From: Streptosporangium album
GTDB lineage: Bacteria > Actinomycetota > Actinomycetes > Streptosporangiales > Streptosporangiaceae
Direction of reading: 5' to 3'
DNA length: 64,000 nt
NCBI RefSeq assembly: GCF_014203795.1
Contig: NZ_JACHJU010000001.1
Coordinates: 2,728,001 to 2,792,000, forward strand
The translations under genes were made by a program, and so were the position numbers. Positions within the stretch are counted from its first letter, which is position 1, and the number at the start of each line of letters is the position of its first letter. This document shows positions 1 to 64,000 of the stretch, piece after piece. The notes beneath the pieces were generated by a model. The model searched no databases and had not been told where the DNA came from. It was given only the letters and a program-made list of their open reading frames with translations.

Positions 1-186
1 CGGCGGAGGGTGAGCTCGCACCGTCCGACTGATATCGGACCCGCGGCCGCCGACGGGCGCGGCACGAGGACCAGGACCGGTTCTCCTTCAAGGCCCGCCG
101 CCCTCCGTACCGGGTGACCTTGATCGAGACGATGGCGAGGCTCCTAAGCCCGCTCAGCGCCGGGCGGCGGCTGAACCGGCCACCTG
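1..186. other. No gene recognised at left edge
   Basis: This stretch lies downstream of the sigma-factor gene on the minus strand. I see no reading frame with a convincing start and no family signature. A short inverted repeat, GTCCGA and TCGGAC around 28-45, could form a small hairpin, but it lacks a T-run and is weak evidence for a terminator. Confidence 0.4.
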
Positions 187-711
187 TCAGGCGCTGGTCC
201 GCGATTCCAGCCGCCGCTGCTCCGGGATGGTGAGATCGCCGCGGAGCTTGGCCATGGCCCGCGAGACGGTGCTCTTCACCGTGCCGACGCTGATCCCCAA
301 TGCCTTGGCGATCTCCGGTTCGGTCATGTCCTCGTAGTAGCGCAGCATGACGGCGGCCCGCATGCGGGTGGGAAGCCGGTCGAGGGCCTGCTCCACCTGC
401 TCGGGCAGGTAGACATGACCACCGGCGAGGGCCGGCTCGGGGATCTCCTCCGAGGGATATTCCTCCAGCTTGCGCCGTCGCCACCAGGAGATGTTGATGT
501 TGACCATCGCCCGGCGCACGTAGGCGTCCAGGGCCGCGCGGTCCTGAATGCGGTCCCAGGCGAGGTAGGTCTTGACCAGCGCCGTCTGGAGCAGGTCCTC
601 GGCGTCGTTGGGATGGCCGGTGAGCTGGTGGGCGGCGCGCAGCAGAGCGGGTCCGCGAGCAACGACGTACTCGCGGAACTCCTCATGGGTTCCGCCGGTC
701 ACCGCGATCAC
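187..711 (-). CDS. SigE-family (ECF) RNA polymerase sigma factor
   Basis: This is a small ECF-type sigma factor of the actinobacterial SigE/SigE-50 family, which directs RNA polymerase to a limited promoter set. Region 2 is visible near the N-terminus (RAAHQLTGHPNDAEDLLQ, then KTYLAWDRI). Region 4 is visible near the C-terminus (AVMLRYYEDMTEPEIAKALG, then SVGTVKSTVSRAMAKLR), a standard helix-turn-helix. The open frame extends to 852, but family members begin only a few residues before the EEFREYV motif. The GTG at 711 gives 174 aa, close to the usual length; another GTG lies at 702, and neither has a strong ribosome-binding site. No anti-sigma gene follows. The gene is divergent from the Cys-rich/MauE pair at 1011-2812, which may be its target. 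Family call is firm, start is uncertain. Confidence 0.87.
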   Translation of the reverse strand: MIAVTGGTHEEFREYVVARGPALLRAAHQLTGHPNDAEDLLQTALVKTYLAWDRIQDRAALDAYVRRAMVNINISWWRRRKLEEYPSEEIPEPALAGGHVYLPEQVEQALDRLPTRMRAAVMLRYYEDMTEPEIAKALGISVGTVKSTVSRAMAKLRGDLTIPEQRRLESRTSA

Positions 712-1010
712 CAACCCGTGGTCAGGATCCGTCTCGTGGCCAGAATCGCAGCCGCAGCCTCTAATTCGGCTGAACCGGAATCTATATTTCATCCCCTTAA
801 TGGCAAAAACGGAACCGGTTATGTGATCACAGGCCTGAGAAGTATGAGCCACGGGTTCGCCACGAGACGGATGACAAGGTGTTGTACCGGGGATGGGAAT
901 TCTGATACGCGGTCGGACACCTGCCCGATCTATCGGCGCAAGCGGAGGGCGAGGTTCCTGTGGGCGTGTGACGCTATCGGGAAAACCTCGGCAAGATATG
1001 GGGAGTGACC
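712..1010. promoter_or_regulatory. Divergent intergenic promoter region
   Basis: About 300 bp separates the sigma-factor gene from the gene starting at 1011. It is more AT-rich than its surroundings around 770-900 (for example a TATATTTCAT stretch near 781-790), so it probably carries the promoters of both divergent genes. I could not assign exact -35 and -10 boxes. The GGGGAG at 1000-1005 is the ribosome-binding site of the rightward gene. Confidence 0.4.
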
Positions 1011-1961
1011 ATGCCGTACCACAGCGTTGACCGCCGCCGCGTTCTGGCGGCGGCCGCGCTTGGCCGGGCCCTCGACGAGCCGGGAGCAGTCGCCGACGAC
1101 GGCGAGCTTTTCCAGGCCGTCACCGGCGAGATCCTGGACGTCAGTCCACACCTGATCGTGGTTGAAACCCTTGAGGGCCGGGAGGAACGGCTCGTCATCG
1201 CCCCATGGGCGACGGCCTGGCGTGGTGAGGCCCTCGCACCGGCCGACCTGCCCGTGGGGGCCCATGTGATCATCAGAGCACTCCGGTCCGGCCGGGTGGT
1301 GGACCGGATCTGGGCGGACATAACGCGGATCACCGGGGTGATCCAGAGTGTCGATTCCGCTCCCAAGGACTGGATCGTTGAGCTGTACTGCGGGCCGCAT
1401 CGGGGACGGCGCACGATCGTCATCCCCTATCGCGCCTCCGGGCGGTTGCGGGTCCGGCATCCGCAGTTCGAGTCCGGCTACCTGTTCGACGCCATCGGGG
1501 TCCGCGAGGGTGGCATGGCCCACGCCCGGCTGCCTGCGACATCGCAACCGCCCTACCGATGGACTGCCGTCCCCGGGCCACCCGCCGGCTACAACAGCGT
1601 GCAGTCGCGGATCTCGGGCACCGCCACCTGGTCGGACGCCTTGGACTGCGATGAGCGGGGGGCGGCATATCCCATGTTGGAGCGTTCCGATGCCGAATGC
1701 GAGGATGCCGGGGTCTCCTGCACCGGCCTGCCCTATCTCGCTCTGGGCTCGATGCTCAACGTGCGCAACGTGTGCGCCGGACGCACCTCGATCCTGCCGA
1801 TCGTGGCATGCGGCTGCCTGGCCGGCCGGTTCTGCGACCGATGCCTGGAGTGCGGCACTTCCCCGCGGGGCCGGATCGTGGAGTTGTCGGCGGCCGCGTT
1901 CGTGGAGCTCGGCGGGGACCTGACCAAAGGGTGTTTCAATGCCAGGGTCGGATTGGGGTGA
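1011..1961 (+). CDS. Cys-rich protein, probable C-terminal double-psi beta-barrel
   Basis: A 316-residue protein of unknown role. ATG 1011 is chosen because GGGGAG lies five bases upstream; a GTG at 1005 is in frame. The N-terminus has an RRR followed by VLAAAALG, which resembles a short or degenerate Tat signal. The middle (roughly residues 35-170) looks like beta-rich binding domains. The last 80 residues are cysteine-rich and end GRIVELSAAAFVELGGDLTKG followed by CFNARV, which resembles the end of the RlpA/expansin double-psi beta-barrel fold. The next gene starts only 5 bp later and encodes a MauE/DoxX membrane protein, so the cysteines may be kept reduced or oxidised by that partner. Fold assignment is by eye; function is unknown. 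Confidence 0.6.
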   Translation: MPYHSVDRRRVLAAAALGRALDEPGAVADDGELFQAVTGEILDVSPHLIVVETLEGREERLVIAPWATAWRGEALAPADLPVGAHVIIRALRSGRVVDRIWADITRITGVIQSVDSAPKDWIVELYCGPHRGRRTIVIPYRASGRLRVRHPQFESGYLFDAIGVREGGMAHARLPATSQPPYRWTAVPGPPAGYNSVQSRISGTATWSDALDCDERGAAYPMLERSDAECEDAGVSCTGLPYLALGSMLNVRNVCAGRTSILPIVACGCLAGRFCDRCLECGTSPRGRIVELSAAAFVELGGDLTKGCFNARVGLG

Positions 1962-1966
1962 CAGCG

Positions 1967-2812
1967 ATGTTGACGACGATCGCCGCCGCGCAGCTACCCG
2001 TGCTGGTCGCACTGCTCCTCGCGGGCGCACTCGCCAAGGTGCGGACGGCCGTGAACGACTCAGAACCGGGCGGGCTGAGCAGGCTGGGACCGGCGGTGCT
2101 GATGGCCAGCCGCTGGCAGGTGCCCGCCATGCTCGGCTGCGCCGCGGCAGAGCTCTCCTTGTTGGTCGGCCTGACGGCGACCGGTCATCCCTTCTTCCGG
2201 TGGGGCACGGCCGCGTTCTTCGCGGTGTCCACCTATGTCCTGTGGGAGCTGCGCCGCCGCCGACCGGACGTGGGCTGCGGCTGCTTCGGCGAGGTCAGCG
2301 CCATCCCGGTCGGGCTGCGCTCGCTGGGCCGCACCATGGTGCTGACCGCCATGGCTCTGGGGACGGTCTGGGCCCCGCCGGTCCCCGGCTGGTCGGTCCT
2401 GGCCGGCATCACGTGGTCGCAGGCACTGGCCGCGGCCGGGGGGCTGCTGGTGCTCATCGTGCTCTCCCCGGAGGTCGAGGAGGCCGCCGCCCGGATCCGG
2501 CATCGCGCTCCCTGCGAGCAGCGACCGCTGGATCCGGCGACCGCGCTCAGCCGCCTGCGGTCGAGCGCGGCCTGGCGGTCACACGAGAGACTTCTGTCCA
2601 GCACGGACCCGACCGACAGCTGGCGGGAGCTCTGCTGGCGGTTCTTCGTCTATCCGGGGCGCAGCCATGCGGGCGACCCGGCGGACGTGGTCTTTGCGAT
2701 CTATCTGAGCGGGCGGCATCCAGCGGTGCGGGTGGCGATGGTCGGCTTCGACGGACGGCCGATCGAGATCGGCTCTCTGCCGGAATCTATCCGCGTATCG
2801 GCCGGACGATAG
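1967..2812 (+). CDS. MauE/DoxX-type redox-associated membrane protein
   Basis: A 281-residue integral membrane protein. Several hydrophobic segments fill residues 1-160 (for example LPVLVALLLAGALAK and LLVLIVLSPEVEEAA), and the motif VGCGCFGEV, typical of MauE-like proteins, sits near residue 105. MauE relatives pass electrons or take part in disulfide chemistry in the membrane. The C-terminal 110 residues are soluble and unassigned. ATG 1967 is chosen because it follows the previous stop by 5 bp and starts at the first hydrophobic segment; the frame is open far upstream, but that stretch overlaps the Cys-rich gene. The tight spacing implies translation coupled to that gene and a joint redox role (inference). 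Confidence 0.78.
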   Translation: MLTTIAAAQLPVLVALLLAGALAKVRTAVNDSEPGGLSRLGPAVLMASRWQVPAMLGCAAAELSLLVGLTATGHPFFRWGTAAFFAVSTYVLWELRRRRPDVGCGCFGEVSAIPVGLRSLGRTMVLTAMALGTVWAPPVPGWSVLAGITWSQALAAAGGLLVLIVLSPEVEEAAARIRHRAPCEQRPLDPATALSRLRSSAAWRSHERLLSSTDPTDSWRELCWRFFVYPGRSHAGDPADVVFAIYLSGRHPAVRVAMVGFDGRPIEIGSLPESIRVSAGR

Positions 2813-2847
2813 AGAGCCGTAGATTTTTCTAGGGCAGCCGAATTCAG

Positions 2848-2891
2848 CTCTATATGGTTCTCTAGCTTCCCCACTAGAGAACCATATAGAG
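2848..2891. terminator. Perfect 18-bp inverted repeat between convergent genes
   Basis: The arms at 2848-2865 and 2874-2891 are perfectly complementary over 18 bases (starting CTCTATATGGTTCTC) around an 8-base CTTCCCCA loop. It lies between the convergent genes ending at 2812 and 2927, so a bidirectional terminator is the simplest reading. It has no T-run and is strikingly AT-rich for this genome, so a protein-binding site is also possible. Confidence 0.6.
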
Positions 2892-2926
2892 GTCTAGGAG
2901 ACTTCCTTACTATATCGAACGTGTGT

Positions 2927-4108
2927 TCAGATGGGCTGAGAACGCAGAAACTTTCCGAAGTGTGGCACCGTGAAGGCGATCAGCCCGCGTTCGGCGCTGT
3001 AGATCAGCCCCTTCTTGATGAGGCTGTCACGGGCCGGAGACAGGCTGGACGGCTTGCGGCCAAGGCCGGTGGCCACATCGGCGGTGGCCACGGGCTCATC
3101 GCCGATAGAGGCCATCGCGTGCATGTAGTCGCGCTCGGCCGGGGTGGCCCGTTCGTAACGGCTGCCGAAGAAGCCGACCGCGAGCTCCTCCTCGGCCTCC
3201 GGCGCGGAGACCTTGATGTCGTCGACGGTGATCGGGCTGCGCAGCGCGAGGTCCCAGGCGACCTTGCCGTAGGCCTGGACGAAGTAGGGGTAGCCGTCGG
3301 CGGCCTCGTAGAGCGCGTCGAGGGCATCCTGGGTGAACTCCACACCCTCGCTCTCGGCCGGTGCGATGAGCGCCAGGTCTGCCGCCTCACGATCGAGCCT
3401 GTCGATCCTGGCGTAACGGAAGAGCCGCTCGGAGTAGCTCTTACTGGCCGACAGGACGCTGGGCAGGTGCGGCAGGCCGGCGCCGACCACGATCAACGGG
3501 CCACCGGTCTGCGAGAGCTCGTGGCAGGCCGCGCAGAGGGCGGAGACATCGGGGGTCTGCACGTCCTGCATCTCGTCGATGAACAGGGCGATGCCGACGC
3601 CGAGGTCGGTGGCCACCCCGGCCGCGTCGACGAACAGCTCGGTGAGGTCGATCTCCAGGTCGCCGGAGTCGGCGCGGCCCCGGGCGGCGGGCACGTCGAT
3701 CCCGGGCGACCAGTGCGAGGTGCCCTTGGCCGCGCCGGGGTCGCGCATCGCGAACGCCTTGAGCACGCCGAGGAACTCCTCGATCCGCTCGGGCGCTCGG
3801 TGCCGGGGGGCCAGCTCGCGGATCGCCAGGTGCAGGGCGGCCGCCACCGGCCGCCTGATCGACTGGTCGGGCCGCGCCTCGATCTTGCCGGTCCCCCACA
3901 GACGCTGCATGGCCATCGACTTGAAGGTGTTGAGGAGGACGGTCTTGCCGACGCCGCGCAGGCCGGTGACGACCATGCTGCGCTCCGGGCGGCCACGCGC
4001 CACCCGCTCCAGGACGATTTCGAACTGCTGCAGCTCGCGGTCGCGTCCGGCGAGCTCTGGCGGACGCTGCCCCGCACCGGGGGCGTAGGGATTGCGCACG
4101 GGGTCCAC
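2927..4108 (-). CDS. Orc1/AAA-type ATP-binding protein
   Basis: A 393-residue P-loop ATPase of the AAA_16/Orc1-like kind. Walker A is GLRGVGKT near residue 58, and Walker B with its following acidic residue is ALFIDEMQD near residue 177. A winged-helix-like C-terminus follows (VATADVATGLGRKPSSLSPA with DSLIKKGLIYSAERGLIAF). The GTG at 4108 is chosen because it gives the start VDPVRNPYAPGAGQRPPELAGRD, the conserved opening of this actinobacterial family; the frame extends to 4243. Proteins of this type couple ATP hydrolysis to DNA or protein remodelling, but the substrate of this family is not known to me. The gene stands alone, with a long AT-rich upstream region. Confidence 0.83.
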   Translation of the reverse strand: MDPVRNPYAPGAGQRPPELAGRDRELQQFEIVLERVARGRPERSMVVTGLRGVGKTVLLNTFKSMAMQRLWGTGKIEARPDQSIRRPVAAALHLAIRELAPRHRAPERIEEFLGVLKAFAMRDPGAAKGTSHWSPGIDVPAARGRADSGDLEIDLTELFVDAAGVATDLGVGIALFIDEMQDVQTPDVSALCAACHELSQTGGPLIVVGAGLPHLPSVLSASKSYSERLFRYARIDRLDREAADLALIAPAESEGVEFTQDALDALYEAADGYPYFVQAYGKVAWDLALRSPITVDDIKVSAPEAEEELAVGFFGSRYERATPAERDYMHAMASIGDEPVATADVATGLGRKPSSLSPARDSLIKKGLIYSAERGLIAFTVPHFGKFLRSQPI

Positions 4109-4656
4109 GCTCTCGGACTTTATTACGGGGTATAGCGGCCGACGTAGATTTCCATAGAAAGCGCTACGGCGTGTCGCGCGACGCCGGGCGGAAATCCGCG
4201 GGACAAGGGCGTGAGCCGTCGGCCACGTCGCAAGCATCGCCATGCCACGCCCCTCACCTGTGCAGACATCGTCCGAACCCGTGTTCGATCCAATGCCCCC
4301 GACTGTAGCGTGGCTTCGAACACAGGCGCGAGAGTTTCCGGAGAAAGCTCAGCTAAAAAATGTCGGCGCGCTTGCCAATACGCTTTAAATGGCTTGAAAG
4401 CCGCATTCAACCGATTTGACCGCCGCATGATCGATGAACACGACGGAACGGTGCGCTCTCATCCCGGTCGCCGGCATGTCCAGGCTGCCGGGCGGCACGC
4501 TGCTCTCCGGCTGCCGGAGAGGATGGCCGCCTCTCCTCGGGCCGTGGGTGACAGGCCGCCTGTGGCAGGTTCACCGCCTCCTCCTCTTATCACCTCATGT
4601 AGCCGGTCGAATACAATGAAGGCTTGTTCTCCGTCGGTCATGGGGGGTGACGACCA
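4109..4656. promoter_or_regulatory. Long divergent intergenic region
   Basis: About 550 bp lies between the divergent ATPase and M15 peptidase genes. Open frames in it have no recognisable protein signature. An 8-bp inverted repeat, GTGTTCGA at 4281-4288 and TCGAACAC at 4316-4323, could be an operator for the ATPase gene. The segment 4330-4440 is AT-rich (including AAAAAATG and a TTTAAATGG stretch) and probably holds promoter elements. The run GGGGGGTGA at 4642-4650 is the ribosome-binding site of the rightward gene. Confidence 0.4.
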
Positions 4657-5421
4657 GTGAGTAGTTCACCGTTGGCGACGCGTATCCGGGCATCCGCCGC
4701 GGTGGTCGGCTGTCTGGCGGTGGCCGCGTGCAGCGCGACCGCCACGTCGCGCCCCGCGCAGCCGACGCAGACCGCTCCGCCGGTCCAGTCCACACCGGCG
4801 TCGCCCACCCCCTCGGCCGGACCGTCCACCGCGACCCCGACTCCCACGGGCCCGCCGAAGTTCTCCGCCAAGGTGAGCAAGGTCTCCCGTGACCGGCTCC
4901 GACACTCCTGGCGTCCCGGCTGCCCGGTCCCCGTCGGCGACCTGCGACTGATCACGATGACCTACTGGGGATTCGATCACAGACCGCACACCGGCGAGCT
5001 GGTGGTGAACAAGGTCGCGGCCGACGACATCGTCACGGTCTTCGGCCGCCTGTACGGCTGGCGGTGGCCGATATACAAGATGGAGCTCGTCGACGCCTAC
5101 AAGGGCGACGACTTCGACTCGATCGAGGCCGACAACACCTCGGCCTTCAACTGCCGCCCGGCGACCGGTTCGAGCAACTGGTCGCAGCACGCGTACGGCA
5201 GAGCCGTCGACATCAACCCCCGGGAGAACCCCTACGTCACCGCCGACGGCTCGGTGGCGCACAAGAACGCCCGCAGGTTCGCCGAGCGTCCTGTGTACGC
5301 CCCCGGCGTGATCAATCCCGGCGACCGGGTGGTCAGGGCGTTCGAGAGACTCGGCTGGGAGTGGGGCGGCTCCTGGTCGGGCACCAAGGACTACCAGCAC
5401 TTCAGCAAGGGCGGCGGCTGA
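4657..5421 (+). CDS. M15-family peptidase lipoprotein (D-Ala-D-Ala carboxypeptidase type)
   Basis: A 254-residue secreted lipoprotein likely to cleave peptidoglycan stem peptides. The N-terminal signal ends in a lipobox, VAAC, with the lipidated Cys at residue 25, followed by a long Thr/Pro/Ser-rich linker (residues 26-65). The catalytic domain shows the zinc signature SQHAYGRAVDIN, giving the His and Asp ligands, and the later YQHFSKG, giving the last His. That fits the M15 carboxypeptidase-like core (VanY_2/M15C). GTG 4657 is preceded by a strong G-rich ribosome-binding site. It is monocistronic. The enzyme class is clear; whether it is an L,D or D,D enzyme is not. Confidence 0.87.
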   Translation: MSSSPLATRIRASAAVVGCLAVAACSATATSRPAQPTQTAPPVQSTPASPTPSAGPSTATPTPTGPPKFSAKVSKVSRDRLRHSWRPGCPVPVGDLRLITMTYWGFDHRPHTGELVVNKVAADDIVTVFGRLYGWRWPIYKMELVDAYKGDDFDSIEADNTSAFNCRPATGSSNWSQHAYGRAVDINPRENPYVTADGSVAHKNARRFAERPVYAPGVINPGDRVVRAFERLGWEWGGSWSGTKDYQHFSKGGG

Positions 5422-5522
5422 GCGGGACCCCGCCGCCCCACCTCAACGGAACAGGCGCACGCGACCGTACCCGCACCACCCTGGTCTCGGGTACCGGCGC
5501 TTCCGGGTGCATCATTGACCCC

Positions 5523-6386
5523 ATGGCTGCCAGGGACGGCGACGGATGGGCCTACTGCGACCGCGGGCATCGGCACTGGGGTGTGCACGGCGCGTCCGGC
5601 CTGCTCGCCGTCCACCACGACGTGGCCGGGACGCCCCACATCCTGACGCAGGAACGCGCCGTGTGGAGCCATCACGGCGGCACCTGGGGTCTGCCCGGCG
5701 GCGCTCTCGACAGCCACGAGGACGCCGTCGCCGGTGCGTTCCGTGAGGCCCGGGAGGAGGCGGCACTGACCGGTGACGGCCTCCGGGTCCAGGGGGTCTA
5801 CCGCGACGACCACGGCGGCTGGTCGTTCACGACCGTGATCGCCGAGGCCGACGGCCTGCTGAACGCGTTCCCGGCCAACAGCGAGAGCGCCGACCTGCGC
5901 TGGCTGACCCCCGAACAGATGGCGGCCCGGAACCTGCACCCCGGCTTCGCCGAGACCTGGCCCGTGATCAGCCGGGCGCTCGGCCCCCTGACGGTCATCC
6001 TTGACGTCGCCAACATCGTGGGGGCCCGCTCCGAGCACGGATGGTGGAGGGACCGCGCCGGAGCCGCCGCCAAGCTGGCCGCCGAGGTGAGTGCCCTCGC
6101 CGGCGGCGGTCTGCGCACCTTACCTGACGGCCTCCCGTCGCTGGAGCGGTGGTTCCCGCGTTTCACCATGGTCGTGGAAGGCGCCGCCCGCGGCGTCTCA
6201 CCGCTCCCGGGCACTTCCGTGATCGCCGCTCCGGGGAGCGGCGACGACGCCATCGTGCAGGCCGTACAGGACATTCCGTCCTGGGAGCGCGTCCTGGTCG
6301 TCACAGCCGACCGGGGCCTGCGCGAGCGGGTCACAGCTCTGGGAGCCCAGGTCACCGGTCCCAGGTGGTTGCTCTCCCAGCTGTGA
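5523..6386 (+). CDS. Nudix hydrolase fused to NYN-like nuclease domain
   Basis: A 287-residue two-domain protein. Residues 1-145 are a Nudix hydrolase with a full Nudix box (GALDSHE, seven residues, then REAREEAALTG), expected to cleave nucleoside diphosphate-linked substrates. Residues 155-287 look like an NYN/PIN-type ribonuclease domain: LTVILDVANIVGARSEHGWW carries the first acidic residue, and VLVVTADRGLRERV carries the later Asp-containing strand. ATG 5523 is used because it begins just before the Nudix fold; the frame is open upstream but overlaps the peptidase gene. The fusion suggests a role in RNA end processing or cleaning of modified nucleotides (inference). Confidence 0.8.
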   Translation: MAARDGDGWAYCDRGHRHWGVHGASGLLAVHHDVAGTPHILTQERAVWSHHGGTWGLPGGALDSHEDAVAGAFREAREEAALTGDGLRVQGVYRDDHGGWSFTTVIAEADGLLNAFPANSESADLRWLTPEQMAARNLHPGFAETWPVISRALGPLTVILDVANIVGARSEHGWWRDRAGAAAKLAAEVSALAGGGLRTLPDGLPSLERWFPRFTMVVEGAARGVSPLPGTSVIAAPGSGDDAIVQAVQDIPSWERVLVVTADRGLRERVTALGAQVTGPRWLLSQL

Positions 6387-6468
6387 CCCACCGCCCGCCT
6401 GCCCGGCCCCGCCGCCGTCGGCCTCCCCGCCGTCCCGAGGATGGAACCCCCGCGCCACGGGCGCCCGG

Positions 6469-6492
6469 TGAATGTTCCACGTGGAACATTCA
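6469..6492. promoter_or_regulatory. parS: parS-like ParB binding site
   Basis: A 24-bp perfect palindrome whose centre is TGTTCCACGTGGAACA. The core matches the bacterial chromosomal parS pattern GTTNCACGTGNAAC, used by ParB for chromosome segregation. It lies between two genes, where parS sites often occur, and the window carries other origin-proximal genes. It is the only such palindrome I noticed here. Confidence 0.75.
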
Positions 6493-6598
6493 TGGAATCC
6501 ACCACGATACGGTCCCGTACCCGCCCCCTCCGGCCGGCGGCGATCACCGGAACGGGGTTGCTCGTACCGTTCTGAACAGCGATGATGCGGCACGTGCG

Positions 6599-7432
6599 CT
6601 AGGAGGCGTATGGGCGTGAGGCCAGGCCCGGGACGGCGGCCGGTCCGGCGGCGGCGCCGGGGACCAGGTCGCGGGTGGCACGGTAGAACAGCCAGTAGCT
6701 CACCGCCGCGACGACGAGGAAGAGCAGACGGACAGGGCCGGGGATGTCGAGCGTGAGCAGGCCGTCGTTGAGCGAGTGCAGTACGGCCGCCGCCACGAAG
6801 GCTCCGGCGACGGAGAACGTGATCACGATTCTCCCTCTGGCCTGCCAGGCCCCGAAGGCGACCGCGCAGATGAGGCCGGTCCAGGCGAGGTGGCTGAACG
6901 GGGTGGCGAGCCCACGCATGAACAGCACCATGCCCGCGTTGACGGCACCGGCGTGATCGACGTTCTTCCAGGCGTAGGACATCGATTCCATGATCGCGAA
7001 TCCGGTCGCGCAGGACAGGCCCAACGCCACACCGGCGGCTTTGGTGAGATGGCGGCCGGTCAGCGCGACCAGGAGGAGGGGGAGCGCCTTGGCCGATTCC
7101 TCGATCCACCCGACCTGCAGGATCGAGGGGCCGTGCTTGTCGGGGATGAACAGGGCGTCGAAGTATCCACCGAGCAGAAGGGCGACACCCCCGCCGAACA
7201 GGAACATCCCCACCAGGGTGACACCCGGGACGCTGGCGCCGATCCCGGTCCGGTCGTGGATGGCGACCAGGAGCCCGACCGGTCCGGCCGCCGCTCCGTA
7301 GAAGAAGGCCGCCGGCATTACCGCGCGGTTGCCGACCGCCTCGGTCATCGCGATGAGTGCGGCCGACAGCGCCGCCATGGCGATCCACACTTTGAACCAC
7401 CGATGCCGGTAGAACCTAAAATGTTCACGCAT
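6599..7432 (-). CDS. PrsW-family intramembrane metalloprotease-like protein
   Basis: A 277-residue polytopic membrane protein with about eight hydrophobic segments. It carries the PrsW/CPBP-type motifs: GWIEESAKALP (EExxK), FAIMESM (FxxxE), SHLAWTG and HSLNDGLL (HxxxD), the expected catalytic set within the membrane. PrsW-type proteases cleave anti-sigma factors in other bacteria; here no anti-sigma gene is adjacent, so the substrate is unknown. ATG 7432 starts MREHFRFYRHRW, a basic stretch before the first membrane segment. A small CCCCA-TT-TGGGG hairpin lies at 7444-7455 just upstream. Confidence 0.82.
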   Translation of the reverse strand: MREHFRFYRHRWFKVWIAMAALSAALIAMTEAVGNRAVMPAAFFYGAAAGPVGLLVAIHDRTGIGASVPGVTLVGMFLFGGGVALLLGGYFDALFIPDKHGPSILQVGWIEESAKALPLLLVALTGRHLTKAAGVALGLSCATGFAIMESMSYAWKNVDHAGAVNAGMVLFMRGLATPFSHLAWTGLICAVAFGAWQARGRIVITFSVAGAFVAAAVLHSLNDGLLTLDIPGPVRLLFLVVAAVSYWLFYRATRDLVPGAAAGPAAVPGLASRPYAS

Positions 7433-7893
7433 ACGAAATAAATCCCCATTTGGGGTGATATGAATTCGGACTAATCGCCTATCTTTCTCTAAAGCCCGCT
7501 TCCGTCAGGATGATGGCGTCGACCACCACGGACGCCACCGGCACCAGCCGTCCGACCGTCCGACCGTCCGACCGGAATCATGATCTTCTTGTGCGACCCG
7601 AGCCGGGAGGCCGGGGCACGCCACCCGCCCGGATCGCCAGGGGAGAGCACCGCCACTATGACGATGTCGTCCATACCGGTCCCGGCGGAGACGGTGACAG
7701 CCGTACCGATCGATTCACCCCGGGCGCGCCACGGTGCCCGCCGTAAGGCCTGGTGAACGTTCGCGCCCCGGCACCTGTGCCGCCCCGGTGGCCCCTGTGA
7801 ACGTTCCGGGCGGGGCGCTCGGCATGGCCAGCCGTGATCAGTGAGCGTTACCATCACGTCTGTCCGCTCTCGACAGCCCCCTGGAGGCCTCGC
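7433..7893. promoter_or_regulatory. Divergent intergenic region with short repeats
   Basis: About 460 bp between PrsW-like and NTF2-like genes, with no convincing gene. It contains a tandem repeat of CCGTCCGA (about three copies, 7549-7574). It also has two copies of GTGAACGTTC at 7753-7762 and 7797-7806, 44 bp apart, each containing the palindrome GAACGTTC. These look like possible paired operator sites for the gene at 7894. Confidence 0.4.
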
Positions 7894-8481
7894 GTGGGCT
7901 ATCCGCCGCAGTACGGCCGACCGCCGCGAGGCGAGACGGGCCGGGGGCTGGCGGTAATCGTGATCATGATTATCGGCGTGCTCATCGGAGCGGCGGTCGC
8001 CGTGGCGGCGGCGCTCACCCCGGTCGTCACATCCGGAAGCCCATCCGCGACCCGGGGCCCCGAGCGCTCGGAGGCCACGCTGCGGCAGACCGCCCAGGCG
8101 GGGCTCGACTCCTATTCCGGCGGCTCCTACGGCGACTTCTGGGATCTGTGGAGCACGCAGGCACAGACGGCGGTCGCGCGTGAGGAGTACGTCAGGCTGT
8201 TCCAGCTGTGTCCCCAGCCGGTGCCGGACGTCCGGTTCACCATCACCGCCGTCACGGTCGGCGGCGACACCGCGAAGGTCCAGGCGGGCCGGCTCAACGA
8301 CACGACCGACTTCGACTTCCTCTTCGAGGGCGACGCGTGGCGGTACGTACCGCCGGCCGAGGAGCTGCAGGAATACCGGGCCAAGAGTGTCGACCAGCTG
8401 GCACAACAGCGCCAGACCGCGGGGACCTGTGGCGCCGCCTCCCCACCGTCCCCGTCCACTCCCGCCACACCGCCGGGGTGA
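7894..8481 (+). CDS. Membrane-anchored secreted protein, possible NTF2-like fold
   Basis: A 195-residue protein. GTG 7894 is chosen because GGAGG lies six bases upstream (7883-7887). A short Pro/Arg-rich cytoplasmic tail (GYPPQYGRPPRGE) is followed by one transmembrane helix (LAVIVIMIIGVLIGAAVAVAAAL). The extracytoplasmic domain contains a helix with YGDFWDLWSTQAQTAVAREEY and strands such as VRFTITAVTVGGDTAKV and WRYVPPAEELQEY. That resembles small NTF2/SnoaL-like domains often found outside actinobacterial cells. The tail is Pro/Ser-rich. Function unknown. Confidence 0.65.
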   Translation: MGYPPQYGRPPRGETGRGLAVIVIMIIGVLIGAAVAVAAALTPVVTSGSPSATRGPERSEATLRQTAQAGLDSYSGGSYGDFWDLWSTQAQTAVAREEYVRLFQLCPQPVPDVRFTITAVTVGGDTAKVQAGRLNDTTDFDFLFEGDAWRYVPPAEELQEYRAKSVDQLAQQRQTAGTCGAASPPSPSTPATPPG

Positions 8482-8773
8482 TCCATCCGCATGCCGTGAA
8501 CCTCGGACACGGAAAGTGAAAAACATTCGACGATTCTCATACGATCTCTCGTTATCTTCCGCCGACATACTGATTGATCACCAAAGTCCCGGAAGGGTAC
8601 TGCCGGCACCGTAATTCACAGCTACTGTCAGACGTATGGCCCATCCCCCGCCGGCCTGGCGAGACGGCGCAGGTTCGGACGCACCGAAGTCGACCGACCA
8701 CGATGCCTCCACGCGAGAGAGGACCGATGTCCCCCTGTGGCTCGCGCATCTCCAGCCCCGAGGAGAAAAGGAG

Positions 8774-9058
8774 ATGAACGACACGTCACCCCCCGACATC
8801 TCTGTAACCGTAGAGCTGGATAAGGCAGACTTCGAGGCGCTTTCTCGTAAGGCGCGATCAACGGGGAGTAAGATCGCGGATGTGATCCACGCCGCCGTCC
8901 AGCGAGAGATCGGCACCAAGCCGCACGTCATCACGTTGATCCACCGCTGGAACCTGCACCGCGAAGACCTCGACGTGGCGGCCGACGCTCTCGGGGTCGA
9001 CCAGCTGTCCGAGGTGGAATGGGGCCAGATCGGCACCCGCCGGACCCGGAGGTCCTGA
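8774..9058 (+). CDS. Putative antitoxin of a PIN-type pair
   Basis: A 94-residue protein starting at ATG 8774 behind AAAGGAG. The early segment ISVTVELDKADFEALSRKAR followed by SKIADVIHAAVQREIG has the strand-helix-helix layout of ribbon-helix-helix regulators. The C-terminal half (RWNLHREDLDVAADALGVDQ) is helical. It precedes the PIN-like gene at 9062 by 3 bp, the usual antitoxin-first order. The antitoxin role is inferred from size and position; I cannot name a VapB subfamily. Confidence 0.55.
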   Translation: MNDTSPPDISVTVELDKADFEALSRKARSTGSKIADVIHAAVQREIGTKPHVITLIHRWNLHREDLDVAADALGVDQLSEVEWGQIGTRRTRRS

Positions 9059-9061
9059 CAG

Positions 9062-9448
9062 ATGCTTCCCGGCCGAGTGCTCGACGTCAGCGCGCTGATC
9101 GACATCGCGGTGGCGAAGACCGATTACTCACGGAGCATCGCCGCCATGTGCCTCTACCGCGGCGGTGGAATATGCGTCCCGGCGACCTGCCTGGCAGCCG
9201 TCCTGTCCATCTCCCCGATATCCACACAGGTAGAGCTGTTCGAGCTCGTCACGACACCTGGCGTGACGATCGACGACTTCACCCACGGCAAGGTGGGAGA
9301 CATCGCGGAGATTCTCGACGGGTCGCGCGACGTCACCGCGGGGCACGTCGTCTGGTGCGCGAGAAACACCAAATGGCCCATCTTGACGGATCGCGGTGGA
9401 GAGCTCTCCCAATACGACCAGCACATCGTGATCGACCCATTGCCCTGA
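9062..9448 (+). CDS. PIN-domain-like putative toxin
   Basis: A 128-residue protein resembling a degenerate PIN ribonuclease. The first acidic residue is in VLDVSALIDIA near the N-terminus. The C-terminal pattern DVTAGHVVWCARNTKWPILT then DRGGEL matches the usual D..aHv..A...gwpvlTaD arrangement, and the ending HIVIDPLP is also common in PIN toxins. A clear mid-protein acidic residue (normally Glu about 40 residues in) is not obvious. It is coupled to the small gene 3 bp upstream, as in VapBC pairs. It may be an active RNase, an inactive relative, or a different PIN-like family. Confidence 0.55.
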   Translation: MLPGRVLDVSALIDIAVAKTDYSRSIAAMCLYRGGGICVPATCLAAVLSISPISTQVELFELVTTPGVTIDDFTHGKVGDIAEILDGSRDVTAGHVVWCARNTKWPILTDRGGELSQYDQHIVIDPLP

Positions 9449-9544
9449 GCCATTGTTTTCCACTGAAGGCGCAATAACAGAATGGTGACCGACAATATGC
9501 GTATTCGATGCGCCCGCCGGAGCTGAGCCGTTCAGACTGTGGAC

Positions 9545-9781
9545 ATGGCAGATCAGGCGAAACGCATCCGACTCGACATTCCCAGCGGGCCGGAGTACGA
9601 CCAGGTGCGCGATATGCACGGGCATACGGTCACGGTGTTCGAGTCCACCGAGGTCAACGGCCGCCGCTCGCTGAAGATCGGCAGCCGGACGCTGGTGCTG
9701 CAGCGGGTGGGGGTCGACGAGAGCGGCAACGAGACGACGGAGATCTTCCGCGCCCAGTCGATCTCGGAACCGTCGTACTGA
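9545..9781 (+). CDS. Small hypothetical protein
   Basis: A 78-residue protein (80 if the GTG at 9539 is used). The sequence is highly charged and strand-rich (HTVTVFESTEVNGRRSLKIG then SRTLVLQRVGVDESGNETTE), suggesting a small beta-barrel or a nucleic-acid-binding fold, but I recognise no family. No strong ribosome-binding site is visible. The coding bias looks real, with regular third-position G/C. It stands alone between the PIN pair and the oxidoreductase operon. Confidence 0.5.
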   Translation: MADQAKRIRLDIPSGPEYDQVRDMHGHTVTVFESTEVNGRRSLKIGSRTLVLQRVGVDESGNETTEIFRAQSISEPSY

Positions 9782-9955
9782 GAGGCCGCGACCGGCCGAT
9801 GAAGGAGGTCGTGTCCCTCCCGGCTGGTCCAGTCGGTTTCCTCCGTGGCCAGGCTGCGTACCGCAGAATCCGAACGGATCGTCCGGCGTCAGAGGAAGGC
9901 AGCACAAGATCACAGGAGCGCCCGGCGGGACGGCGGCCGGGCCTGGTGACCCCGT

Positions 9956-10046
9956 CCTCCGTGGTCACACCCGGGGCGAGTGGAACCACGGAGGGCGGGA
10001 TCGCTCGCGTGGCTTCTCCGCGGACACCCGAGGGGCATCCGCGGAG
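9956..10046. terminator. Two hairpins downstream of oxidoreductase gene
   Basis: Inverted repeats CCTCCGTGGT/ACCACGGAGG (9956-9965 and 9985-9994, 10 bp) and CTCCGCGGA/TCCGCGGAG (10016-10024 and 10038-10046, 9 bp) lie just past the minus-strand stop at 10071. They probably end the exporter/oxidoreductase transcript. The region 9782-9955 before them contains no gene I can support. Confidence 0.5.
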
Positions 10047-10070
10047 AGGTGCGCCAGGCCACCTCGGACA

Positions 10071-10559
10071 TCAGGTGGTGTCCCCGGCTTTCCAGAGCCT
10101 GCTGCGCAGGTCGGCGCCCCGGATGACCTGGACACGCCAGGGCTCCAGGCGGAGCATGTGCAGCTCGGGATCGGCGGGACCCCCGTGCCAGAAGCTGCCC
10201 AGGTCGTATCCGGCCCCTGCCGGGCTGGTCGTGCGGTAGAGATCCCACACATGCTGCTTGATCTCCAGGTCGTCGATCCATTCGGCGACGGTGTCGATGC
10301 TGACGGCGTTCTGCCGTGGCGTCCAGTAGGAGAAGGTGGTGTGGGGATTACCAGCCAGGTGCGCCGCCTTGACAGGCGTCTTGTAGGTGGCCAGCCAGCC
10401 GACGGGGCGGCCTCCGGCGATCTCCCAGACCGGGATCAGCACCCGTGCCCGGGGGCGGCCTTTCCTGTCGACGGTGGTCATGGTGGCGTAGACGATGTCG
10501 CCGATGTAGGCGTTGAACTCGTCCTGGATCGCGGCGAACGACATCACTTCGGTGGCCAT
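10071..10559 (-). CDS. Pyridoxamine 5'-phosphate oxidase-fold flavin protein
   Basis: A 162-residue split-barrel protein of the PNPOx-like superfamily. These bind FMN, F420 or haem and reduce or oxidise small molecules. Typical pieces are the first strand pair YATMTTVDRKGRPRARVLIP, the core strand PVGWLATYKTPVKAAHLAGN with the following PHTTFSYW, and the C-terminal LRLEPWRVQVIRG. It begins 19 bp after the exporter stop on the same strand and is probably co-transcribed with it. It may modify a compound that the exporter also handles (inference). The cofactor cannot be told from the sequence by eye. Confidence 0.8.
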   Translation of the reverse strand: MATEVMSFAAIQDEFNAYIGDIVYATMTTVDRKGRPRARVLIPVWEIAGGRPVGWLATYKTPVKAAHLAGNPHTTFSYWTPRQNAVSIDTVAEWIDDLEIKQHVWDLYRTTSPAGAGYDLGSFWHGGPADPELHMLRLEPWRVQVIRGADLRSRLWKAGDTT

Positions 10560-10578
10560 CGGTTCTCTCCGGTCGCAG

Positions 10579-12012
10579 TCAGGCCGAGGTATCGACGGGG
10601 ACGGGTTCAGCGATCCCGGACGCCTTACGGGCGCGCAGGCCGAACGCGGTGATGACCGCGCCGAGGACTCCGGCGGCGACCGGGACGACGAGAGCGGTCC
10701 TGAGCGCGTCCAGCCCCGCTTCCGGTGAGACGCCGTCGCCGAGCGCCGCGACGTTGACGGCGGTCACCGCCGACAGGCCGAGGGCGGTGCCGAACTGCAT
10801 CGCGGTGTACAACAGGCCGCCGGCCAGGCCGTGCTCGTGTTCGTCGACGCCATCGGTGGCGGCCATGGTCAGCGGGCCGTAGGCCAGGGAGAAGGCCAGC
10901 CCCAGCAGGAGCATGGTCGGCAGCATGGCGGTATAGGCCCAGTCCATCCCGACGGGCAGGAACAGAAGGTAGGACAGGGCCGCCAGGAGCATTCCGCCGA
11001 ACAGCACCGGGACATTTCCGAACCGGTTCACCAGCCGCGGTGTCAGCGTCGGGGCGAGGACCGTGTCGATGCCGATCACCAGCATGGCCAGACCCGTCTG
11101 CAACGTGCTCCAGCCGCGTAGCTCCTGTAGGTACAAGGTGACCAGGAACTGAAAGCCGGCGAAGGAGGCGAGGAACAACAGCGCTCCCAGGTTGGCGCGC
11201 ACAAGGGGTCCTGAGCGCAGGATGCCCAGCCGCACCAGTGGGTTGGCCGACCGCCGCTCGATCACGATGAAGGCGGCCAGCAGTGCCAGGCCCGCAGCGA
11301 ACACACCGACCGTGCCGGCCCAGTCGTTGCCGGGGTGCTCCAGGCGGACCACTCCGTATACCAGCAGCAGCATCGCACCGGTGATGCTGAAGGCGCCGGC
11401 CAGGTCGAAGCCGCCCGCCGGGCGCTCCTGAGCGTCCGGATCCTTGAGGAGGGGGATGGCGGCCAGCAGGATCATCGCCGACAGGATGACCGGGGCGAAG
11501 AACACCCACCTCCAGCCGAACGAGGCCAGCAGGCCACCGGCGACCAGGCCGAGCGAGAAGCCGCCCGCCGCCGTTCCGGCGTAGACCCCCAGGACCTTGG
11601 TGCGCTGCGGGCCTTCGGGAAAGTTGCCGGTGACGAGCGCCAACCCGGCGGGGGCCATGAACGCGGCTGCGACTCCGGTGACGAACCGGGCGGCCAGCAG
11701 CATCCAGCCCTCGGTGGCGAACCCGCCCAGGCCGGAGAAGACCAGGAAGACGGTCAGCCAGAACAGGAACATCCGGCGGCGGCCCAGCAGGTCGGCGGTA
11801 CGGCCGCCCAGCAACATGAACCCGCCGTAGCCGAGCACGTAGGCGCTGACCACACCACTGAGCATCCCGGTGGACAGGCCCAGGTCGGCCCGGATCGACG
11901 GCAATGCCACGTTCAGCATCGCCACGTCGATCCCCTCCAGGAAGATCGCTCCGCACAGTACGAACAACACCCCCCAAGCGCGTCCGTCCATGCGGCCGCT
12001 CGATGTGGACAT
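10579..12012 (-). CDS. MFS drug exporter, DHA2 (EmrB/QacA) type
   Basis: A 477-residue major facilitator protein with about 14 hydrophobic segments, the DHA2 family count. The N-terminal half contains SGVVSAYVLGYGGFMLLGGR and the loop motif GRTADLLGRRRMFL (motif A), followed by ARFVTGVAAAFMAPAGLALV. DHA2 pumps expel drugs or toxic metabolites using the proton gradient. A good AGAGGGGAG ribosome-binding site precedes ATG 12012. It is divergent from an HxlR regulator at 12114, which is its likely repressor. Substrate unknown. Confidence 0.9.
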   Translation of the reverse strand: MSTSSGRMDGRAWGVLFVLCGAIFLEGIDVAMLNVALPSIRADLGLSTGMLSGVVSAYVLGYGGFMLLGGRTADLLGRRRMFLFWLTVFLVFSGLGGFATEGWMLLAARFVTGVAAAFMAPAGLALVTGNFPEGPQRTKVLGVYAGTAAGGFSLGLVAGGLLASFGWRWVFFAPVILSAMILLAAIPLLKDPDAQERPAGGFDLAGAFSITGAMLLLVYGVVRLEHPGNDWAGTVGVFAAGLALLAAFIVIERRSANPLVRLGILRSGPLVRANLGALLFLASFAGFQFLVTLYLQELRGWSTLQTGLAMLVIGIDTVLAPTLTPRLVNRFGNVPVLFGGMLLAALSYLLFLPVGMDWAYTAMLPTMLLLGLAFSLAYGPLTMAATDGVDEHEHGLAGGLLYTAMQFGTALGLSAVTAVNVAALGDGVSPEAGLDALRTALVVPVAAGVLGAVITAFGLRARKASGIAEPVPVDTSA

Positions 12013-12113
12013 GGGTCAACTCCCCTCTGGATAGGCGGGGCCGGCCATGGTTCCCCAAATGATGGCCGGTTCCCTCTTGTAACCAGCAGCATCTTCGGAC
12101 ACCATCAGTGACC

Positions 12114-12608
12114 ATGGAAGACGGCACTTCAAAGTCCCCCGGTTACTGCGGGGATACCGGCGGCGACTACGACGTTCTCCAGTGGGACACACGGGAGGAC
12201 TGCGAGGTCCGGCAGATCCTCGACCGGGTCGCCGACAAGTGGTCGCTGCTGGTCATCGCCCTGCTCGATCAGCGCAGCCTGCGCTTCACCGAGCTGCGCC
12301 GGACGATCGACGGGATCAGCCAGCGGATGCTCGCCCGGACCCTGCGCCATCTGGAGCGCGACGGCCTGGTGAGCCGCACCGTGCATCCGACCGTGCCACC
12401 GCGCGTGGACTACGAGCTCACGGCCCTGGGTGCGACCCTGCACCACACCATCCGTGCGCTGGTCACCTGGACCGAGGAGCACCAGAACGAGATCGCCGCC
12501 GCCCGTTCGGCGTACGACGTCCGCGTGGCGGTCGAGCAGGAGACCGTGGAGCGGGAGGCCGCTGAGCGGGAGGCCATCGCCCGGGACGCCCTCACGGGCA
12601 GGCGCTGA
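12114..12608 (+). CDS. HxlR-family transcriptional regulator
   Basis: A winged-helix regulator of about 164 residues. HxlR features are the early Cys in REDCEVRQILDRVADKWSLL, the recognition region RSLRFTELRRTIDGISQRML followed by RTLRHLERDGLVSR, and the wing VPPRVDYELTALGATL. The start is ATG 12114; a GTG at 12108 is in frame. The C-terminus is a charged Glu/Ala/Arg-rich helix (EQETVEREAAEREAIARDAL), longer than usual. HxlR proteins often sense electrophiles through the conserved Cys and control divergent efflux genes, which fits the exporter at 10579-12012. The 100-bp gap between them should hold the operator. Confidence 0.88.
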   Translation: MEDGTSKSPGYCGDTGGDYDVLQWDTREDCEVRQILDRVADKWSLLVIALLDQRSLRFTELRRTIDGISQRMLARTLRHLERDGLVSRTVHPTVPPRVDYELTALGATLHHTIRALVTWTEEHQNEIAAARSAYDVRVAVEQETVEREAAEREAIARDALTGRR

Positions 12609-12799
12609 CCGCATCACGCGAACATCGGTGGTGTCGCCCGGGCCAGGTTTACTCGACGGCAATGGCAGGAGCCACGCGCGCGGAGCCGATGCCGCGGTCG
12701 GGACCGCTGTTCACCGTATGGTCCAGGGCCGGGCCCCGGCGTTCCCGGGTTCTGATGCGGTATGGCGACGTTGAGCGTTTGGCCAGGTGGAAGACGAAA

Positions 12800-12861
12800 G
12801 AGCGCGACTTCTGCTGATCTTTCAGGTCTCAAATCCGAAGATCACCGCAGGAGTCGCGCTC
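12800..12861 (+). promoter_or_regulatory. Leader hairpin masking transposase RBS (ISAs1 copy 1)
   Basis: GAGCGCGACT at 12800-12809 pairs with AGTCGCGCTC at 12852-12861. CTGC (12811-12814) pairs with GCAG (12847-12850), and TGATCTT (12815-12821) pairs with AAGATCA (12838-12844), around a short loop. The ribosome-binding site CAGGAG is inside the right arm, and the GTG start at 12862 follows directly. The fold would block translation of transcripts that start outside the element. Confidence 0.65.
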
Positions 12862-14174
12862 GTGTCCCCATCTTCCCTGACCAGCTCTCCTCCCGCCGCT
12901 ACTCTTGACCAGCTCACCGACCTGGCATTGTGGGAATCCGAACTGACGGCTGATCCGGTCGTGGTGGAATCAGCGTTGATGCGCCGGTTGGCGGCCGTAC
13001 CTGAGCGGCGCTCAGCCTGCGGGCTGCGGCATCCGCTGGTGGTCATCTTGACGTTGACGGCGTGCGCAACGCTCGTGGTCGGCGGCGACAGCGTCGCGGC
13101 GATCCGGCAGTGGGCCGCCAGGACCTCGCAAGCAGTGCTGGAGCGGCTGGGCGCCTACCACGATCCGTTCACCGGCCTGTTCATCGTGCCCAGCGAGCGG
13201 ACCTTCCGTCGGGTCCTCGCCGACCTGGACGCCGACGCGCTGGACACGGCGATCAGCGGTTATGTGGCCGAGGTGGTCCGTCAAGTGGCGCCGGTGCCGC
13301 CGATTCCCGACACCCCGGGCCGGTCGAGCGCGAGCAGCGGCGCGCAGCCCAGCGACAGGACACCCATCCCGCCCCGGCCGGGCTACTGCCCGGCGCCGCC
13401 CTCGATGGCAAGGCCTGTCGCGGCGCCCGGACCGAGCAGGGCGGGCGGGTCTTCCTGATCGGGGCGATCAGCCACGAGCACGGCGTAATCCTGGGCCAAT
13501 GCCAGGTCGCCGACAAACGTGGGGAGGGACCCGCCGCCCGTGCCCTGCTGGCCCGGCTGGACGCGGCCGGGATGGTGCTGACCCTGGACGCGCTGCACAC
13601 CACCAAGGCCACCGCCCGCCTGATCACCCAGCATCTGGACGCCCACTACATCCTCATTTTGAAGGGCAATCAGCCGCTGGCCCGCGCCGCCGCCCAAGCC
13701 CTGTTGACCGGCCCGGACACCGACTGGACCGCGACCACCGCCACTGACGACGACCACGGGCACAACCGCACCGAACGCCGCACCATCCGCACCGCCGAAG
13801 CAGACGACGCCCTGTTCCCCGGTGCCCGCCAAGCCTTCCGGCTCCGCCGCGACGTCGGCGATCTGGACGGCGTCTGGACCAGCAAGGAGATCGTGTACGG
13901 CATCACCAGCCTGCCCGCCGAAGCGGCCGGGCCCGCTCATCTCAACCACTATGAACGGGCGCACTGGGGTGTGGAAAACCGTCTCCATTGGGTCCGTGAC
14001 GTGACCTTCCGGGAGGATCACTCGCAGGTCAGGTCGGGAACCGCGCCCAGAGCGCTCGCCAGCTTCAGAAACCTGGCGATCAGCACCGCCCGGCTGGCCG
14101 GCCGCGCCAACATCGCCCATGCCCGCCGTGACCTCCTCGACCACGGTGACGCCTTCGCCGTCTACACCATCTGA
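12862..14174 (+). pseudogene. ISAs1 transposase, frameshifted
   Basis: The GTG at 12862 opens a frame encoding the usual ISAs1 N-terminus (RHPLVVILTLTACATLVVGG, then DPFTGLFIVPSERTFRRVLA). Near 13318, just after IPDTPG, the family sequence jumps to another frame: GPVEREQRRAAQRQ, then LDGKACRG, and the catalytic-core pieces HYILILKGNQPLARAA and HWGVENRLHWVRDVTFREDH up to 14174. The first frame ends at 13458. A one-base loss (or two-base gain) explains it, and no slippery run is obvious there, so I call it broken rather than programmed. The rest of the DDE domain looks intact. Confidence 0.8.
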
Positions 14175-14394
14175 TCAATCCGACGAACGGGATATAGCGA
14201 ATTAACGCCGGGGCCCTGTGGTCCAGGGTGGCAACAGGGCTCCAAAGCCGAAGTGCCTCAGCTTGAGGGAAAGTTCCCAGGTCCAGCACCATCAGCCGAA
14301 CGAGGCACCCGGAGTCCCCCTACGGTGCAGACAATTCTGGCTATCCCTCATACTCAAGGTCAGCGCGCCGGGATGATCTTCGAGAAGGGGCACC

Positions 14395-14916
14395 GTGAGA
14401 CAGCCAGGTTGTGCGGAACCGATCGTCATACGACGCTTCATCAAAGATGACTCGGTGGAAGAGCTGACCATGCTTCTGCACCGCGCTTATGCGGATCATG
14501 CAGCCGCAGGGCTCGTCTTCTTCGCCTCCTACCAAACCCCTGAGGACACGCTGCGACGCCTGGGCAAAGGAGAATGCTGGGTTGCTCTGGAGCAGGGAAC
14601 GATCGTTGGCAGTGTCACGGTGACGGGGACATACGACACCCCGCCTGGATATCCAGCGCCGGTCGATGCGGGATCGTTCTGGCAACTCGCGGTGGATCCG
14701 GCCCAGCGAGGAACCGGCCTGGGACATCGCCTCCTGACCTTGGCTGAAACTCGCATCACCGCCCTGGGCGCGTCGAAGGTAGTGATCGACACCTCCTCAC
14801 AGGCCGCCGATCTCATCGCCTGGTACGGCCGTCACGGCTACGCATCGATCGGGACATGGAAGTGGGGAGTCACCAACTACGACAGCATCGTCTTGGCCAA
14901 GGACCTCTCCGCCTGA
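14395..14916 (+). CDS. GNAT-family N-acetyltransferase
   Basis: A 173-residue acetyltransferase. GTG 14395 follows GAAGGGG, a good ribosome-binding site. The acetyl-CoA binding motif A is FWQLAVDPAQRGTGLGHRLL (residues about 97-116), with the R-G-T-G-L-G pyrophosphate loop. Motif B follows as VVIDTSSQAADLIAWYGRHG, and the protein ends YDSIVLAKDLSA. GNAT enzymes transfer acetyl groups to amines such as antibiotics, polyamines or protein N-termini; the substrate is not evident. It sits between the ISAs1 element and the tRNA-Ser island and may be imported cargo, or the native gene next to the original tRNA-Ser 3' flank. Confidence 0.85.
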   Translation: MRQPGCAEPIVIRRFIKDDSVEELTMLLHRAYADHAAAGLVFFASYQTPEDTLRRLGKGECWVALEQGTIVGSVTVTGTYDTPPGYPAPVDAGSFWQLAVDPAQRGTGLGHRLLTLAETRITALGASKVVIDTSSQAADLIAWYGRHGYASIGTWKWGVTNYDSIVLAKDLSA

Positions 14917-15166
14917 ACGAGCCTTCGTGGCCGCTCCGCGTCTCAGGTCCAACAGCAAGATCCGTCAGGTCCCCGGTTCGATGGCAGTGCCCCAAGCCGC
15001 CTGACAGCGACAGCGACCCGGGGAAACGCGGCCAACATCATTCCGCGTATATTCCGCGAACAGCGGCTCAGGGCCGCTCACGGTGGCCTGTGGCTGCGCA
15101 CTCTGGAAACGGTCAACGGCGCCTGGTCCAAGGGAGAACCCTGGTCAGACGCCGTTCTACGTGCTC
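14917..15166. other. Diverged copy of tRNA-Ser downstream flank
   Basis: No gene is seen. From about 15041 this stretch is a diverged copy of 27500-27631, the sequence just downstream of the real tRNA-Ser. Both have ATTCCGC then ATAT then CCGCG, a GGAAACG..TCAACGGCG block, and a GGTCAGACGCCGTT that pairs with AACGGCG to form a terminator-like hairpin. It is the left flank of the attachment site. Confidence 0.55.
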
Positions 15167-15226
15167 AGCGGAGAGCGTGGGATTCGAACCCACGAGGAGC
15201 CGCAAAGCCCCTAGCGGTTTTCAAGA
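15167..15226 (-). repeat. attL-like copy of tRNA-Ser 3' half
   Basis: Sixty bases identical to 27632-27691: the tRNA-Ser T-arm, variable arm and anticodon-stem part ending at the anticodon. The 5' half of the tRNA is absent, so this is not a functional tRNA gene. It marks the left attachment site of the island. Confidence 0.85.
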
Positions 15227-15478
15227 AAACTACGGTTACTCCACCCATGCCGACCGTGACCTGCGGATCAGCCTCAGGCAGGGGTCTGGCCAAGGAAGAT
15301 CATCCCGCACATATCCCGCGCTCGGCTTCTATGGTCAACGGCTGGCAAGGGCGGACCGCAACTCCTTGTGCAGGCACGGCCCCGGCATGTTGAGGATTTG
15401 ATCGGGTTTGATTCTTTGCGTGTGACCGGTGCCGACCTTCGCGGCCGGTAATCTCTGCCCCAATCCGGGCATGAGAGG

Positions 15479-15539
15479 GGGCACGACTCCCCAAGATCGG
15501 GGTTCTCACACCAACCGATCTCCAGGGGGAATCGTGCCC
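15479..15539 (+). promoter_or_regulatory. Leader hairpin masking transposase start (ISAs1 copy 2)
   Basis: GGGCACGA at 15479-15486 pairs with TCGTGCCC at 15532-15539. CCCC (15489-15492) pairs with GGGG (15526-15529), and AGATCGG (15494-15500) pairs with CCGATCT (15515-15521). The ribosome-binding site AGGGGGA and the GTG start at 15534 both lie in the right arm. Layout matches the hairpin of the first ISAs1 copy although the bases differ. Confidence 0.65.
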
Positions 15540-16901
15540 GCTGCCGCCCTATCATCGCCGACCAGCCCCGCCCGAGGTGCCGGCTTGGGTCATGACGTGC
15601 CATCCGGTCGTGGTGGTGAGGGCGGGCTGAGGGCGCGATTCCGGGTTATCTGTGACAAACGGGCCGTCTACAACACGCTGCATTCCCTGGAGTCGATTTT
15701 GGCGGTGGCCGCGTTCGGTACGGCGACGGTGGGAGGGGACACAGTGACCGCGATCAGCCACTGGGCCGATGATGCCCCGCAGGAGATCTTGGCCGGGCTG
15801 GGGTGCAGGCGCGATCCGTTCACCGGTCGGCACTATCCGCCCAGCGAACGCACCCTGCGCCGGGTCCTGGCCCAGACCGACGGGGACGAGCTGGACCGGC
15901 AGACCTGCTCCTACCTGGCCGGCGGCCACGACGTCCGCGATCTGTCGGCACCGGGCCACGGGGAACGGGCCGGAGAGCGGGACGGGGGCGATGGCCGGGA
16001 AATTCCCGCCGAGCTCCGCGTCGGTCAGGGCTGTGAGCGTGAGGGGCGCCGGGCCGCTCAGCGGACGCGGGAGCGTCCTCGGCCTGCGGGGATGCTGGAG
16101 GCAGGCGCGGCTGACGGCAAGACCGTGCGCGGCGCGGGCCATGGGCAGGCGAGCGCACCACAACTGCTGTCGTTGCTGCATCACCGCCGTGGCGTGGTGC
16201 TGGGTCAGCGGCAGATCGCCGACAAAACCAACGAGGTGCCCGAGCTCGCGCCCCTGCTGGCCGACGCCTTGTGCGGCAGCGACGTGGCCGTTATCACCGC
16301 GGATGCGTTGCACACCGCCCGCGAAAGCGCCCGGCAGATCAGCGAGGACTTCGGCTGCTACTACGTGCTTGTCCTCAAGGAGAACCAGCCCAGTCTCCTG
16401 GCCGCGGCCCAGGCCCGGCTCGCCCCTGGAACGGATGCAGACCACGAGCGGGCCGGCACCGGGCACACCGAGGCCGACCGAGGCCACGGCCGCATCGAAA
16501 GCCGCACCATCCGCACCGCGCTCGCCATCGGTCTGGACTTCCCGCACGCCGCACAGCTCTTCCGGATCGTGCGACACGTCGCCGACCTGGACGGCCACGG
16601 CACCAGCAAAGAGGTGGCCTACGGGATCACCAACGCGCCCCCGGACGTGGCCGGTCCCGCGCATCTGAGCACCTACGTTCGCCAGCACTGGAGCGTGGAA
16701 AATTCCGAGCACTACGTCCGAGATCGCACCTTCCACGAGGACGACTGCCAGGCCAGAACCGGACAGCTGCCTCACGTCCTGGCCACCCTACGCAACCTGG
16801 TCATCAGTACGTTTCGTCAACGCGGTCATGTCAACATCGCGCACGCCCGCAGGCATTACACCCACGTCCCACAACGACTCCTCACGCTGTTCACCCTGTG
16901 A
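15534..16901 (+). CDS. ISAs1-family transposase
   Basis: A 455-residue DDE transposase. The start GTG 15534 is chosen because it follows AGGGGGA and matches the start position in the other ISAs1 copy; the frame is open to 15429. The N-terminal domain shows ESILAVAAFGTATVGGDTVT and DPFTGRHYPPSERTLRRVLA. The catalytic domain contains ADGKTVRGAG, VAVITADALHTARESARQ, YYVLVLKENQPSLLAAAQAR and the late Glu-bearing HWSVENSEHYVRDRTFHEDD. An Arg/Glu/Gly-rich insert separates the two (residues about 130-185). It looks fully functional. Expression is probably held down by the leader hairpin. Confidence 0.9.
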   Translation: MPAAALSSPTSPARGAGLGHDVPSGRGGEGGLRARFRVICDKRAVYNTLHSLESILAVAAFGTATVGGDTVTAISHWADDAPQEILAGLGCRRDPFTGRHYPPSERTLRRVLAQTDGDELDRQTCSYLAGGHDVRDLSAPGHGERAGERDGGDGREIPAELRVGQGCEREGRRAAQRTRERPRPAGMLEAGAADGKTVRGAGHGQASAPQLLSLLHHRRGVVLGQRQIADKTNEVPELAPLLADALCGSDVAVITADALHTARESARQISEDFGCYYVLVLKENQPSLLAAAQARLAPGTDADHERAGTGHTEADRGHGRIESRTIRTALAIGLDFPHAAQLFRIVRHVADLDGHGTSKEVAYGITNAPPDVAGPAHLSTYVRQHWSVENSEHYVRDRTFHEDDCQARTGQLPHVLATLRNLVISTFRQRGHVNIAHARRHYTHVPQRLLTLFTL

Positions 16902-17103
16902 ACGCGGTATCAATCGGACCAGCCACACTCAAATCCTCAACATGCCGGGGCCGTGCTTGTGCAGGCGCTCGGTGACGTCCATGTCCAGTCCTCTCCGGGC
17001 CCCCTGCAGTTCTCGTGCGTGCCGTTCGATGACGTCCATTTAGCTGGGCGTTGCGGATAGACGATGAATCCCCGGCACGTCGAGCAGTCGCGCCGATCCC
17101 GCA

Positions 17104-17985
17104 CTACTGCAGAAAATTCAGCAGTTGGCGTGTGGTCTCCTCGGGTGCCTCTTCTGGAATGAAGTGACCGACTGGTACCGGGACGCCGCGAACGTCATCG
17201 GCCCACTCCTGCCATATCGCGAGCGGATCATCGTAAAGTTTCGCGACCGAACCGCGCTGGCTCCAGAGGAAGAGCACGGGGCAGGAGATCTTCCGGTTCC
17301 CGCGATCCGCCTCGTCCTGCTGGTAGTCCAAGGTTGGGGATGCGCGGAACTCCTCGCAGATGGCGTGCACCGTATCGGGGTGGCTAAATTTCTCGATGTA
17401 CTCGCCGCGTACCTCGGTTGGGAAAGCGTCCTTCACCTCGGACCACGTGTTGAGCATGAAGCCGACCAGGTTGGCCGGTGCCGCGTTGATGAACTGTTCC
17501 GGTGTCGGTTCTGGCGCGGCGAGGAAGGACCATTGCCAGTAGAGGAGGCTGAAGTTTTTGTCGGCACGATTGTACGCGTCGCCGACGGGAACGACGTCCA
17601 TGACGGCGAGCCGGAGGACAGCATCCGGGTGATCCAGTGCGAGACGGTAGGCGCAGCGCGCCCCGCGATCGTGTCCCACGATGCTGAACTGGTCGTAGCC
17701 CAGATGTCGCATGACCCCGAGCTGGTCACGACCGATCGCGCGCATGCTGTAGGGCTCGTGATCGGCGGTACTGGGCGGCTTGCCGCTGTCGCCGTACCCA
17801 CGCAAATCGGTGGCGACGACGGTGTAGCGCTCGGCGAGGTGGGGTGCTACCCGATGCCACATCAGATGCGTTTCCGGAATACCGTGCAGGAGCAGCAGGG
17901 GCGGTCCGTTGCCGCCTCGGCGTCCGTGGATCGACGCACCCGCGGTAGAGATGTCGAACTCTTCGAATCGATCGAACATAGCCAC
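17104..17985 (-). CDS. Alpha/beta hydrolase, haloacetate dehalogenase-like
   Basis: A 293-residue alpha/beta hydrolase closest in pattern to fluoroacetate dehalogenases and epoxide hydrolase-like proteins. The oxyanion region is LLLLHGIPETHLMWHRVAPH, then TDLRGYGDSGKPP. The nucleophile is Asp in VGHDRGAR (near residue 104), and the catalytic His is in VPVGHFIPEE near residue 274. The position that gives the halide-binding His-Trp pair in studied fluoroacetate dehalogenases (YWHW) reads YWQW here. So the Trp is kept and the His is Gln, which makes true fluoroacetate activity doubtful. ATG 17985 is the start (a second ATG lies two codons in). It is cargo of the tRNA-Ser island. Confidence 0.8.
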   Translation of the reverse strand: MAMFDRFEEFDISTAGASIHGRRGGNGPPLLLLHGIPETHLMWHRVAPHLAERYTVVATDLRGYGDSGKPPSTADHEPYSMRAIGRDQLGVMRHLGYDQFSIVGHDRGARCAYRLALDHPDAVLRLAVMDVVPVGDAYNRADKNFSLLYWQWSFLAAPEPTPEQFINAAPANLVGFMLNTWSEVKDAFPTEVRGEYIEKFSHPDTVHAICEEFRASPTLDYQQDEADRGNRKISCPVLFLWSQRGSVAKLYDDPLAIWQEWADDVRGVPVPVGHFIPEEAPEETTRQLLNFLQ

Positions 17986-18297
17986 GAACCCCCTCGAGAC
18001 TCGAGGACCGTCCTGTCCTGTCGCAACTGGCGGTCAGAGTTAACGATGAATCTCTCTTGCCGTTGACCAGCCAAGTAGCCGGCGGCGTCGGCCTGTCGGC
18101 GGCATGATCACGCCTTGGTCCTCGCCCCTCCGGTCGACGCCGGCGTTCCCGGTCCTCAGCTCCGGTCCGCAACAGACCCTGGACCGACGTGGGCCTGGTC
18201 TTCACTGGTGGCCACAACCCCAAGTTACCCCGGCACGGGCAGTGTCACCACGGTGGTTCGGTGACCAAGTTGGCGACAAGGCAGACTGGTTCGCTCG
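17986..18297. other. Intergenic, no gene seen
   Basis: About 310 bp between the hydrolase start and an IS4 remnant. The part next to 17986 should hold the hydrolase promoter (CTCGAGACTCGAGG near 17993-18006 contains repeated CTCGAG). No coding signature or intact insertion-sequence end was recognised in the rest. Confidence 0.35.
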
Positions 18298-18742
18298 TCA
18301 CCGTGTGGACGCTCGTGGCACGCAGCGCGGAATGGAGCGGCCGATCGCGCCGGTCAACACGGCGATGCCGCTGATCAGCACCCCGCTGGCAGTGATGACC
18401 TGATCCCGTGCGGCCTCCAGGGCGACGGTGAAGCTGATCCGATCCGGATCAAGCCGCGGTCGGCTCAAGATGGCGTCGCCGGCGATCCGCACCAGTGCCT
18501 GGTAGACGGTCAACAGCGCGTAGACCTCCTGGTCAATGTCAGGCAGGCGACGCGAGCGCAGGACACGGCCGTGCAGCATCGTGACCTTGATCGAAAAATA
18601 GGTCGTCTCCGCCTGCCACCTCTCGTGGTAGTGCGCGACCAGTTCACGGGCGGGATAGCGGATATGGTCGGTCAGGCTGGTGGCCAGGCGCCACTGCTCA
18701 CGCCGCACGGTGCCATCGGCGTAGGTCACGGTGATCCACGCA
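18298..18742 (-). pseudogene. IS4-family transposase, C-terminal fragment
   Basis: Only the end of an IS4-type DDE transposase remains. Diagnostic pieces are YHERWQAETTYFSIKVTMLH then GRVLRSRRLPDIDQEVYALL (the Y-[2]-R-[3]-E-[6]-K signature of IS4), followed by TVYQALVRIAGDA and SFTVALEAARDQV. There is no N-terminal DNA-binding part or first catalytic Asp. At about 18742 the sequence changes abruptly to an IS630 fragment on the other strand, so the truncation comes from a past insertion or recombination there. Confidence 0.8.
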
Positions 18743-18914
18743 AGCTGCAGGCCTATCTGCGCTGGCGCAACGTCAACGCCCGCCATCCCGACGTGTTGGC
18801 CGCCCAGCGCGCCGAACGCGCGCGCGTCCGCAGCGAGAAACGACGTCGCTGGGGCCGCCCCGCCAGCCGGATTGCCTGATCAACCAACCCGGTAAACGTT
18901 CGTGGTCACCGCAC
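18743..18914 (+). pseudogene. IS630-family transposase 3' end with right terminus
   Basis: The plus strand encodes the C-terminal tail LQAYLRWRNVNARHPDVLAA, then QRAERARVRSEKRRRWGRPA and a stop at 18879, a common ending of actinobacterial IS630 transposases. The sequence from the stop to about 18914 ends GTGGTCACCGCAC followed by TA (18915-18916), matching an IS630 right end and its TA target. Everything upstream in this element has been lost. Confidence 0.75.
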
Positions 18915-18951
18915 TAGACACGGGGCGGTCACATGATCGCTCGGACACGCT

Positions 18952-20340
18952 CTAGGCGTCGAGCGTCATGAAGAGGCTGCCAAGGCCCTCCGCCAGCAAC
19001 GGGTGCGTGAAGATGGCGTTCGCCATGGCGGTGTACGGGAGCTTGCCCAGCATGGCGACCTGGATGATCGTCATGATCTCGCCGCCTTCTGCGCCGAGCA
19101 CGGCGGCGCCGAGGATCTGCTGGGTGTGCGCGTCGATGACGGCCTTCATGAAGCCGCGCGTCTCCCCGGTCTCAAGGGCCCGGATGACGGCGCTCATCGG
19201 CAGCTTCGCGACGCGGACCGCGCGGTTTTGCTCCCTGGCCTGCCGCTCGGTCAGGCCGACGCGGCCGAGCTGCGGGTCGATGAACACGGTATAGGGGACG
19301 ATCCTGTCCCGCGTGCTCGCCTTCTCGCGGCCGAGCAAGTTGGCGTGCAGGATCCGGTAATCGTCGTAGGAAAGGTGGGTGAAGGCCGGGCCGCCCTTGA
19401 CGTCCCCCATGGCGTAGACGCCGGGGACGGAGGTTTCCAGGTACTCATCGACCTCGATGAAGCCGTTGTCGCGCAGCCGGATGCCGGCCGCCGCCAGCGT
19501 GAGCCCCTCCGTGTTGGGGACGCGGCCGATGGCCGACAGCAGGTGGGAGCCCTCGACCTGCCGCTCGCCGTCCGGCGTGCGAACGGTCAGCCGCACCCGC
19601 CCGCCGCCTGCCTCCTCGACCCGGTCCGTCGTCGCCGAAGTCAGGACCGTGATCCCGTCATCGCGCAAGATGGCGGCGACCTCGTCGGAGACGTCATCGT
19701 CCTCGATCATCATCAGGCGCGGGCCGGTCTGGACGATCGTGACCTCGCTGCCGAACCTGCGGAACATCTGCCCGAACTCCAGCCCGATGTAGCCCCCGCC
19801 GAGGATGATCAGGTGCTCAGGGAGCGCGCCCAGCTCCATGATCGACGTTGAGTCGAGGACAGGGACGTTCTGCGCGCCGCTGATCGCCAGCGGCTTGGGC
19901 CTATTGCCCGTGTCGATGACGATCACCGGTGCGCTGATCCCCCGCGTCCCGCCGTCCCTCAGGGCGATCTCGACCGTCTTGGGCCCCGTGAAATGGGCCT
20001 CGCCTTCGATCAGGTCGACCCCGTCCTGCGCCAGGCGGCTCGCGTAGTTCTCCCGCGCGCCCGCGACCATCCCCCGCTTGCGCTCCCGCACGGCGGCGAG
20101 GTCGACCGACACCGGACCGGTCCGCACGCCGTACTCCGCCCCGCGCCGCGCCTGATAGGCGACGCGCGCGCTGGCGACCATCGTCTTGGTCGGGGTGCAC
20201 CCGGTGTTCACGCAGACGCCGCCTAGGTGGTCGCGCTCGACGAGCGCCACCTTCTTGCCTGCCTTCGCCAGATCGGGGGGGAGGAACCGGCCGCCCTGGC
20301 TGGTCCCGATCACAATCACGTCATAGCTCTCGTCTGCCAC
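18952..20340 (-). CDS. FAD/NAD(P) disulfide oxidoreductase, mercuric reductase-like
   Basis: A 462-residue class I flavoprotein disulfide reductase. The FAD-binding N-terminus is YDVIVIGTSQGG, with an unusual spacing of the GxGxxG. The redox pair is in GGVCVNTGCTPTKT (CxxxxC). The NAD(P) site is LIILGGGYIGLEFGQMF, and the second FAD contact is GVYAMGDVKGG. The dimer domain ends in THPLLAEGLGSLFMTLDA. It lacks the N-terminal heavy-metal domain and the C-terminal Cys-Cys pair of true MerA, and the usual dimer-domain His-Pro-Thr-x-x-Glu is altered to HPLLAE. So it may reduce another disulfide or quinone. GTG 20340 opens the flavin fold; the longer frame to 20637 has no homologous sequence. It is island cargo with no mer genes beside it. 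Confidence 0.83.
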   Translation of the reverse strand: MADESYDVIVIGTSQGGRFLPPDLAKAGKKVALVERDHLGGVCVNTGCTPTKTMVASARVAYQARRGAEYGVRTGPVSVDLAAVRERKRGMVAGARENYASRLAQDGVDLIEGEAHFTGPKTVEIALRDGGTRGISAPVIVIDTGNRPKPLAISGAQNVPVLDSTSIMELGALPEHLIILGGGYIGLEFGQMFRRFGSEVTIVQTGPRLMMIEDDDVSDEVAAILRDDGITVLTSATTDRVEEAGGGRVRLTVRTPDGERQVEGSHLLSAIGRVPNTEGLTLAAAGIRLRDNGFIEVDEYLETSVPGVYAMGDVKGGPAFTHLSYDDYRILHANLLGREKASTRDRIVPYTVFIDPQLGRVGLTERQAREQNRAVRVAKLPMSAVIRALETGETRGFMKAVIDAHTQQILGAAVLGAEGGEIMTIIQVAMLGKLPYTAMANAIFTHPLLAEGLGSLFMTLDA

Positions 20341-20636
20341 AGAGAGATCGTAACCCTGTGCTTTCCTGTATGTACTGAGGGTGGCCGATGAGTGTGGGTG
20401 GGATATTGACCGGTGGGGTGGTCGGGCTGTAATCAGGGGCCGCGAATAGGTTCGAGTCGGCGGTGTGGGGTGGTGAGGGCCTTGCTGACGACGTCGTCCC
20501 CGGGCCGGTCGTAGCCAAGGCCGGGAAGTACCAGCAGATCCGACGGTGGGACAGCGCTGCCGCGAACTGCAGCAATCCGCAGTGGAGATCGGCGACGACG
20601 TTTGCAGCGACGGGGCGAACGTTGCCTGTCGGGGCA
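20341..20636. other. Intergenic, possible gene remnant
   Basis: About 300 bp upstream of the reductase. On the minus strand a short frame reads LLVLPGLGYDRPGDDVVSKA, then LTTPHRRLEPIRGP and a stop, which looks like a truncated protein end, but I cannot name it. The right edge at 20637-20640 is the CTAG target of the IS701 element. Confidence 0.35.
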
Positions 20637-21057
20637 CTAGTAGGGCTTGGTTACCTCGGGTAGGGGACGGTATGTCACCTGTTTGGGGGTGAGGGAAGAT
20701 GACCCCTCAAGAACTCGAGGCCGTGCGGGCGCGGCTGGAGACGTTTGCCGCTGAGATGTTCTCCGGTTTTGCCCGTGCTGATCAGCGGCGGTGGGGTGAG
20801 CGGTATGTGCGCGGCCTGCTGACCGACGGGGCGCGGAAATCGATGGAGCCGATGGCGGCCCGGCTGGGCGTGGATCGCCAAGGGCTGCAGCAGTTCTGCA
20901 CCGATGCCCCCTGGTCGCATCAGCTGGTTTTGGCCGAGCTGGCCTGGCGGATGGATGCGGCGATCGGCCCGGTGGCATGGGTGGTCGATGATGTGTCCTT
21001 TGTCAAGGACGGCGATGAGTCGCCGGGGGTGGCCGCGCAGTATTGCGGGGCGCTGGG

Positions 21058-22816
21058 GGCTTGTTCGTGAATAACTGTCAGAGTTGATCTGCGGGGCAGT
21101 CATCGGCGGACGTAATACGATCTTGCAGTTGCTCGAGCGTACGTGCGGGCGATCCGGGGATCGGCGTGACGGAGATTTTGTGCAGGTCGAGGATCCGGTG
21201 GCCATCTTGGAACTGGTTGGACAGGTTGGTGCGGGTGACGCCCAGCAGGCGGGCTAGGAGGGTGCTGGTCGCGGCCTTGCGGCGACGGAGTAAAGCGGTC
21301 AGGAGCCGGTGGAAGTGATCTAGGCTGCTGGTCTGCGGATGGAGGTAGCGGCGCGGGCGGTGGAAACGGCGTTGAAAGGCCGCCTCTGCCAGCGCGTCCC
21401 AGTAGGGCTCCGAGATCTGCACCAGGCGAGCGAAGTCCGAGCGCGGCATGCCGGTCAGGGCCGGATCGGTGAGCATCCAGGTCACGTCCGGATCGATCGG
21501 TTGGTTGGTCTCGGCTTCTTCGGAAAGTCTGGGAGGGGTGGGGGCCAGGGTGTAGTTCCAGTCGCCGTGGAATGCATCGGGTGTGATCGGCAGGGCATGG
21601 AACTCGGCGGGCGTGACGGCGGTGCCCAGTGGGTAGTTGCCGGTGTCCAGTTCGGCGCTGACTCTCAGTCCGGCCTCTGTTGTCGTCGCGGCGATCGTCT
21701 CGATGACGACCTGGTAGCTGGTCAGCGGGCGGCCACGCCAGTTGGCGGTGATGTGGCAGAACATCCGGTGCTCGATCTTGTTCCACTTCGAAGTGCCGGG
21801 AGGAAAGTGGCAGACCGTGATCTCAAGGCCGCTCTCGCGGGCGAAGTCGTGTAGTTGCTTCTTCCATGTCCAGTAGCGGGGGTTGTTGGAGCCACCGGCG
21901 TCCGCGGTGATCAACAGCCGGGTGGCGTGCGGGTGGTCGAGACAACCGCGGCGTCGCCACCAGCGGCGGACGGACTCCACCGCGAACTCGGCGGTGTCGT
22001 GATCGGTTCCGACGTTGACCCAGCCGCTGTTGGTGGCGAGGTCGTAGATTCCGTAGGGGATGGCCACTGGCTGGTCGCTGGTGACGAGGGTGTGGCTGTC
22101 CACCTTGATCGGGTTCTTTCCCGGTTGCCAGGTACGTCCAGGCCGGTCGCGGTTGCCGAGCCACTCTTTGGCTTTGGTGTCGATGCTGATCACCGGCTGG
22201 TCGTCGTCGAGGAAGGCGGCGGCGGTGGCGTTGAGATGGGCAAACTGGGCGTCGCGATCCGGATGCCGGGTGCCTTCGGTGGTCTTGGCCGTGCCCTGCA
22301 GGCTGTAGCCCAGGCCGTGCAGCAGGTGGCCGACGGTTGTGGCACCGATCGGATGCTTCTGCGCGGAAAGGGCATGGGCCAGGCTGCGCAGCGACAGCGT
22401 GGTCCAGCGCAGTGGGGAGACGGGGTCGCCGCGAGTGTGCGGCTCGATCAGTGACTCAAGGGCCGGTAGCAGGCCGGGGTCGGTGACTGTCAGCGGTTTG
22501 CGCCCGGCGCCCGAGGCCCGGATGCGGCGGGTCGGCGCGGGGTGCGTCTCCAGCTCGATGATGCCACGCGCGATGGTGGCGGTACTGATGCCGGAGGCTG
22601 CGGCCACCAGGGCAATCCCGCCATGGCCGAGCACGGCGGCCTCGCTGGCCAGGTAGAGGCGACGGCACCGCTCGTCAAGGTGCGGCAGGATCTGCTCGAA
22701 CTTGGCCCGCAGCTCGGCTGCGGGTACATCTTCCTTCGAAGAGGCGGTCATGCTCCAGCGTCTCACCGTCGACCCGGTCCCGCAGATCAACTCTGACAGT
22801 TATTCACGAACAAGCC
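21058..22816 (-). mobile_element. ISAzo13-family insertion sequence
   Basis: Perfect 38-bp terminal inverted repeats (21058-21095 and 22779-22816, starting GGCTTGTTCGTGAATAACTG) are flanked by a 5-bp duplication CTGGG (21053-21057 and 22817-22821). It is 1759 bp long and carries one intact transposase gene on the minus strand. It sits inside an IS701 transposase. Confidence 0.9.
21078..22751 (-). CDS. ISAzo13-family transposase
   Basis: A 557-residue transposase. The start ATG 22751 gives MTASSKEDVPAAELRAKFEQ; the frame runs to 22790 but enters the terminal repeat. Visible parts are an N-terminal helix-turn-helix (GHGGIALVAAASGISTATIA), the catalytic region QPVISIDTKAKEWLGN with the first Asp, LLITADAGGSNNPRYWTWKK with the second, and FPPGTSKWNKIEHRMFCHIT with the final Glu. 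This is the ISAzo13 pattern. The C-terminal 150 residues form an extra helical region ending in a second helix-turn-helix-like piece (LLGVTRTNLSNQFQDGHRIL). The reading frame is complete and the element ends are perfect, so it may be active. Confidence 0.9.
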   Translation of the reverse strand: MTASSKEDVPAAELRAKFEQILPHLDERCRRLYLASEAAVLGHGGIALVAAASGISTATIARGIIELETHPAPTRRIRASGAGRKPLTVTDPGLLPALESLIEPHTRGDPVSPLRWTTLSLRSLAHALSAQKHPIGATTVGHLLHGLGYSLQGTAKTTEGTRHPDRDAQFAHLNATAAAFLDDDQPVISIDTKAKEWLGNRDRPGRTWQPGKNPIKVDSHTLVTSDQPVAIPYGIYDLATNSGWVNVGTDHDTAEFAVESVRRWWRRRGCLDHPHATRLLITADAGGSNNPRYWTWKKQLHDFARESGLEITVCHFPPGTSKWNKIEHRMFCHITANWRGRPLTSYQVVIETIAATTTEAGLRVSAELDTGNYPLGTAVTPAEFHALPITPDAFHGDWNYTLAPTPPRLSEEAETNQPIDPDVTWMLTDPALTGMPRSDFARLVQISEPYWDALAEAAFQRRFHRPRRYLHPQTSSLDHFHRLLTALLRRRKAATSTLLARLLGVTRTNLSNQFQDGHRILDLHKISVTPIPGSPARTLEQLQDRITSADDCPADQL

Positions 22817-23822
22817 CTGGGCAAGACCGCGAACTGCCAGGTCGCGCCGAGTTTGCATCTGGTCACCGACGCCGCGTCGTGTCCGGTGAACTGGCGGTTG
22901 TTCGTGCCCGAGCAGTGGGATGCGGCCTCGCCGCGCACGGAGGATCCGGCCGCGGTGGCGGCACGCCGGCAGCGCTGCCGGATCCCCGCCGACGTCGGTC
23001 ATGTGCCCAAGTGGCAGCTGGCTCTGGACATGATCGACGAGCTGGAGAGTTGGGGGCTGGATCCGCCGTTGGTGGTCGCCGATGAGGGCTACGGTCAAGA
23101 CGGGGCCTTTCGCCTGGGCCTGACCGAGCGCGATATTCCCTACGTGGTGGGGGTGCGTTCCGATACCGCGCTGCTGGAGGCCGAGGCCTGCCGCAGCGTC
23201 GCGCCGTATGCGGGGACCGGGCGGCGGCCGGTGCCCCGCTACCGGCAGCGGCGCATCAGCGCCCGGCAGTTGGTGCTGGAGGGCGGGCGGCGCGCGCTGC
23301 ACACAGTGCGGTGGCGGATGGGGTCCAAGGGTCCGTTGCGCTCGCGCTTTGCCGCGCTGCGGGTACGGCCGGCGGGGGTGCGGATCCGCCGCGCGTATGC
23401 GGGCGGGGAGTTGCCGGTGTGCTGGCTGCTGGCCGAATGGCCGCCCGGTGAGCCGGAGCCGGTCAAGTACTGGTTGTCCACGCTGGAGGCCGATGTTCCA
23501 TTGCGGCGTCTGGTGGGTCTGGCGAAGATCCGCTGGCGCATCGAGCACGACTACCGTGAGCTGAAGACCGGCCTGGGCCTGGACCACTTCGAGGGTCGCA
23601 CGTGGAGCGGTTGGCATCATCACGTCACCCTGGTCTCGGTCGCTCACGCGTTCTGCACCCTTGAAAGGCTCAACCCAAAAGCGCCGGCTGCGGCTTGAGC
23701 ACCTACCGGGTCATCGCCGAGTTGCAGCTGCTTCTGGCCTGCTGGGCCGGATCCTGCCCCACCTGCCGCCGAGCGTTACCCCGACATGCCCAGCCCGTCC
23801 CCACCTAACCAAGCCCTACTAG

Positions 23823-25273
23823 TAGTACTTCGTTAAGTTACGAAGTGTTATGGGGCGCGTACATTTGATGGCATACGTGGCAAGCGCCGGTCCAGGTGGC
23901 GAGTAAAGCCTGGAGTTCGCCGAGAACCTCATACAAGGTCAGGCCGGCGCAGGGACTTTTGGGTCTAGCCGTAGTTCGGTACAGAATGCCTGCGCTAATG
24001 CGGCCAGGGTGACGTGGCGGTGCCAGCCGAAGAAGCTCCGCCCCTCAAAATGCTTGAGGCCAAGACCGGTATTGAGCTCCCGGTAGTCATGCTCGATCCG
24101 CCAGCGGATCTTGGCGAGCCGGACGAGTTCGCGCAGCGGAGTCTCGGCGGGGAGATTGGTGATCCAGTAATCGGTGGGTTCGGATTCGCCTGCCGGCCAT
24201 TCCACCAGCAGCAAACGCGCAGGCAGGCTGCCGTCGGGGTTGCGGGGGATGTCTTTGTTGGCCAAGAGAACCGGTAGAGCCATGAAGCGTGATCGCATTT
24301 TCGCGCCTGGATTACCGCTGGTCTTCCTTGTGCCTTGCCGCCAGGTCACCCGCCGCAGATTCGCCCGCCCTGCCGCCAATGCGAGATTGCGCAGATTCGA
24401 TGGCTTGCCTGGATAGCGTGGTCTCGGCGGGCGCCCCTTGCCGCTGTATTCCGGCAGTTCAGGCACCGCATCTCCGGGGTAGGCCGACAGATCATCGGAG
24501 ACGGCCGCCACGTAAGACAGGCCGCGGTCCTCCAGTCCCAGCCGGAAAGCGGTGCAATCGCCATAACCGGAGTCAAAGACCACCGGAAGATCGGTGCCGA
24601 CTCCCCACTCGTCGTACATCTGGTCGATCATGTTTAACGCCAGTCGCCACTTCTCCTGGTGACCGACGTCCTGAGGGATCTTGCACCGGTCGCGGCGCTT
24701 GTGGACCGTTTCCGCCTGAACCGGATCCTCGATCTTGGCCGGGTCCCACGACTCGGGGATGAACAGCCGCCAATTGACCGCGGACGAGGCATGATCGGTG
24801 ACCAGATGTGCGCTGACGCCGATCTGGCAGTTTCCGGTCTTGCCCAGCGTCCCGGAATACATCCGGGCCACTCCCGGAGAATTCGGGCCGTCCTTGGGGA
24901 AGCCGACATCGTCGATGACGACCGCCTGCGGACCGATCCGTTCCAGCGCCCAATGTGTGAGGTTTTCCCGGACCGGTTCGTAGTCCCAGGTCGAGTCGGC
25001 CATGAATTGCTGTAACCGCTGGGTGTCAACTCCCAGACGCTCCGCCATCGGATCCATCGACTTGCGCCGCCCGTCCAGCATCAGCCCCCGCAGATACAAC
25101 TCGCCGGTGGCGAGTTGATCACGGCGACGAAGCACCCTCCGCAGCATCTGATCTGCAAACTTCTCAAGCCGCGGGCGCACCGGCGCCATCTCGTCAGGTG
25201 TCACGACAACATGATCCCGAAGTGACTTCTCAAAATGATCACGCTAGGTGATCGACAATCTAACGAAGTACTA
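23823..25273 (-). mobile_element. Second IS701-family element
   Basis: Terminal inverted repeats TAGTACTTCGTTA (23823-23835) and TAACGAAGTACTA (25261-25273) are flanked by CTAG at 23819-23822 and 25274-25277. The left CTAG is shared with the preceding IS701 element, so the two lie head-to-tail on one target. The transposase on the minus strand is intact. Confidence 0.9.
23939..25204 (-). CDS. IS701-family transposase
   Basis: A 421-residue DDE transposase, complete. It starts MTPDEMAPVRPRLEKFADQM. The first catalytic Asp lies in AVVIDDVGFPKDGPNSPGVA, the second in LPVVFDSGYGDCTAFRLGLE, and the Glu in WRIEHDYRELNTGLGLKHFE. It ends AFCTELRLDPKVPAPA. It is clearly related to, but diverged from, the interrupted IS701 transposase next to it. 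It is on the opposite strand to that copy, so the two elements arrived separately rather than by tandem duplication. Confidence 0.92.
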   Translation of the reverse strand: MTPDEMAPVRPRLEKFADQMLRRVLRRRDQLATGELYLRGLMLDGRRKSMDPMAERLGVDTQRLQQFMADSTWDYEPVRENLTHWALERIGPQAVVIDDVGFPKDGPNSPGVARMYSGTLGKTGNCQIGVSAHLVTDHASSAVNWRLFIPESWDPAKIEDPVQAETVHKRRDRCKIPQDVGHQEKWRLALNMIDQMYDEWGVGTDLPVVFDSGYGDCTAFRLGLEDRGLSYVAAVSDDLSAYPGDAVPELPEYSGKGRPPRPRYPGKPSNLRNLALAAGRANLRRVTWRQGTRKTSGNPGAKMRSRFMALPVLLANKDIPRNPDGSLPARLLLVEWPAGESEPTDYWITNLPAETPLRELVRLAKIRWRIEHDYRELNTGLGLKHFEGRSFFGWHRHVTLAALAQAFCTELRLDPKVPAPA

Positions 25274-25276
25274 CTA

Positions 25277-26512
25277 GTGCTGGGTTCCTCAAAGGGTGTT
25301 GAGCTGAGCGGTGGCCAGCCATCCTGATCAGGGGCATCGTGGATGACAGGGAGGTGGTGTCATCATGCCGAAACTGCTGCACGCCCGAGCGCCGCGAGAC
25401 GGCGAGGAGGAACGCCAGATCCGTAAACTCGCCGGTGCCCGGCACGCCCCGGCCGACTGGATCCAGCGCGCCCAGATCGTCGTGTTGAGCTGGGAGGAGA
25501 TGCGCGGCCCGGCCATCGCCGCGATGCTGGGCTGTCATCCGGAGACCGTGCGCCGCCGGTTGCGCCGCTTCAACGCCGAAGGCATCGACGGGCTCGGTGA
25601 CCGGCCCGGGCCCGGTCGCAGACCGCGGATCACCCAAGCCGAACGATCGCAGCTCATCGCGCTGGTCAAGACGACACCGCCCGGGCGGCTGCGCTGGGAG
25701 CCCTGGGGTGAGCTGGAGGCCGACGACGAGGATGGGCCGGCGGTGTGGACCCTGGATGCCCTCACCGCCGCCGCCCGTGAGCAGGGCATCGACATTCACC
25801 GTTCCCAGGTGCGCCGGATCCTTCTGAAAGAGGGGGTGAGATGGCGCCGCACCCGGTCCTGGACCACCAGCAAGGACCCGGACTTCGCCGCAAAAGAACG
25901 CAGGTCGTCGGCCTGTACACCGACCCGCCGGACGGCGCGGTCGTCGTCTGCGCCGACGAGCTGGGGCCGGTGACCCCGCGTACCTTCGGCCCCGCGCCCG
26001 CCTGGTCCGCCGACGGCCACCGGATCAAAGCGCCGCTGGAATACTTCCGCGGCCCCGACAAGACCTGGGTGTACGGTGCGCTGCGCGTCGCCGACGGCGC
26101 CGCGGTCACCATGACCGCCGCCTCCCGCAACAGCGACTGCTACCAGCGGTTCCTGCAACGACTCGAGGACGCCGACCCCGGCCACGGTGACATCTGGGTG
26201 ATCGCCGACAACCTGTCCGGTCACAACAGCCTCGCCACCCGCACATGGCCGGCCGACCATCCCCGCATCCAGCACGCGTTCATCCCCGTCGGCGCCTGCC
26301 GGCTCAATCTGCAGGAGGCGTGGTGGCGGATCTTCCGCCACCACGCCCTGGCCGGAGTGTCCTTCGCTGATAGCAAGGACATCGACCACGCCACCCGCAT
26401 CGCCACCGCCCAGCTCAACCAGCGGGCCAAACCCTGGGTCTGGGGACGGCCACCACCGGCCCCCAGACACCTACGCCGCCAGTTCGTCTACAGCCTTTGA
26501 GGAACGGAGCAC
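25277..26512 (+). mobile_element. IS630-family insertion sequence
   Basis: Imperfect inverted ends GTGCTGGGTTCCTCAAAGG (from 25277) and its partner at 26494-26512 (CCTTTGAGGAACGGAGCAC) lie between TA dinucleotides at 25275-25276 and 26513-26514. That is the TA target duplication of IS630. Its left junction creates the CTAG later used by the IS701 elements. On the right it interrupts an unidentified minus-strand gene remnant. Confidence 0.88.
25365..26500 (+). CDS. IS630-family transposase, probable programmed -1 frameshift
   Basis: The first frame (from ATG 25365, behind GGGAGGTGG) encodes the helix-turn-helix part (IAAMLGCHPETVRRRLRRFN, then GDRPGPGRRPRITQAERSQL). The DDE part is one base back, ending at 26500: VVVCADELGPVTPRTFGP with the first Asp, GDIWVIADNLSGHNSLAT with the second, and RLNLQEAWWRIFRHHAL with the Glu. 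The two frames overlap around GCAAAAG at 25890-25896. A -1 slip of the AAA codon there gives FAAKRTQVVGLY and joins the halves smoothly. IS630 elements are known to use such frameshifts, so I treat it as a working gene; a simple mutation cannot be excluded. Confidence 0.8.
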
Positions 26513-27091
26513 TAGCTCGCTCTCGTACCACCAGCCGCCGTGCTGGTCCTGCCATCGACGCTGCAGCCGGGCGGTGATGATCTGGCCGTCGGGCAGTTCG
26601 ACGGTCACCGGACAGCTGGGCGCTCCACCCTGGTCAGGTTGCGGGCCCACGGCTACTCCCCCGTCGGCCCGGTGTCGTCCAGGTGCTTGAGCCGGCGCGC
26701 GCCTTGAGGCTTGATCCCAAGCGGTGAAGTCCCGCTGGACCAGATCATCGGCAGGGGTCGCTGCGGGGTCCCAGCGGGTCAGCCCACGCCGGCGGCGCCG
26801 GTGCACCCCTTCAAGCCGGGCGGCGCGCATCAGCCGGGCCACCCGCTTGCGCCCGATGCGCACCCCGTACTCCTCCCGCAACTCGGCATGCACGCGCGGA
26901 GAACCATAGGTTCCGCGCGATCCCGCATGGATCTTGATGATCGTTTCCGTCAGAGCCTCATCCTGACGGGCCCGCCGGGAGGGTCCGCGGTTCTTCCAGG
27001 CGTAGTAGCCCTGGCGCGACACACCCAGCACCCGGGCCAGAAGGGAGACGCCGTAGCGTGTCTTCTCCGCGTCGATCAGCCGGTACTTCAT
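26471..27091 (-). pseudogene. IS3-family OrfB remnant fused to foreign sequence
   Basis: From 27091 the frame encodes the OrfB beginning MKYRLIDAEKTRYGVSLLAR, then VSRQGYYAWKNRG and YGSPRVHAELREEYGVRIGR, up to DDLVQRDFTA near 26715. The whole integrase core (three catalytic acids) is missing. After that the frame reads unrelated sequence, including CPVTVELPDGQIITARLQRR and QDQHGGWWYESELVL, which looks like part of another gene, itself cut at 26513 by the IS630 element. Non-functional. Confidence 0.8.
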
Positions 27092-27377
27092 CTCGGCCGA
27101 TCCGTCTCCCGAGCGAAGAAACCGCGGCCTTCTTCAGGATCTCCCGCTCCTCACGCAGCTGACGGACCTCCCGCCGCAGCCGGGCCGGCTCCTCCTTCTC
27201 GGTGCTGGTCAGGCCGTCCTCGCGGCGGCCCTCATCGAGGTCGGCCTGGACCACCCAGTTACGGATCGACTGCGCGGTCGGCTCGAACTCCTTGGCCAGT
27301 TCCTCCGGCGTCCGGCCGGCGCGGACCAGCTCCACCATCTGCCGCCGGAACTCCGGCGGGTACGGCGGACGTGACAT
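26958..27377 (-). pseudogene. IS3-family OrfA, frameshifted
   Basis: ATG 27377 starts MSRPPYPPEFRRQMVELVRA, a standard IS3 OrfA helix-turn-helix, followed by the leucine-zipper-like LRREVRQLREEREILKKAA. The family normally continues FFARETDRPR and stops; here the frame becomes VSSLGRRIGRDE and runs on. Restoring one base near 27117-27124 recovers FFARETDRPR and the usual -1 overlap with OrfB, so a single-base deletion is likely. Confidence 0.78.
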
Positions 27378-27577
27378 CGGCACTTGTGAACTCCTGCCGG
27401 GACACATCGTCCAAAGCGATCAGGTGTCCACAAGACCGAGACAACATCAGTGGCTTGTTGCACCGATCCCCAACTGTCGATCTAGGGCAAGAGGCCCAGT
27501 TCCATTCCGCAAATATCCCGCGAAGAGCGGCCGAGGGCTGCTCAGGGGGCGCATGGCTGCACAACCCGGAAACGATC

Positions 27578-27619
27578 AACGGCGTCTGACCGCGACGAAA
27601 CCGCTGGTCAGACGCCGTT
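27578..27619 (-). terminator. Hairpin downstream of tRNA-Ser
   Basis: AACGGCGTCTGACC (27578-27591) and GGTCAGACGCCGTT (27606-27619) form a perfect 14-bp stem starting 15 bases past the tRNA 3' end on the minus strand. A diverged copy lies beside the left attachment repeat (about 15103-15160). It probably terminates tRNA-Ser transcription. Confidence 0.6.
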
Positions 27620-27631
27620 TTCACTGGTGGA

Positions 27632-27691
27632 AGCGGAGAGCGTGGGATTCGAACCCACGAGGAGCCGCAAAGCCCCTAGCGGTTTTCAAGA
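27632..27691 (-). repeat. attR-like repeat within tRNA-Ser
   Basis: The 60 bases here are identical to 15167-15226. Because the tRNA is complete on this side, this is the end at which the incoming element restored the gene. Confidence 0.85.
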
Positions 27692-27722
27692 CCGCCGCCA
27701 TCGTCCACTAGGCGAGCTCTCC
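27634..27722 (-). tRNA. tRNA-Ser (anticodon UGA)
   Basis: An 89-nt type II tRNA. The acceptor stem GGAGAGC (27716-27722 on the complement) pairs with GCTCTCC (27635-27641), with discriminator G at 27634. The anticodon stem GCGGT/ACCGC encloses the loop CTTGAAA with anticodon TGA. A long variable arm (GGGGCTTTGCGGCTCC) and T-arm GTGGGTTCGAATCCCAC are present. The 3' CCA is not encoded. It is the integration target of the island to its left. Confidence 0.96.
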
Positions 27723-27850
27723 TGGCGACACGCTCCGGAGAACGTGTCAGATTGCACTTTAGTCTCTCCCCATCCCCGGTGCGTACCGGATACGGCGGGT
27801 GTCCCGGCTCTGCCCGATAACTCGGAGCCGAGGCGCCCGCCGTACCGGAT

Positions 27851-30466
27851 TCAAGGTTGCATGCCGGCGAAGCCGTCACCCACCGAGGCCGCCAGGCGGA
27901 GGTAGGACTCGCGGGTGCCGGGCTGCAGCCTTTCCAGGTCGATCTCTGCGCCCTCTTCGAGGTGGGGGTCGTAGGGGACCCGGATCACGGCACGGCAGCG
28001 GGCCGCGAAGTGGGCCTCCAGACGGTCGAGGTCCACGGTGGACTTCGACCGCGGACGGACGCTGCACAGCACCACCGTGGCGGAGCGGACCAGCTCCTCG
28101 TAGTGGTGGGCCTCCAGCCAGTCCAGCGTCGCCGAGGCGGCGCGGGCGCCGTCCACGGACGGGGAGCTGACCAGGACGAGCTGGTCGGCCAGGCCGAGGA
28201 CGCCCGACATGGCCGAATGGAGCAGGCCGGTACCGCAGTCGGTGATGCAGATCGAGTAGAAGTTCTCCAGAACCTGGGCCACCGACTGGTAGTCGGACGC
28301 GCTGAACGCCTCGGACACCGACGGATCCCGGTCGGAGGCGAGGATCTCCAGGCGGGACGGGGCCTGCGAGGTGAAAGCCCGGATGTCGACGTAGCGCTTG
28401 ATCTGCTGACGCTCGTTGAGCAGGTCGCGGACGGTCGCGGAGGTTTCGAGCTCGACCTTGTCCGACAGGGTGCCGCGGTCGGGGTTGGCGTCGACCGCGA
28501 TGACCCTGTCGCCGCGGACCTGGGCCAGGGTGGCGCCGAGGCCGACCGTGGTGGTGGTCTTTCCTACGCCGCCCTTCAGGCTGAGCACGGCGACCCGGTG
28601 GTGGCCCGTGGCGACGGGAGTGCGCGCACGGCCGACGAGTTCGCGGCGGCGGCGGACCTCAGGGGACTCGCCAGGCTTGATCAGGCCTGCCGACGCCTTG
28701 TAGATCAGCTTGCGCCAGCCGCCGGCGGGCCCGTTACGGCGCCCCCTGAGCAGCGACTCGGGATCCAGGCTGTCAGCCGACGGTCTGGGCACGCCTGGCA
28801 CCTGCTGCCGGGAGGGGGCGCTGAAGGCGGGCGGCGGGGCCGACTGGCGACGGCGCGCCTGGTACGGCTCACGGACCGGCTCAGCCGTCTCCCTGCCGGA
28901 CGCGGGAGACGCGGCCTGTTCCGCGGCGAAAGCCTCGTCCCGGTTGGGAACAGAAGACGCATCCCGGCCCGACACGGGGACCGTGTCCCGGCCGGAAGCC
29001 GGAAGTGTGTCCCGACCTGACGCGAAAGCCGTGTCCTGGCCGGAAGCCGGAGCCTCGTGCCGGTCCTGCGCGAAGGGCTTGCTCGGCTCGGGAGCGAAAG
29101 TCGTCTCCCGCTCCGAGGTGAACGGCCTGTCCCGATCGGACCCGAACGCCGTGTCCCGATCGGACCCGAACGCCGTGTCCCGGCCGGACCCGAATGAGCC
29201 GGACCCGAATGGAGTGTCCCGCTCGGGAGCGAACGACTTGTCCCGGCCGAACTCGAATGGCTCGTCCCGACCGGACCCGAACGGAATGTCCGGGCCGGAG
29301 CCGAACGCCTTGTCCCGATCGGAGCCGGAAGCCGCCTCCTGCTCCGGAGCGAACAGCCTGTCCCTGTCTCGGGCGGAGCCTGCGGAATCGGAGGAGGCCA
29401 CGGAACCGGAGAGATCGGCGCCGAACGGGCCGGGGACGTGATCTGCCGGCACGACCGGGGCCGGACGCTCGGCCCCGAAGGACACCGGGACCCGGAACGG
29501 CTCGGCGACCTCGGGTGTGGAAGGCCCGGGGGTCTCAGGAGCCGTCCGGAGCGACTCGCTGACGATGAACGGCTCGGCGGTCGTGAGAACCGGCAGGTCG
29601 TGATCCTGTCCGGCGTCAGGGGAATCGGACCGGTCGTCCTCGTGATCAGCGGCATCGGAGGTGGAGTCGTCGCGGTCGGAGCCGGTGCTCACGAGCGCGG
29701 ACCGGTCACGATCGGAGTCCGTGCCGTCGAAGGCGGAACGGTCACGGTCATGCTCGGTGCCGGAGGGCGTGAATTGGTCGGAGCCGGTGCCGGAGAACGT
29801 GAATCGCTCCCGATCGGAGTCCGCACCGCCGGACGCGGATCCCCCGGGCTCCGGAGCCGAAGGTTTGAAAGGTTCGAGGGTCGGGCCGGAGGACTCGCCC
29901 GGCTTCTCCGGGCGCTGGGGTTGCTCGAACAGCCCGCGAGACGGCTCCTGCTCGGGCTCGGAGCGCGGAGATCGGAGCTCGGGTTGCGAGACACGGAGCT
30001 CGGGCTCGGAGTGCGAGACACGGAGCTCGGGCTCGGGGAACTCGCCCGTTGTGTGACCGCCGGTGTCACCCTGCTCCTGGCGGGGCAGCGGCTTGAGCGG
30101 GGCCAGGAAGCCATCGTCGTCCTGGGCAGGGGGCACCGGTAGGGCGGGAAGGGTGAAGGCGCTCACCGTGTCGGCCGCCTCCATCCAGTCGGCCGCGTCG
30201 GCGTCCTCGGCCGGAGCGTCCTTCAGGGCCGCCGATGCGCCCGCAGGGTCGTAGGCCGAATCGACCGCCGTGCGGAACAGCGGTGACGAGGCCGCGTCGG
30301 GGTCGGACGGCACGGAACCCCACGGGTCCTTCGGGTATGGCGAAATGGCGGCTCCGTCCATCGTGGTGCTCGTCACCACGCCGGGAGGTGCCTCCTCCTG
30401 CTCCTTGATCGCGTCGAGCCAGGCGAGCTGTTCCTCGAGAGATTCCTCACGATCGTGTCTCGCCAC
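27851..30466 (-). CDS. MinD/ParA-like ATPase with long disordered FG/RD repeat region
   Basis: An 871-residue protein. GTG 30466 follows GAGGGGGA and starts VARHDREESLEEQLAWLDAI. Residues about 30-560 are low-complexity and acidic/Pro/Ser-rich. They contain many degenerate eight-residue repeats of the form FGSGRDxx or FGSDRDxx (densest near 28950-29330 of the DNA). The C-terminal 280 residues are a deviant-Walker ATPase: SLKGGVGKTTTTVGLG, VIAVDANPDRGTLSDKV, ICITDCGTGLLHSAMSGVL and VLCSVRPRSK. This architecture resembles EspI-type proteins of ESX/type VII secretion, but no ESX genes are in view. A role in positioning or regulating a membrane complex is inference. Confidence 0.85.
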   Translation of the reverse strand: MARHDREESLEEQLAWLDAIKEQEEAPPGVVTSTTMDGAAISPYPKDPWGSVPSDPDAASSPLFRTAVDSAYDPAGASAALKDAPAEDADAADWMEAADTVSAFTLPALPVPPAQDDDGFLAPLKPLPRQEQGDTGGHTTGEFPEPELRVSHSEPELRVSQPELRSPRSEPEQEPSRGLFEQPQRPEKPGESSGPTLEPFKPSAPEPGGSASGGADSDRERFTFSGTGSDQFTPSGTEHDRDRSAFDGTDSDRDRSALVSTGSDRDDSTSDAADHEDDRSDSPDAGQDHDLPVLTTAEPFIVSESLRTAPETPGPSTPEVAEPFRVPVSFGAERPAPVVPADHVPGPFGADLSGSVASSDSAGSARDRDRLFAPEQEAASGSDRDKAFGSGPDIPFGSGRDEPFEFGRDKSFAPERDTPFGSGSFGSGRDTAFGSDRDTAFGSDRDRPFTSERETTFAPEPSKPFAQDRHEAPASGQDTAFASGRDTLPASGRDTVPVSGRDASSVPNRDEAFAAEQAASPASGRETAEPVREPYQARRRQSAPPPAFSAPSRQQVPGVPRPSADSLDPESLLRGRRNGPAGGWRKLIYKASAGLIKPGESPEVRRRRELVGRARTPVATGHHRVAVLSLKGGVGKTTTTVGLGATLAQVRGDRVIAVDANPDRGTLSDKVELETSATVRDLLNERQQIKRYVDIRAFTSQAPSRLEILASDRDPSVSEAFSASDYQSVAQVLENFYSICITDCGTGLLHSAMSGVLGLADQLVLVSSPSVDGARAASATLDWLEAHHYEELVRSATVVLCSVRPRSKSTVDLDRLEAHFAARCRAVIRVPYDPHLEEGAEIDLERLQPGTRESYLRLAASVGDGFAGMQP

Positions 30467-30581
30467 CGTGTTCCCCCTCGGGATGGGCATAAAAGGGCAG
30501 CAAACACATAGCAGGTTAACGCCCTGTGTTCTTGTCAATGCAGGCAACCACCAAGTTGAGCCCACCGGATAGCTTGGTCAT

Positions 30582-31538
30582 ATGCACGCCATCGTGATCG
30601 ATAAACCTGGTGGACCCGGAGTGCTGGCATGGCAGGAGGTCCCCGACCCCGTGCCCGGACCGGGTGATGTTCTCATCGATGTGGCCGCCTCGGCGGTCAA
30701 CCGGGCCGATGTGATGCAGAGACAGGGTCTGTACGACCCGCCTCCGGGCGCCCCGCCGTACCCGGGGCTGGAATGCTCCGGCGTGGTCGCCGAGGTCGGC
30801 TCGGACGTCGAGGATTTCAAACCGGGCGACCGGGTGTGCGCGCTGCTGGCCGGAGGCGGCTACGCGGAGAAGGTCGCGGTGCCCTGGCAGCAGGTCATGC
30901 CCGTGCCCGACGGTGTGGACCTGGTCGAGGCCGCGGCTCTGCCCGAGGTGGCGTGCACGGTCTGGTCCAACGTATTCATGATCGGGCGTCTGAGGAAGGG
31001 CGAGACGCTTCTCGTCCACGGTGGCGCCAGTGGGATCGGCACGATGGCCATACAGCTGGCCAAGGCGTTCGGCTCTCGCGTGGTCGTCACCGCCGGATCG
31101 GCCGAGAAGATCGCCCGCTGCCTCGATCTTGGCGCGGACGAGGGGATCGACTACCACAAGGAGGACTTCGCGGAGAAGGTCCAGGCCGATGTGATCCTTG
31201 ACATCATCGGCGGCAAATACCTGCAGGGGAACGTGAAAGCGCTCAAGACCGGCGGGCGGCTCGTCGTGATCGGACTGCAGGGCGGCTCCAAGGGGGAGCT
31301 GAACCTGGGTGCTCTCCTCGCCAAACGGGCCTCCGTGCACGGCACCACGCTACGCGGGCGTCCGGTCGACGAGAAGGGGGTCATCGTACGCGGTGTCGTG
31401 GAAAACGTCTGGCCCCTTGTCGCCGCGGGAGCGATCCGTCCGGTCATCTATGCCCGAGTGCCGATGAGCGACGCCGCGGAGGCTCACAAGATCATGGAGT
31501 CCGGCGACCACATCGGGAAAATCCTGCTAGTAGGTTGA
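30582..31538 (+). CDS. NADPH:quinone oxidoreductase (zinc-free MDR family, PIG3-like)
   Basis: A 318-residue medium-chain dehydrogenase/reductase. It has the quinone-reductase start MHAIVIDKPGGPGVLAWQEV, the substrate-side motif SAVNRADVMQRQGLYDPPPG, and the nucleotide-binding fold with LLVHGGASGIGTMAIQLAKA (GGASGIG in place of GxGxxG, typical of PIG3/QOR). The zinc ligands of alcohol dehydrogenases are absent. It reduces quinones or enones with NADPH in the cytoplasm. It overlaps the next gene's ribosome-binding region (stop at 31536-31538, bpa ATG at 31544), so the two are co-transcribed. Confidence 0.88.
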   Translation: MHAIVIDKPGGPGVLAWQEVPDPVPGPGDVLIDVAASAVNRADVMQRQGLYDPPPGAPPYPGLECSGVVAEVGSDVEDFKPGDRVCALLAGGGYAEKVAVPWQQVMPVPDGVDLVEAAALPEVACTVWSNVFMIGRLRKGETLLVHGGASGIGTMAIQLAKAFGSRVVVTAGSAEKIARCLDLGADEGIDYHKEDFAEKVQADVILDIIGGKYLQGNVKALKTGGRLVVIGLQGGSKGELNLGALLAKRASVHGTTLRGRPVDEKGVIVRGVVENVWPLVAAGAIRPVIYARVPMSDAAEAHKIMESGDHIGKILLVG

Positions 31539-31543
31539 GGACT

Positions 31544-32053
31544 ATGAACGCTGAGGAGAGCACTCCGCACATAGTGGTCATGGGCCCTCAGGGCGTCCAG
31601 GCCGAGGAGGACGGCGAAGGACGGTCGATCACCGATTTGGTCGAGCAGCCCGCCAAGGTGATGCGGATCGGCAGCATGATCCGTCAGCTCCTCGAGGAGG
31701 TCCGTGCGGCTCCGCTGGACGAGGCCAGCCGCAAGCGCCTCAAGGAGATCCACCAGAGCTCCATCAAGGAGCTCGAAGACGGTCTGGCGCCCGAGCTGGT
31801 GGAGGAGCTGGAGCGCCTGTCGCTTCCGTTCACCGAGAACGACAACGGCGCCCCGCCCAGCGACGCCGAGCTCCGGGTCGCGCACGCGCAGTTGGTCGGC
31901 TGGCTGGAGGGCCTGTTCCACGGGATACAGACCACTCTTTTCGCCCAGCAGATGGCGGCCCGCGCCCAGTTGGAGAACATGCGGAAGGCGTTGCCCAGCG
32001 GCGTCTCCCTCCCGCAGGAGGGTCATCAGGCCAGCTCGGGCCCGTATCTGTAA
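31544..32053 (+). CDS. bpa: Bacterial proteasome activator (Bpa/PafE family)
   Basis: A 169-residue helical protein of the Bpa family, whose rings open the 20S proteasome independently of ATP. Typical segments are PAKVMRIGSMIRQLLEEVRA, DEASRKRLKEIHQSSIKELE and the Trp-containing LRVAHAQLVGWLEGLFHGIQ. The C-terminus is GPYL: a version of the GQYL-type tail that docks into the proteasome (HbYX-like), with the penultimate Tyr kept. ATG 31544 is chosen over the TTG at 31535. The last 28 bp overlap the convergent HAD gene. Proteasome genes themselves are not in the window. Confidence 0.9.
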   Translation: MNAEESTPHIVVMGPQGVQAEEDGEGRSITDLVEQPAKVMRIGSMIRQLLEEVRAAPLDEASRKRLKEIHQSSIKELEDGLAPELVEELERLSLPFTENDNGAPPSDAELRVAHAQLVGWLEGLFHGIQTTLFAQQMAARAQLENMRKALPSGVSLPQEGHQASSGPYL

Positions 32054-32841
32054 AGCTGCTCAAGCACTTTGGCGACCCCATCCTCGTTGTTGGTCGCGGT
32101 CACATGATCGACCGCGGCCAGCACCGCGGCATGGGCGTTGGCTACGGCGTAGGAGGTGCCGACCCACCGCAGCATCGGCAGGTCGTTGGGCATGTCACCG
32201 AACGCGATCGCCTCGGCGGGCCCGATCTCCTGCCCCTCGGCCAGCGCAGCCAGTGCGGAGGCCTTCGTCACGCCGTGGGCGCTCATCTCGATCAGGGCGC
32301 GGCCGCTGGAGTGAGTGGGGGTGACAAGGTCACCGACCAGCTCGCGGACCTCTTCCTGGAGGACGTCCGGGTCCATCCGGGGATGCAGGGCCAGAAGCTT
32401 GGCACACGGCCGTGAGGTGAGAGCGGCCGTTCCGACGCGGAACCCGGCGGCCCCTTTGCCGTCCTCTCGACCGAGACGAAAGCCCGATTCGTGAGCGAAT
32501 CCACCCTCGTATTCAACTGAGAACGCCAGCTCGGGAACCTTTTCACGGAGACGCGTCACCACCTCTTCGAGCACATCTGGAGCGATGAGGTGTGATTTGA
32601 CGATCCGTTCGGTGTGCAGGTCGTAGACAAGGGCGCCGTTGGCGCATATGGCCAGCCCCCTGTGGCGCACCGCCGCCGCGACCGGGCGCATCCACCGGGG
32701 CGGCCGGCCGGTCACGAAGACCAGCGTGGCACCGGCGCTCTCCACACGGGCGAAAGCGGCCGTGGTACGGGGCGAGACGGTACCGTCCGAGCGCAGAGCG
32801 GTGCCGTCGAGGTCGGTGGCGACGAGCCGGGGGTTTCCCAT
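32026..32841 (-). CDS. HAD-IIB family (Cof-type) sugar/nucleotide phosphatase
   Basis: A 271-residue haloacid dehalogenase superfamily phosphatase. Motif I is VATDLDGTAL with the nucleophile Asp and acid/base Asp, motif II is VFVTGRP, motif III Lys is in VTKASALAALAE, and motif IV is IAFGDMPNDLPMLRW. A large C2B cap (residues about 85-190) places it in the Cof/HAD-IIB group. These dephosphorylate sugar phosphates or cofactors such as FMN or PLP; the substrate is not known. It is convergent with bpa and overlaps it by 28 bp. Confidence 0.88.
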   Translation of the reverse strand: MGNPRLVATDLDGTALRSDGTVSPRTTAAFARVESAGATLVFVTGRPPRWMRPVAAAVRHRGLAICANGALVYDLHTERIVKSHLIAPDVLEEVVTRLREKVPELAFSVEYEGGFAHESGFRLGREDGKGAAGFRVGTAALTSRPCAKLLALHPRMDPDVLQEEVRELVGDLVTPTHSSGRALIEMSAHGVTKASALAALAEGQEIGPAEAIAFGDMPNDLPMLRWVGTSYAVANAHAAVLAAVDHVTATNNEDGVAKVLEQLYRYGPELA

Positions 32842-33076
32842 AACAGGTTCCAGTCTGCACTGTGATCCGCGGAGGGCGAACCACGGATCCGTCTCGAGGA
32901 ATCTTCCTCATGGCGGGAACACGGGTGCGCCGGATAGTGTTAGATGTGATGGCGTTGTATTAGCTGAATCCCGTTGTGAAAACCAGTTTGACTGAACCAC
33001 CCCGGGGCTTGCTGTACGACACATGGGGTTCACGAGGTGTGAATCCCAAAGTTTCAAATCCTGAGGGAGAGCTTTA
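32842..33076 (+). promoter_or_regulatory. Cold-shock gene promoter and leader
   Basis: About 235 bp upstream of the cold-shock gene, with no protein frame. It is AT-richer than its surroundings (for example TTGTATTAGCTGAATCCCG near 32953-32971), as expected for a promoter. It ends in GAGGGAGAG (33063-33071), a strong ribosome-binding site. Cold-shock mRNAs often have long structured leaders, and this length allows one. Confidence 0.45.
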
Positions 33077-33280
33077 ATGGCTCAGGGAACCGTCAAGTGG
33101 TTCAACGCTGAAAAGGGCTTCGGCTTCATCGCACCGGACGGCGGTGCACCGGATGTGTTCGTGCACTTCTCCGAGATCCAGGGCAACGGCTACCGTAGTC
33201 TCGAAGACGGCCAGCGGGTCGAGTTCGAGATCACGCAGGGCCAGAAGGGCCCGCAGGCCTCGCAGGTCCGCGCCGTCTGA
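33077..33280 (+). CDS. Cold-shock protein, CspA family
   Basis: A 67-residue single cold-shock domain that binds single-stranded RNA/DNA and melts RNA structure. RNP1 is [11 protein letters not shown] and RNP2 is VFVHFSEIQ, and the start [17 protein letters not shown] is standard. Its length equals that of other actinobacterial CspA-like proteins. It is monocistronic with its own leader and a strong terminator at 33306. Streptomycetes carry several paralogues, so no specific name is given. Confidence 0.95.
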
Positions 33281-33305
33281 CGCATAGACCTCTGGTAGCG
33301 AGGGA

Positions 33306-33334
33306 GGCGGGGTCCGCTTGACGCGGGCCCCGCC
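33306..33334 (+). terminator. Rho-independent terminator of csp
   Basis: GGCGGGGTCCGC (33306-33317) pairs with GCGGGCCCCGCC (33323-33334) with one mismatch, followed by TTCTCC. It starts 26 bp after the cold-shock stop codon. Confidence 0.8.
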
Positions 33335-33359
33335 TTCTCCGTTTCCCGGGCGGCTCCGG

Positions 33360-33475
33360 CACCCGGCCCGTTCCCGCCGCAGGCCGCCCCCCGAAAGCCC
33401 GCCTCACCACCCGGTCCGTTCCCGCCGCAGGCCGCCCCCCGGAGACCCCGTCTCACCACCCGGCCCGTTCCCGCC
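33360..33475. repeat. 48-bp tandem repeat, about 2.4 copies
   Basis: Units starting CACCCGGCCCGTTCCCGCCG begin at 33360, 33408 and 33457; the third is partial. The units differ at a few positions and by one base in length. It lies in the gap between csp and a decayed oxidoreductase, and no function is evident. Confidence 0.7.
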
Positions 33476-33493
33476 GTGCATCCGCGGTCCGGC

Positions 33494-34019
33494 TCACCGG
33501 TAGACCAGGCCCGAGAGCCGCCTGGCCAGCCCGTTGCGGAAGGCGGGGCTGTGCGCCAGGGTCCGCAGGACCAGGTTCCTGATCGGACGCAGGCGCCTGT
33601 TCATGGTGGCCGGCCGGGGCGGTAGGCGTCGGCCACCCGGTGGTGGCCCCGGAACCTCGATCCCCAGATGATTTCGTGCACCACGGCCCGATCCTTTTCG
33701 GGTCCCCGGCTGTCCGGCAGTGCCTGGACGAAAGCCACGTCGGGCTCGGCCGGCGCCTCGTCGACGGTGGCCACGATCCGGTGGGTGCCGTCGGGCAGCG
33801 GGGCGACCACGACCAGCCCGGCGGGTGAGAAGAAGAGGATGACCTCGTCGCCGGGCACGCCGCCGGTGAGCCGTACGTCGGCCAGGCTGAACGACTCGGC
33901 GTACTGTCCGCCGGTGAACGCGATGCCCGCCTGCTCGCGGACCGTGCTGTGCATGCCGTCCGCGCCGACCACGTACTTCGCCCTGACGGTGGCGCCGCCG
34001 GCGAAGACCGCGCTCACGC
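33494..34019 (-). pseudogene. FAD-dependent monooxygenase remnant
   Basis: Fragments of a PheA/TfdB-type flavin hydroxylase are seen. From 34019 downward it reads GGATVRAKYVVGADGMHSTV, then AESFSLADVRLTGGVPGDEV, LVVVAPLPDGTHRIVATVDE and GSRFRGHHRVADAYRPGR. The sequence then jumps at about 33601 to the family's C-terminus, NRRLRPIRNLVLRTLAHSPA then LARRLSGLVYR and a stop at 33494-33496. The DAAHVHSP flavin-binding block and the whole N-terminal FAD fold are missing. It is non-functional and has an internal deletion. Confidence 0.8.
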
Positions 34020-34038
34020 CTTCGCCGGCGGCGCCACC
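33988..34038. repeat. 19-bp perfect inverted repeat at pseudogene junction
   Basis: GGTGGCGCCGCCGGCGAAG (33988-34006) and its exact complement (34020-34038) flank a 13-bp spacer. One arm encodes FAGGAT of the flavin monooxygenase on the minus strand, and the other encodes FAGGAT of the TetR remnant on the plus strand. It marks the point where the two broken genes meet. Confidence 0.75.
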
Positions 34039-34497
34039 ATCCGGGCCATCGCCTCGGACTCGGGCATCGACCCGTCCATGGTCATGCGCTATTTCGGCGA
34101 CAAGGAGGGGTTGTTCGCCGCCGCGGCCGACTTCGATCTGAGATTTCCCGACCTGGCGGCGGTCCCGCCCGAAACCATCGGGACGACGCTCATCGCCCAC
34201 TTCCTCGACCGCTGGGAACACGACGAGGGCATGCTGATCCTGCTGCGCACCGGCGTCACCGACGAGGCCGTCGCCGAGCGCATGCGCGACATCTTCGCCC
34301 TGCAGTTCGGCCCGTTGGCCGCACGTCTCTGCGACGACCCCTCCCAGGCTCCCGTCCGGGCGGGACTCGTCGCCACCCAGGTCCTCGGCATGGCCCTGTG
34401 CCGCTACGTGCTCCGTCTGCCGCCCGTCGCCGCCATGTCCCGGGACGAGATCGTCGGCTGGCTCGGGCCCACCCTCCAGCGCTACCTCGAGGAGTGA
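34020..34497 (+). pseudogene. TetR-family regulator lacking its N-terminus
   Basis: The plus-strand frame reads FAGGATIRAIASDSGIDPSM then VMRYFGDKEGLFAAAADFDL, which is the helix-turn-helix of a TetR regulator, followed by a complete ligand domain (LRTGVTDEAVAERMRDIFAL and LVATQVLGMALCRYVLRLPP). It ends at 34497. The first helix and start codon are replaced by inverted monooxygenase sequence at the 19-bp inverted repeat. The open frame continues upstream to 33949 but is not TetR-like there. Probably inactive, unless a novel start is used. Confidence 0.75.
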
Positions 34498-34539
34498 GCA
34501 CCCGCGACACAGCCTGATCACAGAAGTCGCGCCGGCCGA

Positions 34540-35095
34540 CCCGGGCCTGCCTGCCCGACGAGCCCGCGCACTGCTACCGCGTCGTCCCGCCGCGGCTGGC
34601 CGTGGACGAGTCCCGGGACGGCGGGACCAGCTGGAACACGGTGTGGGCGGTCTCCGCGGGACGCCAGGACGCACTCCGGCGGCACACGGAGGACCGCTCG
34701 ATGAGGCCGTGGCAGGGCTCCACGGCCATCGCGGTACAGCGCGTACCGGACGGTCACGTGGTGGTGGCGGCCAACGGCGACGACGGCATCGCCGTATCGT
34801 CTATTTCGGCGCCCTGTTGTCCCTGTTCGGCGACGCCTGTGCCCTCACCGCGGCGGCCCTCGCGGCGGCGGCGATCCAGGCGCGCGTGCCCGCGCGGACC
34901 TGGCTCGCGCTGGTCACCATCGCCTCCTGCACGCCGTTCTCGATCTGGATGATCTTCTCCGGCTGGGAGTCGGGCACCGTCGACGCCTATTCGACGGCGG
35001 GGCTCCTCGCCTGGCTCGCCGGCGGTGTCGGGGTCGGGGCGTCCGTCCTGGTCGGCTGGGCGGGCGCGGGGGAAACGATGGAACGTCCGGCCTGA
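34540..35095 (+). pseudogene. Membrane protein remnant with frameshift
   Basis: The first frame reads CLPDEPAHCYRVVPPRLAVD, then ESRDGGTSWNTVWAVSAGRQ, with an Asp-box-like DGGTSW, and VQRVPDGHVVVAANGDDGIA up to about 34795. After that a different frame continues IVYFGALLSLFGDACALTAA and later hydrophobic segments (WLALVTIASCTPFSIWMIFS and AYSTAGLLAWLAGGVGVGAS) to the stop at 35095. The N-terminus is missing, and one frameshift separates the sensor-like part from the membrane part. I cannot name the family. Confidence 0.5.
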
Positions 35096-35103
35096 ACGCG
35101 AGA

Positions 35104-35128
35104 AGGCCCCGCCTGGGTGGCGAGGCCT
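35104..35128 (-). terminator. Terminator hairpin after serS
   Basis: AGGCC-GCC (35104-35113) pairs with GGC-GGCCT (35119-35128) around a TGGGT loop, with one mismatch, 15 bp past the serS stop codon on the minus strand. It is followed by TTCTCG in the direction of transcription. Confidence 0.6.
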
Positions 35129-35143
35129 CCGCTGCGAGCGGGC

Positions 35144-36406
35144 TTACTTGACGGGTTCGAGGACGTCGAGTCCCACGTAGGGGCGCAGAGCCTTGGGGAC
35201 CACGACGGAGCCGTCGGCCTGCTGGTGGTTCTCCAGGATGGCGACGATCCAGCGAGTGGTCGCCAGGGTGCCGTTCAGCGTGGCCGCCTGCTGGGGCCTG
35301 CCCCCGGAGTCGCGGTAGCGGACGCCGAGACGGCGGGCCTGGAAGTCGGTGCAGTTGGAGGTCGAGGTGAGCTCGCGGTAGCGGCCCTGGGTGGGGATCC
35401 ACGCCTCGCAGTCGAACTTCCGCGCCGCGCTCGCGCCGAGGTCGCCCGCCGCGGTGTCGATGACCCGGTAGGGCACCTCGATCTTGGCGAGCATCTCCTT
35501 CTCCCAGGCGAGCAGGCGCTGGTGCTCCTCGTGCGCGTCCTCGGGACGGCAGTAGGAGAACATCTCGATCTTGTCGAACTGGTGGACGCGGATGATGCCC
35601 CGGGTGTCCTTGCCGTACGAGCCGGCCTCGCGGCGGAAGCACGTCGACCATCCGGCGTAGCGGTACGGGAGCGAGCCGCCGTCGAGGATCTCATCGGCGT
35701 GGTAGGCGGCCATGGGCACCTCGCTGGTGCCGACCAGGAACAGATCGTCTTCGGGCAGGTGGTAGACCTCGCTGGCGTGGGCGCCGAGGAAGCCGGTGCC
35801 CCGCATCGTCTCCGGTTTGACCAGCACCGGCGGGATCATCGGGACGAAGCCCGCCTCGATCGCCTGCTGCATGGCCATGTTGAGCAGGCCGAGCTGCAGC
35901 CGCGCGCCGACGCCCTTGAGGAAGAAGAACCGCGATCCGGAGACCTTCGCGCCGCGCTCCATGTCGATCGCGCCGAGCAGCTCGCCGAGCTCCAGGTGGT
36001 CTCTGGGTTCGAAGTCGAAGGACCGCTTCTCGCCGACCTCCTCCAGCACCACGTAGTCGTCCTCGCCGCCCTCCGGCACGCCCTCCTCCACGAGGTTGGG
36101 CACCGTGTAGAGCAGGTCGTCGAGCTCCTTGGCCAGCTTCTCAGCCTCGGTCTCGGCCGACTTGACCTGTGCCGCGAGGTCCTTGGCCCGGGCGAGGAGG
36201 GCGGTCTTCTCCTCCCCGGAGGCACGGGACACCGACTTGCCGATGCTCTTCTGCTCGGCGCGCAGCGTCTCGAAGCGGCTCAGCGCGCCGCGCCGGCGCT
36301 CATCGAGGTCGAGCAGCGTTTCGACGACGGAGTCGTCCTCGCCGCGGGCACGCTGCGACGCCCGTAGCCGGTCGGGATCCTCACGAAGGGTACGCAGGTC
36401 AATCAC
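35144..36406 (-). CDS. serS: Seryl-tRNA synthetase
   Basis: A 420-residue class II aminoacyl-tRNA synthetase that charges tRNA-Ser (and tRNA-Sec). The N-terminal antiparallel coiled coil spans residues about 28-105 ([20 protein letters not shown], then [20 protein letters not shown]) and holds the tRNA long variable arm. Class II motif 2 is [20 protein letters not shown] and motif 3 is [20 protein letters not shown], with the serine-site [13 protein letters not shown]. Length and order are normal. It is downstream of pheA on the same strand (157 bp gap). Confidence 0.97.
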
Positions 36407-36563
36407 AGATCAAGGCTACCGACGCGGAGGGCGGGCTCGCACCCGTATAGGACCTCGGCGGGCGAGTTCGCCCGGATAACTCCGGCCGTGGAGGAATGCC
36501 GGGGTCGATGGTGAGGATCCACGCCGGGAGCCTGCCGGCGCCGCCGGCAGGCCTCGCGCGCGA

Positions 36564-37484
36564 TCAGACCGGGCCGGTGCGGATTCTGGACAGCCAATCG
36601 GCGGCCTCGGTGAAGTCGCCGTCGGCCGTACCGCGCTTGATCTGCGGTGACAGGCCGTCGGCGCGCGGGTAGCTGCCGAGGAAGCGCACATCGGCGCAGA
36701 TCCGGTGGAGTCCGGAGATCGCCTCACCGACCCTGGCGTCGGCCACGTGGCCCTCCAGGTCGAAGTGGAAGAAGTAGCGGCCGATGCCGTCGCCGGTGGG
36801 CCGCGACTCGATGCGGGTCAGGTTGACGCCGCGCACGGCGAACTCGGTGAGCATCTCCAGCAGCGCGCCCGGATGGTCGTCGGCGAGGAAGGCGACCAGA
36901 GAGGTGCGGTCGGAACCGGTTGGCTCGGTCGGCGGACCGGGGCGGGACACGCGGACGAACCGTGTCACGGTGTCGGAACGGTCGCCGACGTTGGCGGCGA
37001 GCTCGGCCAGGCCGTAGTTGTCCCCCGCGATGCGCGCGGCGATGGCCGCGTCGTACGGAGAGCCGGGCAGGGCGACCTCCTGGGCCGCCGCCGCGGTCGA
37101 CGGGGCCGCGACCACCACGGCGCCGGGCAGTTCGCGGGCGGTGAAGTTGCGGCACTGGGTGATGGCGGCCGGGTGGGTGAAGATCCGCTTGATGTCGCCC
37201 AGGCGGGTGCCCGGCCGGACCAGGAGCGAGAACTCGACAGGGAGCAGCAGCTCGGCGGTGATGGACAGCGGCTCGCCCCAGGCGAGCTCGTCCAGGGTCG
37301 TGGTGATGGCGCCTTCGAGCGAATTCTCCAGCGGGACGACCGCGCCGTCGGCCTCACCGCGCCGCGCCGCGTCCAGCGCCGCACCGACGTTCGCACTCGG
37401 CAGACGCTCGGCCTCAGGTGCCAGGATCCGCAGGGCCTCCTCGGTGAAGGTGCCCTTCGGTCCCAGGTAGGCGAGTTTCGGCAT
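36564..37484 (-). CDS. pheA: Prephenate dehydratase
   Basis: A 306-residue monofunctional prephenate dehydratase, converting prephenate to phenylpyruvate for phenylalanine synthesis. The catalytic domain covers residues 1-180: YLGPKGTFTEEALRI, VVPLENSLEGAITTTLDEL and the conserved Thr-Arg-Phe in SDTVTRFVRVSRPG. An ACT regulatory domain follows, with DHPGALLEMLTEFAVRGVNL and the ESRPTGDGIGRYFFHFDLEG signature that binds phenylalanine for feedback inhibition. It starts 4 bp after the GT87 stop, so the three genes GT87-pheA-serS may be one transcript. Confidence 0.96.
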   Translation of the reverse strand: MPKLAYLGPKGTFTEEALRILAPEAERLPSANVGAALDAARRGEADGAVVPLENSLEGAITTTLDELAWGEPLSITAELLLPVEFSLLVRPGTRLGDIKRIFTHPAAITQCRNFTARELPGAVVVAAPSTAAAAQEVALPGSPYDAAIAARIAGDNYGLAELAANVGDRSDTVTRFVRVSRPGPPTEPTGSDRTSLVAFLADDHPGALLEMLTEFAVRGVNLTRIESRPTGDGIGRYFFHFDLEGHVADARVGEAISGLHRICADVRFLGSYPRADGLSPQIKRGTADGDFTEAADWLSRIRTGPV

Positions 37485-37488
37485 GGCT

Positions 37489-38820
37489 TCAGGCTATCCG
37501 TTGTCTATCCGAAAGCATGCGGAAAACCTCGCGGCGCCTCGGCAGCCACGAGGCGAGCAGCCAGACCAGGACCAGCGCGCCCAGGCCGAACCCGTTCTGG
37601 ACGATCTTTCCCAGCACCGGGCTGATCACCGGGATCTCCGCCGCCTTGATCGACACCCCCCACCAGGGGACCGGCACCACATAGAAGAGCCAGACCCCGA
37701 CGGCCACCCGGACCCGCACCGGGTCGCTCCCGTCGCCGGCCAGCGCGCCGAGCACCACGACCACCCAGGCCAGGTGGTGGATCCAGGCCACCGGCGACAG
37801 CAGTACGGCCATCAGGCCGACCAGCGCGACCCCGGTCACCACGTGCCCGTCGAGCAGCGCCCGGCGCGCGTGCCGGAAGCCGTACCAGGCGACTGCCGCG
37901 ACCAGTGCCAGCCAGAGCAGGCTGGTCAGCGAGTCGGGCAGGTAGAGCCGGATGAGCATGCCGCGCATCGACTGGTTGGTGGTCGCCGCGTTGGCGCCGA
38001 GCCGCTCGGGGTCGAGCAGCGCGTGGAACCAGAAGTCGGCGGCGTCGGCCGGGATCACCAGGAAGGGCAGCAGGGTGAGGAGCGCCGCGGTGAAGACCGC
38101 CATGAAGAAGGTCCTGCGCTGCTCGGGCCGCGCACCCGGACCGAAGCCGGTGACGAGCAGATAGATCAGGAAGACGCCGGGGGTGAGCTTGACCGCGGTG
38201 GCCAGGCCGATCAGCATGCCGCGCGGCCAGGCGGGGCGGCGGGCCACGCAGTCGGCCAGGCAGAGCGCGACGAGCAGGATGTCCACCTGGCCGAAGCGGA
38301 CCTGGTCCCTGATCGGCATCAGGTAGGTGCAGGCGACCATCAGGAGGGCGAAGGCCATCGGGAGGCCGAGACCGCCCGTCCTGACCGGTGTCTCCGGGTC
38401 CGCCGGCCTCCGGCCCAGCACCGTGCGGCCCAGTATGTCCCGGTACGGCACACTGGGACCCAGCAGGGCGCGGAAGCCGTGTCCCACGCTGACCGCCAGG
38501 GTCACGAAGACGAGGGCCGTCCACACCCACTGTGCGGCGGGCCAGGACATCATCGCGAGGGGCGTGGCCAGCAGCGCCGCGATCGGCGGATAGGTGAAGG
38601 GCAGGAGCTGCGGGGCGGGTGTCACGAAGTCGTAGACCGGCCGCCCCGAAAGGATCGCCTCGCCACCGGTACGGTACACATCCAGGTCGACCAGGCGCTG
38701 GTCGTCGACGTTGCTCAGCCACTGGAGCACCAGCGGGGCCACCGCCACCGCGATGAGCAGCAGCGCGAGCGGCCACATCCAGGGGGGCCGCTTGGTCGTG
38801 GTCGCCTTGCCAGTCGTCAC
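37489..38820 (-). CDS. GT87-family alpha-1,2-mannosyltransferase-like membrane protein
   Basis: A 443-residue polytopic GT-C glycosyltransferase (DUF2029/GT87), about 10-12 membrane segments. The early loop DLDVYRTGGEAILSGRPVYD carries the acidic catalytic residue typical of the family (DLDVY). Further conserved parts are FTYPPIAALLATPLAM, RFGQVDILLVALCLAD and GLATAVKLTPGVFLIYLLVT. Such enzymes add mannose from polyprenyl-phosphomannose to lipoglycans on the outer face. GTG 38820 is taken because it precedes VTTGKATTTKRPPWMWPL, directly before the first membrane segment; the upstream frame is an Arg/Pro-rich artefact. It precedes pheA by 4 bp. Confidence 0.87.
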   Translation of the reverse strand: MTTGKATTTKRPPWMWPLALLLIAVAVAPLVLQWLSNVDDQRLVDLDVYRTGGEAILSGRPVYDFVTPAPQLLPFTYPPIAALLATPLAMMSWPAAQWVWTALVFVTLAVSVGHGFRALLGPSVPYRDILGRTVLGRRPADPETPVRTGGLGLPMAFALLMVACTYLMPIRDQVRFGQVDILLVALCLADCVARRPAWPRGMLIGLATAVKLTPGVFLIYLLVTGFGPGARPEQRRTFFMAVFTAALLTLLPFLVIPADAADFWFHALLDPERLGANAATTNQSMRGMLIRLYLPDSLTSLLWLALVAAVAWYGFRHARRALLDGHVVTGVALVGLMAVLLSPVAWIHHLAWVVVVLGALAGDGSDPVRVRVAVGVWLFYVVPVPWWGVSIKAAEIPVISPVLGKIVQNGFGLGALVLVWLLASWLPRRREVFRMLSDRQRIA

Positions 38821-38888
38821 GACCAGGCAGGTTACCGTGGGCCTGGGGGGAAACGGCCGCCAACGGGTACGGATACGGGGGAAACCGG

Positions 38889-41099
38889 ATGGGCTCAGCA
38901 CGCGAGGACAGGCGACGGCGCGCCAGGCCGGGCACGTGCCGCCGCGCGGCCGGTGTGCTCCTGGCCGTCGTGCTCCTGGTCCTCTCCGGAGCCGGTACGG
39001 CCGGCGCCTCGGCCCGGTCCTTCCCGGCGAGAGTCGTGGTGGTCGGGGTGCCGGGGCTGCAGTGGAGCGACCTGGACCGGGCGCGGACGCCGAACCTGTG
39101 GAAGCTGGTGGACCAGGGCGGGGCCGCGTCGATGTCCACCCGGACGGCGAAATCGGGCATCGCCTGCCCGGCCGCGGGCTGGCTGACCGTCTCGGCGGGA
39201 CAGCGGGCGGGCGCCCCCGGGACGGACTGCGTGGCGCCGGCGGCGCCGCGTCCGGCGGGGGACGGTGGGGCGAGTGTGCCCGGCTGGTCCGAACTGGTGA
39301 GGTACAACGCCGTCGAGACCTCCTTCAACCCGGTGCTCGGGCTGCTCGGGCAGCTCGTGGCGGATGCCGGGGGGAAGGTCGCAGCGGTCGGGCCGGGAGC
39401 CGCCCTCGGCGCTGCCGACAAGTCCGGAAAAGTCGGTAAATACGCGGCCACTGTCGACGAACTGGGCGACCTGGCACCGTACCGGCTGGTCATGGTGGAG
39501 GCCGACGGCCTCACCCGGGCCCAGGCCGGGGCGGGAGGCGATCCGGCCTCGCTGACCGAGCGGGCCAGGCAGGCGGCGGTGGCCGAGGCCGACCGCCAGG
39601 TGGGCGCGGTCCTCGACCGGCTCCCACCGGGGAGCACGGTGCTGCTCGGCGGCCTGTCCGACGTCTCGGCGGACGCCCACCTGCACGTGGCGATCGCCCG
39701 GGGGACGTCCCCCGGCGGTGAGCCGTACCCGCACGGCCGCCTGACCACCACCTCCACCCGCCAGGACGGCCTGGTCACCAACACCGACCTGACCTCCACC
39801 GCGATCGCCCTGCTCGGCCTGAAGGCTCCGAACGGCGTCGTGGGCCACGCCTGGCAGAGCGCCGGACCGGACGAGGCGCCGACGTCCGACCTGGTGCGGG
39901 ATCTGGCGGGTGAGGATCTGGCCAGCCACGTGCTGAGCGAGGTGCGGGGGCCGTTCTTCGCGGTGTTCGTGGGCGTGCAGATCCTGTTCTACCTGCTGGC
40001 GGCGGTCGCGATCCGGCGGGGCCGGGGTGGCTCGAAGGCGCTGACGGCCACCAGGGTCGTCGCGGTGGTCAGCGGCTCGATCGCGGTCGCGACCTTCCTG
40101 GCCCAGCTCGTGCCCTGGTGGAGCCTGCCGGCCCCGATGGCCGCGGTGATCCTCACCATCACCGGCATCGCGTGCGCCATCGCCGCCCTCGCCTTCGCCG
40201 GGCCGTGGCGGGCGCACGTGCTCGGCCCGCTGACCGTGGTCGCCGGGATCACCTCGATGGCCCTGCTGATCGACGTGATGACCGGCTCCCGGCTCCAGGT
40301 GAACGCGGTCACCGGCTACGAGCCCGTCACCGGCGGCCGTTTCTACGGCTTCAGCAACATCGCCTTCGCCGTCTACTCCGCCGGGACGATCCTGGCCCTG
40401 GCCGGGATCGCCCAGTGGCTGATCTCCCGGGGACACCGCACGCTCGCGCTGGCGTTCTGCGCGGCCTACGGCCTGTTCGCGGTGTTCGCCGACGGCTGGC
40501 CTGCCTGGGGCGCCGACTTCGGCGGGGTCCCGGCGTTCCTGGTCGGGGTGGCCGTCTTCCTGATCCTGCTGGCCGGCAGCCGGGTCTCGCCGATCAGGCT
40601 CGGCGTGATCGGCCTGGCCGGTGTCCTGCTCATCGGGACGATCGCGGTGGCCGACTGGCTCAAGCCGCCCGACCGCCGCACCCACCTGGGCGCCTTCGTC
40701 CAGCAGGTGCTGGACGGCGAGGCGTGGACCGTGATCGGGCGCAAGTTCGGCGCGATGATCGGGATCACCGTCGGGAACTGGTCGCTGACCCTGCTCTCGC
40801 TGGTCGCGCTGGCGTTCCTCTTCCTGGTGCTGGACCGCCCCTCCAGGTGGGGCGCCTCCGCGCTGGGCCGGGCCTACCTGCTCGCGCCGACGCTGCGTGC
40901 CGGGCTGATCGGCGCGCTGACCTGTGCGCTGATCGGATTCCTGATGAACGACTCGGGCATCGCGATCCCGGCGATGGCCCTCACGGTCGCGGTGCCGCTG
41001 ACGCTGACCGCCTGCGTGCGCGCGCTCCAGCTCTCGCCGCCCACCACAGCAGAGCGATCGTCAGCGCCAGCAGGGACCACGGCACCACCCGCTCCCTGA
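38889..41099 (+). CDS. Membrane protein with extracytoplasmic alkaline phosphatase-like domain
   Basis: A 736-residue protein. A signal segment (GVLLAVVLLVLSGAGTAGAS) is followed by a roughly 340-residue outer domain resembling alkaline phosphatase/phosphodiesterase folds: VVVVGVPGLQWSDLDRARTP, LVMVEADGLTRAQ, STVLLGGLSDVSADAHLHVA and TNTDLTSTAIALLG. The usual metal-binding Asp-His sets are only partly visible. About nine membrane helices follow from residue 355. It lies in a group with three glycosyltransferases and may process envelope polymers or lipids (inference). The last 119 bp overlap the convergent mannosyltransferase gene. Confidence 0.78.
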   Translation: MGSAREDRRRRARPGTCRRAAGVLLAVVLLVLSGAGTAGASARSFPARVVVVGVPGLQWSDLDRARTPNLWKLVDQGGAASMSTRTAKSGIACPAAGWLTVSAGQRAGAPGTDCVAPAAPRPAGDGGASVPGWSELVRYNAVETSFNPVLGLLGQLVADAGGKVAAVGPGAALGAADKSGKVGKYAATVDELGDLAPYRLVMVEADGLTRAQAGAGGDPASLTERARQAAVAEADRQVGAVLDRLPPGSTVLLGGLSDVSADAHLHVAIARGTSPGGEPYPHGRLTTTSTRQDGLVTNTDLTSTAIALLGLKAPNGVVGHAWQSAGPDEAPTSDLVRDLAGEDLASHVLSEVRGPFFAVFVGVQILFYLLAAVAIRRGRGGSKALTATRVVAVVSGSIAVATFLAQLVPWWSLPAPMAAVILTITGIACAIAALAFAGPWRAHVLGPLTVVAGITSMALLIDVMTGSRLQVNAVTGYEPVTGGRFYGFSNIAFAVYSAGTILALAGIAQWLISRGHRTLALAFCAAYGLFAVFADGWPAWGADFGGVPAFLVGVAVFLILLAGSRVSPIRLGVIGLAGVLLIGTIAVADWLKPPDRRTHLGAFVQQVLDGEAWTVIGRKFGAMIGITVGNWSLTLLSLVALAFLFLVLDRPSRWGASALGRAYLLAPTLRAGLIGALTCALIGFLMNDSGIAIPAMALTVAVPLTLTACVRALQLSPPTTAERSSAPAGTTAPPAP

Positions 41100-42441
41100 C
41101 GACGGTCTTCAGCCAGAACAGGTCCGCCGGCTGCAGAGCCTCCCTGGCCGGGAGGTAGCCAAGGGAGAGGATGGTCACCCGGGCCACCACGAACCCCTCC
41201 AGCGCCGGCCAGGAGGCCATGGCCAGCAGCGCGAAGGCCAGCCCGTCGTACCAGGGCAGCGCGTACGGCGCGGCGAACAGCCAGGCGGCCACCATCACCG
41301 CGGCGACCGCCGGGGCCGTGTCCCGGGGCGCCGCGCGCAGCATCAGCCAGGCCAGGGCGGCCAGCAGGAGCAGGGAACCGATCTGGATCCAGGACGCGTA
41401 GGCGCCGGGTCCGAACAGCGTCTGGAGCCCGATCTTGACGAGCTGCCACGGCGTGCCGAGCGAGACCTTCTTGCTGGCCGCGCCGACCTGGTCGAGGACG
41501 TGCGGGCCGGCGACACCGTAGATCAACAGTACGGTGGCCGTCGCGGTGCCCGCCACGACGGCGAGCCTGCCGGGCGAGCGGCGCAGCTCCCAGGCCGGGC
41601 CGAGCGCGACCAGTCCGGCGTTGAGCTTGACCCCGATCCCCACCCCGAGCAGCAGACCGGACCCCGCCCCGCGGGCCATGAGCGCCGCGACCATGCAGGT
41701 GACGGCCAGGGTGTCCACATGCATCCCGGCGGCCAGGTGGTAGATCATCAACGGGTTGAGCACCCACAGGAGCGCCGCCCGCCGCTGCAGGTCCGCGTCG
41801 CCCCGGGTGAAGCGGTGCAGCAACAACGCCGTCGCGACGAACGCGGCCGCGTTGAACGCCGCCATCGCGAAGACCGTCAGCCGCACCGAGTCACCCCCGG
41901 CGAAGCTCGCCAGCGCCTGTACGGCGGTCGCCACCGGGCCGTAGACGCTCGTCACGCCGGCCCATTCCTCCACCGCACCGGCGACGGGGTCGCCGGGCAG
42001 CTCGGCGGGCGTGACGGCATAGGGGTCGTGGCCGAGCGTGACCAGGCGGCCGTAGGCGGCATAGTTCAGGTGGTCGGCCGAGCCCGACGGCGGCAGGAAG
42101 GCCGACAACGCCGCCGCCACGCACCCGGCCGCGAGCAGCCACCGCGGATCCGGCCTCCACCGGGACCGGAGGGCGGCGGCGAGCCCGAGCCCGCCCAGCA
42201 CGATCGCCGCCGCGGCCATGGCGATCACCAGATGGCCGTCGGGGCGCAGGTCCAGCGAGTAAGGGGGCTGCCAGGACGGGCCGGGAAGACCGGGCACCAT
42301 GGCAGAGGGGCCCAGCAGCCCGATCATGATCGTCAGTGCGACCGACAGTCCGACGGCCGCGAACGCGACGGCGTCGAGCCCCCGCGGCGGACCGGACGCG
42401 GGAACCCGCCTCTCATCGACAACCGACGGAACCCGAGTCAC
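40981..42441 (-). CDS. Polyprenyl-phosphomannose-dependent mannosyltransferase, MptA/MptB-like
   Basis: A 486-residue GT-C membrane enzyme, about 12 hydrophobic segments. The loop LPPSGSADHLNYAAYGRLVT with HDPYAVTPAELPGD carries the acidic residue and the Y-G-R context of the alpha-1,6-mannosyltransferase family (MptB). Later segments include NPLMIYHLAAGMHVDTLAVT, VGIGVKLNAGLVALGPAWEL and FAAPYALPWYDGLAFALLAM. It would extend a mannan core on the outer leaflet using mannose from the GT2-made lipid carrier. GTG 42441 is preferred; the frame reaches 42510 and an ATG at 42459 is possible. Overlap with the convergent gene is 119 bp. Confidence 0.82.
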   Translation of the reverse strand: MTRVPSVVDERRVPASGPPRGLDAVAFAAVGLSVALTIMIGLLGPSAMVPGLPGPSWQPPYSLDLRPDGHLVIAMAAAAIVLGGLGLAAALRSRWRPDPRWLLAAGCVAAALSAFLPPSGSADHLNYAAYGRLVTLGHDPYAVTPAELPGDPVAGAVEEWAGVTSVYGPVATAVQALASFAGGDSVRLTVFAMAAFNAAAFVATALLLHRFTRGDADLQRRAALLWVLNPLMIYHLAAGMHVDTLAVTCMVAALMARGAGSGLLLGVGIGVKLNAGLVALGPAWELRRSPGRLAVVAGTATATVLLIYGVAGPHVLDQVGAASKKVSLGTPWQLVKIGLQTLFGPGAYASWIQIGSLLLLAALAWLMLRAAPRDTAPAVAAVMVAAWLFAAPYALPWYDGLAFALLAMASWPALEGFVVARVTILSLGYLPAREALQPADLFWLKTVVRERVVPWSLLALTIALLWWAARAGARARRRSASAAPRP

Positions 42442-42584
42442 CCGCAAATTCCAGCACATCCGGGACAGTGCCCGGCGCGCGGCATCGCACGGACCGCCCG
42501 GCCCGGCCACTTCGGCCCGGTCCGGGTCCCTGGCCGATCTCTCCTCGGTCCGATCCCGGGACAGGGCGGCACGGCCGTGCGGGA

Positions 42585-43265
42585 CTATCTGCGAGCCAGC
42601 AGTGCGCGGGCGACGTCACGGAACTGCCGGGCCCGGTGGAGCTGGGCCTTCCAGTCGGTGCCGGTGGCCCGGTGACTCATCTCCACCTCGACCTCTCGCA
42701 CCCGGAACCCCCTGCGGAGCAGGTCGATGGTGAGAGCGGTCTCCACGCCGAAGCCGTGCGCCAGTGGCCGGGCGGCCTCGAACGCGGCCCTGGTCAGGCA
42801 GCGCTGGCCGTTGAGCGGCTGGGTAGGCGTCCATCCGGTGGCGCGGGCGATGCCCTCGCGTGCGAGCTTCACCACGAACCCGTGTCCTCCCAGCTTCACG
42901 CGGGTGACGAACACGGCGATGGTCATGTCCGCCTCACCCGCCAGGACCGGCTTGACCAGGGGCCCGGCCGTATGTGCGCTCTCTCCCAGATCGGCGTCGA
43001 GAAACAGCAGGTGCCGAGGCTCCTCCCCGTCGAGCAGGCGCACGGCCTCCGCACCGCTCTCCATGGCGGCGGCCTTGCCCCGGTTACGGCTGTGTCGTAT
43101 GACACGGGCACCGGCGGCCTTGGCCGCCCGGCCCGTCTGATCCGTCGATCCGTCGTCCACGACCACGACGAGGTCGACATCGGAGAGCGCCAGGGCCGCG
43201 GTCACGGTGGCGCCGATCCGGTCGGCCTCGTCCTTGGCCGGGATGATCACTGCTGTTCCGGTCAT
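42585..43265 (-). CDS. GT2-family glycosyltransferase
   Basis: A 226-residue soluble GT-A enzyme. The N-terminus AVIIPAKDEADRIGATV begins the nucleotide-sugar fold, VVVVDDGSTDQTG gives the first acidic pair, and LLFLDADLGES gives the DxD metal site. HRATGTDWKAQLHRARQFRD closes the domain. No membrane helix is present. It may make a lipid-linked or soluble sugar donor for the neighbouring GT-C enzymes (inference). ATG 43265 overlaps the stop of the STAS gene by four bases (ATGA), so the two are translationally coupled, an odd pairing of a regulator and a glycosyltransferase. Confidence 0.85.
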   Translation of the reverse strand: MTGTAVIIPAKDEADRIGATVTAALALSDVDLVVVVDDGSTDQTGRAAKAAGARVIRHSRNRGKAAAMESGAEAVRLLDGEEPRHLLFLDADLGESAHTAGPLVKPVLAGEADMTIAVFVTRVKLGGHGFVVKLAREGIARATGWTPTQPLNGQRCLTRAAFEAARPLAHGFGVETALTIDLLRRGFRVREVEVEMSHRATGTDWKAQLHRARQFRDVARALLARR

Positions 43266-43624
43266 CCTTTGGGGTCGGCCGTCAGTAGCTTCCCAGGCAT
43301 CGCCTCGTGCACGGTGAACACCGAGTCGAGGCCGGTGACCTGGAGAATTTTACGGACGGCGGGTCGCGGTGCCACCAACTCCAGGGTGCCACCGCGTTCT
43401 TTCAGCCGCTTGAGCGCCGAGAGCAGGACGTTCATGCCGGTGGAGTCGCAGAACTCCACCTTGGACATGTCGATGACCACGTAGGTGGCCGGAGTCTCCA
43501 GGAGCAGCCGAGCGAACTCAGACTGCAGACCAGGCGCGGTATATAGGTCGATTTCGCCGACAATGGTCATGACGGTGTGCCCGGCATGAGATCGAGTTGA
43601 GACTTTTAGCTCCACAGCGGGCAC
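43262..43624 (-). CDS. STAS-domain anti-sigma factor antagonist
   Basis: A 120-residue STAS protein of the RsbV/SpoIIAA/BldG type. The phosphorylatable Ser is in KVEFCDSTGMNVLLSALKRL (D-S-T-G), and the fold starts VSTRSHAGHTVMTIVGEIDL. In its unphosphorylated form such a protein captures an anti-sigma kinase and frees the sigma factor. The start is uncertain: GTG 43624 and GTG 43615 are both possible and neither has a clear ribosome-binding site; the frame is open to 43837 but not homologous there. A possible partner kinase is the HATPase protein at 47502-47981. Confidence 0.85.
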   Translation of the reverse strand: MPAVELKVSTRSHAGHTVMTIVGEIDLYTAPGLQSEFARLLLETPATYVVIDMSKVEFCDSTGMNVLLSALKRLKERGGTLELVAPRPAVRKILQVTGLDSVFTVHEAMPGKLLTADPKG

Positions 43625-43836
43625 ACTAGCGGCGCGAAGGCCGCGGGTCACGTTCTCTCGGCCAACCCGAGTCGTCAGCCCTTTGTCCCCCGTTTCGACC
43701 TCACGGAAACCCTGAGTGCGCGAAGCTTGACACTGTGCAACACCGGCTTGGCCGGAAAGGGGGGAGACCCGGAATCTCCCGACCGCCGCTGCGCCACGTC
43801 CGTAGCGGCCGTTGATTAGAAACGGGCTCGAAGACA

Positions 43837-44358
43837 TTGAACACCGACCTTCCTGAGGATCCCCAACGGCAGCTGCTCCGGGAGCACCTGGAGTCCATAA
43901 TCATCCGCACCGAGAAGGCCACCTCGTGGCACGATGCGGCCAACTCCCTACGTGACCTGGTGAATCCCGGCGGATACGTGCCGATCAGGACCCGCCTGGC
44001 CAGTGAGGATCTCGACTTCCTCGAAGGCGCGCGCGAGGAGCTGATCGACTTCGCCGAGCTGGGGATCAGGCTCTTGGACCTGCACCAGCCCCGCGATGCG
44101 GGTGGCATCACCAGCGATGCGGCGCACCCGATCCTGCGCTGCCGTAGCTGCATGTGGCGGTGGCCGTGCCCGACCTTCCGGGCCATGGCCGAGTCTTTCG
44201 GCAGTCCCAGGACGCCGACCTCATGCCAGCATGTCGAGCCCGACGACGGCGAGGCCGGCGAGGACACCCAGGTGACCCTTGTCCTCCCTGCCCGGCCCGG
44301 AGACGAGACCTCGGTCCTGCCTGCTCCCCGCATGGTCGTGGGAGACACGCCCCTCTGA
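43837..44358 (+). CDS. Hypothetical protein with CxxC-type Cys/Trp motif
   Basis: A 173-residue protein starting at TTG 43837; no ribosome-binding site is evident, so the start is tentative. The N-terminal half is helical and charged (QLLREHLESIIIRTEKATSW, then GYVPIRTRLASEDLDFLEGA and REELIDFAELGIRLLDLHQP). A distinctive motif follows: ILRCRSCMWRWPCPTFRAMA, with three cysteines that may bind a metal. The last 40 residues are less regular and overlap the opposing kinase frame by about 250 bp. I do not recognise a named family; it looks like an actinobacteria-specific protein. Confidence 0.6.
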   Translation: MNTDLPEDPQRQLLREHLESIIIRTEKATSWHDAANSLRDLVNPGGYVPIRTRLASEDLDFLEGAREELIDFAELGIRLLDLHQPRDAGGITSDAAHPILRCRSCMWRWPCPTFRAMAESFGSPRTPTSCQHVEPDDGEAGEDTQVTLVLPARPGDETSVLPAPRMVVGDTPL

Positions 44359-45442
44359 CCCCGACTCCACCTTGTCCCGGCCCTCGTCTGGCCTCGACGA
44401 TGCCCCGGGCGATCGCCAGGCCGAGTCCGGCGCCGGCGCCGTCCGCGTTGGGGGTCCGGGCCGCCTCGCCGCGGAAGGCGACGTCGAACACACGCGACAG
44501 ATCGTCCGCCGGGATGCCGCCGCAGCAGTCGGCGACCTGCAGGCAGGCGATCCCGTCCTCCACCAGCGCGCGCACCCAGACCGTGCCGTCCCCCGGGGTG
44601 TTCCTGATCGCGTTGACCACCAGGTTGCGCAGGGCCCGGGACAGCTCACCGGCGTCGGCCTGGACCGGGACCACCTCGTCGACCTCGCCCGCCAGCCGTA
44701 CCCCCTTGGCCCGGGCCAGCGGCTCCACTCCGGCCAGGGCGTCGGCGATCAGGTCGCCGAGACCGATCCTGCTGCGGGACAGGCGCAGCGTGCCCGCGTG
44801 GATCCTGGACAGCTCGAACAGGTCGCCCACCATGCCCGACAGCCGTTCCACCTCCAGGCGGATCTGCGTGTGATAGCGGCTGACGGTCTCGGGGTCGGCG
44901 GCCACGCCGTCCTCCAGGGCCTCGGCCATGGCCCGCATGCCTGCCAGCGGGGTACGCAGGTCGTGGCTGACCCAGGCGACGAGCTCACGGCGGGCGCTCT
45001 CCAGGGCGCGTTCGCGCTCATGCCCCAGACGGAGGCGCTCGTAGGCCTCCTCCAAGGTCCTGGCGATGGTGTCGAGCTCGGCGGGCAGGCCGCGGGGCGG
45101 GTCGAACGCGCCGGAGGGTGGGACCGCGTGCACGGCGGCGACGAGCTTACGGCTGGCCGCCACGACCCGGCGGGCGAGCACCGTCGCCACCCCCAGTCCG
45201 ACCAGACCGCCGACCGCGACCACGCTGAGCACGATGTCCCTGGGCGTGCCCTCAATGATCATTTTCAGGGTGATGGCGACCACGCCGCCCACCGTGGCCA
45301 GGACGGTCACCACGGCGACCACCGCGAGCATCACGCCGATCGACCGTTCCCGCAGCAGCCGCATCGCGCCCAGACCTGCCAACGCGACCAGCAGGCCCAG
45401 CCCCGCCGTGACCGCGACGATCAGCAGGATCTCGGGGGTCAT
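44108..45442 (-). CDS. Sensor histidine kinase, C-terminus probably truncated
   Basis: Start ATG 45442 (MTPEILLIVAVTAGLGLLVA) overlaps the response-regulator stop by four bases (ATGA). Three to four membrane helices span residues 1-100, followed by a HAMP-like linker, the H-box WVSHDLRTPLAGMRAMAEAL, the N-box LRNLVVNAIRNTPGDGTVWV, a G1-like box VADCCGGIPADDLSRVFD and the G2 box GAGAGLGLAIARGIVEAR. Directly after that the sequence loses the final beta strand of the ATPase domain and becomes Arg/Gly/Pro-rich to the stop at 44108, overlapping the opposite gene. The tail is probably not native. Kinase function may be reduced or changed. It partners the regulator at 45439-46134. Confidence 0.82.
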   Translation of the reverse strand: MTPEILLIVAVTAGLGLLVALAGLGAMRLLRERSIGVMLAVVAVVTVLATVGGVVAITLKMIIEGTPRDIVLSVVAVGGLVGLGVATVLARRVVAASRKLVAAVHAVPPSGAFDPPRGLPAELDTIARTLEEAYERLRLGHERERALESARRELVAWVSHDLRTPLAGMRAMAEALEDGVAADPETVSRYHTQIRLEVERLSGMVGDLFELSRIHAGTLRLSRSRIGLGDLIADALAGVEPLARAKGVRLAGEVDEVVPVQADAGELSRALRNLVVNAIRNTPGDGTVWVRALVEDGIACLQVADCCGGIPADDLSRVFDVAFRGEAARTPNADGAGAGLGLAIARGIVEARRGPGQGGVGVRGACLPRPCGEQAGPRSRLRAGQGGQGSPGCPRRPRRRRARHAGMRSASWDCRKTRPWPGRSGTATATCSYGSAGSGAPHRW

Positions 45443-46134
45443 GGCAGCGTCAGGGGTTCGTAGCGGTAGCCGACACCCCACACCGTGACGATGCGCCGGG
45501 GCGCGGTGGGGTCCGGCTCGATCTTCTCCCGGAGGCGGCGGACGTGGACGGTCACCGTCGAGGAGTCGCCGAAGGACCAGCCCCAGACCTGGTTGAGCAG
45601 CGTGGAACGGCTGAAGGCCTGACGGGGATTGCGCATGAGATGGGCCAGGAGTTCGAACTCGCGGGCGGTCAGCATGATCTCCTCGTCGCCGAGCCGTACC
45701 TCGTGGGCGCCGACGTCGACCACCAGGGCGCCGTCCCGCAGCACTCCGGTCCCGGCCGGCACGGAGGCGCCGCGTGCCCGGCGCAGCACGGACTGGACGC
45801 GCAGGGCCAGCTCCCGGGGGCTGAACGGCTTGGTGATGTAGTCGTCGGCGCCGGTCTCCAGGCCGACGACCCGGTCGATCTCCTCACCCAGCGCGGTCAG
45901 CATGATCACCGGTACCGGCCAGCGTTCCCTGAGCTTCCTGCAGACCTGGAGCCCGTCCATCTTCGGCAGCATGAGGTCCAGCACCAGCAGGTCCGGTGGG
46001 TTGGACAGCGCGCGTCTGAGCGCTTCGGCGCCGTCTCCGACGCACTCGACCCGGTGGCCGTCGCGTTCCAGGTAGCGGGCCACGACCTCGGCCACCGTCG
46101 GATCGTCGTCGACCACCAGAATCCGCGTGCTCAT
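45439..46134 (-). CDS. OmpR/PhoB-type response regulator
   Basis: A 231-residue two-domain regulator. The receiver domain shows ILVVDDDPTVAEVVARYLER (acidic pocket), the phospho-acceptor Asp in PDLLVLDLMLPKMDGLQVCR, and the switch Thr and Lys in VIMLTALGEE and DDYITKPFSPRELALRVQSV. The DNA-binding winged helix ends DSSTVTVHVRRLREKIEPDP, then RIVTVWGVGYRYEP. It is the first gene of a two-gene operon with the membrane histidine kinase that follows it. Targets unknown. Confidence 0.93.
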   Translation of the reverse strand: MSTRILVVDDDPTVAEVVARYLERDGHRVECVGDGAEALRRALSNPPDLLVLDLMLPKMDGLQVCRKLRERWPVPVIMLTALGEEIDRVVGLETGADDYITKPFSPRELALRVQSVLRRARGASVPAGTGVLRDGALVVDVGAHEVRLGDEEIMLTAREFELLAHLMRNPRQAFSRSTLLNQVWGWSFGDSSTVTVHVRRLREKIEPDPTAPRRIVTVWGVGYRYEPLTLP

Positions 46135-46250
46135 GGTCCCACGGTAGGCCCGCGGGTGGCCGATCCCTCAGCCGTGTCACCACTCCGTAAGCACTGGATC
46201 GTTATGGTTCCGGTTCGCGCCGGGACGATCTCCGGACGTACGGTGTGTTC

Positions 46251-46418
46251 ATGAGTCGTACCGTCATGGCAGTCCTGGGCGCCATCCTCGCGCTCTACGT
46301 CGTGTTCGGGCTCGTGCTGCCCGCGCTGTTCGGGCTGGTGAAGTTCCTGGTCGTGCTGGCGCTGGTGGCCTTCGTGGTCGTCGCCGCGGTCACGGTCGTG
46401 GGCAAGTTCACCAAGTGA
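46251..46418 (+). CDS. Small membrane protein (55 aa)
   Basis: A short gene from ATG 46251 (MSRTVMAVLGAILALYVVFG) to the stop TGA at 46416-46418. Two hydrophobic segments (MAVLGAILALYVVFGLVLPA, then FLVVLALVAFVVVAAVTVVG) fill almost the whole protein, with a basic KFTK end. The next gene's GTG overlaps its stop by four bases (GTGA), which supports real translation. It is co-located with a small membrane protein and a short YidC paralogue, and could assist or be a substrate of that insertase (inference). Confidence 0.65.
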   Translation: MSRTVMAVLGAILALYVVFGLVLPALFGLVKFLVVLALVAFVVVAAVTVVGKFTK

Positions 46419-46681
46419 ACGTGCTGCTCGCCCTCCAGACGCTGTCCGTCTGGATGTTCGACGGCGGCGGGCCGCTGACGGCGGCCGCCGTGGTCGGGCT
46501 GGGCGTGTTCCTCCTCGTCTGGGCACTGCGCCGGCCGCCTCTCGTCACGGAGGCGGGGAAGCGGGCGCCGCTGTCCCGGCGGGACCGGGCCAGACGGGCC
46601 ATGTTCGTCCGCCAACGCGACCCCGACGCGGCCGGGCGGCCACGGCCGAGAGCACCTTCACCGGGCCCGGCGCCCGCGTAG
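46415..46681 (+). CDS. Small membrane protein, DUF6412-like
   Basis: An 88-residue protein starting at GTG 46415, overlapping the upstream stop by four bases. One or two membrane segments (MFDGGGPLTAAAVVGLGVFL, then LLVWALRRPP) are followed by a basic, Arg-rich cytoplasmic tail (SRRDRARRAMFVRQRDP). Small proteins of this shape, named DUF6412 as I recall, commonly precede a YidC paralogue in actinobacteria, as here. Function unknown. The match to DUF6412 is from memory of layout, not a search. Confidence 0.6.
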   Translation: MNVLLALQTLSVWMFDGGGPLTAAAVVGLGVFLLVWALRRPPLVTEAGKRAPLSRRDRARRAMFVRQRDPDAAGRPRPRAPSPGPAPA

Positions 46682-46760
46682 AGCCACACCTGAGTGCACC
46701 CGGGCAGTCCGGGTCGCGGGCGCCTTCTGTGCTGATTCCACCCCAGTCAGAAGGGCCCCC

Positions 46761-47450
46761 ATGTTCGATTCCGTCATCGAGTTCACCGCCGGCCTCATCA
46801 CCGCGCTGGCCCAGCCGCTGGGCTCGACCGCCCTGGCGATCGTCCTGTTCACCCTCGGCGTCCGGCTTCTGCTGCTCCCGCTCAGCGTCATGCAGGCCCG
46901 GGCTGAGCGGGTCAAGGCCCGGCTGGCACCGCAGGTCAAGGAGCTGAGGAAGCGGTACGGCCGCGACCCCGGACGGTTCCAGCGCGAACTGGCCGCGCTC
47001 TACGCCAGGGAGAAGGCCTCACCGTTGGCCGGCTGCCTGCCGGGCGTCGCCCAGATGCCGTTCCTCATGGTGATGTACCGGGTCTTCGCCTCCTCGGTGA
47101 TCGCCGGGCATGCCAACGCGCTGCTCACCCACGGGCTTTTCGGAGTGCCGCTGGGACAGCAGTTCGCGAGCACGGTGGCGGGGTTCGGGCTGCTCAGTGG
47201 CCCCACCTTGGTCTTCGCCGGGCTCTTCCTGCTTCTGCTCGCCGTGGCTCTGGTCACATCACGGCGGGTGCGCCGCACGATGGGCGAGGACGTCCAGCCG
47301 GAGATGCTCCGCAGGCTCATGCCGCTGCTGCCGTTCGGGACGTTGCCGGCCGCGGCTGTGCTTCCCCTCGCCGCTGGGATCTATCTGCTGGTCGGCGCGG
47401 CGTGGATGGCCGGCGAGAGGGCGGTGTTGCACCGGGCGGCGCCCGCCTGA
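46761..47450 (+). CDS. YidC/Oxa1-family membrane protein insertase (short paralogue)
   Basis: A 229-residue YidC/Oxa1 core protein. The first conserved helix contains the groove Arg in LGVRLLLLPLSVMQARAERV. The cytoplasmic helical hairpin is VKARLAPQVKELRKRYGRDP then RFQRELAALYAREKASPLAG, followed by CLPGVAQMPFLMVMYRVFAS and three more membrane helices. It lacks the large periplasmic domain, as Gram-positive YidC proteins do, and is shorter than the main YidC usually encoded next to rpmH/rnpA, so it is a second copy. It inserts small membrane proteins without or with Sec; the two tiny membrane genes upstream may be linked to it. Confidence 0.88.
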   Translation: MFDSVIEFTAGLITALAQPLGSTALAIVLFTLGVRLLLLPLSVMQARAERVKARLAPQVKELRKRYGRDPGRFQRELAALYAREKASPLAGCLPGVAQMPFLMVMYRVFASSVIAGHANALLTHGLFGVPLGQQFASTVAGFGLLSGPTLVFAGLFLLLLAVALVTSRRVRRTMGEDVQPEMLRRLMPLLPFGTLPAAAVLPLAAGIYLLVGAAWMAGERAVLHRAAPA

Positions 47451-47462
47451 GTCCGCCGGGGA

Positions 47463-47500
47463 CCGCGTCTCGCTTCACACCGGTGTGAAGCGGGACGCGG
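47463..47500. terminator. Bidirectional terminator palindrome
   Basis: Two 19-base arms (47463-47481 and 47482-47500, starting CCGCGTCTCGCTTCACACC) are complementary with one mismatch. They lie between the convergent YidC paralogue and the HATPase gene (2 bp from its stop), so they probably end both transcripts. Confidence 0.8.
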
Positions 47501-47501
47501 C

Positions 47502-47981
47502 CTATCCGCACTCCCGCAGAGCGGGTTCGTGGAGGGATACCTGACCGTTGCCGGCGCCATTGCTGTTGCCGTTGCCGTTACTCACAGTGCTGACAGTGGT
47601 GACCATCGCCCAGACCGTGGTCATCTCGCCGTCGTGCCTGACGCCCCACCTGGCTGCCAGATACTCGACGATACCGAGGCCCCTGCCTCCCAATGAGGAG
47701 AGGGTGGGGCGTCCGGCGCGCGGCTCCGTGGCGGCCCCTCCGTCACTCACCGCAACCTCAACGTGTTCGTTGGTCCAGCGCCACGCCACCCTGATCTGAC
47801 CGGACGGTAAAGGATGGGCATGCCGGAGCGCGTTGCTCAGCAGCTCACTCACCACGAGGACCGCATCATCGATCGCGGGCTCGTAGACCCCCCATTCCTG
47901 CAGGTCAGAGCAGAGGCGTTGGCGTGCGACAGCGACGCTGGACGGCGCGTACGGTAGCAACACGACGTTCGACGCACTCAC
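47502..47981 (-). CDS. RsbW-like HATPase (anti-sigma/serine kinase family)
   Basis: A 159-residue single HATPase domain. The N-box is VLVVSELLSNALRHAHPLPS, G1 is VAVSDGGAATEPRA, and the G2 region is LGGRGLGIVEYLAARWGVRH. This is the actinobacterial RsbW/SpoIIAB-like group that binds sigma factors and phosphorylates STAS proteins. It ends in an unusual tail rich in Gly/Asn/Ser (VSNGNGNSNGAGNGQVSLHE), encoded by a short repetitive DNA stretch at about 47545-47582. GTG 47981 starts MSASNVVLLPYAPSSVAVAR. No sigma gene is beside it; the STAS protein at 43262 is the nearest candidate partner. Confidence 0.87.
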   Translation of the reverse strand: MSASNVVLLPYAPSSVAVARQRLCSDLQEWGVYEPAIDDAVLVVSELLSNALRHAHPLPSGQIRVAWRWTNEHVEVAVSDGGAATEPRAGRPTLSSLGGRGLGIVEYLAARWGVRHDGEMTTVWAMVTTVSTVSNGNGNSNGAGNGQVSLHEPALRECG

Positions 47982-48138
47982 CTCCCCGTATCCCTGTTCC
48001 CCCTGAGGAACGCACCCCCAGTACGACCGAAATGCCCCGTTAGATGGTCTTAGAAACCGGGCGTCAATTACAGCTTGTGCACATTCGACAATAGATCAGC
48101 TCATCTGTTACCGGCTTGTTACCGCATCGGCGTGTCAC

Positions 48139-50010
48139 TTAGGTAAGAGCGCCTGGCGTGTCGGCAATACGCAGGGCCAGTCGCATGCGGGTGCCGCCAT
48201 CGGGACGGGGATGCGCCGACACCTCGGCGCCCTGGGCGTGGGCCAGACTGCGCACGATGTAGAGACCGAGACCGACCCCGCCGAACCGGCGGCGGTCGCC
48301 GCTGTCTCCCTGGACGAAGCGCCCGAACACGCCCTCCCTGCTCGCCGGAGGGATGCCCACGCCCTCGTCGTCCACGACCACCACCACCCGGTCGCCTGCC
48401 ACCCACGCCTCGACCCTGATGAGCCCCCCGTCCGGCGAATACTTGAAGGCGTTCTCCAGGAGCTGGCCGAGCATGATGTCGGTGGCGAGCGCGTCACCGG
48501 AGACCGGGGGCAGGTCGTCGGGAACGTTCACCTCGACCCGGTGCAGGTCCGACAGGGCAGGGAGGCCCAGCGTGGCGGCTCGGAGCAGCTCCGCGAGGTC
48601 GAACCCTTCGATCCTGAGCATGAGCTCGCCCGCACCGGCGCGGGAGCCCAGCAGCAGGTGGTCCATGAGCTGGCCGAGGGAGCACGCCCGCTCGGCGATG
48701 GTGTGGACGGCGGCGCGGCGCTCGGCGTCGGTCATGCTGTCCCAGCGCGAGTCGAGCGTGCCGGCGAAGCCCCGGACCACCGTGATCGGGGTGCGCAGCT
48801 CATGACTGGTGGTGGCCAGGAAGAGATCCTTGGCCTCCTCCAGCTCCTTGGCCCGGGTGACGTCACGGAAGTCGATCACGATCTCCCCCGTCTCCACGAT
48901 CTCCGCGCAGAGCACGTCCAACCACACACCCGAGGGAAGCTGGAGGGTGAGCTTGTCACCCGGTTCGGGCAGGTGGAACGGCGGCGGGCCGCCCGTCACC
49001 TCGGCTGCGTGGAAACCCGTCAGCTCGGCGGCGGCCGGATTCCACTGGATGACCCTGCCCAGGCTGTCGAGAACCGCGATGCCGTCGGCGCTGGCGTCGA
49101 ACACCGCCCGCTCGTGGGCGCGCTGCCGTACGGCCTCCTGGTAGGCCATCGCGTTGCCGACGGCGATCCCGGCGTGCCCGGCGAGCAGTTCGAGCAGCTC
49201 CAGCTCCACATGGCCCGCCTTGCGCTCGGCGAACAGGGCGTACAGCGCGCCGTACGGCCGGCCGCCCACCGCCGCGACGCCGAGGGCGATGGTGTGCAGA
49301 CCGGGGAGCTGCGACCAGATCAGCTCATCCAGCCGGGCCTGCTCTCCCGTCTCCAGCATCACGGTCCGGCCGGCCCGCAGAAGCTTTCCGACCAGGCTCT
49401 TGCGCAGGTCGGCGGTGGAGTCGCGCAGGGACTCGGGAAGGCGGTGGCTGGCCACGAGACGGAGCCGGTCTTCCTCGATGAGCACGAACCCGCCCGCGTC
49501 GGCCCCGGTCAGCTCGGTGAGGCTGGCCGCGATCCGGTCGAGCACCGCGGGCAGCTCCCGCTCGGCGTTGATGTCGGCGACCACGTCGGTGAGCCTGCGG
49601 ACGAGCTGTGCCCGGTGGAGGGCACGGTCGTGGGCGGTCTCGTCGTCCTGGGCCGGGTGGTAGACGCTGACGTAGCCGAGCAGGACCCCCGCCTCGGACC
49701 GCAGGGCACCCGTGTCCACCCGCACGTCGATCAGGCTGCCGTCCTGGCGGAACCGCTTGGTCCGCAGCGAGACCTGGCCCCCGGTGCGGACCCGCTCCAG
49801 GACCGCGTTGTGCTCGGCGGTGAGCTCGTCGGGGATCACCGGGGCGCGGCGGCCGAGCATCTCCGCGGCGGACCAGCCGAACAGGTGCTCGGCGGCGGGG
49901 TTCCACGACAGGACCGTCTGATCCCGGTCCAGGGCGACGATGGCGTTGGGTGCGGCGGCGACGACCGCACGGCCGATGTCGTCGTCACTGGCGGCCCTGT
50001 TGTCACCCAC
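48139..50010 (-). CDS. Soluble PAS-GAF-PAS sensor histidine kinase
   Basis: A 623-residue multidomain kinase without membrane helices. PAS1 (residues about 8-120) includes ALDRDQTVLSWNPAAEHLFG. GAF (about 145-300) includes LTELTGADAGGFVLIEEDRL. PAS2 (about 305-405) includes VLDSLGRVIQWNPAAAELTG. The H-box is LFLATTSHELRTPITVVRGF, the N-box is LGQLLENAFKYSPDGGLIRV, and G1/G2 are VVVDDEGVGIPPA and FGGVGLGLYIVRSLAHAQGA. GTG 50010 gives a start just before PAS1; the frame is open to 50160. It is an orphan with no response regulator beside it, divergent from ogt. The signal is probably a small cytoplasmic ligand or redox change (inference). Confidence 0.88.
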   Translation of the reverse strand: MGDNRAASDDDIGRAVVAAAPNAIVALDRDQTVLSWNPAAEHLFGWSAAEMLGRRAPVIPDELTAEHNAVLERVRTGGQVSLRTKRFRQDGSLIDVRVDTGALRSEAGVLLGYVSVYHPAQDDETAHDRALHRAQLVRRLTDVVADINAERELPAVLDRIAASLTELTGADAGGFVLIEEDRLRLVASHRLPESLRDSTADLRKSLVGKLLRAGRTVMLETGEQARLDELIWSQLPGLHTIALGVAAVGGRPYGALYALFAERKAGHVELELLELLAGHAGIAVGNAMAYQEAVRQRAHERAVFDASADGIAVLDSLGRVIQWNPAAAELTGFHAAEVTGGPPPFHLPEPGDKLTLQLPSGVWLDVLCAEIVETGEIVIDFRDVTRAKELEEAKDLFLATTSHELRTPITVVRGFAGTLDSRWDSMTDAERRAAVHTIAERACSLGQLMDHLLLGSRAGAGELMLRIEGFDLAELLRAATLGLPALSDLHRVEVNVPDDLPPVSGDALATDIMLGQLLENAFKYSPDGGLIRVEAWVAGDRVVVVVDDEGVGIPPASREGVFGRFVQGDSGDRRRFGGVGLGLYIVRSLAHAQGAEVSAHPRPDGGTRMRLALRIADTPGALT

Positions 50011-50135
50011 ACACCCATAGTGCCGTGTTAACCGGCCTGATCTTGGCACTTTCGTCCGCATGTGCTGCCACCCGCCAGGGTGATCCGTCCGATACGCTGC
50101 GGTCACCACACACCTGGATACGAAAGGGTGGGGCC

Positions 50136-50720
50136 GTGTCATCCGGTGACATCGACGCATTGCTACGGGTGACCTCGCCCGACTACATAGGGAAAACCCA
50201 TCCCGACATCGCGTTCGGCACCCTGGACGGCCCGGTGGGGCGCCTCATCCTGGCGGTGACCAACCGGGGTGTGGTGGCTTGCAGTTACGAGGACGAGAAC
50301 GTCGTCTTCGAGCGCGTCAGCAGGGAGATCGGCTCCTTCATCGGGCCGGACCCGCGGCGGCTCGACCCGGTACGCCGGGAGCTGGACGCCTACTTCTCCG
50401 GCCGGCTGCGCGCCTTCACCACCACGGCCGACCTGCGGCTGGCGACCTCGTTCGCCAGGACGGTGCTGCAGATGATGATGGCGGTGCCGTACGGAACGGC
50501 GACCACCTACCGGGAGATCGCCGAGCGGATCGGCAGACCGAGGGCCCTGCGCGCGGTCGGCAACGCGCTGGGAAGCAACCCGGTCTGCGTGATCGTGCCC
50601 TGCCATCGGGTGGTCGAGAGTGAGGCCGTCCTCGGCGGTTACGCAGGGGGCGCGATCGCCAAGGAGCGGCTGCTCCGTGTCGAGCAGGCCAACAGGAGCC
50701 ACCCGACCACCGGCCCGTGA
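50136..50720 (+). CDS. ogt: Methylated-DNA-protein-cysteine methyltransferase
   Basis: A 194-residue O6-alkylguanine repair protein. The acceptor Cys is in SNPVCVIVPCHRVVESEA (the PCHRV motif), preceded by the DNA-binding helix-turn-helix VPYGTATTYREIAERIGRPR and the Asn hinge VGNALGSNP, and followed by LGGYAGGAIAKERLLRVE. It transfers the alkyl group from guanine to itself and is then spent. GTG 50136 follows AAAGGG and begins MSSGDIDALLRVTSPDYIGK. The Ogt name fits its single-domain form without an Ada part. Confidence 0.92.
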   Translation: MSSGDIDALLRVTSPDYIGKTHPDIAFGTLDGPVGRLILAVTNRGVVACSYEDENVVFERVSREIGSFIGPDPRRLDPVRRELDAYFSGRLRAFTTTADLRLATSFARTVLQMMMAVPYGTATTYREIAERIGRPRALRAVGNALGSNPVCVIVPCHRVVESEAVLGGYAGGAIAKERLLRVEQANRSHPTTGP

Positions 50721-50816
50721 ACCACGGCCGCAGGGCCCCTGCCCGCTTGGGGCGGCGGCCTGCGAGCGGCCGTGTTCACCGGTGACGTCTCCCGGCGGCT
50801 GTCTGCGGGTTACGGC

Positions 50817-52163
50817 TCACCGGCGCCGGCGGAGCGCGCCGAGGCCGAGGGTGAGCAGGCCGGCGACGAGGAACGCGCCGATGGCCGCGCTCATCCACGG
50901 CTGCCGGGTGAGGCCGATGGCCTGCCTGGCACCGTCCCAGATCTCCGCCCACCACGGCACCTCCGAGGGAGCGGCGAGCAGCCACCAGGTGACGAACCCG
51001 AGGACCCACGGGATCACCATGAGCCAGCGGGAGGGCGCGTTCTCGGAGGTGTCCCAGTCCCTGCCGTGACCGAGCAGGAAGTAGTCGACCGCCAGCACGC
51101 CGAGCATCGGCACGAACACCGCGCCGATGATGCCGAGGAACGCCCCGTAGGAGTTGACGTCGACGACGAGGGCGATGCCCGTGGTCAGCACGCCGATGGC
51201 CGCGGAGAAGATCCGGCGGTCCACCCGCGGCATGAGGTTCTGCAGCGACATCGCCGTGGAGTAGACGTTCGCGAACGACTGGTCGGTCTCGCGGAGCACG
51301 AGGATCCCGAAGAACAGCGCGCCGAGCGGCGCCGCCACGAACGGCGCGAACACGGCGGTCGGCTGGTCCAGCACCGCGCCGTGCCCGGCGAGCGCCACCG
51401 CGTAGACGCCGACGGCCAGGCACGCCACCTGGGCGACGGTGTAGCCGCCGACGACACCGGTGAAGGCCGCGCGGCTGGATCGCGAATGCCTGGCGTAGTC
51501 CGCCGCGACCGGCACCCACGAAACGGAGAGGGCGATCACGAAGTCCACGGCAGGGGCGAAGGCGTCCCAGGAACCGCCGGTCTGGGCGGGGGTCTCGCGG
51601 AGGAAGGTCACCGCGAACCAGACCATCGAGATGATCACGCCGGCCGTGACGAAACGCCGGATCAGCCGGATGGCGCCCAGCGGGTAGATCGTCAACGCCG
51701 TCGTCAGGGCACCGGCCGCGATCGCCCAGACCGCGTAGGGGACGGACGTCCCGAAGATGGCCTGCGCGCCCATGGCGACGACCCACAGCTCGAACGCGCC
51801 CCAGCCGATCATCTGGATGATGTTGAGCACGGTCGGGACGGAGGAGAGCCGCGCGCCGAACAGCCCGCGCAGCAGCACCATCGCGGGCTGGCCGGTCTGC
51901 GCCCCGGGCACCGCGGCGAGGCCGACCATCGCGGTGCCGATGAGGCTGCCGGCCAGGGAGGCGACCAGCGCCGCGGTGAAGGTGAGCGGGTTGTCGTCGA
52001 GCAGCGGGTTGATCAGGAAGAGCGCGAAGGAGAACCCGAGCAGGCTGACGCCCAGATTGGCCCAGAAGGCGCCCTGGTCGAGCGCACCGAGGATCTTCGG
52101 CGGAGCCTGGTCGAGAGTGAGGGGGGCCTCGGCATGCTTGGAAACAATGACGTCGGACGCCAT
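50817..52163 (-). CDS. cytX: NCS1-family permease under TPP riboswitch (probable HMP transporter)
   Basis: A 448-residue NCS1 nucleobase-cation symporter, 12 membrane helices. It has LGALDQGAFWANLGVSLLGF at the start, AMVLLRGLFGARLSSVPTVL, IIQMIGWGAFELWVVAMGAQ, the helix-6 stretch VIALSVSWVPVAADYARHSR, and VLRETDQSFANVYSTAMSLQ. The TPP riboswitch directly upstream shows control by thiamine, so the substrate is probably the thiamine pyrimidine (HMP) or a related precursor, as for CytX. The ribosome-binding site AGGGAG overlaps the riboswitch 3' end, which suggests control at translation. Confidence 0.88.
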   Translation of the reverse strand: MASDVIVSKHAEAPLTLDQAPPKILGALDQGAFWANLGVSLLGFSFALFLINPLLDDNPLTFTAALVASLAGSLIGTAMVGLAAVPGAQTGQPAMVLLRGLFGARLSSVPTVLNIIQMIGWGAFELWVVAMGAQAIFGTSVPYAVWAIAAGALTTALTIYPLGAIRLIRRFVTAGVIISMVWFAVTFLRETPAQTGGSWDAFAPAVDFVIALSVSWVPVAADYARHSRSSRAAFTGVVGGYTVAQVACLAVGVYAVALAGHGAVLDQPTAVFAPFVAAPLGALFFGILVLRETDQSFANVYSTAMSLQNLMPRVDRRIFSAAIGVLTTGIALVVDVNSYGAFLGIIGAVFVPMLGVLAVDYFLLGHGRDWDTSENAPSRWLMVIPWVLGFVTWWLLAAPSEVPWWAEIWDGARQAIGLTRQPWMSAAIGAFLVAGLLTLGLGALRRRR

Positions 52164-52169
52164 GAAACG

Positions 52170-52275
52170 CTCCCTACGCCGGCATTACCCGGACAGGTTC
52201 ATGCGGTCGGCGGCGCGTCGGAGGGGCCGTGTGCCCCTCTGCCTGGTTCCGCCCTCTCAGCCCGGTCCCGCCCGA
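52170..52275 (-). promoter_or_regulatory. TPP riboswitch
   Basis: Read on the minus strand, the leader shows CTGAGAGGG (52252-52260), then a variable P3-type hairpin (GCAGAGGGGCACACGGCCCC), and ACCGCATGAACCTGTCCGGG, followed by TAATGCCGGCGTAGGGAG. These are the conserved THI-box segments (CUGAGA, ACCUG..CCGGGUAAUGCCGGCGUAGGGA). The last block contains the Shine-Dalgarno of the permease, so ligand binding would hide it. Confidence 0.95.
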
Positions 52276-52369
52276 GCTCCCGCGATAGACAATTCGCCCC
52301 GAATTATGTCATTCCACCCTTTCGGCGCAAGGCCAGACCCTTGTACGGCCGGAACCCCGTGAGAGCCGA

Positions 52370-52693
52370 TCAGGCGACGAACGGGTCCTGCCCGCTCTCG
52401 CTGACCATGGGACGGCCCGCGGACTCCCAGGCCTGCATACCCCCGCCGACGTTGACCGCGTCCCAGCCGACGTGGCCGAGCCAGGCGGCGGCGTTCGCGG
52501 AACGGCCGCCGACCCGGCAGACCACGTAGACGGGCGCGTCCTTGGGCACCTCGTCGACCCGGGCCTGCAGCTCCCCGAGCGGAATGTGGACGGCCGTGGG
52601 CGCGTGACCGGCCCGCCACTCGTCGTTCTCTCTCACATCAAGCAGGAACGCGCCGTCCGGCACGTCCCGCACCTCGACCTCGGAAAAACTCAT
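52370..52693 (-). CDS. Rhodanese-like domain protein
   Basis: A 107-residue single rhodanese domain. Core pieces are GAFLLDVRENDEWRAGHAPT, AVHIPLGELQARVDEVP and the active loop VYVVCRVGGRSANAAAWLGH with the catalytic Cys, then VNVGGGMQAWESAGRPM. It moves sulfane sulfur or serves as a sulfur carrier partner. The start is ATG 52693; an ATG three codons upstream is possible. It lies between the thiamine permease and the TenA-like gene, and sulfur transfer for thiazole synthesis is a possible link (inference). Confidence 0.9.
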   Translation of the reverse strand: MSFSEVEVRDVPDGAFLLDVRENDEWRAGHAPTAVHIPLGELQARVDEVPKDAPVYVVCRVGGRSANAAAWLGHVGWDAVNVGGGMQAWESAGRPMVSESGQDPFVA

Positions 52694-52907
52694 GGAACCC
52701 ATTCTTTCAATTCCGTAACCGGATGGGCGCGAAGCGGCTCAACCGCCCGCGACCTCGTTAAACATATGCGCGTATATCAACACATCGGCACCGTGAGGCG
52801 CTCCCACACCGCCTCGTCTTCCCCGCCCGGTGGGGAACCCATGACGGACGGGACCGTGCGGGGCCGATCCCACCCGAGAGGCGGGGCCCGCACCCTTCAG
52901 GTTCCGG

Positions 52908-53321
52908 TCAGGGCACGTCCCAGAAGGCGAGCTCGTGGGCCATTCCCTCGGTGAACAGCGCCCTGGCCCTGTCCGGGTCGGGCGCGGCCTCGTCGATCAT
53001 CACGGCGATGCGACCGGTCAGCTCGGCGAAACCGGGATGCGCGTAGGTGTCGATCCAGGCGCGGTAGCGCGGTTCGGCCGGAGGGTTCCCGGCGAGGACG
53101 CGGCCGAGGGTGGAGTAGCCCCACATGCACGGGTAGAGCGCGGCCAGGCCGCCGGCGTAGCTCGCCGCGGAGTCGAGCAGGAAGAGGTAGTCCTGCTCCA
53201 GCCATGATCGGAACACCGGCTCGGGGAGGTTCCCCTTGGCGATCCCCACCACCGTCGGGTGGGCGAGCTGCGCGTCGGCAAGCGGGCGGCCGATGGCGTG
53301 GAGCTCGGCAGAGATGCTCAT
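52908..53321 (-). CDS. TenA-family protein with internal deletion
   Basis: A 137-residue relative of thiaminase II (TenA), which salvages thiamine breakdown products; the family is about 215-230 residues. The N-terminus (LADAQLAHPTVVGIAKGNLP, then RSWLEQDYLFLLD) and the C-terminus (LYPCMWGYSTLGRVLAG, PRYRAWIDTYAHPGFAELTG, then FTEGMAHELAFWDV) match. About 75 residues between them, which carry several helices and active-site residues, are absent, and the reading frame stays open. So it is either a non-functional deletion product or a short regulatory form. It lies near the TPP riboswitch permease, consistent with thiamine salvage. Confidence 0.72.
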   Translation of the reverse strand: MSISAELHAIGRPLADAQLAHPTVVGIAKGNLPEPVFRSWLEQDYLFLLDSAASYAGGLAALYPCMWGYSTLGRVLAGNPPAEPRYRAWIDTYAHPGFAELTGRIAVMIDEAAPDPDRARALFTEGMAHELAFWDVP

Positions 53322-53405
53322 AAACCGAGCATTGTCTCAGGCCGGAGCGGCGACCTCCAAAGAGCCGCCGAGCGCCCGCCTGCGCCCACGACGTAGGGTC
53401 GGGTG

Positions 53406-54062
53406 ATGACGACCATCGCTGAGGAAGTCCTCCTGCTCGCCTACAGCGAGGATGAGGGCAGACAACTGACCGGCTCATCGGAGCTCGACGCCGCACTCGG
53501 CGGCGCCCTCCTGGCGGAGCTGGCCGTCAACGGCCGGATCGACCTGGCCGAAAAGGAGGTCACCGTCCTGGATCCCACGCCTCTCGGGGACGAGGAGCTG
53601 GACGCGACGCTGGCCCGGATCTCCGCGGAGTCCAAGGACCGCAAGCCCGACTGGTGGGTCTACAAGCTCCACTCGGCCAAGCTCCGCAAGCGCCTGCTCA
53701 CCCGCCTGGCCGAGCAGGGCGTGCTGCGCGAGGAACAGCGGAAGATCCTGGGGATCTTCCCCAGCACCCGCTACCCGGAGAACGACCCCCGCGTGGAGCG
53801 GGACATCCGCGAACGCGTCCAGAACGTGCTGGCCGGCGCCGTCCCCGACGAGCGGGTGGCCGTTCTCGTCGCCATCCTGCACGCGGCCAAGATCGACCGT
53901 AAGGCGTTCCCCGGCGCGAGCAGGGAACGCATCAAGGAGATCACCGAAGGCGACTGGGCCGGCAAGGCGGTCGCCAAGACCATCTCCTCCATCAACGCCG
54001 CCGTCATGACCGCGGTGATCGCCGGCTCCGTCGCCGCGAGCAGCTCCGCCGCGAGCGGCTGA
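53406..54062 (+). CDS. GOLPH3/VPS74 (GPP34) family protein
   Basis: A 218-residue alpha-helical protein of the GPP34 family. The N-terminal TIAEEVLLLAYSEDEGRQLT, then ALGGALLAELAVNGRIDLAE is the family hallmark, followed by RKRLLTRLAEQGVLREEQRK and VLVAILHAAKIDRKAFPGAS. In eukaryotes GOLPH3 binds PI4P on Golgi membranes; bacterial relatives are common in actinobacteria and of unknown role, possibly membrane-lipid binding. A GTG at 53403 directly precedes the chosen ATG. It is monocistronic. Confidence 0.88.
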   Translation: MTTIAEEVLLLAYSEDEGRQLTGSSELDAALGGALLAELAVNGRIDLAEKEVTVLDPTPLGDEELDATLARISAESKDRKPDWWVYKLHSAKLRKRLLTRLAEQGVLREEQRKILGIFPSTRYPENDPRVERDIRERVQNVLAGAVPDERVAVLVAILHAAKIDRKAFPGASRERIKEITEGDWAGKAVAKTISSINAAVMTAVIAGSVAASSSAASG

Positions 54063-54132
54063 GCTCCACCGGCGGATCCGTCACCATCGGCGCCACCGGC
54101 CCGGGGCGCCACCGGCAGTCCCCCCGCCGGGC

Positions 54133-55434
54133 CTAGTTGCCCAGGGCGTCCTTGGGGACCGGCTTGTCCTGGGCCAGCGCCCTGAACATGCGCAGGGCCT
54201 TGGCACTGTCCCACTTGACGACGTCCTGGCCGTTGATCTTCGGCAGGGAGCCGACCGGGACGACCGTGGTAACCGGGTTGTCGCCCATGGCCAGGCCGAG
54301 GGAGAGCAGGTTGAAGGCCCCGGTCTCCTGACCGACCGCGACGGAGTCGGCGGCGCTCAGGGCGAGCGGGACGGACCGGAAGGGGTTGATCAGGACCCCG
54401 GGGCTGGCCGCCTTGTTCACCACCGCGGAGAAGAACTGGCGCTGGCGCTGGGTCCGGTCGAAGTCGGGGATGGCGCCGGTGGCGCGGGTGCGGACGTAGC
54501 CGAGGGCCGTGCCGCCGTCCATCGTCTGCAGGCCCTTCTTCAGGTCGATGCCCGCCTTGGGGTCCTTGATGGCCTGCTTGACGTTGATCTCGACCCCGCC
54601 GATGGAGTCCACGATGCCGACGAAACCGCCGAAACCGATCTCCATGTAGTGGTCGATCCGGAGGCCGGTCACCTGTTCGACGGTCTTGGCCAGGAGCTTG
54701 GGGCCACCGTTGGCGTAGGCGTAGGCGGCATTGAGCTTGTCACTGCCGTGGCCGTCGATCGGCACGTAGGAGTCACGGGGGAGGCTGACCAGGGTCGGAC
54801 GGTCACCGCTGTCGGGGACGTGCAGCAGCATCATCGTGTCGGTCCGGCGGCCGACCGCGCGGCCGGTGGCGAGCTTCTTACGCTGGGCCTTGGTGAGACC
54901 GGCCCGGCTGTCGGAGCCGACCAGCAGCCAGTTCGTTCCCGGGGTGTCGGCGGGACGGCCGTCGTAGTCGGTGAGCGCGTCGATCCTGGTGAGCCGCGAA
55001 TTGATCACGAAGTATCCGCCGACGGCGAGCACCAGAAGCACGACGAGCAGGCCGATGAGGATCCGCACGATCAGCTTGCCCGGCCGTTTCGGGCGCCAGG
55101 TCATGCTGGGCATCCGCATGCCTCCCTTCCCTCCGGAGGAACCACCGGAGGATCCGTCCGGAGATCCGGCGTCAGGACCGTCATGCCCCGGAAGAGGCCT
55201 GACCGGGCCGGAGCCGGCCCTGGCCTTGCCGTAGACCCGTGAGGTCGACCGGGGCCGCGTGTCGTCCGGCCGCGGCTCCCCCACGGGCTCCGCGGGCGGC
55301 TCCCCCATAGGCTGTGCGGGAGGACGGCGCTGCCCCTGCACCGGGTAGGCGGGCTGCCCTGCCGCTCGCGGCGGCGCGGGCTGGGGCGACCGCAGCGCGC
55401 GTGTGCGATCGTCGTCTTCCGGCCTGTCACCCAC
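54133..55434 (-). CDS. LytR-CpsA-Psr (LCP) family cell-wall ligase
   Basis: A 433-residue protein that attaches glycopolymers to peptidoglycan. The first 120 residues are Pro/Arg/Gly-rich and disordered, then comes one membrane helix (LIVRILIGLLVVLLVLAVGG) and the extracytoplasmic LCP domain. Conserved parts are NWLLVGSDSRAGL, RRTDTMMLLHVPDSG, TLVSLPRDSYVPIDG, GFVGIVDSIGGVEINV, LGYVRTRATGAIPDFDRTQR and FFSAVVNKAASPG. The pyrophosphate-lipid site Arg/Asp residues are present. GTG 55434 is used. The LytR_C domain is lacking. Confidence 0.93.
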   Translation of the reverse strand: MGDRPEDDDRTRALRSPQPAPPRAAGQPAYPVQGQRRPPAQPMGEPPAEPVGEPRPDDTRPRSTSRVYGKARAGSGPVRPLPGHDGPDAGSPDGSSGGSSGGKGGMRMPSMTWRPKRPGKLIVRILIGLLVVLLVLAVGGYFVINSRLTRIDALTDYDGRPADTPGTNWLLVGSDSRAGLTKAQRKKLATGRAVGRRTDTMMLLHVPDSGDRPTLVSLPRDSYVPIDGHGSDKLNAAYAYANGGPKLLAKTVEQVTGLRIDHYMEIGFGGFVGIVDSIGGVEINVKQAIKDPKAGIDLKKGLQTMDGGTALGYVRTRATGAIPDFDRTQRQRQFFSAVVNKAASPGVLINPFRSVPLALSAADSVAVGQETGAFNLLSLGLAMGDNPVTTVVPVGSLPKINGQDVVKWDSAKALRMFRALAQDKPVPKDALGN

Positions 55435-55729
55435 GTCGTATCCCCGCCATTTCTTGAACTCACGATGAGAACGTCATTATCGACGCTACGTCGCGCCCCC
55501 CGCCGCGCGTTGGTACCCGCCAATGTTTCCCCACGTAAAAGTACGCGGCAGGGCAATGAGGTACCAACCATGCAATCGTCCGCCGATCTGGAAACATCGA
55601 TCACCCCATGGATCGTTACGGTAGAGGACGACTTCTGCTCGAAAGGATGATCGTGTCCACTCCGGACTCGTGGAGTACCAGCCCGTGCGGATGCACGGGG
55701 ACAGCTGACCAGACCGGGAGAGCCACCCG

Positions 55730-57151
55730 GTGAACACGGCTCTCGGCCTGCTGGCCGTACTTCTTCTCACTCTCGCCACCGGCTATTTCGTTGCCCAGGA
55801 GTTCGCCTTCGTCGCCGCCGACCGCGGTGTGCTGCGCGAACAGGCCGACGCCGGCGACGCGGCGGCCAAGCGCGCGCTGGAGGTGACGGGGCGTCTGTCG
55901 TTCATGTTGTCGGGCGCGCAGCTCGGCATCACCGTCACCGCCCTGCTGGTCGGCTTCATCTCCGAACCCGCCATCGCCACCGTGATCCGCCCCTGGCTGG
56001 AGTCCGCCGGTGTGCCCCGGGCGGCGGTGGGGGGCCTCGCGGTGGCGCTGGCCGTCGCGGTCGCCACCGTCGTCCAGATGGTCCTCGGCGAGCTCGCCCC
56101 CAAGAACCTGGGCATCGCCCGTCCCGAGCCGGTGGCCAAGTTCCTCGCCGGCTCGACCATCGTCTACCTCCGGATCGCCGGGCCCGTGATCCGGCTGTTC
56201 GACTCCGCCGCCACCGGCCTGCTGCGCCGGGTGGGCGTGGAGCCCGTGGAGGAGGTGGAGCACGGCGCCAGCCCCGAGGAGCTGTCCCGGATCATCTCCG
56301 AGTCGGCCACGGCCGGTGACCTTCCCCCGCGGCTGTCGGAGCTGCTGGAGCGGGCGCTGGAGTTCGGCGACCGCACCGCCGAGGACGTCATGGTTCCGCG
56401 CCCCCGCGTGGTGCTGCTCCGGGCCGAGCGCCCGATATCCGACCTGCTCGACGTCGTCCGCGAGCATGGTCACTCCCGTTATCCGGTGCTCAGCAAGGAG
56501 AACGGCGAGGACGTGGTCGGCGTCACCGGCGTGCGGGAGTTCCTCACGTCCGGCCTGACCGACGGCCAGCTGGAGTCGATCACCCGCCCGGCGCTGCTGG
56601 TCCCGGACTCGCTGCCGCTGCCGGTCGTGCTGGAACGCATGCGGGCCGCACACGACGACATGGCCTGCGTCATCGACGAGTACGGCGGGCTCGCCGGTGT
56701 GGTCACCATCGAGGATCTCGCCGAAGAACTCGTCGGCGAGCTGATCGACGAGAACGACCCCGAGCCCGCGGGTGTCGTCGCGGGCGACGACGGCACCTGG
56801 GACCTGCCCGGCACGCTCCGGCTCGACGAGGTCGAGCGGGCGACCAGGCTGACGCTCCCCGAGAGCGACGACTACGACACCATCGCCGGCCTGGTGCTCG
56901 CCGTCCTCGGCCGGATGGCCGAGCCCGGTGACCGGGTCACCGTCACGCTGACCAAGGAGACCGACCTCTTCGATGACGACAGCGCGGACGAGCCGGAGGC
57001 GGAGCTCACCGTGCTGTCGGTGCACCGCAGGGTCCCCGAGTGGGTACGGCTGGCGCCCGCGCCGGCGGAGAGCCCCGAGGACGACGAGCCCACGGCCGAG
57101 CGCCGGGGCGACACACCCAGGATCGAGCGGAGCGCGGTGAACGGACGATGA
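55730..57151 (+). CDS. CNNM/CorC-type transporter-associated protein (hemolysin family)
   Basis: A 473-residue member of the DUF21-CBS-CorC family. The membrane domain spans residues 1-190 (GLLAVLLLTLATGYFVAQEF, MLSGAQLGITVTALLVGFIS, VLGELAPKNLGIARPEP). A CBS pair follows (TAEDVMVPRPRVVLLRAERP and SLPLPVVLERMRAAHDDMAC with the IDEYGGLAGVVTIEDLAEEL signature), then a C-terminal CorC_HlyC domain (TRLTLPESDDYDTIAGLVLA). Such proteins are linked to magnesium or cobalt efflux and resistance. Its stop overlaps the next gene's ATG by four bases. It begins at GTG 55730 after GGGAGAG. Confidence 0.9.
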   Translation: MNTALGLLAVLLLTLATGYFVAQEFAFVAADRGVLREQADAGDAAAKRALEVTGRLSFMLSGAQLGITVTALLVGFISEPAIATVIRPWLESAGVPRAAVGGLAVALAVAVATVVQMVLGELAPKNLGIARPEPVAKFLAGSTIVYLRIAGPVIRLFDSAATGLLRRVGVEPVEEVEHGASPEELSRIISESATAGDLPPRLSELLERALEFGDRTAEDVMVPRPRVVLLRAERPISDLLDVVREHGHSRYPVLSKENGEDVVGVTGVREFLTSGLTDGQLESITRPALLVPDSLPLPVVLERMRAAHDDMACVIDEYGGLAGVVTIEDLAEELVGELIDENDPEPAGVVAGDDGTWDLPGTLRLDEVERATRLTLPESDDYDTIAGLVLAVLGRMAEPGDRVTVTLTKETDLFDDDSADEPEAELTVLSVHRRVPEWVRLAPAPAESPEDDEPTAERRGDTPRIERSAVNGR

Positions 57152-58179
57152 GCACCACCGGAGCCCTGCTACTCGGCGTGGTCCTGCTGATCGGCAACGC
57201 CTTCTTCGTCGCCGCCGAGTTCGCGGTCATCTCGGCCCGCAGACACCGCCTGGAGGAGCTCGCGGGCAAGGGGGGGCGACTGACCCGGTTCGCCGCCCGC
57301 GCCGCCGTACGCGGCGGCAGGGAGCTCTCCCTGATGCTGGCCGGAGCCCAGCTCGGCATCACGCTGTGCTCGCTCGGCCTGGGCATGGTGACCGAGCCCG
57401 CCATCGAGCACCTGCTGGAGCCGGCCTTCGCGGCGATCGGCGCGCCCGAGGCGCTCCGGGTCCCCGTCTCGCTGGTGATCGCGCTGGCACTGATCACCTT
57501 CCTGCACATGGTGGTCGGGGAGATGGCCCCCAAGTCGTGGGCGCTGACCCACCCGGAGATCGCGGCGATGGGCCTGGCCCTGCCGTTCCGCGGCTTCACC
57601 TGGGTGGTCCGGCCGATGCTCGCCTCGCTCAACGGGCTGACCAACGCGATCCTCCGGCTGGTCGGCGTGCACGCCAGGGACGAACTGGCCACCACCAGGA
57701 CCCCGGTCCAGCTCGCCATGCTGGTCGGCGAGTCAGGCCGGATGGGACTGCTCGACCGGGACGAGCACGACCTGCTCACGCGTGCCCTGCGGGTCCACCA
57801 GCAGCCGGTCGAGCGCCTGATGCTGCCCATCGCGGAGGCCACCTGCGTGACCGGGGACGCCACGGACGCCCAGGTGCGCCGGACGGCCGCCGAGAGCGGG
57901 CATCTACGCCTCCTGGTCAACTCGGGCAGGCCGGGGGACGTTCTGGGCGTGCTGCACGTCAGGGACGTCCTGGTCCGGCCCGGGGTGAGTCCCGCGGAGC
58001 TCGCCCGCCCGGTGCCGCGCCTGGAGCGGAGCACGACGATCCCCGAGGCGGTCTCCGTCCTGCAGGACGCCCACGCCCATGTGGGCCTCGTCACGGACGA
58101 CGGGGAGGTGGCCGGCATGGTGAGCCTCACCGACCTGCTCGGCGAACTACTGGACGTCCGGGTCCTCGCCCCGCGATAG
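57148..58179 (+). CDS. Second CNNM/CorC-type protein of the pair
   Basis: A 343-residue relative, with DUF21 (GVVLLIGNAFFVAAEFAVIS, LMLAGAQLGITLCSLGLGMV, MVVGEMAPKSWALTHPE) and a CBS pair ending GLVTDDGEVAGMVSLTDLLG. It lacks the C-terminal CorC_HlyC domain of its neighbour, as in many actinobacterial tandem pairs. The two probably act as a heteromer at the membrane. ATG 57148 overlaps the upstream stop (ATGA). A strong terminator follows at 58195. Confidence 0.9.
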   Translation: MSTTGALLLGVVLLIGNAFFVAAEFAVISARRHRLEELAGKGGRLTRFAARAAVRGGRELSLMLAGAQLGITLCSLGLGMVTEPAIEHLLEPAFAAIGAPEALRVPVSLVIALALITFLHMVVGEMAPKSWALTHPEIAAMGLALPFRGFTWVVRPMLASLNGLTNAILRLVGVHARDELATTRTPVQLAMLVGESGRMGLLDRDEHDLLTRALRVHQQPVERLMLPIAEATCVTGDATDAQVRRTAAESGHLRLLVNSGRPGDVLGVLHVRDVLVRPGVSPAELARPVPRLERSTTIPEAVSVLQDAHAHVGLVTDDGEVAGMVSLTDLLGELLDVRVLAPR

Positions 58180-58194
58180 CGCGAGAGCGCGGAC

Positions 58195-58222
58195 GGGCCG
58201 GGGAAGGGATCTTCCCCGGCCC
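58195..58222 (+). terminator. Rho-independent terminator
   Basis: GGGCCGGGGAAG (58195-58206) and CTTCCCCGGCCC (58211-58222) form a perfect 12-bp stem with a GGAT loop, followed by GATTCCTCTGT, 15 bp after the stop of the second CorC-type gene. Confidence 0.88.
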
Positions 58223-58513
58223 GATTCCTCTGTCAGCGTAATCACATCCTCGACCGCCGACCTCCGTGCAAGTAACTCGAAAGTGATCGGCAAGTGCGGC
58301 CGGTTAGAACAGACGGCATGCCGTATCGGCCCAAAACCCCGAAGAACCCTAGAGAACGGCTGGGTCTTCTCTGTAGCGGGGCGAACGGCTACTTTGATCG
58401 ATGATCGCCCCGACCGGCACGAGATTCCACGGACGGCCCCGATGAACACGCGTATCCACCGGAAAACAAGAATGCCCCGGTGCGCTGATTGCGCTTCCGA
58501 GGCTCTGTGTGAG
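58223..58513. other. Intergenic, no gene seen
   Basis: About 290 bp between the terminator and tRNA-Leu. Short frames here lack family features or ribosome-binding sites. It is downstream of the tRNA on its strand and contains no clear hairpin. Confidence 0.4.
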
Positions 58514-58596
58514 TGGGCGAGGAGGGATTTGAACCCTCACGTCCTTTCGGACACACGGACCTGAACCGTGCGCGTCTGCCGTTCCGCCACCCGCCC
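58514..58596 (-). tRNA. tRNA-Leu (anticodon CAG)
   Basis: An 83-nt type II tRNA. The acceptor stem GGGCGGG (complement of 58590-58596) pairs with CTCGCCC (58515-58521 complement) with one G-U, and discriminator A is at 58514. The anticodon stem CACGG/CCGTG encloses TTCAGGT with anticodon CAG. The variable arm is TGTCCGAAAGGACG, and the T-arm is GAGGGTTCAAATCCCTC. No encoded CCA. Confidence 0.95.
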
Positions 58597-58753
58597 TTTT
58601 GGGTGCGGTGGAAACATTAGCACGGATCAGCCGGTACCCACGAACCCGGATACGATCCTCCTAGACACGGAGCGGAACAGCTGGGTGCGAGAGAGCGAGG
58701 AACAAGCCCCCAAGCGGCCGTGACCTAGCTAGACGGAGGAAGGGAGGTACCCG

Positions 58754-59494
58754 GTGGGAGTCCTTCAGCGCTTCGAGCGGAGGCTCGAAGGTTTGGTTGA
58801 GGGAGCCTTTGCGCGGGCGTTCAAATCTGACCTTCAGCCGGTCGAGGTTGCCAGCGCGGTTCAGCGTGAGATGGACGAGCGTGCGGCGATAGTCGCGCAA
58901 GGACGCACGCTCGTGCCCAACGACTTCGTGGTCGAGCTGTCCACGACGGACAGCGAACGACTGGAGGTCTATGCGGACAGCATCAGCCATGAACTGGCCA
59001 ACCTCGCCCGGGAGTACGCCAAGGAACAGGGCTACTCCTTCGTGGGGCCCGTCCGAGTGCGTTTCGAGACGGCCGACGATCTGGCGGTCGGCCTGTTCCG
59101 GATCCGTTCCGGAGTGATCCGCGGGGCGACGGTCGAGCAGGACGAGATCCGCCATTCGGTGAGCGACGTGCCGGCGGCCAAGCCGCGTGCCTTCGGCGGC
59201 CGTCCCCGCCTGCTCGTCTCGACCCAGGACGACCCGCAGGGACAGCGCTCCTATGACCTGACCACCCCGGTGACCCTGCTCGGCAGGGGCACCGACTGTG
59301 ATCTCCGGCTGGTCGATCCGGGTGTGTCCCGGCACCACGCCGAGCTGCGCGTGGAGGGTCCCCAGGTCGCGCTCGTCGACCTCGGCTCCACGAACGGCAC
59401 CTTCGTCAACGGCCAGCCGGTCCGCCGGGTCGAGCTCCAGAACGGCACTCGTGTGACGCTGGGGCGGACGACTCTGGTCTTCCGGCGCGATTAA
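58754..59494 (+). CDS. fhaA: FHA-domain protein FhaA
   Basis: A 246-residue cytoplasmic protein. Residues 1-120 are the DUF3662/FhaA N-terminal domain (GVLQRFERRLEGLVEGAFAR, then VEVASAVQREMDERAAIVAQ). Residues 150-246 are an FHA phosphothreonine-binding domain with LLGRGTDCDLRLVDPGVSRH and VDLGSTNGTFVNGQPVRRVE. In mycobacteria FhaA binds phosphorylated MurJ and PknB and slows peptidoglycan synthesis at the poles. It is the first gene of the operon fhaA-fhaB-pstP-rodA-pbpA. GTG 58754 follows GGGAGG. The usual long linker between the domains is shorter here than in mycobacteria. Confidence 0.95.
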   Translation: MGVLQRFERRLEGLVEGAFARAFKSDLQPVEVASAVQREMDERAAIVAQGRTLVPNDFVVELSTTDSERLEVYADSISHELANLAREYAKEQGYSFVGPVRVRFETADDLAVGLFRIRSGVIRGATVEQDEIRHSVSDVPAAKPRAFGGRPRLLVSTQDDPQGQRSYDLTTPVTLLGRGTDCDLRLVDPGVSRHHAELRVEGPQVALVDLGSTNGTFVNGQPVRRVELQNGTRVTLGRTTLVFRRD

Positions 59495-59511
59495 AGGTAA
59501 ACAGACGGTCC

Positions 59512-59979
59512 ATGTCCGAGCTCACGCTGCTGCTGATCCGGCTCGCGTTCCTCGCGGTGCTGTGGTTCTTCGTGATTGCCGCGGTCGGTGTGATCCGGAC
59601 AGACTTGTTCGGATCCCGCACGACCACCGCCGCCCCCGCGCGCAAGGCTGCAAAGCCGATCAAGCCCGCGGCCAAACCCAAGAAGGGGGAGCCGCGGCAG
59701 ATGGTCGTCATCGGTGGTCCCCTGCAAGGCACCACCATTACCCTCTCGGAGACGCCAATCACCATCGGCCGGGCGAATGACGCCACGCTCGTAGTCAGCG
59801 ACGACTACGCTTCCAGCCGGCATGCCCGGCTCTTCCCCCAGGACGGTCAGTGGATCGTGGAAGATCTCGGTTCGACCAACGGCACATACCTCGACCGCTC
59901 CAAAGTCACCCGTCCGACTCCGATACCGCTCGGTGTTCCGATCCGCATCGGTAAGACCGTCATCGAATTGCGCAAATGA
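59512..59979 (+). CDS. fhaB: FHA-domain protein FhaB (FipA-like)
   Basis: A 155-residue protein with one N-terminal membrane helix (LTLLLIRLAFLAVLWFFVIA), a basic Lys/Pro-rich linker (residues 35-62), and an FHA domain: ITIGRANDATLVVSDDYASS with RHARL, then VEDLGSTNGTYLDRSKVTRP. It binds Thr-phosphorylated division proteins and connects Ser/Thr kinase signalling to the cell wall machinery. It ends by overlapping the pstP start by four bases (ATGA), so translation is coupled. Confidence 0.94.
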   Translation: MSELTLLLIRLAFLAVLWFFVIAAVGVIRTDLFGSRTTTAAPARKAAKPIKPAAKPKKGEPRQMVVIGGPLQGTTITLSETPITIGRANDATLVVSDDYASSRHARLFPQDGQWIVEDLGSTNGTYLDRSKVTRPTPIPLGVPIRIGKTVIELRK

Positions 59980-61280
59980 CCATCGCACTCCGTTACGCCG
60001 CCCGCTCTGACGTCGGCCTCCTCCGCGAAGGTAACGAGGACTCCGCGTACGCCAGCGCTCGCCTGCTCGCCGTCGCGGACGGTATGGGCGGCCACGCACA
60101 CGGTGAGGTGGCCAGCTCGGTCGCCATCGCCGCGATGTCCTCCCTCGACGAGGACCCGCAGGGGGGTGACCTGCTCAGCGCCATCGAGGCGGCGGTCCGA
60201 GACGCCAACCGCAGGCTGCACGAGATGGTGGGGCGAGACTCGAGCCTCAAGGGCATGGGCACCACCCTCACCGCCATGCTCTGGTCCGGCACGAGGGTCG
60301 CCCTGGCCCACGTCGGCGACTCCCGCGCCTACCTGCTACGTGCCGGGGAGCTCTACCAGATCACGCACGACCACACCCTGGTGCAGTCCCTCGTGGACGA
60401 CGGCCGGATCACCCTGGAGGAGGCCGCAACCCACCCCCAGCGGTCGATACTGCTGCGCGCACTCGACGGCAGCGGCGAGGTCGACCCCGACCTGTCGCTG
60501 CGCGAGGCCCAGGTCGGCGACCGTTACCTCCTCTGCTCCGACGGGCTGTCCGGGGTGGTGACCGCGGAGACGATGCACCACACGCTCTCCACGATCGAGG
60601 ACCCCGAGACGGTGATCCGCACGCTCATCGACCTGGCCAACCGGGGCGGCGGTCCCGACAACATCACCTGCGTGCTCGCCGACGTCCTGGAGGTGGACGA
60701 GGGGGTCTCCCTCCCCGCCGAGGCCGCCGTGGTGGGTGCCGCCGGGTCCCTCCGGCCCCGGGCGGAGCGGCCGGACACCCCGGCCGGCCGGGCCGCCATG
60801 ACCATGCCCCAGCCCGCCATCACCGACGACGAGCACGACGAGCCGATCATCAGGGCCGCGCGACGGCCGGCCCGACGCCGCCGGCTGTGGCCGCTGCTGG
60901 CCTCGGTGGGCGGCGTCGTTCTCGTCGGCGGCGGCCTAGGGTGGTATTTCGGGAGCCAATGGCTCGATGACCAATACTTCGTAGGGGCGAAAGGGGATGA
61001 GATAGTGGTCTTCCAAGGCGTGAAGACCAATCTCGGCCCCATCGAGCTCTTCAACGTCGCCCGGAGGACGACCGAGCCGATCACGGCTCTCGGTGCGTTC
61101 CAGCAGGGCCAGGTCCGTGACGGGATCCCCGTCCCCAGCATCGACGCGGGCCTGAAGAAGATCGCCGAGCTCAAGTCGACCGGGGCGAAGCCCCAGACGG
61201 AGACCAAGCCGGACGGGAAGGGAAAGCAGACCTCCCAGCCGAGCGGCACCGCAACCCCGGAACCCACAAGGTCACAGTAG
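59976..61280 (+). CDS. pstP: PP2C-type Ser/Thr protein phosphatase PstP
   Basis: A 434-residue membrane-anchored phosphatase that reverses PknA/PknB phosphorylation. The PPM catalytic domain (residues 1-240) has the metal-binding motifs GNEDSAY, AVADGMGGHAHGEVASSVAI, VGDSRAYLLRAGELYQITHD, LLCSDGLSGVVTAE and GGPDNITCVLADVLEV. A linker with acidic residues precedes one membrane helix (LWPLLASVGGVVLVGGGLGW, residues about 300-322), followed by an outer domain of about 110 residues ending in a Lys/Gly/Ser/Thr-rich tail. Gene order is the actinobacterial norm. Confidence 0.96.
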   Translation: MTIALRYAARSDVGLLREGNEDSAYASARLLAVADGMGGHAHGEVASSVAIAAMSSLDEDPQGGDLLSAIEAAVRDANRRLHEMVGRDSSLKGMGTTLTAMLWSGTRVALAHVGDSRAYLLRAGELYQITHDHTLVQSLVDDGRITLEEAATHPQRSILLRALDGSGEVDPDLSLREAQVGDRYLLCSDGLSGVVTAETMHHTLSTIEDPETVIRTLIDLANRGGGPDNITCVLADVLEVDEGVSLPAEAAVVGAAGSLRPRAERPDTPAGRAAMTMPQPAITDDEHDEPIIRAARRPARRRRLWPLLASVGGVVLVGGGLGWYFGSQWLDDQYFVGAKGDEIVVFQGVKTNLGPIELFNVARRTTEPITALGAFQQGQVRDGIPVPSIDAGLKKIAELKSTGAKPQTETKPDGKGKQTSQPSGTATPEPTRSQ

Positions 61281-61284
61281 ACAC

Positions 61285-62667
61285 ATGAGCACCCCAAGCG
61301 TCGAGCCCGTCCTCCTGCCCGCCAAGCGGCGGCTGGCCCAGTTGGCGATGCTCGCCTTCGCGGTCGCGATCGTGATGTTCGCGTACGCCAACGTGGGGCT
61401 GGCGATCGACAAGCAGATCCCCGCCGGCATGCTCACCTACGGACTCGGGCTGGGCGGCCTCATGCTGGCCGCCTATCTGGTGCTGGCCAAGTTCGCCCCC
61501 TGGGCCGATCCGCTGATCCTTCCCCTGGTGACGCTGATCAACGGCCTCGGCCTGGTGATGATCTACCGCCTCGAGCAGGCCAAGGCGTACGGCGCGTCGG
61601 CCAGCACCCAGCTGCTGTGGACGGCCGTCGGGGTCGTCATGTTCAGTGTGACCCTGATCGTGCTGCGCGACCACCGTGCGCTGCAGCGGCTCACCTACAC
61701 CGCGGGAGCCGCCGGTCTCTTCCTGCTGATCTCGCCGCTGCTGCCGTTCCTCGGCAAGGAGGAGAACGGCGCGCGCATCTGGATCAAAATCCCCGGCCTC
61801 GGACAGCTCCAGCCCGCCGAGTTCGCCAAGCTCGCCCTGATCGTCTTCTTCGCCGGCTACCTGGTCGCCAAACGCGACGTGCTGGCGCTGGCCGGGCGGC
61901 GGCTGCTCTTCATCGACCTGCCCCGGGCCCGCGACCTCGGCCCGATCCTCATCGTCTGGGGTCTCAGCCTCAGCGTGCTGGTCATGCAGAAGGACCTCGG
62001 CTCGTCGCTGCTGATCTTCGGCACCTTCATCGCGATGCTCTACATCGCCACCCAGCGCACCTCCTGGGTGCTCATCGGCATCCTGCTCTTCATCGGCGGC
62101 GCCGTCCTGGCGGGGCTGCTCTTCGACCACGTCGCGGCCCGGTTCGAGGTCTTCCTCAACCCGGAGAGCCAGGAGCTCTTCGAGCGCACGCTTGGCGGCA
62201 GCGCCCAGCTCATGGAGGGCCTGTTCGCCATGGCCAACGGCGGGATCCTCGGCACCGGGCTCGGCCAGGGTTACCCCGATAAGATCCCGCTGGCCATCTC
62301 CGACTTCATCTTCCCCGCCACCGGCGAGGAACTGGGCCTGACCGGGCTGATGGCCCTGCTGATGGTCTACGCCCTGCTGGTGGAGCGCGGCCTGCGCACC
62401 TCCATCGCGGCCCGCGACCCGTTCTCCAAGCTGCTGGCGGGCGGCCTGTCGTTCATCCTGGCCTGGCAGGTCTTCATCATCGTCGGCGGCGTCACCAACC
62501 TGATCCCGTTGACCGGCCTGGTCACCCCGTTCATGTCCCAGGGCGGCTCGGCGCTGCTGGCTAACTGGATTCTTATCGCGCTGCTGGTACGCATGTCGGA
62601 TGCGGCCAGGAAGCCGCCGCCCCAAGCCATCCAGGACGAAGGAATGACGCAGGTGTTCCAGCGATGA
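61285..62667 (+). CDS. rodA: RodA/FtsW-family peptidoglycan polymerase
   Basis: A 460-residue SEDS protein with about 12 membrane helices. Conserved SEDS features are ENGARIWIKIPGLGQLQPAE with FAKLALIVFFAGYL, the catalytic Asp region VLVMQKDLGSSLLIFGTFIA, and LGTGLGQGYPDKIPLAISDF then IFPATGEELGLTG. The end is LTGLVTPFMSQGGSALLANW. It polymerises lipid II glycan strands, partnered with the class B PBP that follows; here the partner is PbpA. Its stop overlaps the pbpA ATG (ATGA). ATG 61285 follows the pstP stop by 4 bp. Confidence 0.96.
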   Translation: MSTPSVEPVLLPAKRRLAQLAMLAFAVAIVMFAYANVGLAIDKQIPAGMLTYGLGLGGLMLAAYLVLAKFAPWADPLILPLVTLINGLGLVMIYRLEQAKAYGASASTQLLWTAVGVVMFSVTLIVLRDHRALQRLTYTAGAAGLFLLISPLLPFLGKEENGARIWIKIPGLGQLQPAEFAKLALIVFFAGYLVAKRDVLALAGRRLLFIDLPRARDLGPILIVWGLSLSVLVMQKDLGSSLLIFGTFIAMLYIATQRTSWVLIGILLFIGGAVLAGLLFDHVAARFEVFLNPESQELFERTLGGSAQLMEGLFAMANGGILGTGLGQGYPDKIPLAISDFIFPATGEELGLTGLMALLMVYALLVERGLRTSIAARDPFSKLLAGGLSFILAWQVFIIVGGVTNLIPLTGLVTPFMSQGGSALLANWILIALLVRMSDAARKPPPQAIQDEGMTQVFQR

Positions 62668-64000
62668 ACGGCCCCCTCAAGCGCGCCGCCCTGGCCTGTC
62701 TGCTCATGTTCGGCCTGCTCATGCTCAACGTGAACTACCTGCAGGCCGTACGGGCGGAGGACCTGAGCGCGGACCCGCGCAACACCCGCAACTTCTACGC
62801 CCGTTATGAGGTCGAGCGAGGCCGGATCACCGCGGGGAACAAGGTGCTCGCCGAGTCGGTCGACACCGGCAGCAACAAATTCCGGTTCGAGCGGCGCTAT
62901 CCCGAAGGCAAGGTCTACGCCCCCATCACCGGCTTCTTCGCGCCGGAGAGCGAGCGCGACATGGAGCGGGCCGAGAACAGCCTGCTCAACGGCACCAGCG
63001 CCGACCTGCTGATCCGGCGCAGCATCGACCTGTTCACCGCCAAGAGGACCAAGGGCGCCAACGTCGACCTGACGATCGACCCCAGGGCGCAGGAGGCTGC
63101 CTACAAGATGCTGGGCGCCAGCGGCAAGAAGGGCGCGCTGGTCGCGATCGAGCCGAAGACCGGGGCGATCCTCGCCATGGTCTCGATCCCCACCTACGAC
63201 CCCAACCTGCTGTCCAAGGCCAACAAGTTGGAGGTCAACAAGGCCTCCAAGAAGCTGGAGACCGACAAGGACCAGCCGATGCTGAACCGGGCGATCGAGC
63301 AGACCTACGCGCCGGGCTCGACCTTCAAGGTGGTGACCCTGTCGGCCTACCTGGAGAGCGACGACACCCTCGGCCCGCAGAGCCAGGTGGACGCCCCGCA
63401 GGTGCTCGACCTGCCCAACACCACGGTCGGCCTGCCCAACCACGGCGGCTCGGCGTGCGGCTCCGGCCGTGTGACGCTGTCGTTCGCGCTGGAGCAGTCC
63501 TGCAACACGCCGTTCGGCAAGATCGGCATGGAGCTGGGCTACGACGCCCTCAAGGACCAGGCCGCGAAGTTCGGCATCGGCGGTGACCCGCTGGCGATCC
63601 CCATGTCCGTCGCGGCCAGCGGGATCGGCCGCGAGGAGGACAAGGCCGCGCTCGCCCAGGCCTCGATCGGCCAGCGCAGCAACCAGATGACCCCGCTGCA
63701 GATGGCCATGGTCGCCGCGGGCGTCGCCAACAACGGCGTGGTCATGAAGCCCTACCTGGTGAACAAGATCGCGGACGCTGAGGGCGGCGAGGTCCAGAGC
63801 GCCAGCCCCGAGAAGCTCTCCACCGCGATGAGCGAGGACAGCGCGCGCAAGCTGCAGGAGATGATGGTCAACGTCGTCAAGCAGGGCACCGCCAGGGCCG
63901 CGCAGATCCCCGGGGTGACCGTGGGCGGCAAGACCGGCACCGCCGAGACCGCTCCGGGCAAGGCCCCCCACGCGTGGTTCATCTCGTTCGCCCCCGTCGA
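62664..64000 (+). CDS. pbpA: Penicillin-binding protein PbpA, cut by window edge
   Basis: The first 445 residues are inside the window. A short cytoplasmic start and one membrane helix (LACLLMFGLLMLNVNYLQAV) precede the class B pedestal domain and the transpeptidase domain. The active Ser is in YAPGSTFKVVT (S-x-x-K), the second motif is SCN in LEQSCNTPFG, and the third is VGGKTGTAET. It cross-links peptidoglycan made by the RodA just upstream, with which its start overlaps. The reading frame has no stop before 64000; in the family another 40-50 residues would follow. Confidence 0.95.
   Translation, partial: MNGPLKRAALACLLMFGLLMLNVNYLQAVRAEDLSADPRNTRNFYARYEVERGRITAGNKVLAESVDTGSNKFRFERRYPEGKVYAPITGFFAPESERDMERAENSLLNGTSADLLIRRSIDLFTAKRTKGANVDLTIDPRAQEAAYKMLGASGKKGALVAIEPKTGAILAMVSIPTYDPNLLSKANKLEVNKASKKLETDKDQPMLNRAIEQTYAPGSTFKVVTLSAYLESDDTLGPQSQVDAPQVLDLPNTTVGLPNHGGSACGSGRVTLSFALEQSCNTPFGKIGMELGYDALKDQAAKFGIGGDPLAIPMSVAASGIGREEDKAALAQASIGQRSNQMTPLQMAMVAAGVANNGVVMKPYLVNKIADAEGGEVQSASPEKLSTAMSEDSARKLQEMMVNVVKQGTARAAQIPGVTVGGKTGTAETAPGKAPHAWFISFAPV

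What the first reader, a model, noticed from the sequence alone, without database searches (positions are those of the whole stretch)
12800..15539. Two diverged ISAs1 elements share a leader hairpin that hides the transposase RBS
In both ISAs1 copies a strong stem-loop ends at the GTG start, with the Shine-Dalgarno inside its right arm (12800-12861 and 15479-15539). The base sequences differ, yet the fold and its register to the start codon are the same, which argues for selection on structure. This resembles the protection of IS10/IS50/IS200 transposase mRNA against read-through transcripts, but I know of no description for ISAs1.
Basis: partly seen in the sequence, partly recalled or inferred. 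Interest (0 to 1): 0.6.

Follow-up and report, generated by a model that had tools for sequence, protein, structure and literature searches.

The report
Hairpin hides insertion-sequence transposase start
Many insertion sequences of the ISAs1 family carry, just before their transposase gene, an inverted repeat that would fold in the mRNA and cover the ribosome-binding site, probably to keep transposase scarce when a neighbouring gene is transcribed into the element; in actinobacteria the same hairpin is also found in front of some transposases of an unrelated family, IS5.

Summary
The hairpins are real (z -7.0 and -5.9) and sit in the leaders of two intact-ended ISAs1 elements (12729-14218, 15375-16955). 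The register to the start codon is close but not identical: the GTG follows the stem in element 1 and lies inside its right arm in element 2.

The feature is not limited to this pair. A covariance model finds it in 61 of 100 actinobacterial ISAs1 leaders. It is almost silent elsewhere, and 12 of 14 lower-stem pairs show compensatory changes. It also sits in front of a subgroup of IS5-family transposases, so one leader module is shared by two IS families.

Gammaproteobacterial ISAs1 elements, including the type element and an E. coli H-repeat, carry a different, short hairpin on the Shine-Dalgarno (32 of 46, against 13% of shuffles). In most of these, its left arm directly follows a promoter-like TTGAC-17-TSNNAT with a GATC. 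The predicted native mRNA would start in the loop and lack that arm, as in IS10/IS50.

Read-through protection is therefore well supported, by sequence only, in gammaproteobacteria. For the window's elements RBS masking is likely, but whether native mRNA escapes it is unknown: no promoter was found, and mismatch patterns do not separate RNA hairpin from DNA dyad. I found no earlier description for ISAs1.

The parts
12729..14218 (+). ISAs1-family element 1 (1490 bp); terminal repeats 12729-12743 / 14204-14218, 14 of 15 bases; flanked by 10-bp direct repeats TGGTCCAGGG at 12719-12728 and 14219-14228
   Evidence: sequence; direct repeat D19; PF13808 and NF033564 matches
12800..12861 (+). leader hairpin of element 1; right arm holds the Shine-Dalgarno
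   Evidence: -38.3 kcal/mol, z -6.97; same hairpin in related loci
12850..12853 (+). Shine-Dalgarno GGAG inside the right arm, 8 nt before the start
   Evidence: sequence
12862..12864 (+). probable GTG start of transposase, directly after the hairpin
   Evidence: in frame with PF13808 domain; relatives L008 and L018 have in-frame stops inside the hairpin, so the start must lie at or after its right arm
12862..14174 (+). transposase gene of element 1, split by a frameshift near 13312 (frame 12862-13458, then the frame ending 14174)
15375..16955 (+). ISAs1-family element 2 (1581 bp); terminal repeats of about 27 bp; flanked by 10-bp direct repeats CTTGTGCAGG at 15365-15374 and 16956-16965
   Evidence: I1, 31 nt, 97%; sequence; six copies in genome
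15479..15539 (+). leader hairpin of element 2; right arm holds Shine-Dalgarno and GTG start
   Evidence: -36.1 kcal/mol, z -5.88; covariance-model match, 45 bits (as L012)
15524..15529 (+). Shine-Dalgarno AGGGGG inside the right arm
   Evidence: sequence
15534..16901 (+). transposase gene of element 2, GTG start inside the right arm
   Evidence: PF13808 + PF01609, NF033564

Best explanation
The hairpin is a cis-acting brake on transposase synthesis. In any transcript that contains both arms, the left arm pairs with the Shine-Dalgarno (and in many copies the GTG start) and blocks ribosome entry. Its main use is probably protection: an element that lands inside a transcribed gene is not switched on by read-through RNA. 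In gammaproteobacterial ISAs1 the sequence shows how native expression escapes: the left arm is the few bases between the -10 box and the predicted start of the native mRNA, so native mRNA begins in the loop and keeps a free Shine-Dalgarno. Steps shown: hairpin, conservation, covariation, predicted RBS masking, promoter geometry (prediction). Steps inferred: translation block, the actual native 5' end, and the purpose. For the window's actinobacterial version, whether native mRNA lacks the left arm is unknown. Its upper stem (GATC) and loop are conserved in sequence, so something may also bind it.
For: (1) Both hairpins far exceed shuffles. (2) Model R1 finds it in 61 of 100 actinobacterial ISAs1 loci, in the leader, and genome-wide almost only in front of ISAs1 or IS5 transposases or their remnants. 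In 297 kb of other sequence the only strong hit is another ISAs1 leader. (3) Covariation on 43 distinct hairpins: 84.5% of cells paired against 74.6% shuffled and 31-45% slid; 133 double changes against 54; 12 of 14 lower-stem pairs compensated. In a sequence-only alignment all 9 predicted pairs have compensatory changes. (4) 34 of 61 hairpins have an in-frame stop inside, so translation starts at or after the right arm. (5) RBS hairpin energy -35.9 median against -20.7 in Streptomyces plasmid genes. (6) Gammaproteobacterial ISAs1: short hairpin on the Shine-Dalgarno in 32 of 46, shuffles 13%, E. coli genes 6 of 48. TTGAC/T-17-TSNNAT with TGA before the -10 directly precedes the left arm in most. 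(7) Predicted cost of opening the RBS falls when the left arm is removed: 30.6 to 11.1 and 22.2 to 10.0 kcal/mol for the window elements; medians 20.8 to 8.4 (actinobacteria) and 11.3 to 4.7 (gamma); ordinary E. coli genes 7.5 to 4.2. (8) RBS-hiding leaders are established for IS200 (PMC12594629) and ISPpu9 (PMC8450116).
Against: No promoter was found for the actinobacterial elements (and inspection), so escape of native mRNA is unproven there. In the actinobacterial lower stem A-C mismatches (57) outnumber G-U (22), and sense and antisense fold equally well (p 0.55); a DNA dyad would look the same. GATC in the upper stem is conserved rather than covarying, which hairpin masking alone does not explain. 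Cyanobacterial ISAs1 lack the short Shine-Dalgarno hairpin (0 of 8), and those of other phyla vary. No expression data exist here. The energy comparison used hairpins chosen by the model, so it overstates the contrast.
Confidence: 0.72

Rival explanations
1. Constant throttle, IS200-like: native mRNA also carries both arms, and the hairpin simply lowers all transposase translation, perhaps opened by an antisense RNA or a host protein.
For: For the actinobacterial elements there are 71-104 bp between the left end and the hairpin, enough for a promoter upstream of the whole hairpin. IS200 and ISPpu9 work this way.
Against: In gammaproteobacteria the promoter geometry points to a start in the loop. 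No upstream promoter was recognised in the window.
Confidence: 0.3
2. DNA-level dyad: the inverted repeat is a binding site (transposase autorepression, or a host protein at the GATC half-sites), and RBS masking is incidental.
For: Invariant GATC on both sides of the upper stem. No excess of G-U over A-C in the actinobacterial lower stem.
Against: The dyad always ends at the start codon and covers the Shine-Dalgarno. A different, short hairpin (5-8 bp) covers the same place in gammaproteobacteria, where stems gain more from G-U than from A-C (12 against 4, small numbers). The loop and the 3' bulge are not symmetric.
Confidence: 0.15
3. The likeness between the two window hairpins is only common descent, with no present selection on the fold.
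For: The elements are related, and parts of the hairpin (GATC, loop) are conserved in sequence.
Against: Double compensatory changes exceed shuffles and slid controls; very different arm sequences with the same fold, e.g. L001/L011; different hairpins at the same place in other bacteria.
Confidence: 0.05

Closest known systems
IS10 / IS50 protection from read-through transcription (from my knowledge: Davis, Simons and Kleckner 1985; Schulz and Reznikoff 1991)
   Same: An inverted repeat puts the transposase RBS in a hairpin in read-through RNA. In gammaproteobacterial ISAs1 the left arm lies upstream of the predicted native start, and a GATC overlaps the -10 region, as described for IS10 (PMC5006887); [quoted passage not shown]
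   Different: Different IS family and unrelated sequence. Native start not mapped. The actinobacterial version is a 60-nt hairpin with no recognised promoter in its left arm.
IS200 tnpA leader stem-loop (PMC12594629)
   Same: A stable leader stem-loop sequesters the RBS.
   Different: In IS200 the stem-loop is in the native transcript; whether that holds here is unknown. The transposase class differs (HUH against DDE, from my knowledge).
ISPpu9 leader structure (PMC8450116)
   Same: A 5' structure is proposed to bury the RBS; weakening it raised reporter translation 26-fold.
   Different: Long 5'-UTR with antisense activation; different IS; no sequence relation shown.

Membership tests
ISAs1 family of insertion sequences | DDE transposase of ISAs1 type (PF13808 with PF01609; NF033564) | tested here: met
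   for both elements; element 1 in two frames
ISAs1 family of insertion sequences | terminal inverted repeats and 8-10 bp target duplication | tested here: met
   10-bp duplications for both; repeats read, element 2 also
IS10/IS50-type read-through protection | hairpin covering the transposase RBS in read-through RNA | tested here: met
   (prediction only)
IS10/IS50-type read-through protection | native transcript starts downstream of the left arm | tested here: inconclusive
   gammaproteobacterial elements: promoter geometry fits. Window elements: no promoter found
IS10/IS50-type read-through protection | measured drop of translation from read-through RNA | not testable with these tools
   needs reporter experiment
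IS200-type leader stem-loop | RBS-sequestering stem-loop inside the native mRNA | tested here: inconclusive
   hairpin present, native 5' end unknown
Rfam families | match at gathering score to any described RNA family | tested here: not met
   window region, no hit at gathering score and none on the hairpins; six loci, none

The most novel reading that the evidence does not exclude
The 60-nt actinobacterial hairpin, with its invariant GATC upper stem, conserved loop and covarying lower stem over the start codon, is a regulatory module in its own right. It has passed, together with the first codons (MPxxPS), between two unrelated IS families (ISAs1 and an IS5 subgroup), and a host or element factor that reads the upper stem-loop controls both.
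Probability: 0.25. Interest if true: 0.72.

Novelty: new variant of a known kind. Interest (0 to 1): 0.58.

Why it matters
It would extend the rule known from a few enterobacterial elements (IS10, IS50, IS200), that insertion sequences hide the transposase start from outside transcription, to a large family found in many phyla. It also gives a clear example of how the same aim is reached with different hairpins. The sharing of one leader between ISAs1 and IS5 elements suggests that regulatory leaders move between IS families, which is testable. It further shows that annotated transposase starts can be wrong, e.g. a Streptomyces plasmid ISAs1 gene annotated 105 bp past its hairpin.

Tried and rejected
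Alignment A3 (YdcC with actinobacterial transposases) was too diverse to scan with; replaced by A4. A general minimum-energy test for the non-actinobacterial set showed no difference from E. coli genes (p 0.32): long arbitrary hairpins swamp the signal. The specific short-hairpin test was then made after seeing the sequences, so its criteria are post hoc. G-U against A-C test for RNA against DNA: not in favour of RNA in the actinobacterial stem. GATC as -10 box of a promoter in the actinobacterial left arm: rejected, because its spacing to the loop varies and the last T of the box is not kept. Loop as -10 box (A kept, final T mostly C): rejected. The hairpin as an intrinsic terminator: no terminator-like site found. 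Upstream ORF extension through the hairpin: rejected, in-frame stops in 34 of 61 hairpins. Hits without an obvious transposase: L121, L135 and L246/L249/L258 are ISAs1 remnants; L265 is probably an unrelated palindrome; L257 unclear.

Full report
What is in the window. The finding covers two insertion sequences of the ISAs1 family. Element 1 runs from 12729 to 14218 and element 2 from 15375 to 16955. Each is bounded by inverted repeats and a 10-bp duplication of the target, which I read from the sequence (the arms of element 2 are also). Pfam and NCBIfam place both transposases in the ISAs1 family. The window lies in a 9.0-Mb genome that holds 19 matches to PF13808: three to element 1 and six to element 2 among them. 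Element 1's reading frame is broken near 13312 compared with the close relative in L006, and it is short in its two other copies too.

The observation. Both stem-loops fold as claimed and are far beyond shuffled sequence. The Shine-Dalgarno is in the right arm in both. The claim of an identical register is not exact. In element 1 the GTG comes directly after the stem. In element 2 it is inside the right arm and paired. The first amino acids (MSPSSLT and MPAAALSSPT) show that the start codon has shifted by a few codons relative to the hairpin.

Conservation in actinobacteria. I collected ISAs1 loci by PF13808 from the same family and class, found leader hairpins in most, and built a covariance model from 30 of them. 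It finds the hairpin in the leader of 61 of 100 loci (10 own-genome, 51 from other genomes); nearly all other hits are the reverse strand of the same sites. The 30 model sequences match by construction.

In 61 whole genomes, the matches lie in front of ISAs1 genes or remnants, with exceptions that led to the IS5 observation below. In 297 kb of other sequence the only strong hit is the leader of an ISAs1 gene on a Streptomyces plasmid. The architecture is a lower stem of about 14 pairs with the Shine-Dalgarno in its right arm, a bulge on the 3' side, an upper stem with GATC on both sides, and a loop close to GGT-TYCTAC-GCC. Of the 61 hairpins, 34 contain an in-frame stop, so translation starts at or after the right arm.

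Covariation. On 43 distinct hairpins aligned to the model, 84.5% of cells pair (shuffled 74.6%, slid 31-45%), 133 cells have changes on both sides (shuffled 54), and 12 of 14 lower-stem pairs have such changes. That alignment leans to the structure. The sequence-only alignment of the 30 seeds gives nine predicted pairs, all with compensatory changes. The GATC part of the upper stem is conserved in sequence and hardly covaries. The strand test that could have shown RNA rather than DNA failed to do so: lower-stem mismatches are more often A-C (57) than G-U (22), partly because of one mismatched column, and sense and antisense fold equally well.

Other bacteria. Eighty ISAs1 loci from many phyla, ISAs1 elements on plasmids and E. 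coli K-12 were examined. Gammaproteobacterial elements, including the ISAs1 type element, ISKpn31, ISAs12, ISAeme2 and an E. coli H-repeat (ydcC), have a quite different, short hairpin on the Shine-Dalgarno: for example CTCCCT-TTTT-AGGGAG, CTCTCT-TTTAC-GGAGAG, GTCTCC-ATGCA-GGAGGC. It is present in 32 of 46, against 13% of shuffled leaders and 6 of 48 E. coli genes; these criteria were set after seeing the sequences. Cyanobacterial elements have none (0 of 8), and other phyla are mixed (8 of 25).

How it probably works. In most of these gammaproteobacterial leaders the left arm directly follows TTGAC/T-17-TSNNAT with TGA before the -10, with a GATC across it. A transcript from that promoter would start about seven bases later, in the loop, without the left arm. 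RNA entering from outside has both arms. The predicted cost of opening the RBS falls from a median of 11.3 to 4.7 kcal/mol when the transcript starts there. For ordinary E. coli genes the same kind of cut changes 7.5 to 4.2. This is the IS10/IS50 arrangement, down to a GATC over the -10 region, as described for IS10 (PMC5006887).

For the window's elements, removing the left arm lowers the predicted cost from 30.6 to 11.1 and from 22.2 to 10.0. I could not place a promoter, so the native transcript may or may not contain the left arm. RBS masking is the likely action; read-through protection is the likely purpose by analogy.

Shared with IS5 elements. Some model hits had no ISAs1 gene. Several of them, including four in the own genome, sit at the start of transposases with the N-terminus MPxxPS that belong to, or match, an IS4/5-type transposase (PF13340 in L264). 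The model scores most of them at 40-46 bits. The IS5 leader of L288 aligns to ISAs1 leaders with a score of 50, against at most 27.5 for shuffles. The ends of these IS5 elements are different (GCCCGGCAATAGGGAT). IS5 elements without that N-terminus show no model match. So the same leader, with the first codons, is shared by two IS families, most simply by exchange.

What is known. Leaders that hide the RBS are described for IS200 (PMC12594629) and ISPpu9 (PMC8450116), and, from my own knowledge, for IS10 and IS50. Searches for ISAs1 together with hairpin, leader or ribosome binding site gave nothing on this; the library lacks most subscription journals. No Rfam family matches. I rate this a new variant of a known kind: the principle is known; its spread through ISAs1, the promoter-overlapping version and the leader shared with IS5 appear not to have been described.

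Noticed in passing
L264, L266, L268, L284, L285, L288, L289, L290, L123 (IS5-family transposases): The same leader hairpin and MPxxPS N-terminus precede a subgroup of IS5-family transposases in actinobacteria, including four in the window's own genome.
   Followed up: yes
window 13280-13340: Element 1's transposase is frameshifted relative to its close relative L006, and its frame is equally short in the two other genome copies: a dead element moved in trans, or a functional frameshift.
   Followed up: partly
L239 24240-24410 (NZ_CP108515.1): The annotated start of a Streptomyces plasmid ISAs1 transposase lies 105 bp past the hairpin; the real start is probably at the hairpin.
   Followed up: no
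L158-L183, L143, L144, L148 (leaders): Gammaproteobacterial ISAs1 leaders keep a GATC overlapping the -10 region of the promoter, and often a second GATC, suggesting Dam control as in IS10/IS50.
   Followed up: partly
L246, L249, L258: In three genomes of one family a left-end ISAs1 remnant (end plus hairpin) is left without a transposase.
   Followed up: partly
window 15168-15255: A tRNA-Ser gene (minus strand) lies about 120 bp from the left end of element 2; a second tRNA-Ser with the same anticodon is at 27633-27722.
   Followed up: no
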